Translations under genes and position numbers: made by a program
Assembly (NCBI RefSeq): GCF_002937115.1
Contig: NZ_NHRY01000057.1
Location: 1 to 35,708 of the forward strand
Direction: 5' to 3'
Length of the DNA stretch: 35,708 nucleotides
Origin: Rhodopila globiformis
GTDB taxonomy: Bacteria > Pseudomonadota > Alphaproteobacteria > Acetobacterales > Acetobacteraceae
In this document: positions 1 to 35,708 of the stretch, one piece after another
How positions within the stretch are numbered: the stretch's first letter is position 1
Layout of the letters: each line of letters starts with the position of its first letter
The notes under the pieces: generated by a model
The model's input: the letters and a program-made list of their open reading frames with translations, nothing else
Told to the model about the DNA's origin: nothing
The model's database searches: none

Positions 1-161
1 CTGAACCGGCCACTTTAGTGGCCAACTGAACCCGGGACCGCGTTAGCGGTCCCGCTTGCCGCTTTGAGCGGCTCACACTCAACGGGCCGCGTCAGCGACC
101 CGCCCGGCCGCTTTGAGCGGCCAACACCATAAAGCCCCCGGCTCTGCCGGGGGATATTTAC
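1..161. repeat. Terminal hairpin-array repeat, left copy
   Basis: Six consecutive stem-loops: 8-23, 34-53, 58-72, 84-101, 106-122 and 135-153, with stems of 6-8 bp and loops of 3-4 nt. The whole block is repeated in inverted orientation at 35548-35708; bases 1-127 are identical to their counterpart, base 128 differs (C here, T on the equivalent strand there), and 129-161 match again. Read on the minus strand, hairpins 5+4 and 3+2 form two tandem units of about 50 nt, and hairpin 1 begins a third unit cut by the window edge. No ORF fits. Bases 162-333 between this block and fdsD show only a short AT-rich patch near 245-265 and no gene. I do not recognise the family. Confidence 0.9.
135..153 (-). 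terminator. Possible terminator hairpin downstream of fds operon
   Basis: An 8-bp perfect GC stem with a 3-nt loop. On the minus strand it is followed by CTTTAT, a weak U-rich tail. It is the first strong hairpin downstream of fdsD (which ends at 334), so it could end the fds transcript. It is also part of the terminal repeat, and its primary role may be something else. Confidence 0.3.
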
Positions 162-333
162 TCGTCATGAAAGGCGTATGCCGAGGCTGTCAGATCTCGC
201 CGTGCTGATGGCAGCAAAGCCATGCATCACGGCCCGGAGCCTGCATCTAAATATTTTTAAATGTGATCAGGATAGGCGCCATGGCGACAAAGCAATTTAC
301 GCCGCATGCCGTCGATTTGAACGCCCAGACGGC

Positions 334-555
334 TCAGGCCGGCTGCTTGCGCCCCAGCCGTTCAACCGCTTCCCGCACCGGGGGATCGAGCGTGATCCTG
401 CCCTCGGCAAGCTGCGTCACGATTTCCTGCCGCATGCGCGGGTCCCAGAATTTCCGCAGGTGGTCCTCGATCAGATCGGCCGCCGCCCCGGTCTTCTGGG
501 ACTGGAAGAACCGGCCGATCTGGTTGGCCATATAGGCGAGCTTGTCAGGCGACAT
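334..555 (-). CDS. fdsD: NAD-dependent formate dehydrogenase, delta subunit FdsD
   Basis: A 73-residue protein of the FdsD family, the small subunit of soluble NAD-linked molybdenum formate dehydrogenases. In Rhodobacter capsulatus the protein is needed for an active, cofactor-loaded enzyme; it is cytoplasmic. The sequence has the typical start ([17 protein letters not shown]) and the conserved [11 protein letters not shown] segment at about residues 32-42, and its length is normal for the family. The ATG at 555 overlaps the 3' end of fdsC by 11 bp, implying translational coupling. It is the last gene of the fdsGBACD order, the same order as in R. capsulatus. No transmembrane segment or signal peptide is seen. 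Confidence 0.93.
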
Positions 556-1366
556 GGGCGTTTGTCCGTAAAGTGATCCGATCTGGGTAAGTAAAGACCT
601 CGAACCCGTCCGTCCGCGCCACGCCGATCAGGGTGATGCCGGCCGCGGTGGCGACGTCGACGGCGAGCGAGGTGGGAGCCGACACCGCGACGATCACCGG
701 CGCCCCCAGCGTGGCCGCTTTCTGCACCATCTCGACCGAGACGCGGCTGGACAGCAGCAGGAGCCCGTCCGACGCGGCGATGCCGGACCGCGCGAGCGCG
801 CCGGAGAGCTTGTCGAGGGCGTTGTGCCGTCCGACATCCTCGCGCAACGCGATCAGCCCGCTGGCAGGGGTCCAGAAGGCAGCGGCATGGACGGCGCGGG
901 TTTCCCGATTCAGCGCCTGCGCCGCCGGCATGGCCTGCATGGCGGCCTGGACCATGGCAGGCGTGAAAGCCTGGCAATTGGGCACACGCGGCGCCGGACG
1001 GATGGCGGCGGCAAGGCTGTCCATGCCGCACAGGCCGCAGCCGCTCGGGCCTGTCAGCCGCCGCTGCCGCCGGGTCAGGGCTTCCAGCCGATCGGCTTGC
1101 AGGTCCATGCGGCATTCGATGCCGTCGGGGACGGAGAGGACGTCCAGGGCGAGGATATCGGCGGGATTGTGGACAATGCCTTCCGACAGGCTGAAGCCGA
1201 TGGCGAAGTCTTCCAGGTCGGCCGGTGTCGCGAGCATCACGGCATGGGTGGCGCGGTTGTAAGTCAGCGCGACGGGGGACTCGCGCGGTATGGTGCGGAG
1301 GCCATTGCTGGCGGCGTCACCGCGCCAGGCGATGCGGGGGACGGAGAGGGCAGGGGCAGGGATCAT
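545..1366 (-). CDS. fdsC: Formate dehydrogenase accessory sulfurtransferase FdsC/FdhD
   Basis: FdhD-family protein of 273 residues. FdhD proteins pass sulfur from a cysteine desulfurase to the molybdenum cofactor and insert the sulfurated cofactor into formate dehydrogenase. The conserved CxxC loop is present as [11 protein letters not shown] (Cys110 and Cys113), and the family segment [12 protein letters not shown] is at about 60-71. The frame stays open upstream to 1591, adding 75 residues, but that extension is encoded by a REP palindrome at 1488-1559 and has no FdhD similarity; the ATG at 1366 gives normal family length. It lies 252 bp downstream of fdsA and overlaps fdsD by 11 bp. The name fdsC follows operon convention; fdhD is equivalent. 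Confidence 0.93.
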
Positions 1367-1487
1367 GGCGCCCGGCCAAGGCAATTGCCGTCGTGCCGGG
1401 GCCCAGGCTGGCGTGCGGCGGCAGAGGGCGGAGGCACATGGGACGGCTTCGGCGGAGTGAGAACGGGGCAAGGTCCTTGCTCCATCG

Positions 1488-1559
1488 TCATGGCCAGGCG
1501 TGTCCCGGCCATTCGCCCCCACCGTTGAAGCGCAGATGGCCGGGACACGCCCGGCCATG
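1488..1559. repeat. REP-like palindrome, family A, inside the fds operon
   Basis: Two 25-nt arms, 1488-1512 and 1535-1559, are inverted copies with a single mismatch and a 22-nt spacer. The arms read TCATGGCC(A/G)GGCGTGTCC and so on. The same family recurs at 16541-16603, 19121-19188 and 19240-19315, including the downstream GGTGAGGCAACGGAC context at the first two sites. It sits in the 252-bp gap between fdsA and fdsC, so the fds mRNA would carry a strong hairpin there. Confidence 0.85.
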
Positions 1560-1618
1560 ACGGTGAGGCAACGGACCGGGCGCCGGGCCATGACGCGACA
1601 GGCCGGGGCGCCGATCCC

Positions 1619-4459
1619 TCAGTCGCCAACCGGCACCGCCTCGATCCGCCGGCTCTCAACAGCGTGCGCATGGTACGTCTTCTGCCACTCACTCTGGCCG
1701 TTAGTCGGCGAAACCTGCACCGCCGTCACCTTGTACTCCGGACAATTGGTCGCCCAGTCCGAATAGTCCGTCGTTACAACGTTCGCCTGGGTCACCGGAT
1801 GGTGGAAGGTCGTATAGACCACCCCCGGCGCCACCCGTTCGGTCAGCAGCGCGCGCAGCGTCGTCTCGCCGGTTCGGCTGCGCAGCCGCACCCAGTCGCC
1901 CTCGTTGATGCCGCGCTCGGAGGCGTCATGCGGATGCATCTCCAGCAGATCCTCGGCATGCCAGGCGACGTTGCCGGTGCGCCGGGTCTGCGCGCCGACG
2001 TTGTACTGCGACAGGATGCGCCCGGTGGTCAGCAGCAGCGGATAGCGCGGCCCGACCTTCTCGTCCGTCGGCACGTACTCGGTAATGACGAAATTGCCCT
2101 TCCCGCGCACGAACTTGCCGATATGCATGATCGGCGTGCCCTCGGGCGCCGCGTCGTTGCATGGCCACTGCACCGCGCCCTGTTCCAGTTTCTCGTACGA
2201 AACCCCGGCGAACGTCGGGGTTGTGCGCGCGATCTCCGCCATGATCTCGGCCGGGCCGTCGTAGTGCATCGGATAGCCCATGGCGTTGGAGATCGCCTGA
2301 GTCGCCTCCCAGTCGCCCATCCCGCTGCGCGGCTCCATCACCTTGCGCACCAGGTTGATGCGGCGCTCGGCGTTGATGAACGTGCCGTCCTTCTCCAGGA
2401 ACGTCGCGCCGGGCAGGAAGACATGCGCGAAATTCGCCGTCTCGTTCAGGAACAGGTCATGCACCACGACGCATTCCATCGCCCGTAGCCCGGCCGTCAC
2501 GTGCTTCACGTCGGGATCGGACTGGGCGATGTCCTCGCCCTGGACGTAGAGCCCAAGAAACGTTCCCTGTACCGCCGCATCCAGCATGTTGGGGATGCGC
2601 AGGCCCGGCTCGGGGTTGATCGTCACGCCCCACTCGGCCTCGTAGATCGCCCGCACCTCGGGATTGGCGACATGCCGGTAGCCCGGCAGCTCATGCGGGA
2701 AGCTGCCCATGTCGCAGCTGCCCTGGACGTTGTTCTGGCCGCGCAGCGGGTTCACCCCGACGCCGCGGCGGCCGAGATTGCCGGTCGCCATCGCCAGGTT
2801 GGCGATCGCCATCACCGCCGTGCTGCCCTGGCTGTGCTCGGTCACGCCCAGGCCGTAGTAGATCGCGCCGTTCCCGCCGGTCGCATACAGCCGCGCGGCG
2901 CCACGCACCAGGTCCGCCGGCACGCCGGTGGCGGCCTCGGTCGCCTCCGGGCTGTGCCGCGGGTCGGAGACGAACTCCGCCCAGTCGGCATAGGCGTCGG
3001 TGTCGCAGCGTTCCTCGACGAACGTCCGATCGACCAGCCCCTCGGTCACGATGACATGCGCCAGCGCCGTCAGCACGGCGACGTTCGTCCCCGGCCGCAG
3101 CGCCAGGTGATACGACGCCTCGACATGCGGCTGGCGCACCAGGTCGATCCGCCGCGGATCGACGACGATCAGCTTCGCCCCCTGCCGCAGCCGCTTCTTC
3201 ATCCGCGAGGCGAACACCGGGTGGGCATCCGTCGGGTTGGCGCCGATGACGACAATAACGTCGGACTCATCCACGCTGTCGAAATCCTGCGTCCCGGCCG
3301 AGGTGCCGAAGGTCTTGCCCAGCCCGTATCCCGTCGGCGAGTGGCACACCCGCGCGCAGGTGTCGGTGTTGTTGTTGCCGAACGCCGCCCGCGCCAGCTT
3401 CTGCACCAGATAGGTTTCCTCGGCGGTGCAGCGTGACGACGTAATGACCCCGATGGCGTCCTTCCCCGCCTTCGCCTGGATGCGTCTGAACTCGGAAGCG
3501 ACGTGATTGATCGCCTCCTCCCAGCTGACCTCGCGCCACGGGTCGGTGATCTTCGCCCGCACCATCGGCTTCGTGATGCGGTCCGGATGGTTGGCATAGC
3601 CCCAGGCGAAGCGGCCCTTGACGCAGGAATGGCCATGGTTCGCCTTGCCGTCCTTCCACGGCACCATGCGGATCACCTGGTCGCCGCGCATCTCCGCCTT
3701 GAAGTTGCATCCCACGCCGCAATAGGCGCAGGTGGTGACGACGGAATGCTCCGGCTGGCCCATCTCGACGACGGACTTTTCCATCAGCGTCGCGGTCGGG
3801 CAGGCCTGCACGCAGGCGCCGCAGGAGACGCATTCGCTGGTCAGGAACGGCTCGTCCATGCCGGCGGCAACCTTCGATTCGAACCCGCGGCCCTGGATGG
3901 TCAGCGCGAACGTGCCCTGCACCTCCTCGCAGGCGCGCACGCAGCGGGAGCAGACGATGCACTTCGACGGATCGAAGTTGAAATACGGGTTCGAGGCATC
4001 CGTCAGCGCCGACAGGTGATTGATGCCGTCATACCCATACCGCACTTCCCGCAGCCCGACCTCGCCGGCGGTGTCCTGAAGCTCGCAGTTGCCGTTGGCC
4101 GAGCAGGTCAGGCAGTCCAGCGGATGGTCGGAGATATAAAGCTCCATCACCCCGCGCCGCAGCTTGCGCAGCCGATCGCTGACGGTGTGCACCTTCATCC
4201 CCGGCGCGACCGGCGTGGTGCAGGAGGCCGGGGTGCCGGCGCGGCCCTCGATCTCCACCAGGCAGATGCGGCAACTGCCGAAGCTGTCCAGCATGTCGGT
4301 GGCGCAGAGCTTGGGGATCTTGATCCCCGCCTCCATCGAGGCGCGCATCACCGAGGTGCCCTCCGGCACCGTCACCGCATGGCCGTCGATCGTCAGCGTC
4401 ACCATGGTCTCGCTGGCGACGGGCGGTGTGCCGTAGTCGATCTCCTGCACCATCGGCAT
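1619..4459 (-). CDS. fdsA: NAD-dependent formate dehydrogenase, alpha (catalytic) subunit FdsA
   Basis: Catalytic subunit of 946 residues that oxidises formate to CO2 at a bis-MGD molybdenum centre and passes electrons along Fe-S clusters to FdsB/FdsG. Domains: NuoG-like [2Fe-2S] (Cys52, 63, 66, 80); a His-Cys3 [4Fe-4S] site (His112, Cys116, 119, 125); two ferredoxin [4Fe-4S] motifs (Cys167/170/173/177 and Cys210/213/216/220); the molybdopterin-domain [4Fe-4S] site (Cys244, 247, 251, 279); then the molybdopterin oxidoreductase body. The motif DTCARVCHSPTG places the expected Mo-ligand Cys at 372 with the neighbouring His373; this is cysteine, not selenocysteine. The C-terminal cofactor-binding domain ends near 946. 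The start at 4459 was chosen because GAGGAG precedes it at good spacing and it follows fdsB by 20 bp; an upstream extension to 4729 only overlaps fdsB. Confidence 0.96.
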   Translation of the reverse strand: MPMVQEIDYGTPPVASETMVTLTIDGHAVTVPEGTSVMRASMEAGIKIPKLCATDMLDSFGSCRICLVEIEGRAGTPASCTTPVAPGMKVHTVSDRLRKLRRGVMELYISDHPLDCLTCSANGNCELQDTAGEVGLREVRYGYDGINHLSALTDASNPYFNFDPSKCIVCSRCVRACEEVQGTFALTIQGRGFESKVAAGMDEPFLTSECVSCGACVQACPTATLMEKSVVEMGQPEHSVVTTCAYCGVGCNFKAEMRGDQVIRMVPWKDGKANHGHSCVKGRFAWGYANHPDRITKPMVRAKITDPWREVSWEEAINHVASEFRRIQAKAGKDAIGVITSSRCTAEETYLVQKLARAAFGNNNTDTCARVCHSPTGYGLGKTFGTSAGTQDFDSVDESDVIVVIGANPTDAHPVFASRMKKRLRQGAKLIVVDPRRIDLVRQPHVEASYHLALRPGTNVAVLTALAHVIVTEGLVDRTFVEERCDTDAYADWAEFVSDPRHSPEATEAATGVPADLVRGAARLYATGGNGAIYYGLGVTEHSQGSTAVMAIANLAMATGNLGRRGVGVNPLRGQNNVQGSCDMGSFPHELPGYRHVANPEVRAIYEAEWGVTINPEPGLRIPNMLDAAVQGTFLGLYVQGEDIAQSDPDVKHVTAGLRAMECVVVHDLFLNETANFAHVFLPGATFLEKDGTFINAERRINLVRKVMEPRSGMGDWEATQAISNAMGYPMHYDGPAEIMAEIARTTPTFAGVSYEKLEQGAVQWPCNDAAPEGTPIMHIGKFVRGKGNFVITEYVPTDEKVGPRYPLLLTTGRILSQYNVGAQTRRTGNVAWHAEDLLEMHPHDASERGINEGDWVRLRSRTGETTLRALLTERVAPGVVYTTFHHPVTQANVVTTDYSDWATNCPEYKVTAVQVSPTNGQSEWQKTYHAHAVESRRIEAVPVGD

Positions 4460-4479
4460 CGGTCGTCTCCTCTTTCTGT

Positions 4480-6000
4480 TTATTCGGCGGCCAGTGGCTG
4501 GCTGCGCCTGAAATCCTCCGGGAAGTGGTTCATCGCGCTCAGCACCGGGTAGGGGATAAACCCGCCCAGGGCGCACAGCGAGCCGAACTTCAGCGTCTCG
4601 CACAAGTCGCGCAGCAGTTCCAGGTTCGCATCGACGTTGCGGCCGGCGAGGATCTTGTCCACCGTCTCCATCCCGCGCACCGAGCCGATGCGGCAGGGCG
4701 TGCACTTCCCGCAGGATTCCGCGGCGCAAAACTCCATGGCGAAGCGCGCCTGGTGCGCCATGTCCACGGTGTCGTCGAACACCACGATGCCGCCGTGGCC
4801 GATCAGGCCGTCTTTGGCGGCGAAGGCTTCGTAGTCGAAGGGGGTGTCGAACAGCGAGGGCGGGAAATAGGCCCCGAGCGGGCCACCCACCTGCACCGCG
4901 CGCACCGGGCGGCCCGACCGCGTGCCGCCGCCGATGTCGTTGACCAGTTCGCCGAGCGTGACGCCGAACCCGGCCTCAAACAACCCGCCATAGCGGATGT
5001 TGCCGGCCAGCTGGATCGGCATGGTGCCGCGCGAGCGGCCCATGCCGATGGCCTGGTAGGCTTCGGCACCGTCGCGCAGGATGACCGGCACGGACGTCAG
5101 GGTGATCAGGTTGTTGATGATCGTGGGCGCGCCGAACAGCCCCTTGTGCGCCGGCAGCGGCGGCTTCGCCCGCACCTGGCCGCGCTTGCCTTCCAGGCTT
5201 TCCAGCAAGGAGGTCTCCTCGCCGCAGATATAGGCGCCGGCGCCGACACGCTGCTCGATGTCGAAATCCGGTCCCAGCAGCCCCGCCTGCCGGGCGATCG
5301 CCAGCGCCTTGTCGAACGTGGCGATGGCGTGCGGGTACTCCGAGCGGGTGTACACATAGCCCTGCTTCGCGCCGATGGCGAAGCCGGCGATCACCATGCC
5401 CTCAATCAGGCCGAACGGGTCGCCCTCCATCAGCATCCGATCGGCATAGGTGCCGGAATCGCCCTCGTCGGCATTGCAGACGATGTACTTCGCCGCGCCC
5501 TTGGCCTCGGCCACGGTCTTCCACTTGATGCCGGTCGGGAACCCGGCGCCGCCGCGGCCGCGCAGGCCGGAGGCCAGCACTGCCTCGATGGTCGCGGCCG
5601 GGCCGATCTCTCGCGCCTTGTCCAGGCCGCCGAGGCCGCCATGCGCGCGATAATCCTCCAGCGACAGCGGATCGACGATGCCGCAACGGGAAAATGTCAA
5701 ACGGGTCTGCCGGGCGAGGAACGGGATTTCCGCCGGCACGCCCAGCCGCAGCCGTTGCGCGCGGCCTTCCAGCAGACCGCCGGCCAGCAGCTCCGGCACA
5801 TCCGCCGCTTCTACCGGGCCATAGGCGATGCGGCCGGCCGGCGTTTCCACCTCGATCATGGGCTCCAGCCAGAACAGCCCGCGCGAGCCGGTGCGCACCA
5901 CATCCGCATGATCCGCCAGCGCCGCGGCCACCGCTTCGGCGCCGAGGGCGAGCGCCGCGACGTCGCGCGGCACGAAGACGCGGGTCACGCCCGGGGTCAT
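4480..6000 (-). CDS. fdsB: NAD-dependent formate dehydrogenase, beta subunit FdsB (NuoF-like diaphorase)
   Basis: 506 residues. This subunit carries FMN, an Fe-S cluster and the NAD+ site, where electrons from formate reduce NAD+. Residues 1 to about 95 form a thioredoxin-fold-like extension seen in FdsB/HoxF-type proteins; the rest is NuoF-like. FMN/NAD motifs are visible: GRGGAGFPTGIKW (about 148-160) and NADEGDSGTYADR (about 177-188). The [4Fe-4S] motif ESCGKCTPCR is near residue 430, with the fourth cysteine in GSLCALG further on. Length matches the R. capsulatus protein (about 500 residues). The ATG at 6000 overlaps the fdsG stop by 4 bp (ATGA), so the two are coupled. Confidence 0.96.
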   Translation of the reverse strand: MTPGVTRVFVPRDVAALALGAEAVAAALADHADVVRTGSRGLFWLEPMIEVETPAGRIAYGPVEAADVPELLAGGLLEGRAQRLRLGVPAEIPFLARQTRLTFSRCGIVDPLSLEDYRAHGGLGGLDKAREIGPAATIEAVLASGLRGRGGAGFPTGIKWKTVAEAKGAAKYIVCNADEGDSGTYADRMLMEGDPFGLIEGMVIAGFAIGAKQGYVYTRSEYPHAIATFDKALAIARQAGLLGPDFDIEQRVGAGAYICGEETSLLESLEGKRGQVRAKPPLPAHKGLFGAPTIINNLITLTSVPVILRDGAEAYQAIGMGRSRGTMPIQLAGNIRYGGLFEAGFGVTLGELVNDIGGGTRSGRPVRAVQVGGPLGAYFPPSLFDTPFDYEAFAAKDGLIGHGGIVVFDDTVDMAHQARFAMEFCAAESCGKCTPCRIGSVRGMETVDKILAGRNVDANLELLRDLCETLKFGSLCALGGFIPYPVLSAMNHFPEDFRRSQPLAAE

Positions 6001-6467
6001 GTCAGCGTCTCCAGCATCCGGTCAACCCGCGCCGCATCCAGCCGCCCGATCGGCTGGCCATCCAGCAGGGCGGAGGGGCCACAGGCGCACAGGCCGAGGC
6101 AGAACACAGGCTCCAACGTCACCGCGCCGTCGCGTGTGGTTTCATGCCACTCCACGTCGAGCGCCGCGCGCAGGTGCGCCGCCACCGCCTCGCCGCCGAC
6201 GGATTGGCAGGCTTCGGCGCGGCAAACGTGCAGCACATGCCGCCCGGGCGGGGTGCGGCGGAATTCATGATAGAAAGTGACAATGCCATGCATCTCGGCG
6301 CGGGTGATATTCAGCGCTGCGGCGACCAAAGGCTCCGCCGCCGGCGGGATGCAGCCAAAGGCAGCCTGCATGGCGTGCAGGATCGGCAGCGCCGCTCCCG
6401 GCCGAGACGTCTCGGCGGCGATGATCGCGCGGGCCCGATTCTCGTTCCATGGCTCGAAATCAGCCAT
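5997..6467 (-). CDS. fdsG: NAD-dependent formate dehydrogenase, gamma subunit FdsG (NuoE-like)
   Basis: 156-residue NuoE-type [2Fe-2S] protein, the partner of FdsB in the diaphorase module. Cluster ligands are Cys82 and Cys87 (VCRAEACQSVGG) and Cys123 and Cys127 (FCLGLCACGPS), the normal C-x4-C ... C-x3-C layout. The N-terminal helical domain contains the conserved GIVTFYHEFR segment (61-70). It is first in the fds operon; the ATG at 6467 is preceded by GGGAGG at about 6-nt spacing. A 19-bp dyad lies about 90 bp upstream. No targeting signal is visible, in line with a soluble cytoplasmic enzyme. Confidence 0.95.
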   Translation of the reverse strand: MADFEPWNENRARAIIAAETSRPGAALPILHAMQAAFGCIPPAAEPLVAAALNITRAEMHGIVTFYHEFRRTPPGRHVLHVCRAEACQSVGGEAVAAHLRAALDVEWHETTRDGAVTLEPVFCLGLCACGPSALLDGQPIGRLDAARVDRMLETLT

Positions 6468-6554
6468 CGCGTCCTCCCGGGATGGACGAGGTTATACTTC
6501 GCGCCCAAATCTGGGGAGTCCGGGTCGGCAATGCAACGCGGCCTCGCCGTTTCC

Positions 6555-6573
6555 CGATAGAAGATTTCTATCG
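6555..6573. promoter_or_regulatory. LysR-type T-N11-A dyad upstream of fdsG
   Basis: A perfect inverted repeat, CGATAGAA-GAT-TTCTATCG. On the minus strand the core reads ATAG-N7-CTAT and satisfies the T-N11-A rule for LysR-type regulators. It lies about 88-106 bp upstream of the fdsG start, a typical distance, and overlaps the last codons and TAG stop of the preceding small gene. fds operons in other bacteria are controlled by the LysR-type regulator FdsR; no such gene is in this window, so the regulator would be encoded elsewhere. A role in termination of the upstream unit is an alternative. Confidence 0.45.
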
Positions 6574-6897
6574 CGAGGCCGGCGGGTCGTCGTGCCTCAG
6601 GATCAGCAGGGCGCGCCGCAGCCGCATGATCCCGCCACGGGTCTGGCCATGGTTGCACATGCGCCGCCCCTCGGCGGACAGATCGGTGACCTCATGCGGC
6701 GGGGGCGCGACGGCCGCGACTTCCAGAGTGTGCAACCTGTCCTGCAGGTACACACAATACTCCGGTGTATCGGTCGTTACTTCCATTGGCGCCGGATCAT
6801 GGGTCTGCTGCGCGGCAACCTTCTGGTCGAGCATGCCAAGCCACAGGCCCGACGCGAGCAGCAACAGAACAATCAACAGGGCGCGCAGGGACGACAT
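6568..6897 (-). CDS. Small secreted or membrane-anchored protein with a cysteine pair
   Basis: 109 residues of a family I do not recognise by name. Residues 5-25 (ALLIVLLLLASGLWLG) form a signal peptide or membrane anchor, so the rest is probably periplasmic. The mature part has two cysteines, in EYCVYLQDRL (Cys48) and GRRMCNHGQ (Cys81), spaced for a possible disulfide, and a basic C-terminus (RGGIMRLRRALLILR). It starts 39 bp after the sensor kinase gene on the same strand and is probably the fourth gene of the protease/regulator/kinase unit. Its 3' end overlaps the dyad in front of the fds operon. A periplasmic sensing or accessory role is inferred from context only. Confidence 0.75.
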   Translation of the reverse strand: MSSLRALLIVLLLLASGLWLGMLDQKVAAQQTHDPAPMEVTTDTPEYCVYLQDRLHTLEVAAVAPPPHEVTDLSAEGRRMCNHGQTRGGIMRLRRALLILRHDDPPASR

Positions 6898-6936
6898 CAG
6901 CCGTTCAATGCCACATCCAGGGTCTTCCTGTCCTGG

Positions 6937-8349
6937 TTAACAAATGAAATCATGGTTAGGCTGCAGGGCGGCCGGACGCGGCTCCGCCTCTTCCGGGGTT
7001 GGCATCACCAGAACCGCGCGCAGACCGGGATGGTTGTCTTCCAGGCGCAATTCACCGCCGTGGAGATGCGCGACCGCTGCTACCAGGGATAGCCCAAGGC
7101 CCGATCCCGGCGTGCTGCGCGCGGACTCGCCGCGGTAGAAACGATCGGTCGCCTTGGCCCGCTCCTCTGGCGGAATTCCGGGACCCTGGTCGCTGACGGT
7201 GATGTTCACCGTCGCGCCGACCGTCGCGGTCAGGCGGACCGTGCCACCTTGCGGCGAGAATTTCACCGCGTTGTCCAGCAGGTTGGCGACCGCCTGCTGG
7301 ATCAACGCCTTGTCGCCATAGGCCGGCGCCTCCGCCGGCGTCCGGGCAACCAGGGAAATCCCGTGCTCCTCGGCCAGCGCGCCATACAAATCCTCCACCT
7401 CGGCCAGCAGCGGCACGATATCGATCCGGGTGAACGCCGATCGGCGGGAGCCGGCCTCGATTTCGGCGATGCGCAACAGGGCCTGGAAGATGGCGACGAT
7501 GCCGTCGAGGTCGGCCGTGGCACGCTCGATCGCGGCGCGCATCGCTTCCGGCGTGTCGGCATGCAGCAATGCGTCCTCCAGCCGGGTGCGGGCGCGGGTG
7601 ATCGGCGTGCGCAGGTCGTGGGCGATGGCGTTCGACACTTGGCGCACGCCGTCCATCAGCCGGCTGATGCGGTCCAGCATGTCGTTGATCACTTCCGCCA
7701 CCTGGTCGAACTCGTCGCCGCGGCCGGCGACGGTCACGCGCTTGGTCAGGTCGCCACGGGCGATCGCCGCGGTGGTGGCCGAGATGTTGGCGATGGTGCG
7801 GCGGAACAGGTTGCGCACCACCAGGGCGCCGGCGGTCGCCATCAGCATCACCACCAGCAGGGCCCACAGCATCGCGTCGGTCAGCAGCCCACGCAACTGC
7901 GCCCGCACCTGGACGTCGCGGCCGATCAGCAGGTGGAACCCGCCCGGCAGGTCGTAGCGCTGGACGTTGGCCAGCGAGCGCAGCCCGGCACGCATCACCT
8001 GGAGTTCATACAGCGGCCCCTGCGTGGTGACGTTGGACGGCCATCGCTCCAGGTTTCCGGCCACCCGCCGCATGTTGCGATCGGCCAGGAAGTAGATCGC
8101 GTCGTCGTCGACGTTCTGCGCCAGGCGGTCCTCGATGGTGACGATCAGGGCGGACAGGCCGCCCTCCGCCCAACGCTCGGACAGCCCTTGCGCGTCGGCG
8201 TTGATGGCGGCCTGGGTCTGCCGCTCCAGCAGACCGGCGGTCGCCCACCACAGGAACAACGCAAGGCCCGTCGCGCTGATCGCCAGCAGCAACGCATAGA
8301 TCGCACCGAAGCGAAAGCCCGCGGACCGGAACAGGCCACGGTCGATCAT
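6937..8349 (-). CDS. Two-component sensor histidine kinase
   Basis: 470-residue membrane kinase. Two transmembrane helices (about 16-38 and 158-179) bracket a periplasmic sensor domain of about 120 residues. A HAMP domain follows (about 180-235), then HisKA with the phosphorylated His244 in NAIAHDLRTPITRAR, and a HATPase domain with N box (LLDNAVKFSPQGG), G1 (DQGPGIPPEE), F box (DRFYRGE) and G2 (GSGLGLSLV) motifs. All catalytic boxes look intact. The start at 8349 is 23 bp after the response regulator stop, so the two are co-transcribed and are the obvious pair. With an HtrA protease gene upstream, a role in sensing envelope protein damage is plausible but not shown. Confidence 0.92.
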   Translation of the reverse strand: MIDRGLFRSAGFRFGAIYALLLAISATGLALFLWWATAGLLERQTQAAINADAQGLSERWAEGGLSALIVTIEDRLAQNVDDDAIYFLADRNMRRVAGNLERWPSNVTTQGPLYELQVMRAGLRSLANVQRYDLPGGFHLLIGRDVQVRAQLRGLLTDAMLWALLVVMLMATAGALVVRNLFRRTIANISATTAAIARGDLTKRVTVAGRGDEFDQVAEVINDMLDRISRLMDGVRQVSNAIAHDLRTPITRARTRLEDALLHADTPEAMRAAIERATADLDGIVAIFQALLRIAEIEAGSRRSAFTRIDIVPLLAEVEDLYGALAEEHGISLVARTPAEAPAYGDKALIQQAVANLLDNAVKFSPQGGTVRLTATVGATVNITVSDQGPGIPPEERAKATDRFYRGESARSTPGSGLGLSLVAAVAHLHGGELRLEDNHPGLRAVLVMPTPEEAEPRPAALQPNHDFIC

Positions 8350-8372
8350 GTCTTATCCATCGACGACGAATA

Positions 8373-9056
8373 CTACGGCTGCTCCGCCCGCAACATGTAG
8401 CCGGCATTACGAACGGTATGGATCAGGCTGGTGGGGAACGGTTTGTCCACCTTCTGGCGCAAACGCGACACATGTACGTCGATCACATTGGTTTGCGGGT
8501 CGAAGTGGTAGTCCCACACGCCCTCCAGCAGCATGGTGCGGGTCACCACCTGGCCGGCGTGGCGCATCAGGTACTCCAGCAGCCGGAACTCCCGCGGCTG
8601 CAGGTCGATCTTCTGGCCGGCCCGCTTCACCTGCCGCGACAGCAGGTCCAGCTCCAGGTCCTCCACCACCAGCTTGGTCACCGGGCCTTCGCCCTTGCCG
8701 CGGCGGTTCAGCGCCTCGACCCGGGCGAGCAGCTCGGCGAAGGCGAACGGCTTGGTCAGGTAGTCGTCGCTGCCGGCCTTCAGGCCTTTCACCCGGTCGT
8801 CGACCTCGGCCATGGCCGACAGGATCAGCACCGGCACGGCGTTCTTCTGGGCGCGCAGGGTCTCCAGGATCTTCAGCCCGTCGATGCCGCCGGGCAGCAT
8901 GCGATCCAGGATCACCGCGTCGAAGCTCTCGCTCGCCGCCAGGAACATCCCGTCCCGGCCGTTGTCGGCATGTTCCACCACATGACCGGCCTCGCGCAGT
9001 CCCCTGACCACGAAGCCGGCGACGTCCTTGTCATCCTCCACCACCAGGATGCGCAT
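8373..9056 (-). CDS. OmpR/PhoB-family response regulator
   Basis: 227 residues. The receiver domain (1 to about 115) has the acidic pair at VVEDDKD (residues 7-9), phospho-acceptor Asp51 in VILDRMLPGG, and the switch Lys in YLTKPFAF. The C-terminal winged-helix DNA-binding domain (about 125-225) includes REFRLLEYLMRHAGQVVTR and VDVHVSRLRQKVD, typical of OmpR-type effectors. The gene lies 10 bp after the HtrA-like protease gene and 23 bp before the kinase, so all three are one unit. It probably regulates its own operon; no clear direct-repeat binding site could be assigned in the short gap upstream of the protease gene. Confidence 0.93.
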   Translation of the reverse strand: MRILVVEDDKDVAGFVVRGLREAGHVVEHADNGRDGMFLAASESFDAVILDRMLPGGIDGLKILETLRAQKNAVPVLILSAMAEVDDRVKGLKAGSDDYLTKPFAFAELLARVEALNRRGKGEGPVTKLVVEDLELDLLSRQVKRAGQKIDLQPREFRLLEYLMRHAGQVVTRTMLLEGVWDYHFDPQTNVIDVHVSRLRQKVDKPFPTSLIHTVRNAGYMLRAEQP

Positions 9057-9066
9057 TCACTCCTCC

Positions 9067-10173
9067 TCATCCCGCCTGCAGTTCCGTCGGTCGCCGCCCA
9101 ACGGTCACGGTAAACTCCATCTCCCGCCCCTGGCGACGGATCGCGATGCGCACATTGTTGCCCGGCGTCACCCGGGCAATAGCACGAATCAGACCGCGGG
9201 AGCTGTCAATATGGTCGCCGTTGATCGCCAAAACCACATCGCCCGGGCGGATTCCGGCGCGGCCCGCCGGTCCGGTGCGGTCCTCGCTGGCGATCATCAC
9301 ACCTTCGTCGCGGTCCTCGACCGAGACGCCCAGCCAGCCGCGCGCGATCGAGCCGTGCGCCAGCAACTGGGTGACGATGGGGCTGACCGTGTCGCTGGGG
9401 ATCGCGAATCCGATGCCGACCGAGGCGCCGGTGGGCGAGACGATGACCGAGCTGACGCCGATGACCTGGCCTTCCATGTTGAACACCGGCCCGCCGGAAT
9501 TCCCCGGGTTGATCGGCGCGTCCAACTGCAGGAAGTTGTCGAACGGCCCGGCGCCGAGGTCGCGCCCCCGGGCCGAGACGATGCCGACCGACACCGATCC
9601 GCCCAGGCCGAACGGATTGCCCGCGGCCAGGATCCAGTCACCGACCTCGGCCTTGCCGGAGTCGCCCCAGGGGACGCTGGGCAGCGCCTCGTTGGTCTGC
9701 ACCTTGATGACGGCGACGTCGGTCAGTTCGTCGCGGCCGAGGACCTTGGCGGGAAAGCGGCGGCCGCTGGTCAGCGAGACGACGATCTTGTCGGCATGGT
9801 CCACCACATGGTTGTTGGTGACGATGATGCCGGATGGATCGATGATGAAGCCCGACCCGGCGCCGGCCACCTGTTCGCGGCGGTTGCCGAACTTGCGGCG
9901 GAATTCGCGTCCCAGCGGGGTGTCGCGCAGTTCCGGCGGCAGCTCGCCCAGCATCTCGCCGCCGCTGACGGTTTCGGTGACGGCGATGTTCACCACCGAG
10001 GGCAGCACTTTCCTGACCAGCGGCGCGAAGCTGTCCGGCGCCGAGCGGGCCAGGGCCATCTGTGGGCCGCAGGAGGACAGCATCAGCGCGAGGCCGAGGG
10101 CCAGGCCGCAGGAAACCTGTCGCCGAAGCGCCGGGCGCGCCGTCAACCGGTCAGTGAGTGTGTCGGACTGCAT
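9067..10173 (-). CDS. HtrA/Deg-family serine protease, predicted lipoprotein
   Basis: 368 residues. The N-terminus has a hydrophobic signal segment followed by LSSC, a lipobox that would make Cys35 the lipidated first residue of the mature protein. The trypsin-like domain has the triad His122 (VTNNHVVDHADK), Asp152 (ELTDVAVIKV) and Ser226 (PGNSGGPV). One PDZ domain follows (about 275-360, with WLGVSVEDRDEGV and GRAGIRPGDVVLAING). A single PDZ makes it closer to DegS-type architecture than DegP. It leads the operon protease - response regulator - kinase - small protein. Likely job: sensing or removing misfolded envelope proteins. Membrane anchoring by lipid rather than a helix is inferred from the lipobox. 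Confidence 0.92.
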   Translation of the reverse strand: MQSDTLTDRLTARPALRRQVSCGLALGLALMLSSCGPQMALARSAPDSFAPLVRKVLPSVVNIAVTETVSGGEMLGELPPELRDTPLGREFRRKFGNRREQVAGAGSGFIIDPSGIIVTNNHVVDHADKIVVSLTSGRRFPAKVLGRDELTDVAVIKVQTNEALPSVPWGDSGKAEVGDWILAAGNPFGLGGSVSVGIVSARGRDLGAGPFDNFLQLDAPINPGNSGGPVFNMEGQVIGVSSVIVSPTGASVGIGFAIPSDTVSPIVTQLLAHGSIARGWLGVSVEDRDEGVMIASEDRTGPAGRAGIRPGDVVLAINGDHIDSSRGLIRAIARVTPGNNVRIAIRRQGREMEFTVTVGRRPTELQAG

Positions 10174-10253
10174 GGCGGCACGTGGTCTCCGGTCAACGGG
10201 ATCGCTCTACTCCAGATGGCACGTGATCGGGCCTGTAACAAGAATTGAGCCAA

Positions 10254-12692
10254 TCAGTTTTCGGTTGATTCCGCACCATTCTCCGGCCAGCGGTGTTTCG
10301 GGTAACGCCCGCGCATGTCGCGCCGGGCATCCGCCCAGGCGCCTTTCCAGAACCCGGCGAGGTCCGCGGTGACCGCGATCGGCCGTCCGGCGGGGGACAG
10401 GAGCGCCAGGCGCAGCGGGATTCGTCCTCCGGCAAGCAGCGGCGTTGTTGCCAGGCCGTAGAACGCCTGCGCCCTGGCCGAGGCCAACGGCGGCGACTCG
10501 GCATAATCGATCGCGGCGCGTCCGCCCGGCAAGGCCAGGTGCGTCGGCAGCGCGCGGTCCAGCCGTGAGGCGAGGTCCCAGGACATCGTGCCGCGCAGGA
10601 TCGCGTGCAGGTCAAGCTTCTCCAGCTCCGCCAGCCGCGTCAGGCCGGACAGGTAGGGTGGCAGCCAGTCCTGGATGGTCGCCCGCAGTGCCGTGTCGCT
10701 CAGGTCCGGCCAGCCGGCGTCGGGTTCCAGGCCGCGCATCAGGGCGACGCGGGCCTGCAACTGGCGGGTGGCGTCGGTCCAGGGCAGGGGGCGCAGGTCC
10801 TGGCTGGCGGCCGCGTTGGCGAGCGCGGCGGCGATCTCCGCGGACGCGGCGGCTTCCGTGCGGTCCGACAGGATCAGCGTGCCCAGCCGGCGGCGGCGAC
10901 GGGACAGCACGCTGCCGGAGACCGGGTCGAGGCCGGACTCCACCTGCTCGGTCACCCGCACGGCGAGCGACGGCGGCAGGGCGTCGGGGTCGAGCGGCGC
11001 GGCCAGGGCGATGCGCGACGAGGCCTTCAGCTCCAGCGAGGCCGCCACCAGCAGCGATTCCCTCGCCAGCGGGTCGATCACCGGCATGCGGGCGCTGCCG
11101 CCGCCGGACAGGCGGAACGAGCCGGGCTCGCCGCGGCGCTGGGCGATGCGGTCGGGGAAGGCGGCGGCGAGCAGGCGGCCGGGATCGCCGGCGGCGACGG
11201 TGCCGCGCGGCACCTGCATGCGCCGGCGGTACTGGTCCGCCGCCCGGCGGATGCGCGACAGCGCGCCGCGGTCGGCGTTGGGGTCGCCCCCAGGGGCGCC
11301 ATATGCGATGGCGGACAGGCGGATGCCGATATCGGCCGGCGCCTCGCGGGCACGCAGCGGGTCGCGCTCCTCCAGCAGGGCGGCGATGTCGGCGGCGAGG
11401 GCGGCGGTTTCGGCCGTTTCCGCCGCCAGCATCATGGCGGCGAGGCGGGGATGCGCGCCGATCCGCGCCATCTCGCGGCCCGCGCCGGTGACGCGATCGC
11501 CGGCGTCGAGCGCGCCGAGGTCCTTCAGCAGCGCGGCGCCGGCGGCGAGCGCTCCGGCCGGCGGCTTGTCCTGGAACGCCAGGTCGGCCGGCGGCGTGCC
11601 CCAGGTGGCGCAGGACAGCAGCAGGCCGGACAGTTCGGCTTCCAGGATTTCCGGCCGATCGAAGGCGGGCAGGCCGCGGTGCAGGGCAGGGGACCAGGCG
11701 CGGATGGCGACGCCGGGGGCCTCGCGCCCGGCGCGGCCGGCACGCTGCTCGGCGGCGGCGCGGGAGATGCGCAGGGTGGTCAGCCGGGTCAGGCCGGTGG
11801 CGGGATCGAGCCGCGGCGCCCGGCGCCAGCCACCGTCGACCACGATGCGCACGCCGGGGACGGTCAGCGAGGTCTCGGCGATCGAGGTGGCGAGCACGAC
11901 GCGGCGGGTATCGGCCGGCTGCAGGGCACGATCCTGCTCGGCCGGTGGCAGGTCGCCGTGCAGCGGCAGGACCAGGGCGCCGCAGCCCTCCAGCGCCGCC
12001 TGGGCGCGGCGGATCTCCGCCATGCCGGGGAGGAAGGCGAGGATGTCGCCGTCGTGGGCGGCGAGTGCGCTGCGGATGGCGCGGGCGACGGCGTCGGGCA
12101 GGTCGCGGACATGGGCGATGTCGCGGGGCTGGTGCTCGACGGTCACCGGGAACATGCGGCCGGCGCTTTCGATCACCTCGGCGTCCATCAGGCCGGACAG
12201 GCGGGCGCCGTCGGCGGTGGCGGACATCGCCAGCAGCCGCAGCTCCGGCCGCAGCATGCGTTGCAGATCCAGGCACAGGGCGAGGCCGAGATCGGTTTCC
12301 AGCGACCGTTCATGGATCTCGTCCAGGATGACCGCTGCCACGCCCTCCAGCCCCGGATCAGCCTGGAGGCGGCGGAGCAACAGGCCCTCGGTGATGACCT
12401 CGACGCGGGTTTCCGCCGAACCGGCGCCGTCGAGGCGGGTGCGGTAGCCGATGGTCCGTCCCACCGGCTGGCCGAGCAGCGAAGCCATGCGGGCGGCGGC
12501 GGCGCGGGTGGCCAGGCGGCGGGGTTCCAGCATCAGGATGCGGCCGTCGCTGCGCCACGGGGCGTCGAGCAGGGCGAGCGGCACGAGCGTGGTCTTGCCG
12601 GCGCCGGGCGGGGCGACGAGCACGGCATTGCGCCCGGCCGCCAGCGCGGCGTGCAGGGCAGGGAGGGCTTCGGTAACGGGCAGGTCGATCAC
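10254..12692 (-). CDS. hrpB: ATP-dependent helicase HrpB
   Basis: 812-residue DEAH-like RNA helicase of the HrpB family. Motif I is APPGAGKTT (27-35), motif II is DEIH at 124-127, motif III is SATADG, and motif VI includes QRAGRAGR. The HA2 domain and the HrpB-specific C-terminal domain follow, ending with the typical RDMRGRYPKHRWPEN. Length is normal for HrpB (about 800-830). The start is a GTG at 12692, where the usual HrpB N-terminus (LPVTEALPALHAALAAGRNAVL) begins; no in-frame ATG lies close upstream. The precise role of HrpB in most bacteria is unsettled; RNA metabolism is assumed. It is followed after 80 bp by the protease operon. Confidence 0.95.
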   Translation of the reverse strand: MIDLPVTEALPALHAALAAGRNAVLVAPPGAGKTTLVPLALLDAPWRSDGRILMLEPRRLATRAAAARMASLLGQPVGRTIGYRTRLDGAGSAETRVEVITEGLLLRRLQADPGLEGVAAVILDEIHERSLETDLGLALCLDLQRMLRPELRLLAMSATADGARLSGLMDAEVIESAGRMFPVTVEHQPRDIAHVRDLPDAVARAIRSALAAHDGDILAFLPGMAEIRRAQAALEGCGALVLPLHGDLPPAEQDRALQPADTRRVVLATSIAETSLTVPGVRIVVDGGWRRAPRLDPATGLTRLTTLRISRAAAEQRAGRAGREAPGVAIRAWSPALHRGLPAFDRPEILEAELSGLLLSCATWGTPPADLAFQDKPPAGALAAGAALLKDLGALDAGDRVTGAGREMARIGAHPRLAAMMLAAETAETAALAADIAALLEERDPLRAREAPADIGIRLSAIAYGAPGGDPNADRGALSRIRRAADQYRRRMQVPRGTVAAGDPGRLLAAAFPDRIAQRRGEPGSFRLSGGGSARMPVIDPLARESLLVAASLELKASSRIALAAPLDPDALPPSLAVRVTEQVESGLDPVSGSVLSRRRRRLGTLILSDRTEAAASAEIAAALANAAASQDLRPLPWTDATRQLQARVALMRGLEPDAGWPDLSDTALRATIQDWLPPYLSGLTRLAELEKLDLHAILRGTMSWDLASRLDRALPTHLALPGGRAAIDYAESPPLASARAQAFYGLATTPLLAGGRIPLRLALLSPAGRPIAVTADLAGFWKGAWADARRDMRGRYPKHRWPENGAESTEN

Positions 12693-12867
12693 GATGGCAG
12701 GGTCATAGACGGTCCGCGGCGCGGCGTCATGGGTGGGCTGGGGGGCGAGGGCAAGGAGGGCTGTACCCGGCCGCCGAAGATTCCGCCCCTGCTCCCTCGG
12801 CTCTTACGGCGAGCGGCGGTGTCGTTCCCGGCGGGTCGAGGCGGCGGTGGAGTCTGGATTGCCTACC

Positions 12868-13114
12868 GATTTTCGACACGGAGGACGCGAAGGACCACAG
12901 AGGGCCACGAAGGGGTGTGAACGAGTCAGGTGCTGAAGCGCCGCAGGCCGTAAGGCAGGTGGAAAGCATAGACCGCTTCGACCAGGTCCGGCGATGCTGC
13001 GATGCGGGCTTCGATCGCCAGCCCAATAATGCGGTGCGTCCGGTCCCGAGTCGCCAGCAGGGTCCGGTCTCCGTGGCGCTTCGTGTGCCCTTCGTCTTCT
13101 CCGTGTTGAAAATC
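12868..13114. repeat. Inverted-repeat element with 8-9-nt modular arms (type G)
   Basis: Left arm 12868-12914 and right arm 13068-13114 are inverted relatives. Both begin at the outer end with GATTTTC(G/A)ACACGGAG and continue as degenerate tandem ACGGAGGAC/CACGAAGG-like modules. Between the arms lies a scrap of a GxxExxY-family gene. The flanking 12693-12867 shows no gene or other feature I can support. Confidence 0.7.
12926..13067 (-). pseudogene. Remnant of a GxxExxY-family gene
   Basis: The minus-strand frame encodes THRIIGLAIEARIAASPDLV followed by EAVYAFHLPYGLRRF and then a stop. This resembles the N-terminal core of GxxExxY proteins (typically a pattern like ITxxIIGAAIEVHRxLGPGLLESVYE). 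The invariant VHRxLGPGLLES stretch is degraded to ARIAASPDLVEA, and the rest of the protein, including the C-terminal nuclease-like part, is missing. The fragment sits exactly between the two inverted arms at 12868-12914 and 13068-13114. I read it as a decayed gene, with moderate confidence because only about 45 residues remain. Confidence 0.5.
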
Positions 13115-13197
13115 AAGGAAGAATGGGCAGGCACGGACGGTTCCAGGCGAAGCTGTGACCACCCGCCACGGCTTCAGCCCGCCACGGCCGCTGGTGT

Positions 13198-13425
13198 TAT
13201 TCGTCGGCCGGCAGGATGACGATCTGGGCGGCAAAGCGTTTTCCGGTTGCGATGGCCGCCGCTGTGGGTCTTGGGCGTCCTTCCGGTCTTCTCGAAGATG
13301 AGGGCTTGCGCGGCGTGAAAGACTGTGCGTCCAGCCGCTTCATGCAGGTGAATGCCGAGGATTGCCTCGGCTTCCGCAAGCAGCGTATGCGCTTTGTCAA
13401 GGTAGCTGGCGGTTTCCGGCTTCAC
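13198..13425 (-). pseudogene. HEPN-domain (HepT-like) toxin gene, internally deleted
   Basis: Starts at GTG 13425, which overlaps the TGA of the upstream nucleotidyltransferase gene (GTGA). The first part reads VKPETASYLDKAHTLLAEAE ... FHAAQALIFEKTGRTPKTHSG, a recognisable HEPN start. After THSG the frame changes, and the other frame gives AIATGKRFAAQIVILPADE and a stop, which looks like a HEPN C-terminus; the middle of the gene is therefore deleted with a frameshift. The stretch GRTVFHAAQ also looks about four residues short around the expected Arg...His catalytic pair. HEPN proteins of this type are RNases paired with MNT antitoxins. This copy is almost certainly inactive. Confidence 0.6.
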
Positions 13426-13740
13426 AGTGCGATGCCGTCCTGCCGGATGTGGTGCATCTGGGGCGTTCGTTCCTGCCACGCGTCCGCGGGATACGGAATG
13501 GCGTCGAAGAACGCGCCGGTTTCGTCAATGATATCGACACGCAACGGTGCCAGCCGGTCGAATTCCGCCCACCGGTCGGAGAGTGACCGGAGGAAGACAG
13601 CGACATCGTAGTCGGAATCCGGACGTGCGTCGCCGCGCGCGCGAGCCGAAGACCACCCGGTCGAGCCGGTCACCATACATTGCTTCCAGCGTTTGCCGGA
13701 AGCGGTCGAGCACGGGATCATCGTGTCGTGTCGCTGACAT
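13422..13740 (-). pseudogene. MNT-type nucleotidyltransferase (MntA-like antitoxin), frameshifted
   Basis: From ATG 13740 the frame encodes MSATRHDDPVLDRFRQTLEA ... DRVVFGSRAR, then must shift at about 13633-13643 to continue as GDARPDSDYDVAVFLRSL and on to the stop at 13422. Joined, this restores the nucleotidyltransferase signature GSRARGDARPDSDYD (GSx10DxD). The break lies in a CGCGCGCG run where loss of one CG pair (or gain of one base) would explain it. In intact MntA/HepT systems the MNT enzyme AMPylates the HEPN toxin. The break may be true decay, slippage or a sequencing error; the neighbouring HEPN gene is independently broken, which favours decay. Confidence 0.65.
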
Positions 13741-13799
13741 GCTGTCTCCTGACGATCGTATAGCACAGGCGATGCGCGGTTGGGCGAAAGCAGCGCATG

Positions 13800-14074
13800 C
13801 GCCGTCGCGGCCGCAGGTCGCCCCAATTCTTCTCTGCGGGCTCTGCGCTCCGCTCGGCGATCTCTGCGTTTAAAAATGCGGTGCCGCAACGAAGAGCGGC
13901 GTTGCCGATCAGTCGCTCAACCTGCCACGCCGGTGGCGCCCCGACCACCGCGATTCAACGCAGAGCCCGCAGAGTGGAGCGCAGAGCCCGCAGAGAAGGG
14001 ATTCGGGCAGCCTGCGGCCGCGATGGCTGTGCGTTGATCATCGTGCCTGGTTTATCATGGCCAAGATAATGAGG
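13800..14074. repeat. Inverted pair of CTCTGCG-module repeats (type E)
   Basis: Left copy 13800-13890 contains GCCGTCGCGGCCGCAGG then repeated CTCTGCG(GG) modules and ATGCGGTGCCGCAAC. Right copy 13951-14074 is the inverse, ending GTTGATCATCGTGCC ... ATAATGAGG. A third copy lies at 22052-22190 and shares long blocks with both, such as CACGATGATCAACGCAC and CCTTCTCTGCG. The pair lies just upstream of the broken mntA. 14075-14258 contains no gene I can support. Confidence 0.75.
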
Positions 14075-14258
14075 GCCGGATCTGTAGCGCCGGTGCGGCC
14101 TGCGCCGGCTACGACGAAGGCACGCCACTGCGTTGTCTCAACCTACCTGCGGCTTGCTGTCGCACCGTCTCGAGTGGATGTCCTGCATCAGGGGCGTGCG
14201 CTTCTGCCGGGACGTGCCGGCACCGCACAGGGCGGCGCGACCACGTTGTCGGGACACA

Positions 14259-14768
14259 TCAGCGTTTCCGGGACGACGGCGGCGTGACCCAGACGCTACA
14301 GACGCGGCCGCCGTCCTGGTCCCGGCACGCCATGCCGGCGATGTCGGTCCGGGGCCGCCACCAGTCGGCCATCAGCCAGCCAACGGCGATCAGCGCCACG
14401 GCAGTAACGACCGCACCCGCGACCGCGGCGCGCTGCAGCCGCAGGGCACGCATCGACAGGACGAGGTCCATCTGCTGCACCGCCCGGCGCACCGTTTCAT
14501 CGAGGTCGGCCTTGGCGACCGGCAAGCGGACTTGCTGGATTTCCTGCTTGGTCTCCTCCACGGCCGCGGCCAGCGACGCCTTGATGTCGTCGCGCATCAG
14601 CCGCTGCGCATGGATGCCGGCCACCGTCGCCCGCAGGTAGGCGCCGATGGGATCGTCGTGGTAATCCGCTTCCTTGATCCGCAGGTCCAGCTCGGCAATC
14701 GCCGCGTCGATCTCGGCCGCGGGGTCTGGCGGCGTCGCCGGCCGGGCCGGCACTACTCGGGAATCCAC
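14259..14768 (-). CDS. Conjugal-transfer TraM-like membrane protein
   Basis: 169 residues. A charged, helical N-terminal two-thirds with likely coiled coil (EIDAAIAELDLRIKEADYH; IKASLAAAVEETKQEIQQVR) is followed by one transmembrane helix (about 114-135, AAVAGAVVTAVALIAVGWLM) and a short tail with two cysteines (MACRDQDGGRVC). The phrase HDDPIGAYLRATVAG resembles the DDPILILQTxxxRL region I recall in IncP TraM, and the order with an ATPase and a small DNA-binding-like protein matches traK-traL-traM of IncP Tra1. The GTG at 14768 overlaps the ATPase gene by 16 bp; a second GTG at 14753 shares bases with its TAG and is an alternative start. Assignment rests on architecture and synteny, not on a search. 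Confidence 0.55.
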   Translation of the reverse strand: MDSRVVPARPATPPDPAAEIDAAIAELDLRIKEADYHDDPIGAYLRATVAGIHAQRLMRDDIKASLAAAVEETKQEIQQVRLPVAKADLDETVRRAVQQMDLVLSMRALRLQRAAVAGAVVTAVALIAVGWLMADWWRPRTDIAGMACRDQDGGRVCSVWVTPPSSRKR

Positions 14769-15610
14769 GTCGTGATCGGCGCCATTTCCTCATCCATGCG
14801 CCGCAGCCAGCTGCGGATCGAGGAGGCGGTGAACGGGCCGACCTTGGTTTCCGCGTCGTGGTAGCGCCAGGCGTGACCGTCGCACAGCCGGGCCGCGTCC
14901 GGGGTCAGCAGCGGCATCCAGAGCTGCACGGCGCCACGCTGTAGCGTCGCCTGGACGGTCGGATGAGCCAGCACCTGCTCGAACCGTGCCCGGCGCCCGT
15001 GCACCTCGTTGCAGATGATCGCCGTCGCGGCCGGCTTGAAGCCCTCGGCTTCGGTGACCGCGAGCGGGACGAGGTCATGCGGCTCAGGGCCAATCACGTG
15101 GACCGCAACCGGCTCGACGCCGCCCTTGGACAGGACGCCGGTGAGGTCCGGCACCTCGGCCAGCAGCGCCGACAGCAGGGTGTTGCCGCCGCCGAGGTCG
15201 ATGATGGCGTTCAGCTTGTCTTCCATGGTGGCCTGCAGCAGGTCGCGCAGCCAGTCCTTCGCGTCGTCCGCACTCGAGGTGGGCGGTTCGGCGATGCCGT
15301 CGAAGAAGACGCGCAGGCTGCGGTTGCTGGGATCCGCCGCGGCGATGATCGCGGCGCCGCCACGCAGGTCCATCGTCTCGGCGACCCAGCGGGCCAGGGT
15401 GGTCTTGCCGATGCGGCCGCGCCCGATCAGGAACCAGACCTTGCGCTTGCCCGACAGGTCGAGGGCAGGCGGCAGGGGTGCCGGGGCCGGGACGGCGTTG
15501 CCGTCCACCGCCGGCAGCGGCAGGGTTGCCGCCGGCAGCGGGTTCCGCTTGTCGGCCGGCCGGAATGGGATGACGGATGACGTCCGCTTCGTCGGCGGCT
15601 TTTGCGCCAT
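14753..15610 (-). CDS. ParA/MinD-like P-loop ATPase, TraL-like
   Basis: 285 residues. A proline-rich, probably disordered N-terminus (1-55) precedes a P-loop domain with Walker A GRGRIGKTT (63-71) and a Walker B-like strand NAIIDLGGGN. In ParA/MinD proteins the motif is usually KGGxGKT; here the signature lysine position is arginine. The layout (IIDLGGGN, then PVAVHVIGPEPHDLVPL, then a helical C-terminus) resembles IncP TraL-type ATPases. The start at ATG 15610 is 3 bp after the upstream stop and the end overlaps the next gene, so the three genes form one tight unit. Conjugation-related positioning or coupling is an inference; plasmid partition or MipZ-like labels are possible alternatives. 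Confidence 0.6.
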   Translation of the reverse strand: MAQKPPTKRTSSVIPFRPADKRNPLPAATLPLPAVDGNAVPAPAPLPPALDLSGKRKVWFLIGRGRIGKTTLARWVAETMDLRGGAAIIAAADPSNRSLRVFFDGIAEPPTSSADDAKDWLRDLLQATMEDKLNAIIDLGGGNTLLSALLAEVPDLTGVLSKGGVEPVAVHVIGPEPHDLVPLAVTEAEGFKPAATAIICNEVHGRRARFEQVLAHPTVQATLQRGAVQLWMPLLTPDAARLCDGHAWRYHDAETKVGPFTASSIRSWLRRMDEEMAPITTWIPE

Positions 15611-15613
15611 GGG

Positions 15614-16081
15614 TTATGCCCCCTCGGGTGATTGTTTGAATCTGGCTGTCTGGAAGGTGTAGCGCGGCCGGGACGCGGCCCGCACGGATTGCGGGAACCC
15701 GGTTGGCGGCACTGGCAGGCCGTTGGCTTGTGGGCCGCCCGGCGGGCTGGCTTGTGGGTGGCCCGGTTGGCTGGGCGGTTCGGCATCCTGCGACGGCGGC
15801 TGGATGGTTTCGGCGGGCTCGGCTGGCGGCTTCGACGCCTCCTTGTCCTGCCGGACCCGTTCGAACGTCTTGCGCACGACATCGGCGTTCAGCGGCTTGG
15901 TCTCGTCCCGGCCTTTGACGCCGAGATCGGACAGGACAGCGGTGAACTTTGCCCAGTCGACGCGGTAGCGGCGATATTCGGGCAGCTCATCATAATGGTC
16001 CCACAGCCAGGTATAGAGGCTGGTGCGACCCCGGCTGCCGAACGCCTCCGCGATCCGCTTGGTGGATTGAGTCCGCTTCAT
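15614..16081 (-). CDS. Small DNA-binding-like protein, TraK-like position
   Basis: 155 residues. The N-terminal 75 residues look like a helix-turn-helix-type module (RGRTSLYTWLWDHYDEL ... VDWAKFTAVLSDLGV ... NADVVRKTFERVRQD), seen in proteins accompanying mobilisation genes in alphaproteobacteria. The C-terminal half is proline-rich and low complexity (PPAEPAETIQPP, QPGHPQASPPGG), probably disordered. It is the first gene of a three-gene unit with the P-loop ATPase (3-bp gap) and the TraM-like protein. In IncP plasmids traK encodes an oriT-binding protein with a similar small-domain-plus-tail plan and heads the same gene order. No relaxase gene is nearby. Function is inferred from context. 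Confidence 0.5.
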   Translation of the reverse strand: MKRTQSTKRIAEAFGSRGRTSLYTWLWDHYDELPEYRRYRVDWAKFTAVLSDLGVKGRDETKPLNADVVRKTFERVRQDKEASKPPAEPAETIQPPSQDAEPPSQPGHPQASPPGGPQANGLPVPPTGFPQSVRAASRPRYTFQTARFKQSPEGA

Positions 16082-16308
16082 GGGCCGAAACTAGCCAGGG
16101 GGTACAGGACGGTCAACGACCTCGGAACGGAAATTTCCAGGACGGCTATCGCTTCCTGGTCGTCTGGATTGCGGCGGGCAGCGGTCCTGAAGCGGACATT
16201 AAACGGACACTATGGAGGATGGAGCCGGCTGTTTGATGAGTGGCGGCGCTGGCCAGCCGGCGGCGCCAGCACCGAGATGGCGGAAAATCGCAGCGGCCGC
16301 CGTTCCCG

Positions 16309-16603
16309 TCATGGCCGGGCGTGTCCCTACGGGATGTACACATCTCGGAAACGGTCCGCCGCTGCGTTTCCCTTTCGTCATGGCCCGGCTTGTCCGGGCC
16401 ACCTGTCGCGGCACAAGTGCTGGAATAGGTGGCCCGGACAAGCCGGGCCATGACGATGGGGGAACGCTCTTGGCGCCCAGGCAAGCACTTGATTTTACGG
16501 TCATTTCCGACTCGTTTCCAGGATGTGTGCATTGCGTAGGGCGTGTCCCGGCCATCTGCGCTTCGACGGTGGGGGTAGATGGCCGGGACACGCCCGGCCA
16601 TGA
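16309..16603. repeat. Composite REP element: family A interrupted by family B
   Basis: A family A arm (TCATGGCCGGGCGTGTCCC, from 16309) is followed by a perfect family B palindrome: arms 16378-16404 and 16427-16453, 27 nt each with no mismatch, 22-nt spacer. Next comes a conserved non-palindromic tail, so that 16431-16518 recurs at 34888-34975 with only two differences in 88 nt. A second family A palindrome closes the composite (inner arms 16541-16555 and 16579-16593, outer arm continuing to 16603). The rest of the gap 16082-16701 has no gene; it includes the region upstream of the traK-like gene, where an oriT could be sought. Confidence 0.8.
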
Positions 16604-16701
16604 CGGTGAGGCAACGGACCGGCGCCCAATCCTTCTCCAACCGTCGCCCTATCCTGATACGCATGGGGACACACCCGGCCATGACGGAAGAAGCGCCAGC
16701 C

Positions 16702-17484
16702 TTACTCCTTCCTGGCGAAGGCGCAGCTGTGGTCCTGCAACTGCACGCCGGATGCCCGGTCACCGGCCAGGAGACTGGCATGGTCGGTCAGCAGGACAAA
16801 TCCCCGGCTACCGTCCGGGAACGTCATGCCGACGACGACCAGGGTGTATTTCCCCATGTCGTTCCGGGCATCATCAACCTGGTTCGCCAGCACCTTGAAC
16901 GGATCCTCGCCCAGCAGCGTGTCCTGGTTGACGCGGAGCGCCAGGTAGTGATGCCCGGCCAGCGCCACCGGGAAGGGCATCCAGATCACGCCGATCTTGT
17001 TGAGGTTCGCATGCAGCGCGTCCCGCACCTCCGGCCGCACGCAGTCGATGTGGATATGGAACTGGTTCTGCGTCCGGCCATAGGCCGAGTTGATGACAAG
17101 CGAAACATCATCCCGCGGCAGCGTGGTGTGCAGGCGCTGGTCGAGCAGCGAACGCGCCTGCCATGCCGCCTGCCAGTAGTTCACCGCGTCGGGCGCCAGG
17201 ATCGCCGGGTCCTCGATGCCGCTGATGTGCGTTGTCGGGATCAGCAGGTACTGGGCGACGCCGTTGATGTCCTTCAGCAGCGCATAGCCCTTCCGCACGC
17301 CGCCGGACAGGTCGACCTTGGCGCACGGCGCCGGGTTGTGCGCCGACTCCTCGTGCGGCACGCACTGGCCGTGGACGATGTTCCACAACGCGGACGGATC
17401 GGCCTGCACCGCGGCGGGAGCAAACAACAGCCCGGCCAGGGCGAGCCACAGGCAGGTTGCGACGAGCCGGCGGCGTTTCTTCAT
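16702..17484 (-). CDS. cdh: CDP-diacylglycerol diphosphatase (Cdh family)
   Basis: 260 residues. Cdh hydrolyses CDP-diacylglycerol to phosphatidate and CMP in phospholipid metabolism. The N-terminus MKKRRRLVATCLWLALAGLL with a following APAAVQA is a clear signal peptide, so the enzyme acts in the periplasm or at the outer face of the inner membrane. The HIT-like catalytic motif is present as NQFHIHIDCVRPEV. Family segments LWNIVHGQCVPHE and YLLIPTTHISGIEDP are intact, and length is close to the E. coli enzyme (about 250). The open frame extends to 17718, but residues upstream of the signal peptide derive from a REP element; an ATG two codons earlier (17490) is the only close alternative start. 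Confidence 0.9.
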   Translation of the reverse strand: MKKRRRLVATCLWLALAGLLFAPAAVQADPSALWNIVHGQCVPHEESAHNPAPCAKVDLSGGVRKGYALLKDINGVAQYLLIPTTHISGIEDPAILAPDAVNYWQAAWQARSLLDQRLHTTLPRDDVSLVINSAYGRTQNQFHIHIDCVRPEVRDALHANLNKIGVIWMPFPVALAGHHYLALRVNQDTLLGEDPFKVLANQVDDARNDMGKYTLVVVGMTFPDGSRGFVLLTDHASLLAGDRASGVQLQDHSCAFARKE

Positions 17485-17574
17485 CGTCATGGCAGGCGCA
17501 GGGCCGCCGTCCAGGCCTTTTGCCGATTTCAGCACCGCCAGGCGTGGATGGCGGGCCTGCGCCTGCCATGACGA
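17484..17574. repeat. REP-like palindrome, family D, abutting cdh
   Basis: Imperfect inverted arms 17484-17517 (TCGTCATGGCAGGCGCAGG...) and 17541-17574 (...CCTGCGCCTGCCATGACGA), with a spacer containing TTTTGCCGATTTCAGCACCG. The same spacer idea recurs inverted at 34685-34799 (CGGTGCTGGTATCGGCAAAA). The outer edge of the left arm coincides with the cdh start codon region, so the palindrome occupies the cdh 5' leader. Confidence 0.7.
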
Positions 17575-17678
17575 GGGGGCAACGCCTGCGCGTCCCAACC
17601 GACCCGCGGCCTGCCCCAGCAACCTCCACGCATGCATCAGTGACAACGACGTACGCATCAGCAACATCCACCCACGCA

Positions 17679-18596
17679 TCAGTCGGCTTCCAGTTCCGAT
17701 CCCGCCAGGAGTTCGCACAGCTTCGCCATCTCGGTATGATCGGCGTCCGGGCCGAACCTTGACTGGGCAGAAACGATCATCTCGTTCACCAGCGCCGACA
17801 GCGGCGCCGCCGTGCCGGTTTCCCGCCCGACCTGCAGCGCAATCGACAGGTCCTTCGCCAGCAGCCCCATGGTGAACCCGGCGTTGAACTTGCGCGACAG
17901 GACGAACTGCCTGAACTTCTTCTGCGTCGAATTGTTCATCCCGGTCGCCGCGTTCAATACGTCCGTCATGACGCCCGGGTCCAGCCCGAAGCGCTGGCCG
18001 ATCAGCAGCGCCTCGATGCCGATCAGGAATCCGCCGGTGCTGACGAGGTTGTTCAGCGCCTTCATCGCCTGCCCGGAGCCCACCGCACCGGTCCGCAGCA
18101 CCGACGAGCCCATCGCCGACAGCACCGGCACCGCCTTGTCGATCGTCGCGGCATCACCGCCGGCCATGATGGCGAGCTCGCCGGTCTTCGCCCGCGGCAC
18201 GCCGCCGGACACCGGCGCGTCGATCAGGGCGCCGCCCAGCGCCGCCACCTGCTCCGCCAGACGCTGCGTCACCGACGGCACGCCGGAGCTCATTTCGATG
18301 ATGATGGCGCCGGGCTTCATGCCGGCGAAGATATTGTCGTCGCCCTCGGCCAGAACCCGTTGCACGATCGTGCTGGTCGGCAGCATGGTGATGACGACGT
18401 CCGACGCCTCGGCAAGCTGCCGCAGGCTGTCGGGCGCCGCGCCGCCGACCTGCTGCACGAAATTGTTCGCCACCTCCCGGCGTGAGTCGTTCACCAGGAC
18501 GTTGAAGCCCGCCTTCACCAGGCAGGCAGCCATCGGCCAGCCCATGTTGCCGACGCCGACGAAGCCGACGCTGCTGAACCCGCCACTCTGGGCCAT
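17679..18596 (-). CDS. NAD(P)-dependent beta-hydroxyacid dehydrogenase (3-hydroxyisobutyrate dehydrogenase family)
   Basis: 305 residues. The Rossmann fold begins with GFVGVGNMGWPMA (11-23); the substrate-binding signature DAPVSGGVPRAKTGEL lies at 127-141; and the catalytic Lys179 is in GSGQAMKALNNL. These mark the family that includes 3-hydroxyisobutyrate dehydrogenase, tartronate semialdehyde reductase and 6-phosphogluconate-related enzymes; the exact substrate cannot be read from sequence. It starts 3 bp after the carboxymuconolactone decarboxylase-like gene and is in one unit with it, suggesting a shared catabolic route, possibly for an aromatic or branched acid. The next gene downstream, cdh, is separated by a REP element and appears unrelated. 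Confidence 0.88.
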   Translation of the reverse strand: MAQSGGFSSVGFVGVGNMGWPMAACLVKAGFNVLVNDSRREVANNFVQQVGGAAPDSLRQLAEASDVVITMLPTSTIVQRVLAEGDDNIFAGMKPGAIIIEMSSGVPSVTQRLAEQVAALGGALIDAPVSGGVPRAKTGELAIMAGGDAATIDKAVPVLSAMGSSVLRTGAVGSGQAMKALNNLVSTGGFLIGIEALLIGQRFGLDPGVMTDVLNAATGMNNSTQKKFRQFVLSRKFNAGFTMGLLAKDLSIALQVGRETGTAAPLSALVNEMIVSAQSRFGPDADHTEMAKLCELLAGSELEAD

Positions 18597-18599
18597 GCG

Positions 18600-19016
18600 C
18601 TACGATCCCTTCGCGGCGTCGACTTCCTTGAACACCTCGGTGGCGATTTTGAATGCCTCCAGGCAGGCGGGAATACCGCAGTATGCGCCAACCTGCATCA
18701 GGATTTCCTTGATTTCATCGCGGGTCACGCCGTTGGTGAGTGCCGCCTTCAGGTGCAGGCGCAGCTCGGCGCCGCGGTTCAGGGCCGAGAGCATGGTCAG
18801 GTTGATCATGCTGCGGGTCTTGCGGTCGATCCCCGGGCGGGTCCAGCACATGCCCCAGGCGATCTCGGTGGTCATCTGCTGGAAGGCGGCGTTGAAATCG
18901 TCGGCGCGGGCCAGTGAGCTGTCCACGTAGTCGCGGCCCAGCACCTCGCGGCGGACTTCGAGGCCCTTTTTGAACAGCTCGCTTTGGTATTCGGGACGGT
19001 TTGGGACATCGACCAT
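18600..19016 (-). CDS. Carboxymuconolactone decarboxylase-family protein
   Basis: 138 residues of the CMD/AhpD-like all-alpha fold. Family features: EIAWGMCWTRPGIDRKTRSM (about 51-70), NRGAELRLHLKAALTNGVT with the conserved His, and EIKEILMQVGAYCGIPACLEA. This pattern is closest to PcaC-type 4-carboxymuconolactone decarboxylases rather than peroxidatic AhpD, because the AhpD CxxC pair is not present (the cysteines here are in AYCGIPAC, a CxxxxC spacing). Length is normal (about 130). It heads a two-gene unit with the dehydrogenase (3-bp gap). No other beta-ketoadipate pathway gene is nearby, so a strict PcaC role is uncertain. Confidence 0.85.
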   Translation of the reverse strand: MVDVPNRPEYQSELFKKGLEVRREVLGRDYVDSSLARADDFNAAFQQMTTEIAWGMCWTRPGIDRKTRSMINLTMLSALNRGAELRLHLKAALTNGVTRDEIKEILMQVGAYCGIPACLEAFKIATEVFKEVDAAKGS

Positions 19017-19120
19017 GGTGCGTCTCCTGCCTGTATGGGCCGAAGGCTAGGCGCGAGGCAGCGGGCGGGCAAGCGGGCGGGGTCAGCGCGTCATGGCGGA
19101 GCGAGGTCTTCGCCCCCTCG

Positions 19121-19315
19121 TCATGGCCGGGCGCCAGTCCCGGCCATCCGCGCTGCGACGGTTGGGGGGCGGATGGCCGGGGCACGCCCTATGCATATCA
19201 GAATCGGGCGTCGGGCGGAGCAAGGTCGTCTCCCTATCGTCATGGCCGGGCGGCAGTCCCGGCCATCTGCGCTGCGACGGTGGGGGGTGGATGGCCGGGA
19301 CACGCCCGGCCATGA
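19121..19315. repeat. Two tandem REP-like palindromes, family A
   Basis: First copy: arms 19121-19147 and a truncated right arm 19173-19188. Second copy: arms 19240-19266 and 19291-19315 around a spacer CTGCGCTGCGACGGTGGG. The left arms carry GGGCGCCAGTCCC or GGGCGGCAGTCCC where other family A copies have GGGCGTGTCCC. They fill most of the 361-bp gap between two minus-strand genes; nothing else is seen there. Confidence 0.8.
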
Positions 19316-19377
19316 CGGTGACATGACGGTTTCGGCGCCCGCCTTCCTGGGTCCGCCTTGTCCTGGGCCGCTACGCC

Positions 19378-20142
19378 TCAGCGCCCGGTCCAGTTCGGCT
19401 GGCGCTTGGTCAGGAACGCGTCCATGCCCTCCCTGAAATCCTGGCTGGTGTAGGCGAGGCGGATCAGGTCCTCGTCCGGCGGCAGGCTGTCGCGCATCCG
19501 GCGCAGCGCCTCCTTCGTCACCCGCATGGTCAGCGGCGCGTGGCCAGCCACCAACCGCGCCAGTTCCAGCGCCCGCCCCTCAAGCGCCGGCCGATCGGCC
19601 AGGACTTCGGTGACCAGGCCGGCGGACAGCGCCTCGGTGGCGGAGAACAGGCGGGCGGTGAAGATCATCTCGATCACCCGGGCGGGGCCAATCAGCGCCG
19701 ACAGCCGGGCGAGGTTGGCCATCGACAGGCAGTTGCCCAGGGTGCGCGCGATCGGGAAGCCAAACCGGGCGTCGGCGGCGGCGATGCGCAGATCGCAGGC
19801 GGCGGCGATCGCGGCCCCGCCGCCGGTGCAGGCGCCGGCGACGGCGGCGATGGTGGGCACCGGGCAGCGCTCGATGCTGCCGACGACGCGGTCGATGCGC
19901 GCCTCGTAGGCCAGGGCGTCCTCGCCGGTGCGGAATGCGCGGAACTGGTTGATGTCGGTGCCGGCGGCGAAAGCCTTGTCGCCGGCGCCCGTCAGGATCA
20001 GCGCGCGGACCTCGCCCGGCGCGGCGGCGATCTCCGCGAGACGCTCGTACATCGGGAAGGTCAGGGCGTTGCGCGCCTGCGGGCGGTTGAAGGTGACGTG
20101 ACCGATGCCGTCGCGAATGTCGTAGAGCAGTTCCTCGGTCAT
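19378..20142 (-). CDS. Enoyl-CoA hydratase/isomerase-family protein
   Basis: 254 residues of the crotonase fold. The oxyanion-hole segment KAFAAGTDINQF (about 64-75) and the second one, ACTGGGAAIAAACDLR, are clear. Classical enoyl-CoA hydratases have glutamates at GGGxEL and at FxxPE; here the positions read GGGAAI and FGFPIA, so both catalytic glutamates are absent. It is therefore unlikely to be a standard hydratase and may be an isomerase, lyase or thioesterase of the superfamily acting on an unknown acyl-CoA. The start at 20142 matches the family N-terminus; an in-frame extension to 20520 is not family-like and runs into the next gene's 5' region. It appears to be transcribed alone. Confidence 0.85.
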   Translation of the reverse strand: MTEELLYDIRDGIGHVTFNRPQARNALTFPMYERLAEIAAAPGEVRALILTGAGDKAFAAGTDINQFRAFRTGEDALAYEARIDRVVGSIERCPVPTIAAVAGACTGGGAAIAAACDLRIAAADARFGFPIARTLGNCLSMANLARLSALIGPARVIEMIFTARLFSATEALSAGLVTEVLADRPALEGRALELARLVAGHAPLTMRVTKEALRRMRDSLPPDEDLIRLAYTSQDFREGMDAFLTKRQPNWTGR

Positions 20143-20440
20143 TGGGACGCGTCCTCTGCGGTTCAGCCGCAGGTAAGGCCGTTGCCGACGGGCGCGCAAG
20201 GCGGCCTCGGGCATCGCCGGGGCGGCAGGTCCCTGTGGCCGGCGGTCTGTGGCCGGCGGTCCCGCACGGGCCACGCCGGGATCGTCCCCTGCCCCGCCGG
20301 ACGGCAACCCCGCTTGTGGCTTTATCGGCGGGCAGACACTACCTGAAGACGGTTGCGGCAATGGGGCCGGATAGGGCAGAGGCCACCGACCGCGCCAGGC
20401 AGGTGCGGGAGACGGCGCCTCCGGCCGGGTCGAAGGGTGA
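20143..20440. other. Intergenic region between divergent genes
   Basis: About 300 bp between the crotonase-family gene (minus) and the radical SAM gene (plus). It must hold both promoters, but no convincing -35/-10 pair is seen. It contains a 14-nt tandem duplication, TGTGGCCGGCGGTC twice, near 20236-20263. No gene is supported. Confidence 0.5.
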
Positions 20441-21514
20441 ATGAAACCAGTACACGCTGCTGACGACGAGGCCGCAGGACCGGGCGTTCCCGCCCGGGAA
20501 AGCGGCGTTCCGCGGACCACCCTGACGCTGCGCAGCGCGCGGGCGCTGGCGGCGGCCGGGCTGCTGCCGCCCGCCGCCCTGTCCGGCGCCGCGGCGACCG
20601 AGGCGCGCTATGCCGTCGCCATCTCGCCCGCGATGCGCGCCCTGATCACCGCGCCAGACGATCCCATCGGCCGGCAGTTCATTCCCGACCCGGCGGAACT
20701 GGTCGTCGCGCCGCACGAAAGCGCCGATCCGATCGCTGACGACGCTCTGTCGCCGGTGAAAGGCGTCGTACACCGGTATGCCGACCGGGCGCTGCTGAAG
20801 CCGCTGCTGGTCTGCCCGGTGTATTGCCGCTTCTGCTTCCGCCGCGAGCATGTCGGCCCGGATGGCGGCGTGCTGAGCGAGGCGGATCTGCAGGCGGCCT
20901 ATGCCTGGTTCCTCGCGCATCCCGCGGTCACCGAGGTGATCCTGACCGGCGGCGACCCGCTGATGCTGTCGCCGCGGCGCCTCGGGGACATCATCGCAAC
21001 GCTGTCGGCGATGCCGCACATCCAGACCATCCGGATCCACTCCCGCGTGCCGGTGGCCGCGCCGGAGCGCCTGACGGAGGATCTGGCGGCGGCGATGGAG
21101 ACCGACCGGTCGCTCTGGCTGGTGGTGCACGCGAACCACGCGCGGGAGTTCACCAAGGCGGCGAGCGCGGCCTTGCGCCGGGTGCGGGCGCTGGGGGTCC
21201 CGGTGCTGGGCCAGTCGGTGCTGTTGCGCGGCGTTAATGACACGGCGGAGGCGCTGGAGGCGTTGTTCCGGGCGATGATCGCCAACCGGGTGAAGCCCTA
21301 TTACTTGCATCAACTCGATGCCGCGCCCGGAACCGCGCGGTTCCATGTGCCGATCCAGGAAGGGCGGGCGTTGCTGGAGTCGTTGCGCGGCCGGGTGACG
21401 GGCCTGGCGTGGCCGACCTATGTGCTGGATATCCCGGGAGGGCGAGGCAAGGTGCCGATTGGCCCGGAGTATCTGCAGGACGACGGGACGGTGCGGGCGC
21501 CCCATACGCGCTGA
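20441..21514 (+). CDS. Lysine 2,3-aminomutase / EpmB-like radical SAM enzyme
   Basis: 357 residues of the KamA/EpmB family. The radical SAM cluster motif is CPVYCRFCF (Cys125, 129, 132). ILTGGDPLML and RIHSRVPV are family core strands, and PGGRGK carries the PLP-binding lysine at residue 337. EpmB converts a lysine of elongation factor P's modification pathway to beta-lysine; KamA acts on free lysine in catabolism. The short length (no large C-terminal domain of clostridial KamA) and absence of other lysine-fermentation genes favour an EpmB-type role, but efp and epmA are not in the window. The ATG at 20441 follows GAAGGG at suitable spacing. It is the first plus-strand gene of its region and stands alone. 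Confidence 0.88.
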   Translation: MKPVHAADDEAAGPGVPARESGVPRTTLTLRSARALAAAGLLPPAALSGAAATEARYAVAISPAMRALITAPDDPIGRQFIPDPAELVVAPHESADPIADDALSPVKGVVHRYADRALLKPLLVCPVYCRFCFRREHVGPDGGVLSEADLQAAYAWFLAHPAVTEVILTGGDPLMLSPRRLGDIIATLSAMPHIQTIRIHSRVPVAAPERLTEDLAAAMETDRSLWLVVHANHAREFTKAASAALRRVRALGVPVLGQSVLLRGVNDTAEALEALFRAMIANRVKPYYLHQLDAAPGTARFHVPIQEGRALLESLRGRVTGLAWPTYVLDIPGGRGKVPIGPEYLQDDGTVRAPHTR

Positions 21515-22521
21515 AGCCGTGGCACGTGCGATGACGTGATTGCCCCGGGCGTCTTGAGTCGGGGGTTTCCTGGGCCGGCACGGCTGCGGTCCGGGGTGGT
21601 AGTACCTTGCTGGCGAGGACAGCGTGGTTGATGGCGTATTTTTGTTCGCACAGAGATGGACTGAGGGCTGGGGGGGGCCACAGGGGATCAGGGGGACGAC
21701 GCACGGACGGGTGCGGTTGCTGCTGGTTTGGCAGGCCGGTTCCGAGGTCCGGCCAGGCGGCGATGCCTACCGCGTTTCGTTTTTTTTCGTCGTGACTTGG
21801 CGTGTTCTGGCCATGACGGAGAGGTAATGGCCTCTCGCCGATTTTCGGTCATTGCGACGCCGGCGCGCCGGCCGGCTAACCCCGTGGTTACATTTGCGGA
21901 CGTGCCGGCCGCACGCGCGCCAGCGGTTGCGCACGGTCAATCGGACCGCCGGCATAGCCGCTCCACGGCGTCGGCGCCCCAATCACCAGCCGCCTTCGAA
22001 AGAGGAATTCAGTTAAACAAGCTATCAGTCTTTCTCCGTAATATAGATCTGCCTCATTATCCTGGCCGCAAAAGACAAGTCACGATGATCAACGCACGGC
22101 CATCGCGGCCGCAGGCCATGCGAATCCCTTCTCTGCGCGCTCTGCGCCATACTCTGCGATCTCTGCGTTTTACAAAATGCGGCGCCGCAACAAAAACCGG
22201 CGGTGCCGGTGCACCGCCCAACCACGGCTGCCGGAGCCGGGAGGGCACCAGACCAAATCGCGACCGTACCAGGAAGAGACGAGGCACTGGCCAGTTTCAT
22301 AACATAATGAACTGAAGTGATACCTCCCAGCCGACAATGACTCCCCGGTATCGTGCCGCGCCGGTTTGCAGCCCGTGCGCCATCAGGCCGGCGCAAAACC
22401 CCTGCCGGCAACGACACCCTGCCGCCGATACCCACGCGGCACGGCCTCGACAGCAAGCCGGACGACGGCCACCACGTATGCTCGCATGCCGAGCGGCCGC
22501 CACCCGGGCGGCGGCAAATCC
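21515..22521. other. Gene-free region with mixed composition
   Basis: About 1 kb without a supportable gene. It includes a T-run (TTTTTTTT, about 21779-21786), a lower-GC stretch around 21990-22055 and a type E repeat at 22052-22190. Open frames here are short, of repeat origin, or conflict with each other. The stretch just after 21514 has GC-rich near-repeats (GCCCCGGGCG ... GTCGGGGGTTT) that might form a terminator for the radical SAM gene, but the pairing is poor. Confidence 0.5.
22052..22190. repeat. CTCTGCG-module repeat (type E), single copy
   Basis: Shares blocks with the inverted pair at 13800-14074: CTCATTATC(C/T)TGGCC, CACGATGATCAACGCAC, GCCATCGCGGCCGCAGG, GAATCCCTTCTCTGCG, several CTCTGCG modules, and finally ATGCGGCGCCGCAAC. 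This single copy reads in the orientation of the inverse of 13951-14074 at its start and like 13800-13890 at its end, so it represents a complete unit. Confidence 0.75.
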
Positions 22522-22671
22522 TTACGCCAACGGGTCGTTCGGCCCGCCGACGCCGGACGTGTTGCCGCCGGTCTCCTGGTTCTTCTTGACCGAAAGCCAG
22601 TTCCAGCCCAGAAATCCAAGCACAAGCCCAAAAGTAACGAGCGCCAGCGTGAAAATCGGAGACGTTGACAT
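22522..22671 (-). CDS. Small single-pass membrane protein (49 residues)
   Basis: An ATG at 22671 preceded by GGGAGC opens a 49-codon frame ending in TAA at 22522. The product has one hydrophobic helix (about 5-27, PIFTLALVTFGLVLGFLGWN) and a short hydrophilic tail rich in Asn and Gly (KKNQETGGNTSGVGGPNDPL). It was found by reading the minus strand; competing longer frames in other phases lack such coherent composition. It sits alone between repeat-rich DNA and the region upstream of rlmB. The family is unknown to me. Small single-helix proteins often associate with larger membrane complexes, but nothing here points to a partner. Confidence 0.55.
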   Translation of the reverse strand: MSTSPIFTLALVTFGLVLGFLGWNWLSVKKNQETGGNTSGVGGPNDPLA

Positions 22672-22826
22672 GAATGCTCCCGGATTGACAGTGTCCGGCT
22701 ATAGCTCGCGATCTGCTGGCGGGTTTTCCTGCTAACGCGCGTGTGAAGACCTGGCCCGCCCGGCACGATCGACGGCCGGGCGGTCACGCGCCATCCGCCA
22801 ACACCGGGCACCGCAGGCGCGTTCGT

Positions 22827-22868
22827 CACTGTCCACACATCACTGTCCACACATCACTGTCCACACAT
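22827..22868. repeat. Tandem repeat, three perfect 14-bp units
   Basis: CACTGTCCACACAT is repeated three times without change (22827-22840, 22841-22854, 22855-22868), about 95 bp upstream of rlmB and about 155 bp upstream of the divergent 49-codon gene. The rest of 22672-22962 shows nothing else I can name, apart from a GGCTATAGA at about 22938-22946 just ahead of rlmB that could serve as a -10 element. Confidence 0.8.
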
Positions 22869-22962
22869 CGGCCTTTCCCGACGCAGGCCACGCCGCCCGC
22901 CAGGACACCGGCCACGACACCCGCCTGTGCAGGAAAGAATGCGCGGGCTATAGAAGACGCGC

Positions 22963-24039
22963 ATGAAACCTCCCCATGGCAACCGCCCCGGCGGCTCGTC
23001 CCATCCGCCGTCCGACCGAGGCCCCTATCGCGGCCCCGGTGGACCGTCGTCACGTCCATCCGGCGGACCGGGCCACGGCCAGGGCGGCGGTCCCCGCGGC
23101 AATGGGCCTGGCAACTTCGGGCAGCATGCGCACCAGAAGCCGCGCCCCCATGGCAGCGCCCCCCACGGCGGTTCCCATGGCGGTTCCCATGGCGGTTCCC
23201 ATGCCGGTTCCCAGGGCGCCCCCCATGGCAGCCCCCCGCGTGACGGCGGCTTCAAGCCGCACCGCGACGAGCGCGGCAGCCGCCCGTTCCAGCCGCGCGA
23301 GCAGGGCGGCCCCCGTCAGGCCGAGGCGCCAAAAGGCGCCGTCTGGCTGTATGGCCACCACGCCGTCGCCGCCGCCCTCGCCAACCCGGCCCGCCGCCTC
23401 CGCCGCCTGCTGCTGACCGAGGAAGCCGAGGCAGCCATCGGCAAGCAGTTGCCGCCGCCCTGGGCGATCGCGCCCGAGCGGGTGGAGCGCGCCCGGCTCG
23501 ACCAGTTGCTGGGACGCGACGTGGTGCACCAGGGCGCCGCGCTGCTGGCCGATGTGCTGGCGCCGCCCAGCCTGCACGCGGCGCTGGAAAAGCCGGGCGT
23601 GATCGTGGTGCTCGACCAGGTGACCGATCCGCGCAACGTCGGCGCCATCATGCGCTCGGCCGCGGCCTTCGGCGCCGCGGCCGTCATCACCCAGGACCGC
23701 AACGCGCCAGAGGAGACCGGCGCCCTGGCCAAGGCCGCCTCGGGCGCGCTGGAGACCCTGCCGCTGCTGCGTGCGGTCAACATCGCGCGCACCCTGATCG
23801 CGCTGAAGGCGGCGAATGTCTGGTGCATCGGCCTAGACGCCGCCGGCCCGCCCCTCTCCGGCCCCGCCTTCGCCGATCGGCGGGTGGCGCTGGTGCTGGG
23901 GGCCGAGGGCGAGGGACTGCGGCGCCTGACCCGGGAAACCTGCGACGAGGTCGCCGGGCTGACGATCAAGGGCGCGGTGGAAAGCCTGAACGTCTCCGCC
24001 GCCGCCTCGGTCGCGCTGTATGAGCTGACGCGGCGCTGA
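22963..24039 (+). CDS. rlmB: 23S rRNA (guanosine-2'-O-)-methyltransferase RlmB (SpoU family)
   Basis: 358 residues. RlmB methylates the ribose of G2251 in the 23S rRNA P-loop. The catalytic SpoU/TrmH domain (about 205-358) has the three family motifs: LDQVTDPRNVGAIMRSAAAF, VLGAEGEGL, and IKGAVESLNVSAAASVALYE; together these form the knotted SAM site. The substrate-binding domain starts at VWLYGHHAVAAAL (about 126). The first 120 residues are unusual: low complexity, rich in Gly, Pro, His, Ser and Arg, with a GGSH repeat encoded by 12-nt DNA repeats at 23167-23202. It is probably a disordered, RNA-binding-like tail. The stop overlaps the next gene's ATG (TGATG), so translation is coupled. Confidence 0.92.
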   Translation: MKPPHGNRPGGSSHPPSDRGPYRGPGGPSSRPSGGPGHGQGGGPRGNGPGNFGQHAHQKPRPHGSAPHGGSHGGSHGGSHAGSQGAPHGSPPRDGGFKPHRDERGSRPFQPREQGGPRQAEAPKGAVWLYGHHAVAAALANPARRLRRLLLTEEAEAAIGKQLPPPWAIAPERVERARLDQLLGRDVVHQGAALLADVLAPPSLHAALEKPGVIVVLDQVTDPRNVGAIMRSAAAFGAAAVITQDRNAPEETGALAKAASGALETLPLLRAVNIARTLIALKAANVWCIGLDAAGPPLSGPAFADRRVALVLGAEGEGLRRLTRETCDEVAGLTIKGAVESLNVSAAASVALYELTRR

Positions 24040-24821
24040 TGGCGTTCGATCCCGCCCCCGCCGCCGCCGCGCTGCGCCGCATCCGGCAGGAGCGGGCCAT
24101 CGTCTCCGGACTGCCCGCCGGCATCGCGCCGCGTACCGAGGCGGAAGGCGCGGCGGTGCAGTTGGCCCTGGCCCGCCTCGCCGGCGCCATCCCACCCTGC
24201 GGCTTCAAGATCGGCGCCACCGGCAGCCGGATGCAGGCCTACCTGGGCGTCAACGAGCCGATTGCGGGGTTCATGCGCGCGGCGGATGTCCACCAGGGAC
24301 GGGCGGACCTGCGGTTCGCCGACTTCGTGCGGCCCGGCGCCGAATGCGAGGTCGCGGTGCGCCTGGCCACGGACCTGCCGCCGGGCCCCTGCTCCCTGGA
24401 CCAGGCGTTGGCCGCGGTGGGGGACTTCGTCGCCGCCATCGAGATCGTCGAGAACCGCTACGGCGATCTCGCGCAGGTCGGGATGCCGACGCTGGTGGCG
24501 GACCAGATGTACCATGCCGCCGCGGTCGTCGGGGACCAGGGCGAGGTTGACTGGCGGCGGCTGGACATCGCCGCGCTGGGCGGCCGGATCAGCCTGGACG
24601 ACGGCAGCGGCGACCAGGGGATAACGACCGACCTGCTCGGGCATCCGCTGAACGGCTTGGCCTGGCTGGCGGGATCGTCCGTCGCGGCGGCGTTCGGCGG
24701 GCTGAAGGCGGGTCAGGTGGTGATGCTGGGCAGCGTGACGCCGCCGGTGTGGCTGACCGGGCCGGCGATTGTGACTGTTGAATTTCCGCCACTGCCGGCC
24801 GTGACGCTCAGGCTGGCATAG
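24039..24821 (+). CDS. 2-keto-4-pentenoate hydratase / fumarylacetoacetate hydrolase-family protein
   Basis: 260 residues resembling MhpD-type 2-oxopent-4-enoate hydratases. Family features include GFKIGATG (about 55-62), FVRPGAECEVAVRLA with the metal-ligand glutamates, AAIEIVENRY, and the C-terminal GLKAGQVVMLGSVTPP. These enzymes hydrate 2-keto-4-pentenoate in meta-cleavage aromatic degradation, but the family also includes decarboxylases and other hydratases; no ring-cleavage genes are near. It starts within the rlmB stop codon (shared A of TGATG), a coupling that is not explained by function and is probably just dense packing. No signal peptide. Confidence 0.85.
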   Translation: MAFDPAPAAAALRRIRQERAIVSGLPAGIAPRTEAEGAAVQLALARLAGAIPPCGFKIGATGSRMQAYLGVNEPIAGFMRAADVHQGRADLRFADFVRPGAECEVAVRLATDLPPGPCSLDQALAAVGDFVAAIEIVENRYGDLAQVGMPTLVADQMYHAAAVVGDQGEVDWRRLDIAALGGRISLDDGSGDQGITTDLLGHPLNGLAWLAGSSVAAAFGGLKAGQVVMLGSVTPPVWLTGPAIVTVEFPPLPAVTLRLA

Positions 24822-24900
24822 AGCCAACCGCTGTCCGCGGATGGCCGAAACAGCCCGAAGCCGATAGGACGGTCAGCCTGCCACTGCGCCGGATCGCTGC

Positions 24901-25965
24901 ATGCTTCTCTCCACCCTCGCCCTGGCCCGCCACCTGGGCTTCGCCGCCCTGCTGATGCTGCTGTCAGCCGGGATCGTCCGCCTGATGATCGCCGTGCGGG
25001 TGATGGACACGCCGGAGGCGCGCAAGGCGCACGTTCATCCGACTCCGAAAGGTGGCGGCGTCGGCATCGTCGTCAGCTTCCTCGTCGGCATCGCCGTGCT
25101 GTATCGCTTCGCGGAGTTCGCGCGGCTGGCGGATCCCTACTTCCGCGGCGTGATCGAGGCGTCCGTGGCCATCGCCGTGGTCGCCTTCCTCGATGACCTG
25201 TTCGACTGGCCGTTCACCGTCAAGCTCGGCACGCAGTTGCTGGCGGCGCTGGTCGCCGTCGGCAGCGGGCTCTACGTGGCCGACTTCCACTTCCCGACCT
25301 ATATCGGCCTGCTGCCCGAGCCCTGGCCGGGACTGGCGCTGACCTTGCTGTGGATCCTGTTCGCCACCAACGCGATGAACTTCATCGACGGCCTGAACGG
25401 ACTGGCCAGCGGCGTGGCGCTGATCGCCTGCCTGTTCATCGTGGTCATCGCCGAGCAGCACGGCGGCTGGTTCGCCTATGCCGCCGCCGGGCTGCTGGCG
25501 GCGGGGCTGGCCGGCTTCCTGCCGTTCAACTTCCCCAAGGCGCGCATCTTCATGGGCGACGTCGGCAGCCAGTTCTGCGGCTTCATGCTGGCAGTGCTGG
25601 CAGTGGCCGCCAGCCGCTTCGACGGGGTGGAACTGTCGTTCCTGCTGGTGCCGATGCTGCTGTCGGGCGTGCTGTTCGACGTCGGCTTCACCCTGGTCCG
25701 CCGCCTGCTGGCCGGCGAGTCGATTACCCAGCCGCATCGCGGGCACCTGTATCAGGTCGCGCAGCGCTCCGGCCTGCCGGCCACCGCGGTGACCCTGGTG
25801 CACTGGGGTTTTGCCGTGTTCGGCGGCCTGTGCTGCCTGGTGTTCATCGCGGTGCCGACGAACGTCAAGCCGCTGGTGCCGCTGGCGACCATGCTGCCGC
25901 AAATCGCCTGGGTCTGGCGGGTCGCCCACCTGGCACGCCAGGCCGGCGTGCGGCGGTGGGGCTGA
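24901..25965 (+). CDS. WecA/MraY-family polyprenyl-phosphate sugar-phosphate transferase
   Basis: 354-residue integral membrane protein of glycosyltransferase family 4 (the WecA/TagO/MraY group), which moves a HexNAc-1-phosphate from a UDP-sugar to undecaprenyl phosphate to start a surface glycan. Hallmarks: KAHVHPTPKGGGVGI (cytoplasmic loop), AFLDDLFDW (the DDxxD magnesium site), NAMNFIDGLNGLASG, FPKARIFMGDVGSQF and HRGHLYQ. About ten or eleven hydrophobic helices are visible. The motifs are closer to WecA-like than to MraY. It converges with a GT4 glycosyltransferase gene on the other strand, and both may serve the same exopolysaccharide or O-antigen, although no larger cluster is present. 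Confidence 0.9.
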   Translation: MLLSTLALARHLGFAALLMLLSAGIVRLMIAVRVMDTPEARKAHVHPTPKGGGVGIVVSFLVGIAVLYRFAEFARLADPYFRGVIEASVAIAVVAFLDDLFDWPFTVKLGTQLLAALVAVGSGLYVADFHFPTYIGLLPEPWPGLALTLLWILFATNAMNFIDGLNGLASGVALIACLFIVVIAEQHGGWFAYAAAGLLAAGLAGFLPFNFPKARIFMGDVGSQFCGFMLAVLAVAASRFDGVELSFLLVPMLLSGVLFDVGFTLVRRLLAGESITQPHRGHLYQVAQRSGLPATAVTLVHWGFAVFGGLCCLVFIAVPTNVKPLVPLATMLPQIAWVWRVAHLARQAGVRRWG

Positions 25966-25967
25966 AG

Positions 25968-25985
25968 GCCGTTCCCCCGAACGGC
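25968..25985. terminator. Hairpin between convergent genes
   Basis: A perfect 7-bp stem (GCCGTTC / GAACGGC) with a CCCC loop, 2 bp after the WecA-like stop and about 60 bp before the GT4 stop on the other strand. No T-run follows on either strand, so it would be a weak or Rho-assisted terminator at best. Confidence 0.35.
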
Positions 25986-26043
25986 GCGGTAGCACGGCAA
26001 ATAACAGTCTGAATGATACCACCCGGCTTTCGTGGCGGCGCCG

Positions 26044-27303
26044 TCACTCGACCGTTCCGGAGGCGACTTCATCAACCCGAGGCCGCGGCGCGGTCGTGTC
26101 AGGCCGGTGGCGCTCCACGGGGCTTTGCGCCAGGCTCTGGAACAGCCGCCAGTAGGCATCGGCACAGGCCTGATAGCTGAAGGCCGCGGCGCGCGCGCGC
26201 AATGCCTCCTTCGGCCAGCGATCGGCCTCCTGAAAGATCCGGCTGAATGCCGGCGCCAGGGCTTCCGGATCCTGCATCGGCACCAGGATGCCGTAGCGTC
26301 CCTGCCCCAGGATATCACTCGGCCCATAGGGACAATCGGTCGATATGACAGGCGTGCCACATCCCATGGCCTCGACCAGGACGTTGCCGAAGCCTTCGGA
26401 CCGCGAGGAGAGCACGAACGCATCCGCCGCCCGCATGTACGGCAGCGGATTCCGCACGAAGCCGGCGAAATCGACGTGCTCCGCAATGCCCAGCGATGCC
26501 GTCAGCGCCTGCAGTTCATCGAGCATCGGACCCGTGCCCAGGATGATCAGGCGAGCCGGGTGCGCCTGCAGATGCAGCGCGAAGGCCCGCAGCATGGTGC
26601 GCTGGTCCTTCATTTCCACCAACCGGCCGGCGGTGACGAACACCGGACGATCCCTGCCCGCCAGCCAGGGATGCTGCACCGGCTCATCCGCCAGGGCGGC
26701 GAAATCGTCGCCAATGACGGCGTTGCAGATCGTGCTGACCTTCGTCGCCGGCAGCCTGGCCTGGTTGACGAGTTCGTCGGCAATGCCCTCGGACACCGCC
26801 ACCGCATGGTCGATGTAGCGCGAGAGCGCGGCGTAGAACCACGGCACGACCCGGTGCTTCCAGTTCACCGTCGCGTGGTAGCCGGAAGACAGCGGGTTGT
26901 GCTGGCAGATCACCAGCCTGGTCGCGCTGCCGGCCAGGGCATGCGCCATCGATGCTGCAATGTTGTTGTGGTCGACGTTGGCCATGAACACGCCAGGCCG
27001 CCTGTCCAGCAGGTAGCGCCGCAGCCGCAGGACGTCCTGCAGCGTGCGCCTGCCATCCAGGTTCACGACCGGAACCCCTTGTGGCAGCAGCGGTATGAGT
27101 TCCCCGCGCGCCTGGTGTACGACGATGGTGACGTCGATGCCGCGTTCGATCAGTTCCCGCGCCAGGACCAGGCACTGGCGTTCCACGCCGCCAGGAGAAA
27201 AGTCATGAAAATAGATTGCAACCGATAGCTGGCCGGCAACAGCCTGACTGGAACGCCGCGCGGGCTGAATTTGGTCCGTGACATCCGAATCGACTGCTTT
27301 CAC
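26044..27303 (-). CDS. Glycosyltransferase, GT4 family (GT-B fold)
   Basis: 419 residues. The N-terminal half starts with LSVAIYFHDFSPGGVERQC, the usual GGxE acceptor-side loop; the C-terminal half has VFVTAGRLVEMKDQ, LIILGTGPM and the GT4 signature EGFGNVLVEAMGCGTPVIS (an E-x7-E motif), which binds the sugar nucleotide. It is a soluble or membrane-associated cytoplasmic enzyme. The frame is open to a GTG at 27366, but a GTG at 27303 preceded by GGAGGCCGC has the only good ribosome-binding site and was chosen. The donor and acceptor are unknown. Its neighbour on the opposite strand is a lipid-carrier sugar transferase, suggesting surface polysaccharide synthesis. Confidence 0.88.
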   Translation of the reverse strand: MKAVDSDVTDQIQPARRSSQAVAGQLSVAIYFHDFSPGGVERQCLVLARELIERGIDVTIVVHQARGELIPLLPQGVPVVNLDGRRTLQDVLRLRRYLLDRRPGVFMANVDHNNIAASMAHALAGSATRLVICQHNPLSSGYHATVNWKHRVVPWFYAALSRYIDHAVAVSEGIADELVNQARLPATKVSTICNAVIGDDFAALADEPVQHPWLAGRDRPVFVTAGRLVEMKDQRTMLRAFALHLQAHPARLIILGTGPMLDELQALTASLGIAEHVDFAGFVRNPLPYMRAADAFVLSSRSEGFGNVLVEAMGCGTPVISTDCPYGPSDILGQGRYGILVPMQDPEALAPAFSRIFQEADRWPKEALRARAAAFSYQACADAYWRLFQSLAQSPVERHRPDTTAPRPRVDEVASGTVE

Positions 27304-27367
27304 GCGGCCTCCAACTGAAAACCATTGTCTGGTTCTGGCAAATCCTCGCCGCAACAGTAAACCCACG

Positions 27368-27394
27368 TTGACATCAACATGTCGCGCATGTCAA
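27368..27394. promoter_or_regulatory. Inverted repeat in the leader of the GT4 gene
   Basis: Arms TTGACAT (27368-27374) and ATGTCAA (27388-27394), with a nested palindrome ACATG-TCGCG-CATGT (377-391). It lies about 65-90 bp upstream of the chosen GT4 start, in an AT-rich patch that extends to about 27450. It could be an operator, and the TTGACA on the minus strand could be a -35 element, but no good -10 follows. Confidence 0.35.
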
Positions 27395-27451
27395 TGAAAT
27401 TGTTTAGAAAAGGAGATTAATCTGGCGATCTGATCACGCCAAACCAATTAA

Positions 27452-27844
27452 CTAAGTGAAAACCAGCAACGCTGGTTGCCCGCGCCGAAGCATCACGATG
27501 CCGTGCTGACGAAATCGCCGTGCCAGGACCGTCGCGCAGGGACGCGGCGCCAGGATCACCAGATGGGCTTCACGCCAGCGCCGCCACTGCCCGCTGGCGG
27601 GCAGCACCGGCCAGCGGCGTGCCGCCAGCAAAAGCCGCTGCTGCATCCGCCGGTTCCAGCCCGGCGGCATCGGGCGGGAGTAAGGATTATAAGCCGTAAT
27701 GAAGGCGGCCTCCCGCCGGTTCCACGATCGAAGCAGCCGATCCATCCCAGCCGATCGGCGACCGATACGAAGTGTGATGCCGGAGACCGTGTATTCCGTC
27801 CTGTGATACGCGCGTCGCAGCCCAGGCGTCATGCGCGGACGCAT
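27452..27844 (-). CDS. DUF3293-domain protein
   Basis: 130 residues matching the pattern of DUF3293 proteins: an N-terminal strand region (VSGITLRIGRRS), the hallmark AAFITAYNPYSRPMPPGWNRR (in about residues 46-67), a central RWPVLPASG and a C-terminal ARRFRQHGIVMLRRGQPALLVF. No function is known for the family. The ATG directly follows the rodA stop (TAGATG with no gap), so it is translated from the rod-shape operon mRNA. Residues look intact and length is typical (about 120-150). A role in cell elongation is not established; the linkage may be incidental. Confidence 0.82.
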   Translation of the reverse strand: MRPRMTPGLRRAYHRTEYTVSGITLRIGRRSAGMDRLLRSWNRREAAFITAYNPYSRPMPPGWNRRMQQRLLLAARRWPVLPASGQWRRWREAHLVILAPRPCATVLARRFRQHGIVMLRRGQPALLVFT

Positions 27845-28987
27845 CTAGCGGTCGTCCCGCGTGTCCCCGAACTCCACGTCGCGATGCACGTGGACCGACA
27901 TGAGAATCCCGAAGCCGACCATCACTGTCAGCATCGCCGAGCCGCCGTGCGAAACCAGCGGCAGCGGCACGCCGCCGACCGGAATCACGCCCATCACCAT
28001 GGCGATGTTGACGAAGACATAAAAGAAGAAGTTGCAGGCGATGCCCAGCGCCACCAGCCTGCCAAACTGATTCCGGCATCGCAACGCAATCAGCATGCCG
28101 CCCAGGACGATCAGCGCCAGCAGGCCAATCACCGCGAGCGCGCCGACGAAGCCGAATTCCTCGCCAATGATGGTGAAAATGAAGTCGGTCTGCTTCTCAG
28201 GCAGGAAGTCCAGGTGAGCCTGGGTGCCTTGCAGGAATCCCTGCCCCCACATCCCGCCCGAGCCGAGCGCGATCTTCGACTGGATGATGTTGTAGCCCGC
28301 CCCCAGCGGATCGCTTTCCGGATGCAGGAAGGTGTCGATACGGGCGCGTTGATAGTCGTGCAGATGGCTGTACGCGATCGGCGCCAGCAGCGGGATCGGC
28401 AGCAGCACCAGGGCGAATTTCCACCACCGCACCCCGGCGGCGAAGAAGATCGCGCCACCGATCATGGCGGTGATCGTCGCGGTGCCGAGATTCGGTTCCT
28501 TCAGGATCAGGCCGACGGGAACCAGCGTGGCGAGCGCCGGCGGAATCAGGAACAGCGGATTGCCCATCCGCTCCCAGGAAGCGCGATGGAACCACGAGGC
28601 CAGCGCCAGGATCAGCGCCAGCTTCATCATCTCGGACGGCTGTAGCTGCAGCCCGCCCAGATCGAGCCAGCGCTGCGCCCCCTTGCCGACATGGCCCATG
28701 CGCAGCACCAGCCCCAGCAGGACGACGCAGCCGAACCAGGCCGGCCACGCAAGCTTGGCGATAATGCGGATGTCGACCAGGCCGATCGCCAGCGCGATCA
28801 CCAGCCCGAAGGCGAAGCGCAGCGCGTGGCGGGTCGCATACGGCTCGGCCGAGCCGCCGCCGGCGCTGTACAGCGCGGTGTAGCCGACGCCGGCCAGGCA
28901 GCACAGCAGCAGGACATAGATCCAGTTGATCTGCAGGATCTTGCCCATCAGGTCGAACGACGGCTCCCGCCACAGGCGACGATCCAT
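27845..28987 (-). CDS. rodA: Rod-shape peptidoglycan glycosyltransferase RodA
   Basis: 380-residue SEDS-family polymerase that builds glycan strands from lipid II during cell elongation, working with PBP2. About ten transmembrane helices are evident. Conserved segments include GKGAQRWLDLGGLQLQPSE, LKEPNLGTATI, the long periplasmic loop with HLDFLPEKQTDFIFTIIGEE and the C-terminal GVPLPLVSHGGSAML. The DFIF...EE region contains the essential acidic residues of the family. The start ATG at 28987 overlaps the mrdA stop by 1 bp (TAATG). The next gene, DUF3293, starts immediately after the rodA stop. All are on one mre-mrd transcript. Confidence 0.96.
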   Translation of the reverse strand: MDRRLWREPSFDLMGKILQINWIYVLLLCCLAGVGYTALYSAGGGSAEPYATRHALRFAFGLVIALAIGLVDIRIIAKLAWPAWFGCVVLLGLVLRMGHVGKGAQRWLDLGGLQLQPSEMMKLALILALASWFHRASWERMGNPLFLIPPALATLVPVGLILKEPNLGTATITAMIGGAIFFAAGVRWWKFALVLLPIPLLAPIAYSHLHDYQRARIDTFLHPESDPLGAGYNIIQSKIALGSGGMWGQGFLQGTQAHLDFLPEKQTDFIFTIIGEEFGFVGALAVIGLLALIVLGGMLIALRCRNQFGRLVALGIACNFFFYVFVNIAMVMGVIPVGGVPLPLVSHGGSAMLTVMVGFGILMSVHVHRDVEFGDTRDDR

Positions 28988-30855
28988 TACGTGTGCGTCT
29001 CCGCGATCTGTGGCGCCGACGGCGGCTCGGTCCGGTTGGACGGGTCGCGCCGCAGCGTCTCCGTCATGACGTCGCGCGCCACCGGCGCCGCCGCGGCGGC
29101 GCCGGCGTTGCCGTGCTCGATCACCACCGCCACGGCATAGCGCGGCGCGTCATAGGGCGCATAGGCGACGAACAGCGCGTGCGGGCGATATTCCCAGGGC
29201 AGCTTCTCGCTGTCGAAATGACCGCTCTCGCGCAGTTCGCGCGACACGCGGCGCACCTGGGCCGAGCCGGTCTTGCCCGCCAGTTGCACGTTCGGGTCGG
29301 CCAGGCGGGCCTGCGGCGCGGTGCCGCCGGGCTCGTTGACCACCGCCCACATGCCCACGCGCACGTCGTGCAGCAGCTTCTCCGGCAGGCCCAGGATCGG
29401 CCAGTCATCGGCTTCCGCGCCCGGCTGCAGGATGCCCGACAGCTTGCGGGTCAGGTGCGGCTGCACGATGCGTCCGCTGGCGATGCGCGAGACATAGGTC
29501 GCAAGCTGCAACGGCGTCACCTGGATGTAGCCCTGGCCGATGCCGCTGACGATGGTGTCGCCGATGTTCCAGGCATGGCCTTTGCTCTCCCGCCACTCCC
29601 GCGTCGGGATCAGCCCGGCGCGCTGGCCCGGCAGGTCGAGGTCCAGCTCCACCCCCAGCCCGAACCGGTTGGCCATGGCGGCGATACGGTCGATGCCGGT
29701 GCGCCGCGCAACCTCATAGAAATACACGTCGCAACTGTTCTTGATACCGCCGTGCAGGTCGAGCAGGCCGTGCCCGCCCTTGCGCCAGCAGTGGAAGCGC
29801 GTGTCGCCCAGGTCCAGGTAGCCGGGGCAGTTGATGCGGTCGCTCGGGGAGATGGCGCCCGACTCGAGGCCGGCCAGCGCCACCGCCATCTTGAAGGTCG
29901 AGCCCGGGGCATACAGCCCGGACGTCGCCTTGTTGATCAGCGGCGTGCGGCGGTCCTTGGTCCATTCCAGCCATTGCGCCTGCGACACGCCGGAGTTGAA
30001 CAGCGACGGATCGAACGACGGGTTGGTCGCCATCGCCAGCACCTCGCCGTTGCGGCAGTCCATCACCACGGCGCTGGCGCTTTCGTCGCCGAGCCGTTGC
30101 AGCACCGCCTGCTGCAGGCCGGCGTCGATGGTCAGCCCGACTTCCTCGCCGGGCACGCCGTCCTGGCGGTCCAGCTCGCGGATCACCCGGCCGACGGCGT
30201 TGACTTCCAACTGCACCGACCCGGCCCGGCCGCGCAGCGCGAGATCATGGTATTTCTCCATCCCGGCCCGGCCGAGCCGCAGCCCCGGCAGGCCGAGCAT
30301 CGGGTCGTCTGCCACGTCGGCCTCGTTCGGCGGGGCGACGTAGCCGACGACATGGGCCAACTTGTCACTGAACGGGTACTGCCGGGTGGTGCCGGCATCG
30401 ACGACGATGCCCGGCAGGTCGGGCGCGTTCACCTCGATCTTCGCCATCTCGTCCCAGGTCAGGAACTCGCGGACCGTGACGGGAATGAAGCGGCGGCGGT
30501 GATGCAGCTCGCGGTCGATGCGGGTGCGTTCGTACTCGCTCAGCGGCAGCAGCGCCGAGAACGCGTCCAGTGTCGCCTGGACGTTGTTGGCCTGCTCGGC
30601 GATCAGCACGGCGCGCCAGTTGGTGCTGTTGCCGGCGACGACGATGCCGAACCGGTCCAGGATGCGCCCGCGCGGCGGCGCGATCATCCGGGCGCTGATG
30701 CGGTTCTCCTCGGCCAGGGTGGTGTAGCGCGCGCCGTCCTCCACCTGCACCTGGTACAGCCGGGTCGCCAGGGTTCCCAGCACCGCCACCTGCCCGCCCA
30801 TCAGCAGCAGGGCGCGGCGGGTGAAGATGCCGCTGCGTTGCCGCTCGCGCCGCAT
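28987..30855 (-). CDS. mrdA: Penicillin-binding protein 2 (peptidoglycan transpeptidase)
   Basis: 622-residue class B PBP that cross-links peptidoglycan during elongation in complex with RodA. It has a short cytoplasmic tail and one transmembrane helix (about 13-32), a PBP dimerisation/pedestal domain (about 60-230) with PPRGRILDRFG, and a transpeptidase domain with Ser319 in GSTFK, SCD (374-376) and KTG in LAGKTGSAQ. All three active-site motifs are intact. The frame is open upstream to 31113, but that part overlaps mreD; the ATG at 30855 shares a base with the mreD stop (TGATG) and gives the normal PBP2 start. The C-terminal 20 residues are a Pro/Thr-rich tail. Confidence 0.96.
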   Translation of the reverse strand: MRRERQRSGIFTRRALLLMGGQVAVLGTLATRLYQVQVEDGARYTTLAEENRISARMIAPPRGRILDRFGIVVAGNSTNWRAVLIAEQANNVQATLDAFSALLPLSEYERTRIDRELHHRRRFIPVTVREFLTWDEMAKIEVNAPDLPGIVVDAGTTRQYPFSDKLAHVVGYVAPPNEADVADDPMLGLPGLRLGRAGMEKYHDLALRGRAGSVQLEVNAVGRVIRELDRQDGVPGEEVGLTIDAGLQQAVLQRLGDESASAVVMDCRNGEVLAMATNPSFDPSLFNSGVSQAQWLEWTKDRRTPLINKATSGLYAPGSTFKMAVALAGLESGAISPSDRINCPGYLDLGDTRFHCWRKGGHGLLDLHGGIKNSCDVYFYEVARRTGIDRIAAMANRFGLGVELDLDLPGQRAGLIPTREWRESKGHAWNIGDTIVSGIGQGYIQVTPLQLATYVSRIASGRIVQPHLTRKLSGILQPGAEADDWPILGLPEKLLHDVRVGMWAVVNEPGGTAPQARLADPNVQLAGKTGSAQVRRVSRELRESGHFDSEKLPWEYRPHALFVAYAPYDAPRYAVAVVIEHGNAGAAAAAPVARDVMTETLRRDPSNRTEPPSAPQIAETHT

Positions 30856-31412
30856 CAGGCCCGCTCCGGATTGGCCACCGAGCGCAGCGCCGCGGCGAAC
30901 GGCACCGCCAGCACCGGGTAGATCGCGACGCTCAGGATGGCCATGAAGACCATCGGGTCCGGCGACAGCAGCCGGAAGTTCAGCAGCATTATCAGCAGCC
31001 ACATCAGCAGCGAGGCGGCGCAGGCGACCAGGGCGAACAGGCTCCAGATCCAGGCGAAGCCGCGCGGCGCCAGCCGCCACCGGCGCAGCGATGCCGCGAC
31101 GCCGTGCACGCACAGCAGTGTGAACACGCCGACGCCCAGCGGCAGGTAGCCCAGCAGGTCGAGCAGCAGGCCGACGACGAACACCACCGGCGGCGGGAAG
31201 CTGGCCGGCCGGTACAGCGACCAGAACCAGACCGCCCCCAGCGTCACCGCCGGCAGCAGTGTCGGCTGGTCCGCCAGGCCCAGCGGCGCCTCGGTCAGCA
31301 GCATCAGCAGGATGGTGATGCAGGCCGGGAAGCTGGCCCGCGCCGCGATGTCCAGCCGCCGGCCGAGACTGGGCCGGGGCCGGATGCCGGGGCGGCGGTC
31401 GATGAAGGCCAT
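30855..31412 (-). CDS. mreD: Rod shape-determining protein MreD
   Basis: 185-residue polytopic membrane protein, with five or so hydrophobic helices in the standard MreD plan (ITILLMLLTEAPLG; VVFVVGLLLDLLGYLPLGVG; SLFALVACAASLLMWLLIML). MreD links MreC to the PBP2-RodA synthase. The LLLDLLGYLPLG segment is the most recognisable family element. It begins 1 bp after the mreC stop and its own stop overlaps the mrdA start, so the operon is translationally coupled. Length is usual for alphaproteobacterial MreD. Confidence 0.93.
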   Translation of the reverse strand: MAFIDRRPGIRPRPSLGRRLDIAARASFPACITILLMLLTEAPLGLADQPTLLPAVTLGAVWFWSLYRPASFPPPVVFVVGLLLDLLGYLPLGVGVFTLLCVHGVAASLRRWRLAPRGFAWIWSLFALVACAASLLMWLLIMLLNFRLLSPDPMVFMAILSVAIYPVLAVPFAAALRSVANPERA

Positions 31413-31413
31413 C

Positions 31414-32274
31414 TCAGCGATGGCCAGGGGTCGGATTCGCGGCAGGCTCGGGCGGCGTGACGCCGTTCAGGCCGAAGTCGAAGATGCGCACGATCTCCAG
31501 CTTCTGCAGCCGCGCCGCCGGTTCGACCTCCGGCGTGCCGTTGCTGGTGTAGTGCACCGTGCCGACCGGCAGGTTGGCGGGGAAGGCGTTGGCCTCGGCG
31601 CTGGTGACGACCCGCTCGCCTTCCTGCGGCATCACGCCCTCCGGCCAGTACACCAGCCGCGGGCGGGGGTTGTTGGTGCCGATCAGAATGGCATGGGCGC
31701 GGGAGGTTTCCAGCGTCACCGGGATGCGGCTGTTCAGGTCGGTCAGCAGCAGCACGCGCGCGGTGCGGGTGCCGACTTCGGTGACGCGGCCAACCAGGCC
31801 ACGCTCGTCCACCGCGATTTCGCCCTTGCGGATGTTGTGGTTCGGGCCGACCGACAGCAGCACCGCCTTGGCATAGACACCGCCGGCGTCGGCCACCACC
31901 CGGGCAGTGACGAACGAGCCCTGGGGATCGGGAATCCAGCGCAGGCTGGCCTTCAGCCGCTGGTTTTCCGCGTCCAGCGCCAGGGCAACGGACTGCCAGC
32001 GGCGCAGCTTTTCGTTCTCCGCGCGCAGGCGGGCGTTTTCCTCGCGCATGTCCCAGAGGTTGACCGCCTCGGTGGCGGCGCCGTGCAGGCGTCCGAGCGG
32101 ACCGGCCAGCACGGCGTAGATCGGCGCCAGGCTGTCAGCCAGGGCGATTCGCGCCCGCTCGGCCAACACGGCGTCGGCCTTGCCGAGCAGCATCAGACCG
32201 AACGAAGCGATAATGAGAACCGGCAAGGTCAGCCGCGCCAGAGCCTGGCGAGCCTGGATCGAGAGGCGGATCAT
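31414..32274 (-). CDS. mreC: Rod shape-determining protein MreC
   Basis: 286 residues. A short cytoplasmic N-terminus and one transmembrane helix (about 17-32) are followed by a coiled coil (NLWDMREENARLRAENEKL, about 73-91) and the two beta-barrel domains of MreC (GLVGRVTEVGTRTARVLLLT; PVTLETSRAHAILIG). It scaffolds the elongasome in the periplasm. The frame opens at 32319, but the ATG at 32274 (MIRLSIQARQAL) matches the usual alphaproteobacterial start and is preceded by AAGGTG. It follows mreB by about 105 bp, a gap in which no feature stands out. The C-terminus ends with a short Pro-rich tail. Confidence 0.94.
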   Translation of the reverse strand: MIRLSIQARQALARLTLPVLIIASFGLMLLGKADAVLAERARIALADSLAPIYAVLAGPLGRLHGAATEAVNLWDMREENARLRAENEKLRRWQSVALALDAENQRLKASLRWIPDPQGSFVTARVVADAGGVYAKAVLLSVGPNHNIRKGEIAVDERGLVGRVTEVGTRTARVLLLTDLNSRIPVTLETSRAHAILIGTNNPRPRLVYWPEGVMPQEGERVVTSAEANAFPANLPVGTVHYTSNGTPEVEPAARLQKLEIVRIFDFGLNGVTPPEPAANPTPGHR

Positions 32275-32379
32275 GGGCACCTTCAGCCACAGGAGCGCTT
32301 CAACGGCACCATTGCGCATAGGCCGACCGGGTATCGCGGCCGGGAAACGCGCTCGGGTTCCACGGCCGGGACAGGGGGT

Positions 32380-33480
<1,101 letters not shown>

Positions 33481-33606
33481 TCACGTGTGGCATTCACAAG
33501 CACTTGTTGACAAACGCTTGATCGGGTGCCGCGAAAACGCCGGATTTCCGTCGCGTTTCAGGACAGTTCAGCCACGAGGATCAGCAGGATCAAAAGGGAG
33601 GACCGT

Positions 33607-33813
33607 ATGCGAATAGCATCATTTGTCATTCTTCTGGCGATCGGCCTGGGTCTGGCTGGCTGTGGCGAGACCTATGGCACCCGGGCGGTGACCGGCGGCG
33701 CCCTGGGCGCGGGCGTGGGGGCCGGCGTAGGGGCGCTGACGGGTGGGAAGCCCGCCACCGGGGCCGCCATCGGCGCCGGCGCAGGGGCGCTGGGCGGCGT
33801 GCTGACCAAGTAG
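33607..33813 (+). CDS. Small glycine-zipper lipoprotein
   Basis: 68 residues. The signal peptide MRIASFVILLAIGLGLAGC ends in the lipobox LAGC, so Cys19 would be lipidated. The mature part is almost entirely a glycine-zipper segment (GGALGAGVGAGVGALTGG and AIGAGAGALGGV), a motif that packs helices in membranes. Such proteins are common in alphaproteobacteria (entericidin/OmpA-like or YMGG-type names), with unclear roles in the envelope. The ATG at 33607 is preceded by GGGAGG at good spacing; the in-frame start at 33526 would add an unrelated leader and was rejected. Divergent from mreB and convergent with bioY. Confidence 0.88.
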   Translation: MRIASFVILLAIGLGLAGCGETYGTRAVTGGALGAGVGAGVGALTGGKPATGAAIGAGAGALGGVLTK

Positions 33814-33932
33814 CGCCCTGCCCGGCGGATTCAAACAGCGGTCTGCGCGGCGAGTTTGGGCCGTTGCCCTCTCGTCGATGGGGCGGCGGTGTTGCGGCGC
33901 CGCCCTTCCCTGCGTCCAGGGGGGCGGCAGGC

Positions 33933-34511
33933 TCAGCCCCGGATAAAGGGCGCGACCGCCTGGCCGGCGGCGGCGCCGAGCAGGGACTTGACCACCGAGC
34001 CGAGGACGAACGGCATCACGCCCAGGGCCAGCGCTTGCGGCGCGCCGACGAAGAAGGCCAGCCAGGCGGCGCCCATCGCCAGGATCAGGACGTGGCCGAG
34101 TCCATAGACCAGGAACGGCCGCACGAGTCCCCGCCGCCAGCCCGACTCGGCCAACCGGCCGGCCAGCCAGGCGGCCGGAACGAAGCTGATCAGGTAGCCT
34201 CCGGTGGGCCCGGCAAGGTGGGCCAGCGAACCGGTGAAATTGGCGAACATGGGCAGGCCCGACGCGCCCTCGGCCAGATAGAGCAGCACCGAAGCGGCGC
34301 CGAGGCGCGAGCCCAGCGCCATGCCGACGGCCAGCACCGCCAGCGACTGCATGGTGGTCGGCACCGGGAAGCCCGGCACCGCGATCTGCGCCGAGGCGGC
34401 GAGAACAAGGCTGCCCGCCAGAACGGCCAGGCCGCGCGCGGTGCGGGATGACAGGCGGGCTGCTCCGCCCTGCGGAACCCGGGGCGGAGAGGAGAGCAAC
34501 GTTGCGGCCAT
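33933..34511 (-). CDS. bioY: Biotin transporter substrate-binding subunit BioY
   Basis: About 192 residues, an integral membrane S-component of the ECF type that binds and imports biotin; in many alphaproteobacteria it acts alone or with BioMN. Family landmarks: AQIAVPGFPVPTTMQSLAVL, YLAEGASGLPMF, GPTGGYLISF and LGSVVKSLLGAAAG; about six helices. The first in-frame ATG is at 34520, but AAAAGGG lies directly against it; relative to the ATG at 34511 the spacing is about 10 nt, so 34511 is preferred. No bioM/bioN is present. No BioR-type operator or other regulatory element was recognised in the upstream 170 bp. Confidence 0.93.
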   Translation of the reverse strand: MAATLLSSPPRVPQGGAARLSSRTARGLAVLAGSLVLAASAQIAVPGFPVPTTMQSLAVLAVGMALGSRLGAASVLLYLAEGASGLPMFANFTGSLAHLAGPTGGYLISFVPAAWLAGRLAESGWRRGLVRPFLVYGLGHVLILAMGAAWLAFFVGAPQALALGVMPFVLGSVVKSLLGAAAGQAVAPFIRG

Positions 34512-34684
34512 GGCGGTCATCCCTTTTGCAGTGGAAATCGTTCTCTACCCGCGGCGGCCGCATCGCGCCACCCTGGCGGCCACCGGAAGGAGCCGCCGGA
34601 AGGGGTGCTGGAAGGGACCGCCGGAGGGGGCGCCGCGCCGCATAGGCGCCAACTCAGGCGGACGGGACGCGACGCACTATCGCG

Positions 34685-34799
34685 TCGTCATGGCGGCTAC
34701 CCGGGACAAGCCCGGGCACAGGCTCCGGGCCGCCATCCACGCCTTACGGTGCTGGTATCGGCAAAAGGCATGGATGGTGGGCCTTCGCCCACCATGACG
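34685..34799. repeat. REP-like palindrome, family D, second copy
   Basis: Related in inverse to 17484-17574: it shares CCACGCC(T) ... CGGTGCTG(G/A) ... ATCGGCAAAAGGC with the inverse of that spacer, and has internal palindromes CCCGGGACAAGCCCGGG and TGGTGGGCCTTCGCCCACCA. Confidence 0.65.
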
Positions 34800-34880
34800 G
34801 GGTAGCAACGGCCGTGCCCCTGGCCGCCAAAATTACAGCAGACCGCAGGTCGGTTGGGACGCACAGGTGGCCTGTCCACA

Positions 34881-34975
34881 TCGTCATGGCCCGGACAAGC
34901 CGGGCCATGACGATGGGGGAACGCTCTCGGAGCCCAGGCAAGCACTTGATTTTACGGTCATTTCCGACTCGTTTC
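34881..34975. repeat. REP-like palindrome, family B, with conserved tail
   Basis: A compact palindrome, arms TCATGGCCCGG and CCGGGCCATGA with a 5-nt loop (34884-34910), is followed by the tail GATGGGGGAACGCTCT...GCAAGCACTTGATTTTACGG.... The segment 34888-34975 matches 16431-16518 with two differences in 88 nt. Here the left half of the long palindrome seen at 16378-16426 is absent. Confidence 0.8.
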
Positions 34976-35107
34976 AGAAATCTGTGCATCCCGTAGGGAC
35001 GAGCCGGGCTATGACGATGCGGGTGCGCCGTCGCCCTGTCCCAACCGACCTGCGGTCTGCTGTAGCGCGTATGGCGCAGCGCCGGGCGGCGACTTGTGCC
35101 CCGGTAT

Positions 35108-35235
35108 CTTGGCGTCTTGGCGTCTTGGCGTTGAACAGGAACGGCGCAACCGCACCGGGCGGTGACGGGTGCGCCTGGCGGGTGGTTCGTGCGATGGATG
35201 GCACCGATGAAACGCCGAGACGCCAAGACGCCAAG
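35108..35235. repeat. Inverted repeat with GGCGTCTT modules (type F)
   Basis: Left arm 35108-35132 is three 8-nt units (CTTGGCGT); right arm 35210-35235 is the inverse with one change. The 77-nt interior has no open frame of note. Confidence 0.75.
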
Positions 35236-35414
35236 TTCATGGCCCGCCATCCGCCGCCTGCCGCGATCAAGGCCATGACAGGCAGCCGAGCCTGCCCGGG
35301 CCGTCGCAATGCCGGAACGTCCCTGGCCATCAGGCACGCGTCACAATGTGCAGTTGCTTCCGAGATGTGGGCATCCAGCAGGCCACCCGCCGGAATGATA
35401 TTTAATTACTATTT

Positions 35415-35434
35415 CATGATTATTTCGAATCATG
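35415..35434. other. Perfect AT-rich dyad
   Basis: CATGATT-ATTTCG-AATCATG, 7-bp arms with a 6-nt loop, in an AT-rich island (about 35395-35445) that contrasts sharply with the GC-rich surroundings. It could be a protein-binding site, an old promoter or a remnant of foreign DNA; no adjacent gene clarifies this. Confidence 0.4.
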
Positions 35435-35547
35435 CCATAAACCACGGGTTTCGGGCCGATTCGCCGGCGGTCACCAGCGGTTTGCACGTCGCCCAGCATC
35501 CTCCTCGCATTCCCGGCAAACAGTGCAAATATGCGATTTTCACACAG

Positions 35548-35708
35548 GTAAATATCCCCCGGCAGAGCCGGGGGCTTTATAGTGTTGGCCGCTCAAAGCG
35601 GCCGGGCGGGTCGCTGACGCGGCCCGTTGAGTGTGAGCCGCTCAAAGCGGCAAGCGGGACCGCTAACGCGGTCCCGGGTTCAGTTGGCCACTAAAGTGGC
35701 CGGTTCAG
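35548..35708. repeat. Terminal hairpin-array repeat, right copy
   Basis: Inverse of 1-161. On the plus strand the hairpins have loops AGA, CAA, TGAC, CAA, TAAC and TAAA. The hairpin starting positions at 35587, 35637 and 35686 mark a period of about 50 nt. On this strand the one imperfect stem (GGGTCGC-TGAC-GCGGCCC) contains a G-T (G-U in RNA) wobble; on the other strand it would be an A-C mismatch. That favours this strand as the folded one. Bases 35582-35708 are identical to 1-127. Confidence 0.9.

Follow-up and report, generated by a model that had tools for sequence, protein, structure and literature searches.

The hairpin array at the edge of a 35,708-nucleotide stretch of Rhodopila globiformis DNA (the window throughout this work) is very probably the right end of an IS200-group single-strand transposon, in which a tip hairpin (HP4), its AAAG foot and a terminal TTAC would be folded, bound and cut by the transposase TnpA. 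Anatomy and comparison with related elements strongly support both this identity and the mechanism proposed for the end. The element is of a known kind, with an expansion of its end that is specific to the clade, and a puzzling edge feature becomes the defined end of a mobile element. Its parts are as follows.

35548..35708, minus strand: probable right end (RE) of an IS200-group insertion sequence, from the putative tnpA stop codon to the element tip; the contig is broken here by the repeat
35548..35551, minus strand: TTAC, final four bases of the element and putative right cleavage site (CR); a pyrimidine opens the flank
35556..35574, minus strand: HP4, the tip hairpin CCCCCGGC-TCT-GCCGGGGG, putatively recognised by TnpA; seven of its eight pairs are invariant across 33 elements
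35575..35578, minus strand: AAAG, foot of HP4 and putative right guide (GR) pairing with TTAC; last base complementary to the end of the RE in 29 of 33
35587..35603, minus strand: HP3 of the tip-proximal unit; loop TTG (CAA on the plus strand)
35607..35626, minus strand: HP2 of the tip-proximal unit; C.A mismatch (G.T on the plus strand); loop GTCA
35637..35651, minus strand: HP3 of the tnpA-proximal unit; loop TTG
35655..35676, minus strand: HP2 of the tnpA-proximal unit; all pairs formed; loop GTTA
35686..35701, minus strand: HP1, a single hairpin right behind the stop codon; loop TTTA
35705..35707, minus strand: putative tnpA stop codon TGA at the contig edge, placed by reference to the relative L045, in which tnpA ends in NLWR and a stop and HP1 follows directly
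1..161, plus strand: second copy of the RE, at the other contig end in opposite orientation, differing by one base

Read on the minus strand from the contig edge, the order is the putative stop, HP1, HP2, HP3, HP2', HP3', AAAG, HP4, ATAT, TTAC and the flank. Folding 35548-35708 as the plus strand yielded -92.2 kcal/mol, compared with -66.7 +/- 3.8 in 200 shuffles (z -6.7), and the minus strand was similarly far more stable than its shuffles (z -7.3), which confirms the six stem-loops described in an earlier note made from the letters of this DNA. The two units of one plan that it reported, each a CAA-loop stem followed on the plus strand by a TGAC- or TAAC-loop stem, were recovered at a spacing of 49 nt with 78% identity over 45 of 49 nt, and the imperfect stem compatible with G-U pairing on one strand only proved to be 35607-35626, with G.T on the plus strand and C.A on the minus strand. 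The supposed third unit starting at the edge is instead HP1 (35686-35701), a different, single hairpin, and since it adjoins the putative tnpA stop (35705-35707) the array ends there. The change from GCCGC/GCGGC to GCCAC/GTGGC, previously read as covariation, sets HP3 against HP1, which are non-homologous hairpins, and is therefore no evidence of covariation. A CRISPR array was rejected, as the units are only 78% alike (45 of 49 nt) and lack spacers, with Rfam CRISPR-DR23 at 16.7 bits against a gathering score of 45; an Rfam search of the array at a lax threshold returned no family that reaches its gathering score.

Identity of the element and its ends

The same 161 bp were found at 26 places or more in the window's genome at 99-100% identity, a lower bound given that 40 of 86 first-look candidates were scored. 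Fourteen of the 26 begin at the first base of a contig and seven more stop at the last base of one, such that the repeat explains at least 21 contig ends of the assembly. Both ends of the window contig are RE copies, and it is this repeat that broke the assembly at the window edge. A matching left end (LE), searched with a query from a relative, gave at least 23 near-full matches in the same genome (40 of 60 candidates scored). A PF01797 profile search of the assembled genome returned no match, presumably because the interior of the repeat collapsed and was left out; with the interior absent from the assembly, the link to a tnpA of its own is drawn from end sequences and from relatives. Array matches were present in 10 of the 98 genomes searched (this one included). 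A covariance model (R1), built from 33 one-unit right ends with no multi-unit element among them, finds the window array at 98.3 bits over 35548-35657 and matched in 9 of 98 genomes (again including this one), its single match outside the genus being weak at 44.1 bits.

The Y1/TnpA gene that the earlier note thought might lie beside other copies was found in two relatives (L044 and L045), where only a few bases separate the end of tnpA from the array. Each encodes an intact, single small Y1/HUH transposase of 143 residues, with its stop codon a few bases from HP1. The protein matches PF01797 (Y1_Tnp) at 1.4e-38 and 132 bits (cut-off 23) and NF033573 (IS200/IS605 transposase) at 2.2e-43, with 147.5 bits for L045 (cut-off 55); solved Y1 transposases also match it by sequence, the best being 2ec2 (3.9e-27), with the ISHp608 transposase at 9.3e-18. 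Within the window's own genome the gene was seen as its start at the LE only, two left ends carrying the tnpA start MDEFESLNHTKW (read from the DNA), and a subterminal hairpin is present at both ends (the LE hairpin and HP4) in this genome and in relatives. The direct continuation of tnpA into the RE in L044 and L045, with no tnpB, is that of the IS200 group and not of IS605. For PF07282 (TnpB) nothing above cut-off was found in the assembled contigs, where one match reached 22.5 bits against 26.3, a scan that would miss a tnpB inside collapsed repeats. The suggestion that no known family fits was therefore wrong, as the protein belongs to NF033573/PF01797 and the ends obey an IS608-like guide rule. 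Among the three candidates put forward at the time, the end of a hairpin-recognising transposon was the right one, whereas a structured-RNA array and a protein-binding array are unneeded; a role of the inner hairpins in RNA is possible.

Compared with known systems, the element shares with enteric IS200 (IS200C in E. coli) one small Y1 transposase gene, at 42.6% identity over 141 residues, and a hairpin near either end, and R1 scores the IS200C right end at 39 bits. The two differ in the hairpins that follow tnpA: IS200C has two short ones by fold and a third by eye, whereas this clade has four GC-rich hairpins and the window lineage six. A translation start folded into a stem of the 5' UTR is also common to both, being published for Salmonella IS200 as sequestration of the ribosome-binding site (excerpts of PMC12594629) and predicted here from L045, whose 5' UTR folds with the start codon in a stem, a weaker result (z -2.4, 4 of 200 shuffles as good). 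The same excerpts describe IS200 in enteric bacteria as essentially immobile and tightly controlled (PMC12594629). REP and BIME sequences with TnpA_REP are likewise palindromes tied to a Y1 protein; a REP or REPtron origin was rejected on the basis of the foot, which is AAAG and not GTAG, and of the NF047646 score (46.6 bits, far under the cut-off of 80).

At the right end, AAAG ahead of HP4 and TTAC as the terminus match the published logic of IS608, whose left guide (GL) AAAG and target TTAC form an identical pair, and whose preference for C at +1 (excerpts of PMC5934647) resembles the C or T observed here. The +1 base of the RE was C or T in all 17 distinct own-genome copies inspected (of 26), and a pyrimidine in all 24 Acidovorax temperans rows with a right end, this set comprising 25 loci of which L104 has no right end and two rows have common flanks. 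Complementarity between the last guide base and the last base of the RE was found in 29 of 33 right ends (26 G-C, 2 A-T and 1 C-G) and was broken in four, two of them possibly mis-bounded by the search pattern. IS608 differs in carrying tnpB and, according to excerpts of the published account, in having one imperfect palindrome per end (PMC5934647), and also in its target, which is TTAC as opposed to the CTAA, CTAG, TTAA, TTAT, TAAA or TAAT specified by the guides of the present elements.

A corresponding rule for guide and target pairing at the left end, with A as the third target base, was fixed beforehand from the IS608 pair and three elements (that of the window, its miniature derivative and that of A. 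temperans). It fits 33 of 37 distinct elements at a spacing of 9-11, against 0.17 expected from flanking positions, the 37 being those left ends that fit the hairpin pattern among 80 loci and including four near copies from one genome (L127-L130); the exceptions are L070, L089, L092 and L106. The flank of the LE in the window's genome read CTAAC in 10 of 10 copies inspected (of 23). Insertion at a fixed tetranucleotide without target duplication is documented by an empty site for one miniature copy and for no full-length copy of this genome: comparing an uninterrupted repeat copy (C269) with the copy that holds the miniature element (C254) makes the insertion point visible, with no target duplication and an ambiguity of one base. 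By analogy with IS608, TnpA would act on the top DNA strand, the one that codes for tnpA, folding HP4 with its AAAG foot and the TTAC terminus, binding this structure and cutting it at a position chosen through pairing between guide and cleavage site, and the element would insert 3' of a tetranucleotide (CTAA here) dictated by the left guide.

Right-end plan, unit duplication and conserved folding

Scanning GTDB genome contigs with this TnpA found at least 532 relatives, of which the best 80 were retained. Their hosts include Alpha-, Beta- and Gammaproteobacteria, Magnetococcales, Acidobacteriota and one Deltaproteobacterium, a list that is no survey given that only the closest 80 were kept. 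A complete right end was recognised by pattern in 68 of the 80, representing 38 distinct sequences; ten of the other 12, being truncated, decayed or masked, still show HP1 or more by eye, and in L071 and L073 none was recognised. The plan HP1-HP2-HP3-HP4 is present in 34 of the 38 distinct complete right ends, 33 of them plain and one (L087) with an insert before it. Two HP2-HP3 units, as in the window element, are found in L069, L070 and L082, and three in L072. A tree of 35 transposase genes places these four multi-unit elements on one side of a branch with support of 92/94, consistent with a single origin of the duplication, and unit number changes once on this tree (0 of 500 shuffles as low; bootstrap not settled). 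The HP2-HP3 unit thus probably underwent a single duplication, in a lineage of Alphaproteobacteria. One-unit copies also occur within the genus, at C269 of the window's genome (by eye) and at C166 and C324 of a second genome (G004).

Two further observations were made among the relatives. One element (L218, G206:C157) has HP1, HP3 and HP4 and, by eye, no HP2. One identical right end is common to 28 of the 68 loci (the L096 group, L096-L148, and L159); record titles and element tips point to Acidovorax temperans, Polaromonas and Achromobacter as hosts, and the Achromobacter plasmid pDCA-1 has this right end too, which suggests recent transfer.

A right end with more than one hairpin has a precedent, as excerpts of PMC7290912 report three potential hairpins for an IS605 element at this end. 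A survey of other IS200-group elements found 27 hairpins in 19 loci, compared with 2.05 expected from shuffles that kept base composition only. It started from 30 loci, in 11 of which no open frame was found; as its 190-nt stretches may overrun the element, the frame of L204 may be wrong and five or more of the 19 loci fall by eye within the window's own clade, the survey supports loosely the view that hairpins behind tnpA are common in the IS200 group. Comparison elements with both tnpA and tnpB (L178-L181) were left out of the argument.

The structure of HP1-HP3 is conserved, and this conclusion is well supported. Across the 33 aligned one-unit ends, 99.4% of pair cells in the four-helix structure are standard, and 8 of 27 pairs have changed on both sides (19 cells); none of 500 shuffles reached these values or the covariation score, in tests that are inflated by the relatedness of the sequences, and slid controls gave 0-2 double-change pairs. 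The count of further pair types was equalled by 54 of the 500 shuffles. Double-change pairs are present in each of HP1, HP2 and HP3; HP4 is nearly invariant, and little can thus be said of its covariation. The earlier proposal that folding rather than sequence is under selection is in this respect borne out, with compensatory changes both between elements and between paralogous copies of HP2.

The position of the mismatch in HP2 (pair 41-52) is occupied by C.A in 24 of the 33 one-unit ends, by T-A in four, A-T in two, C-G in one and other combinations in two; with C.A absent from nine of the 33, the mismatch is not essential. The fourth pair from the loop in 17 distinct paralogous HP2 copies, drawn from 11 multi-unit arrays and hence not all independent, is C.A in six, C-G in four, T-A in three, G-C in two and other in two. 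By eye, every one of the 11 arrays has at least one HP2 with C.A at the fourth or fifth pair from the loop.

Possible roles of the inner hairpins

The reading that we prefer, albeit tentatively, is that HP1-HP3 form a structured 3' untranslated region once tnpA is transcribed; there they would stabilise the message, end it or shield it and hold down the output of transposase, and HP3 may form part of the DNA end as well. Such a split of roles is favoured by three gene-less miniature elements of about 196 bp in the window's genome (L170 on C254, L171 on C276 and L172 on C252), two of which are identical over 196 bp aligned. They consist of LE and RE only, as do PATE or MITE-type non-autonomous derivatives of IS200, and as ~196-bp derivatives they are not the array itself. 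Each combines a left hairpin with an RE made up of HP4 and an HP3-like stem, which has the same TTTGA apex and a different stem sequence, while HP1 and HP2 are not recognisable. The miniature elements have a guide of their own, with target CTAT, and may therefore descend from a sister element. As they lack HP1 and HP2, these two hairpins seem dispensable in cis for movement, which would point to a role with tnpA expression, reasoning here from three copies with a different guide.

Some facts count against this reading. What it chiefly leaves unexplained is the C.A mismatch of HP2, which turns into a standard G.U pair on the antisense strand of tnpA alone. In addition, shortened copies in G004 (C324 and C166, about 444 and 466 bp from LE to RE) retain a complete one-unit right end with HP1-HP4, and the PF01797 search of that genome gave no match, so that HP1 and HP2 persist there without a recognisable tnpA.

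The strand asymmetry of HP2 bears most directly on an unlikely alternative, that the array acts on the other strand as an insulator, stopping or slowing transcription from the flank such that no antisense or read-through RNA crosses tnpA. The mismatched pair is standard in 31 of 33 one-unit ends when read as antisense RNA, against 7 of 33 on the sense strand. Outside this pair, G.U and A.C cells number 3 and 2 among the 27 pairs, which are very few cells. Behind the hairpins on the sense strand no U-rich tail was found, a further point against the 3' untranslated region; the sole terminator-like match in the region is antisense, consisting of HP4 followed by CTTTATAG. However, one such match is near the level of shuffles (mean 0.3, sd 0.7), its CTTT is the mere complement of the AAAG guide, and HP1-HP3 have no U-tracts.

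A somewhat less doubtful alternative holds that HP1-HP3 act as single-stranded DNA, as extra hairpins that bind TnpA or a host protein and help keep the right end in its folded state while the lagging strand is replicated; duplicated units would raise the local occupancy of TnpA. Consistent with this are the position of HP3 near HP4 in single-unit elements, the HP3-like stem with its TTTGA apex that miniature elements retain, and the small hairpins between tnpA and tip in IS200-group elements of E. coli, S. aureus, Tetragenococcus and E. faecium (partly by eye), as well as the mismatch itself, a mismatch or bulge in the stem serving recognition in ISDra2 and in some REP hairpins (excerpts of PMC8266576). 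On the other hand, HP1 and HP2 were not seen in the miniature elements, and the tip hairpins (HP4 and that of the LE) have no mismatch, which makes HP2 unlike a copy of the known binding site. L218 would moreover be a natural element without HP2, as judged by eye and known from sequence alone.

IS605-type elements encode the scaffold of a guide RNA in their right end, and the array could by that precedent carry a TnpB-type guide RNA or be what remains of one, or else be an independent structured RNA array, both of which we regard as highly improbable. An Rfam match to sot2652 points the same way, although at 11.7 bits against a gathering score of 61 it is below threshold and probably due to chance, and no Rfam family matches at threshold. 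A TnpB guide RNA (omega RNA) was rejected because no partner TnpB in the assembled contigs passed the family cut-off; tnpA is continuous with the right end in L044 and L045, and copies without tnpA in this genome or genus (C269 and L015) appear by eye to be decayed right ends. A free-standing RNA array was set aside because the array is a transposon end beside tnpA.

Returning to the preferred role in limiting TnpA output, a more general and slightly more tentative proposal may be framed: IS200-group elements might possess a second structural module between tnpA and the tip hairpin, covarying and with a strand-asymmetric HP2 mismatch under selection, that would control the element through RNA or single-stranded DNA and could grow by duplication of its unit (to one, two or three HP2-HP3 units). 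The literature searched, which lay mostly outside subscription journals, showed neither an HP1-HP3 module nor a duplication of it. If the inner hairpins are functional, IS200 would gain a conserved 3' module beside its known 5' controls, and elements without HP2 (L218) or with one, two or three HP2-HP3 units represent natural variants.

Other features of the window

A second repeat lies close to the array. It spans 231 bp (34834-35064), with perfect inverted ends of 27 bp and an internal palindrome (beginning CATCGTCATGGCCCGG), and at least 132 matching pieces were found in the same genome when 40 of 675 first-look candidates were scored, indicating a very abundant palindromic family. Between this repeat and the array, 35107-35132 and 35211-35235 form an inverted repeat built of tandem CTTGGCGT units. 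Further into the window, 27845-33423 on the minus strand holds cell-shape genes, encoding MreB, MreC, a penicillin-binding protein and a RodA/FtsW protein.
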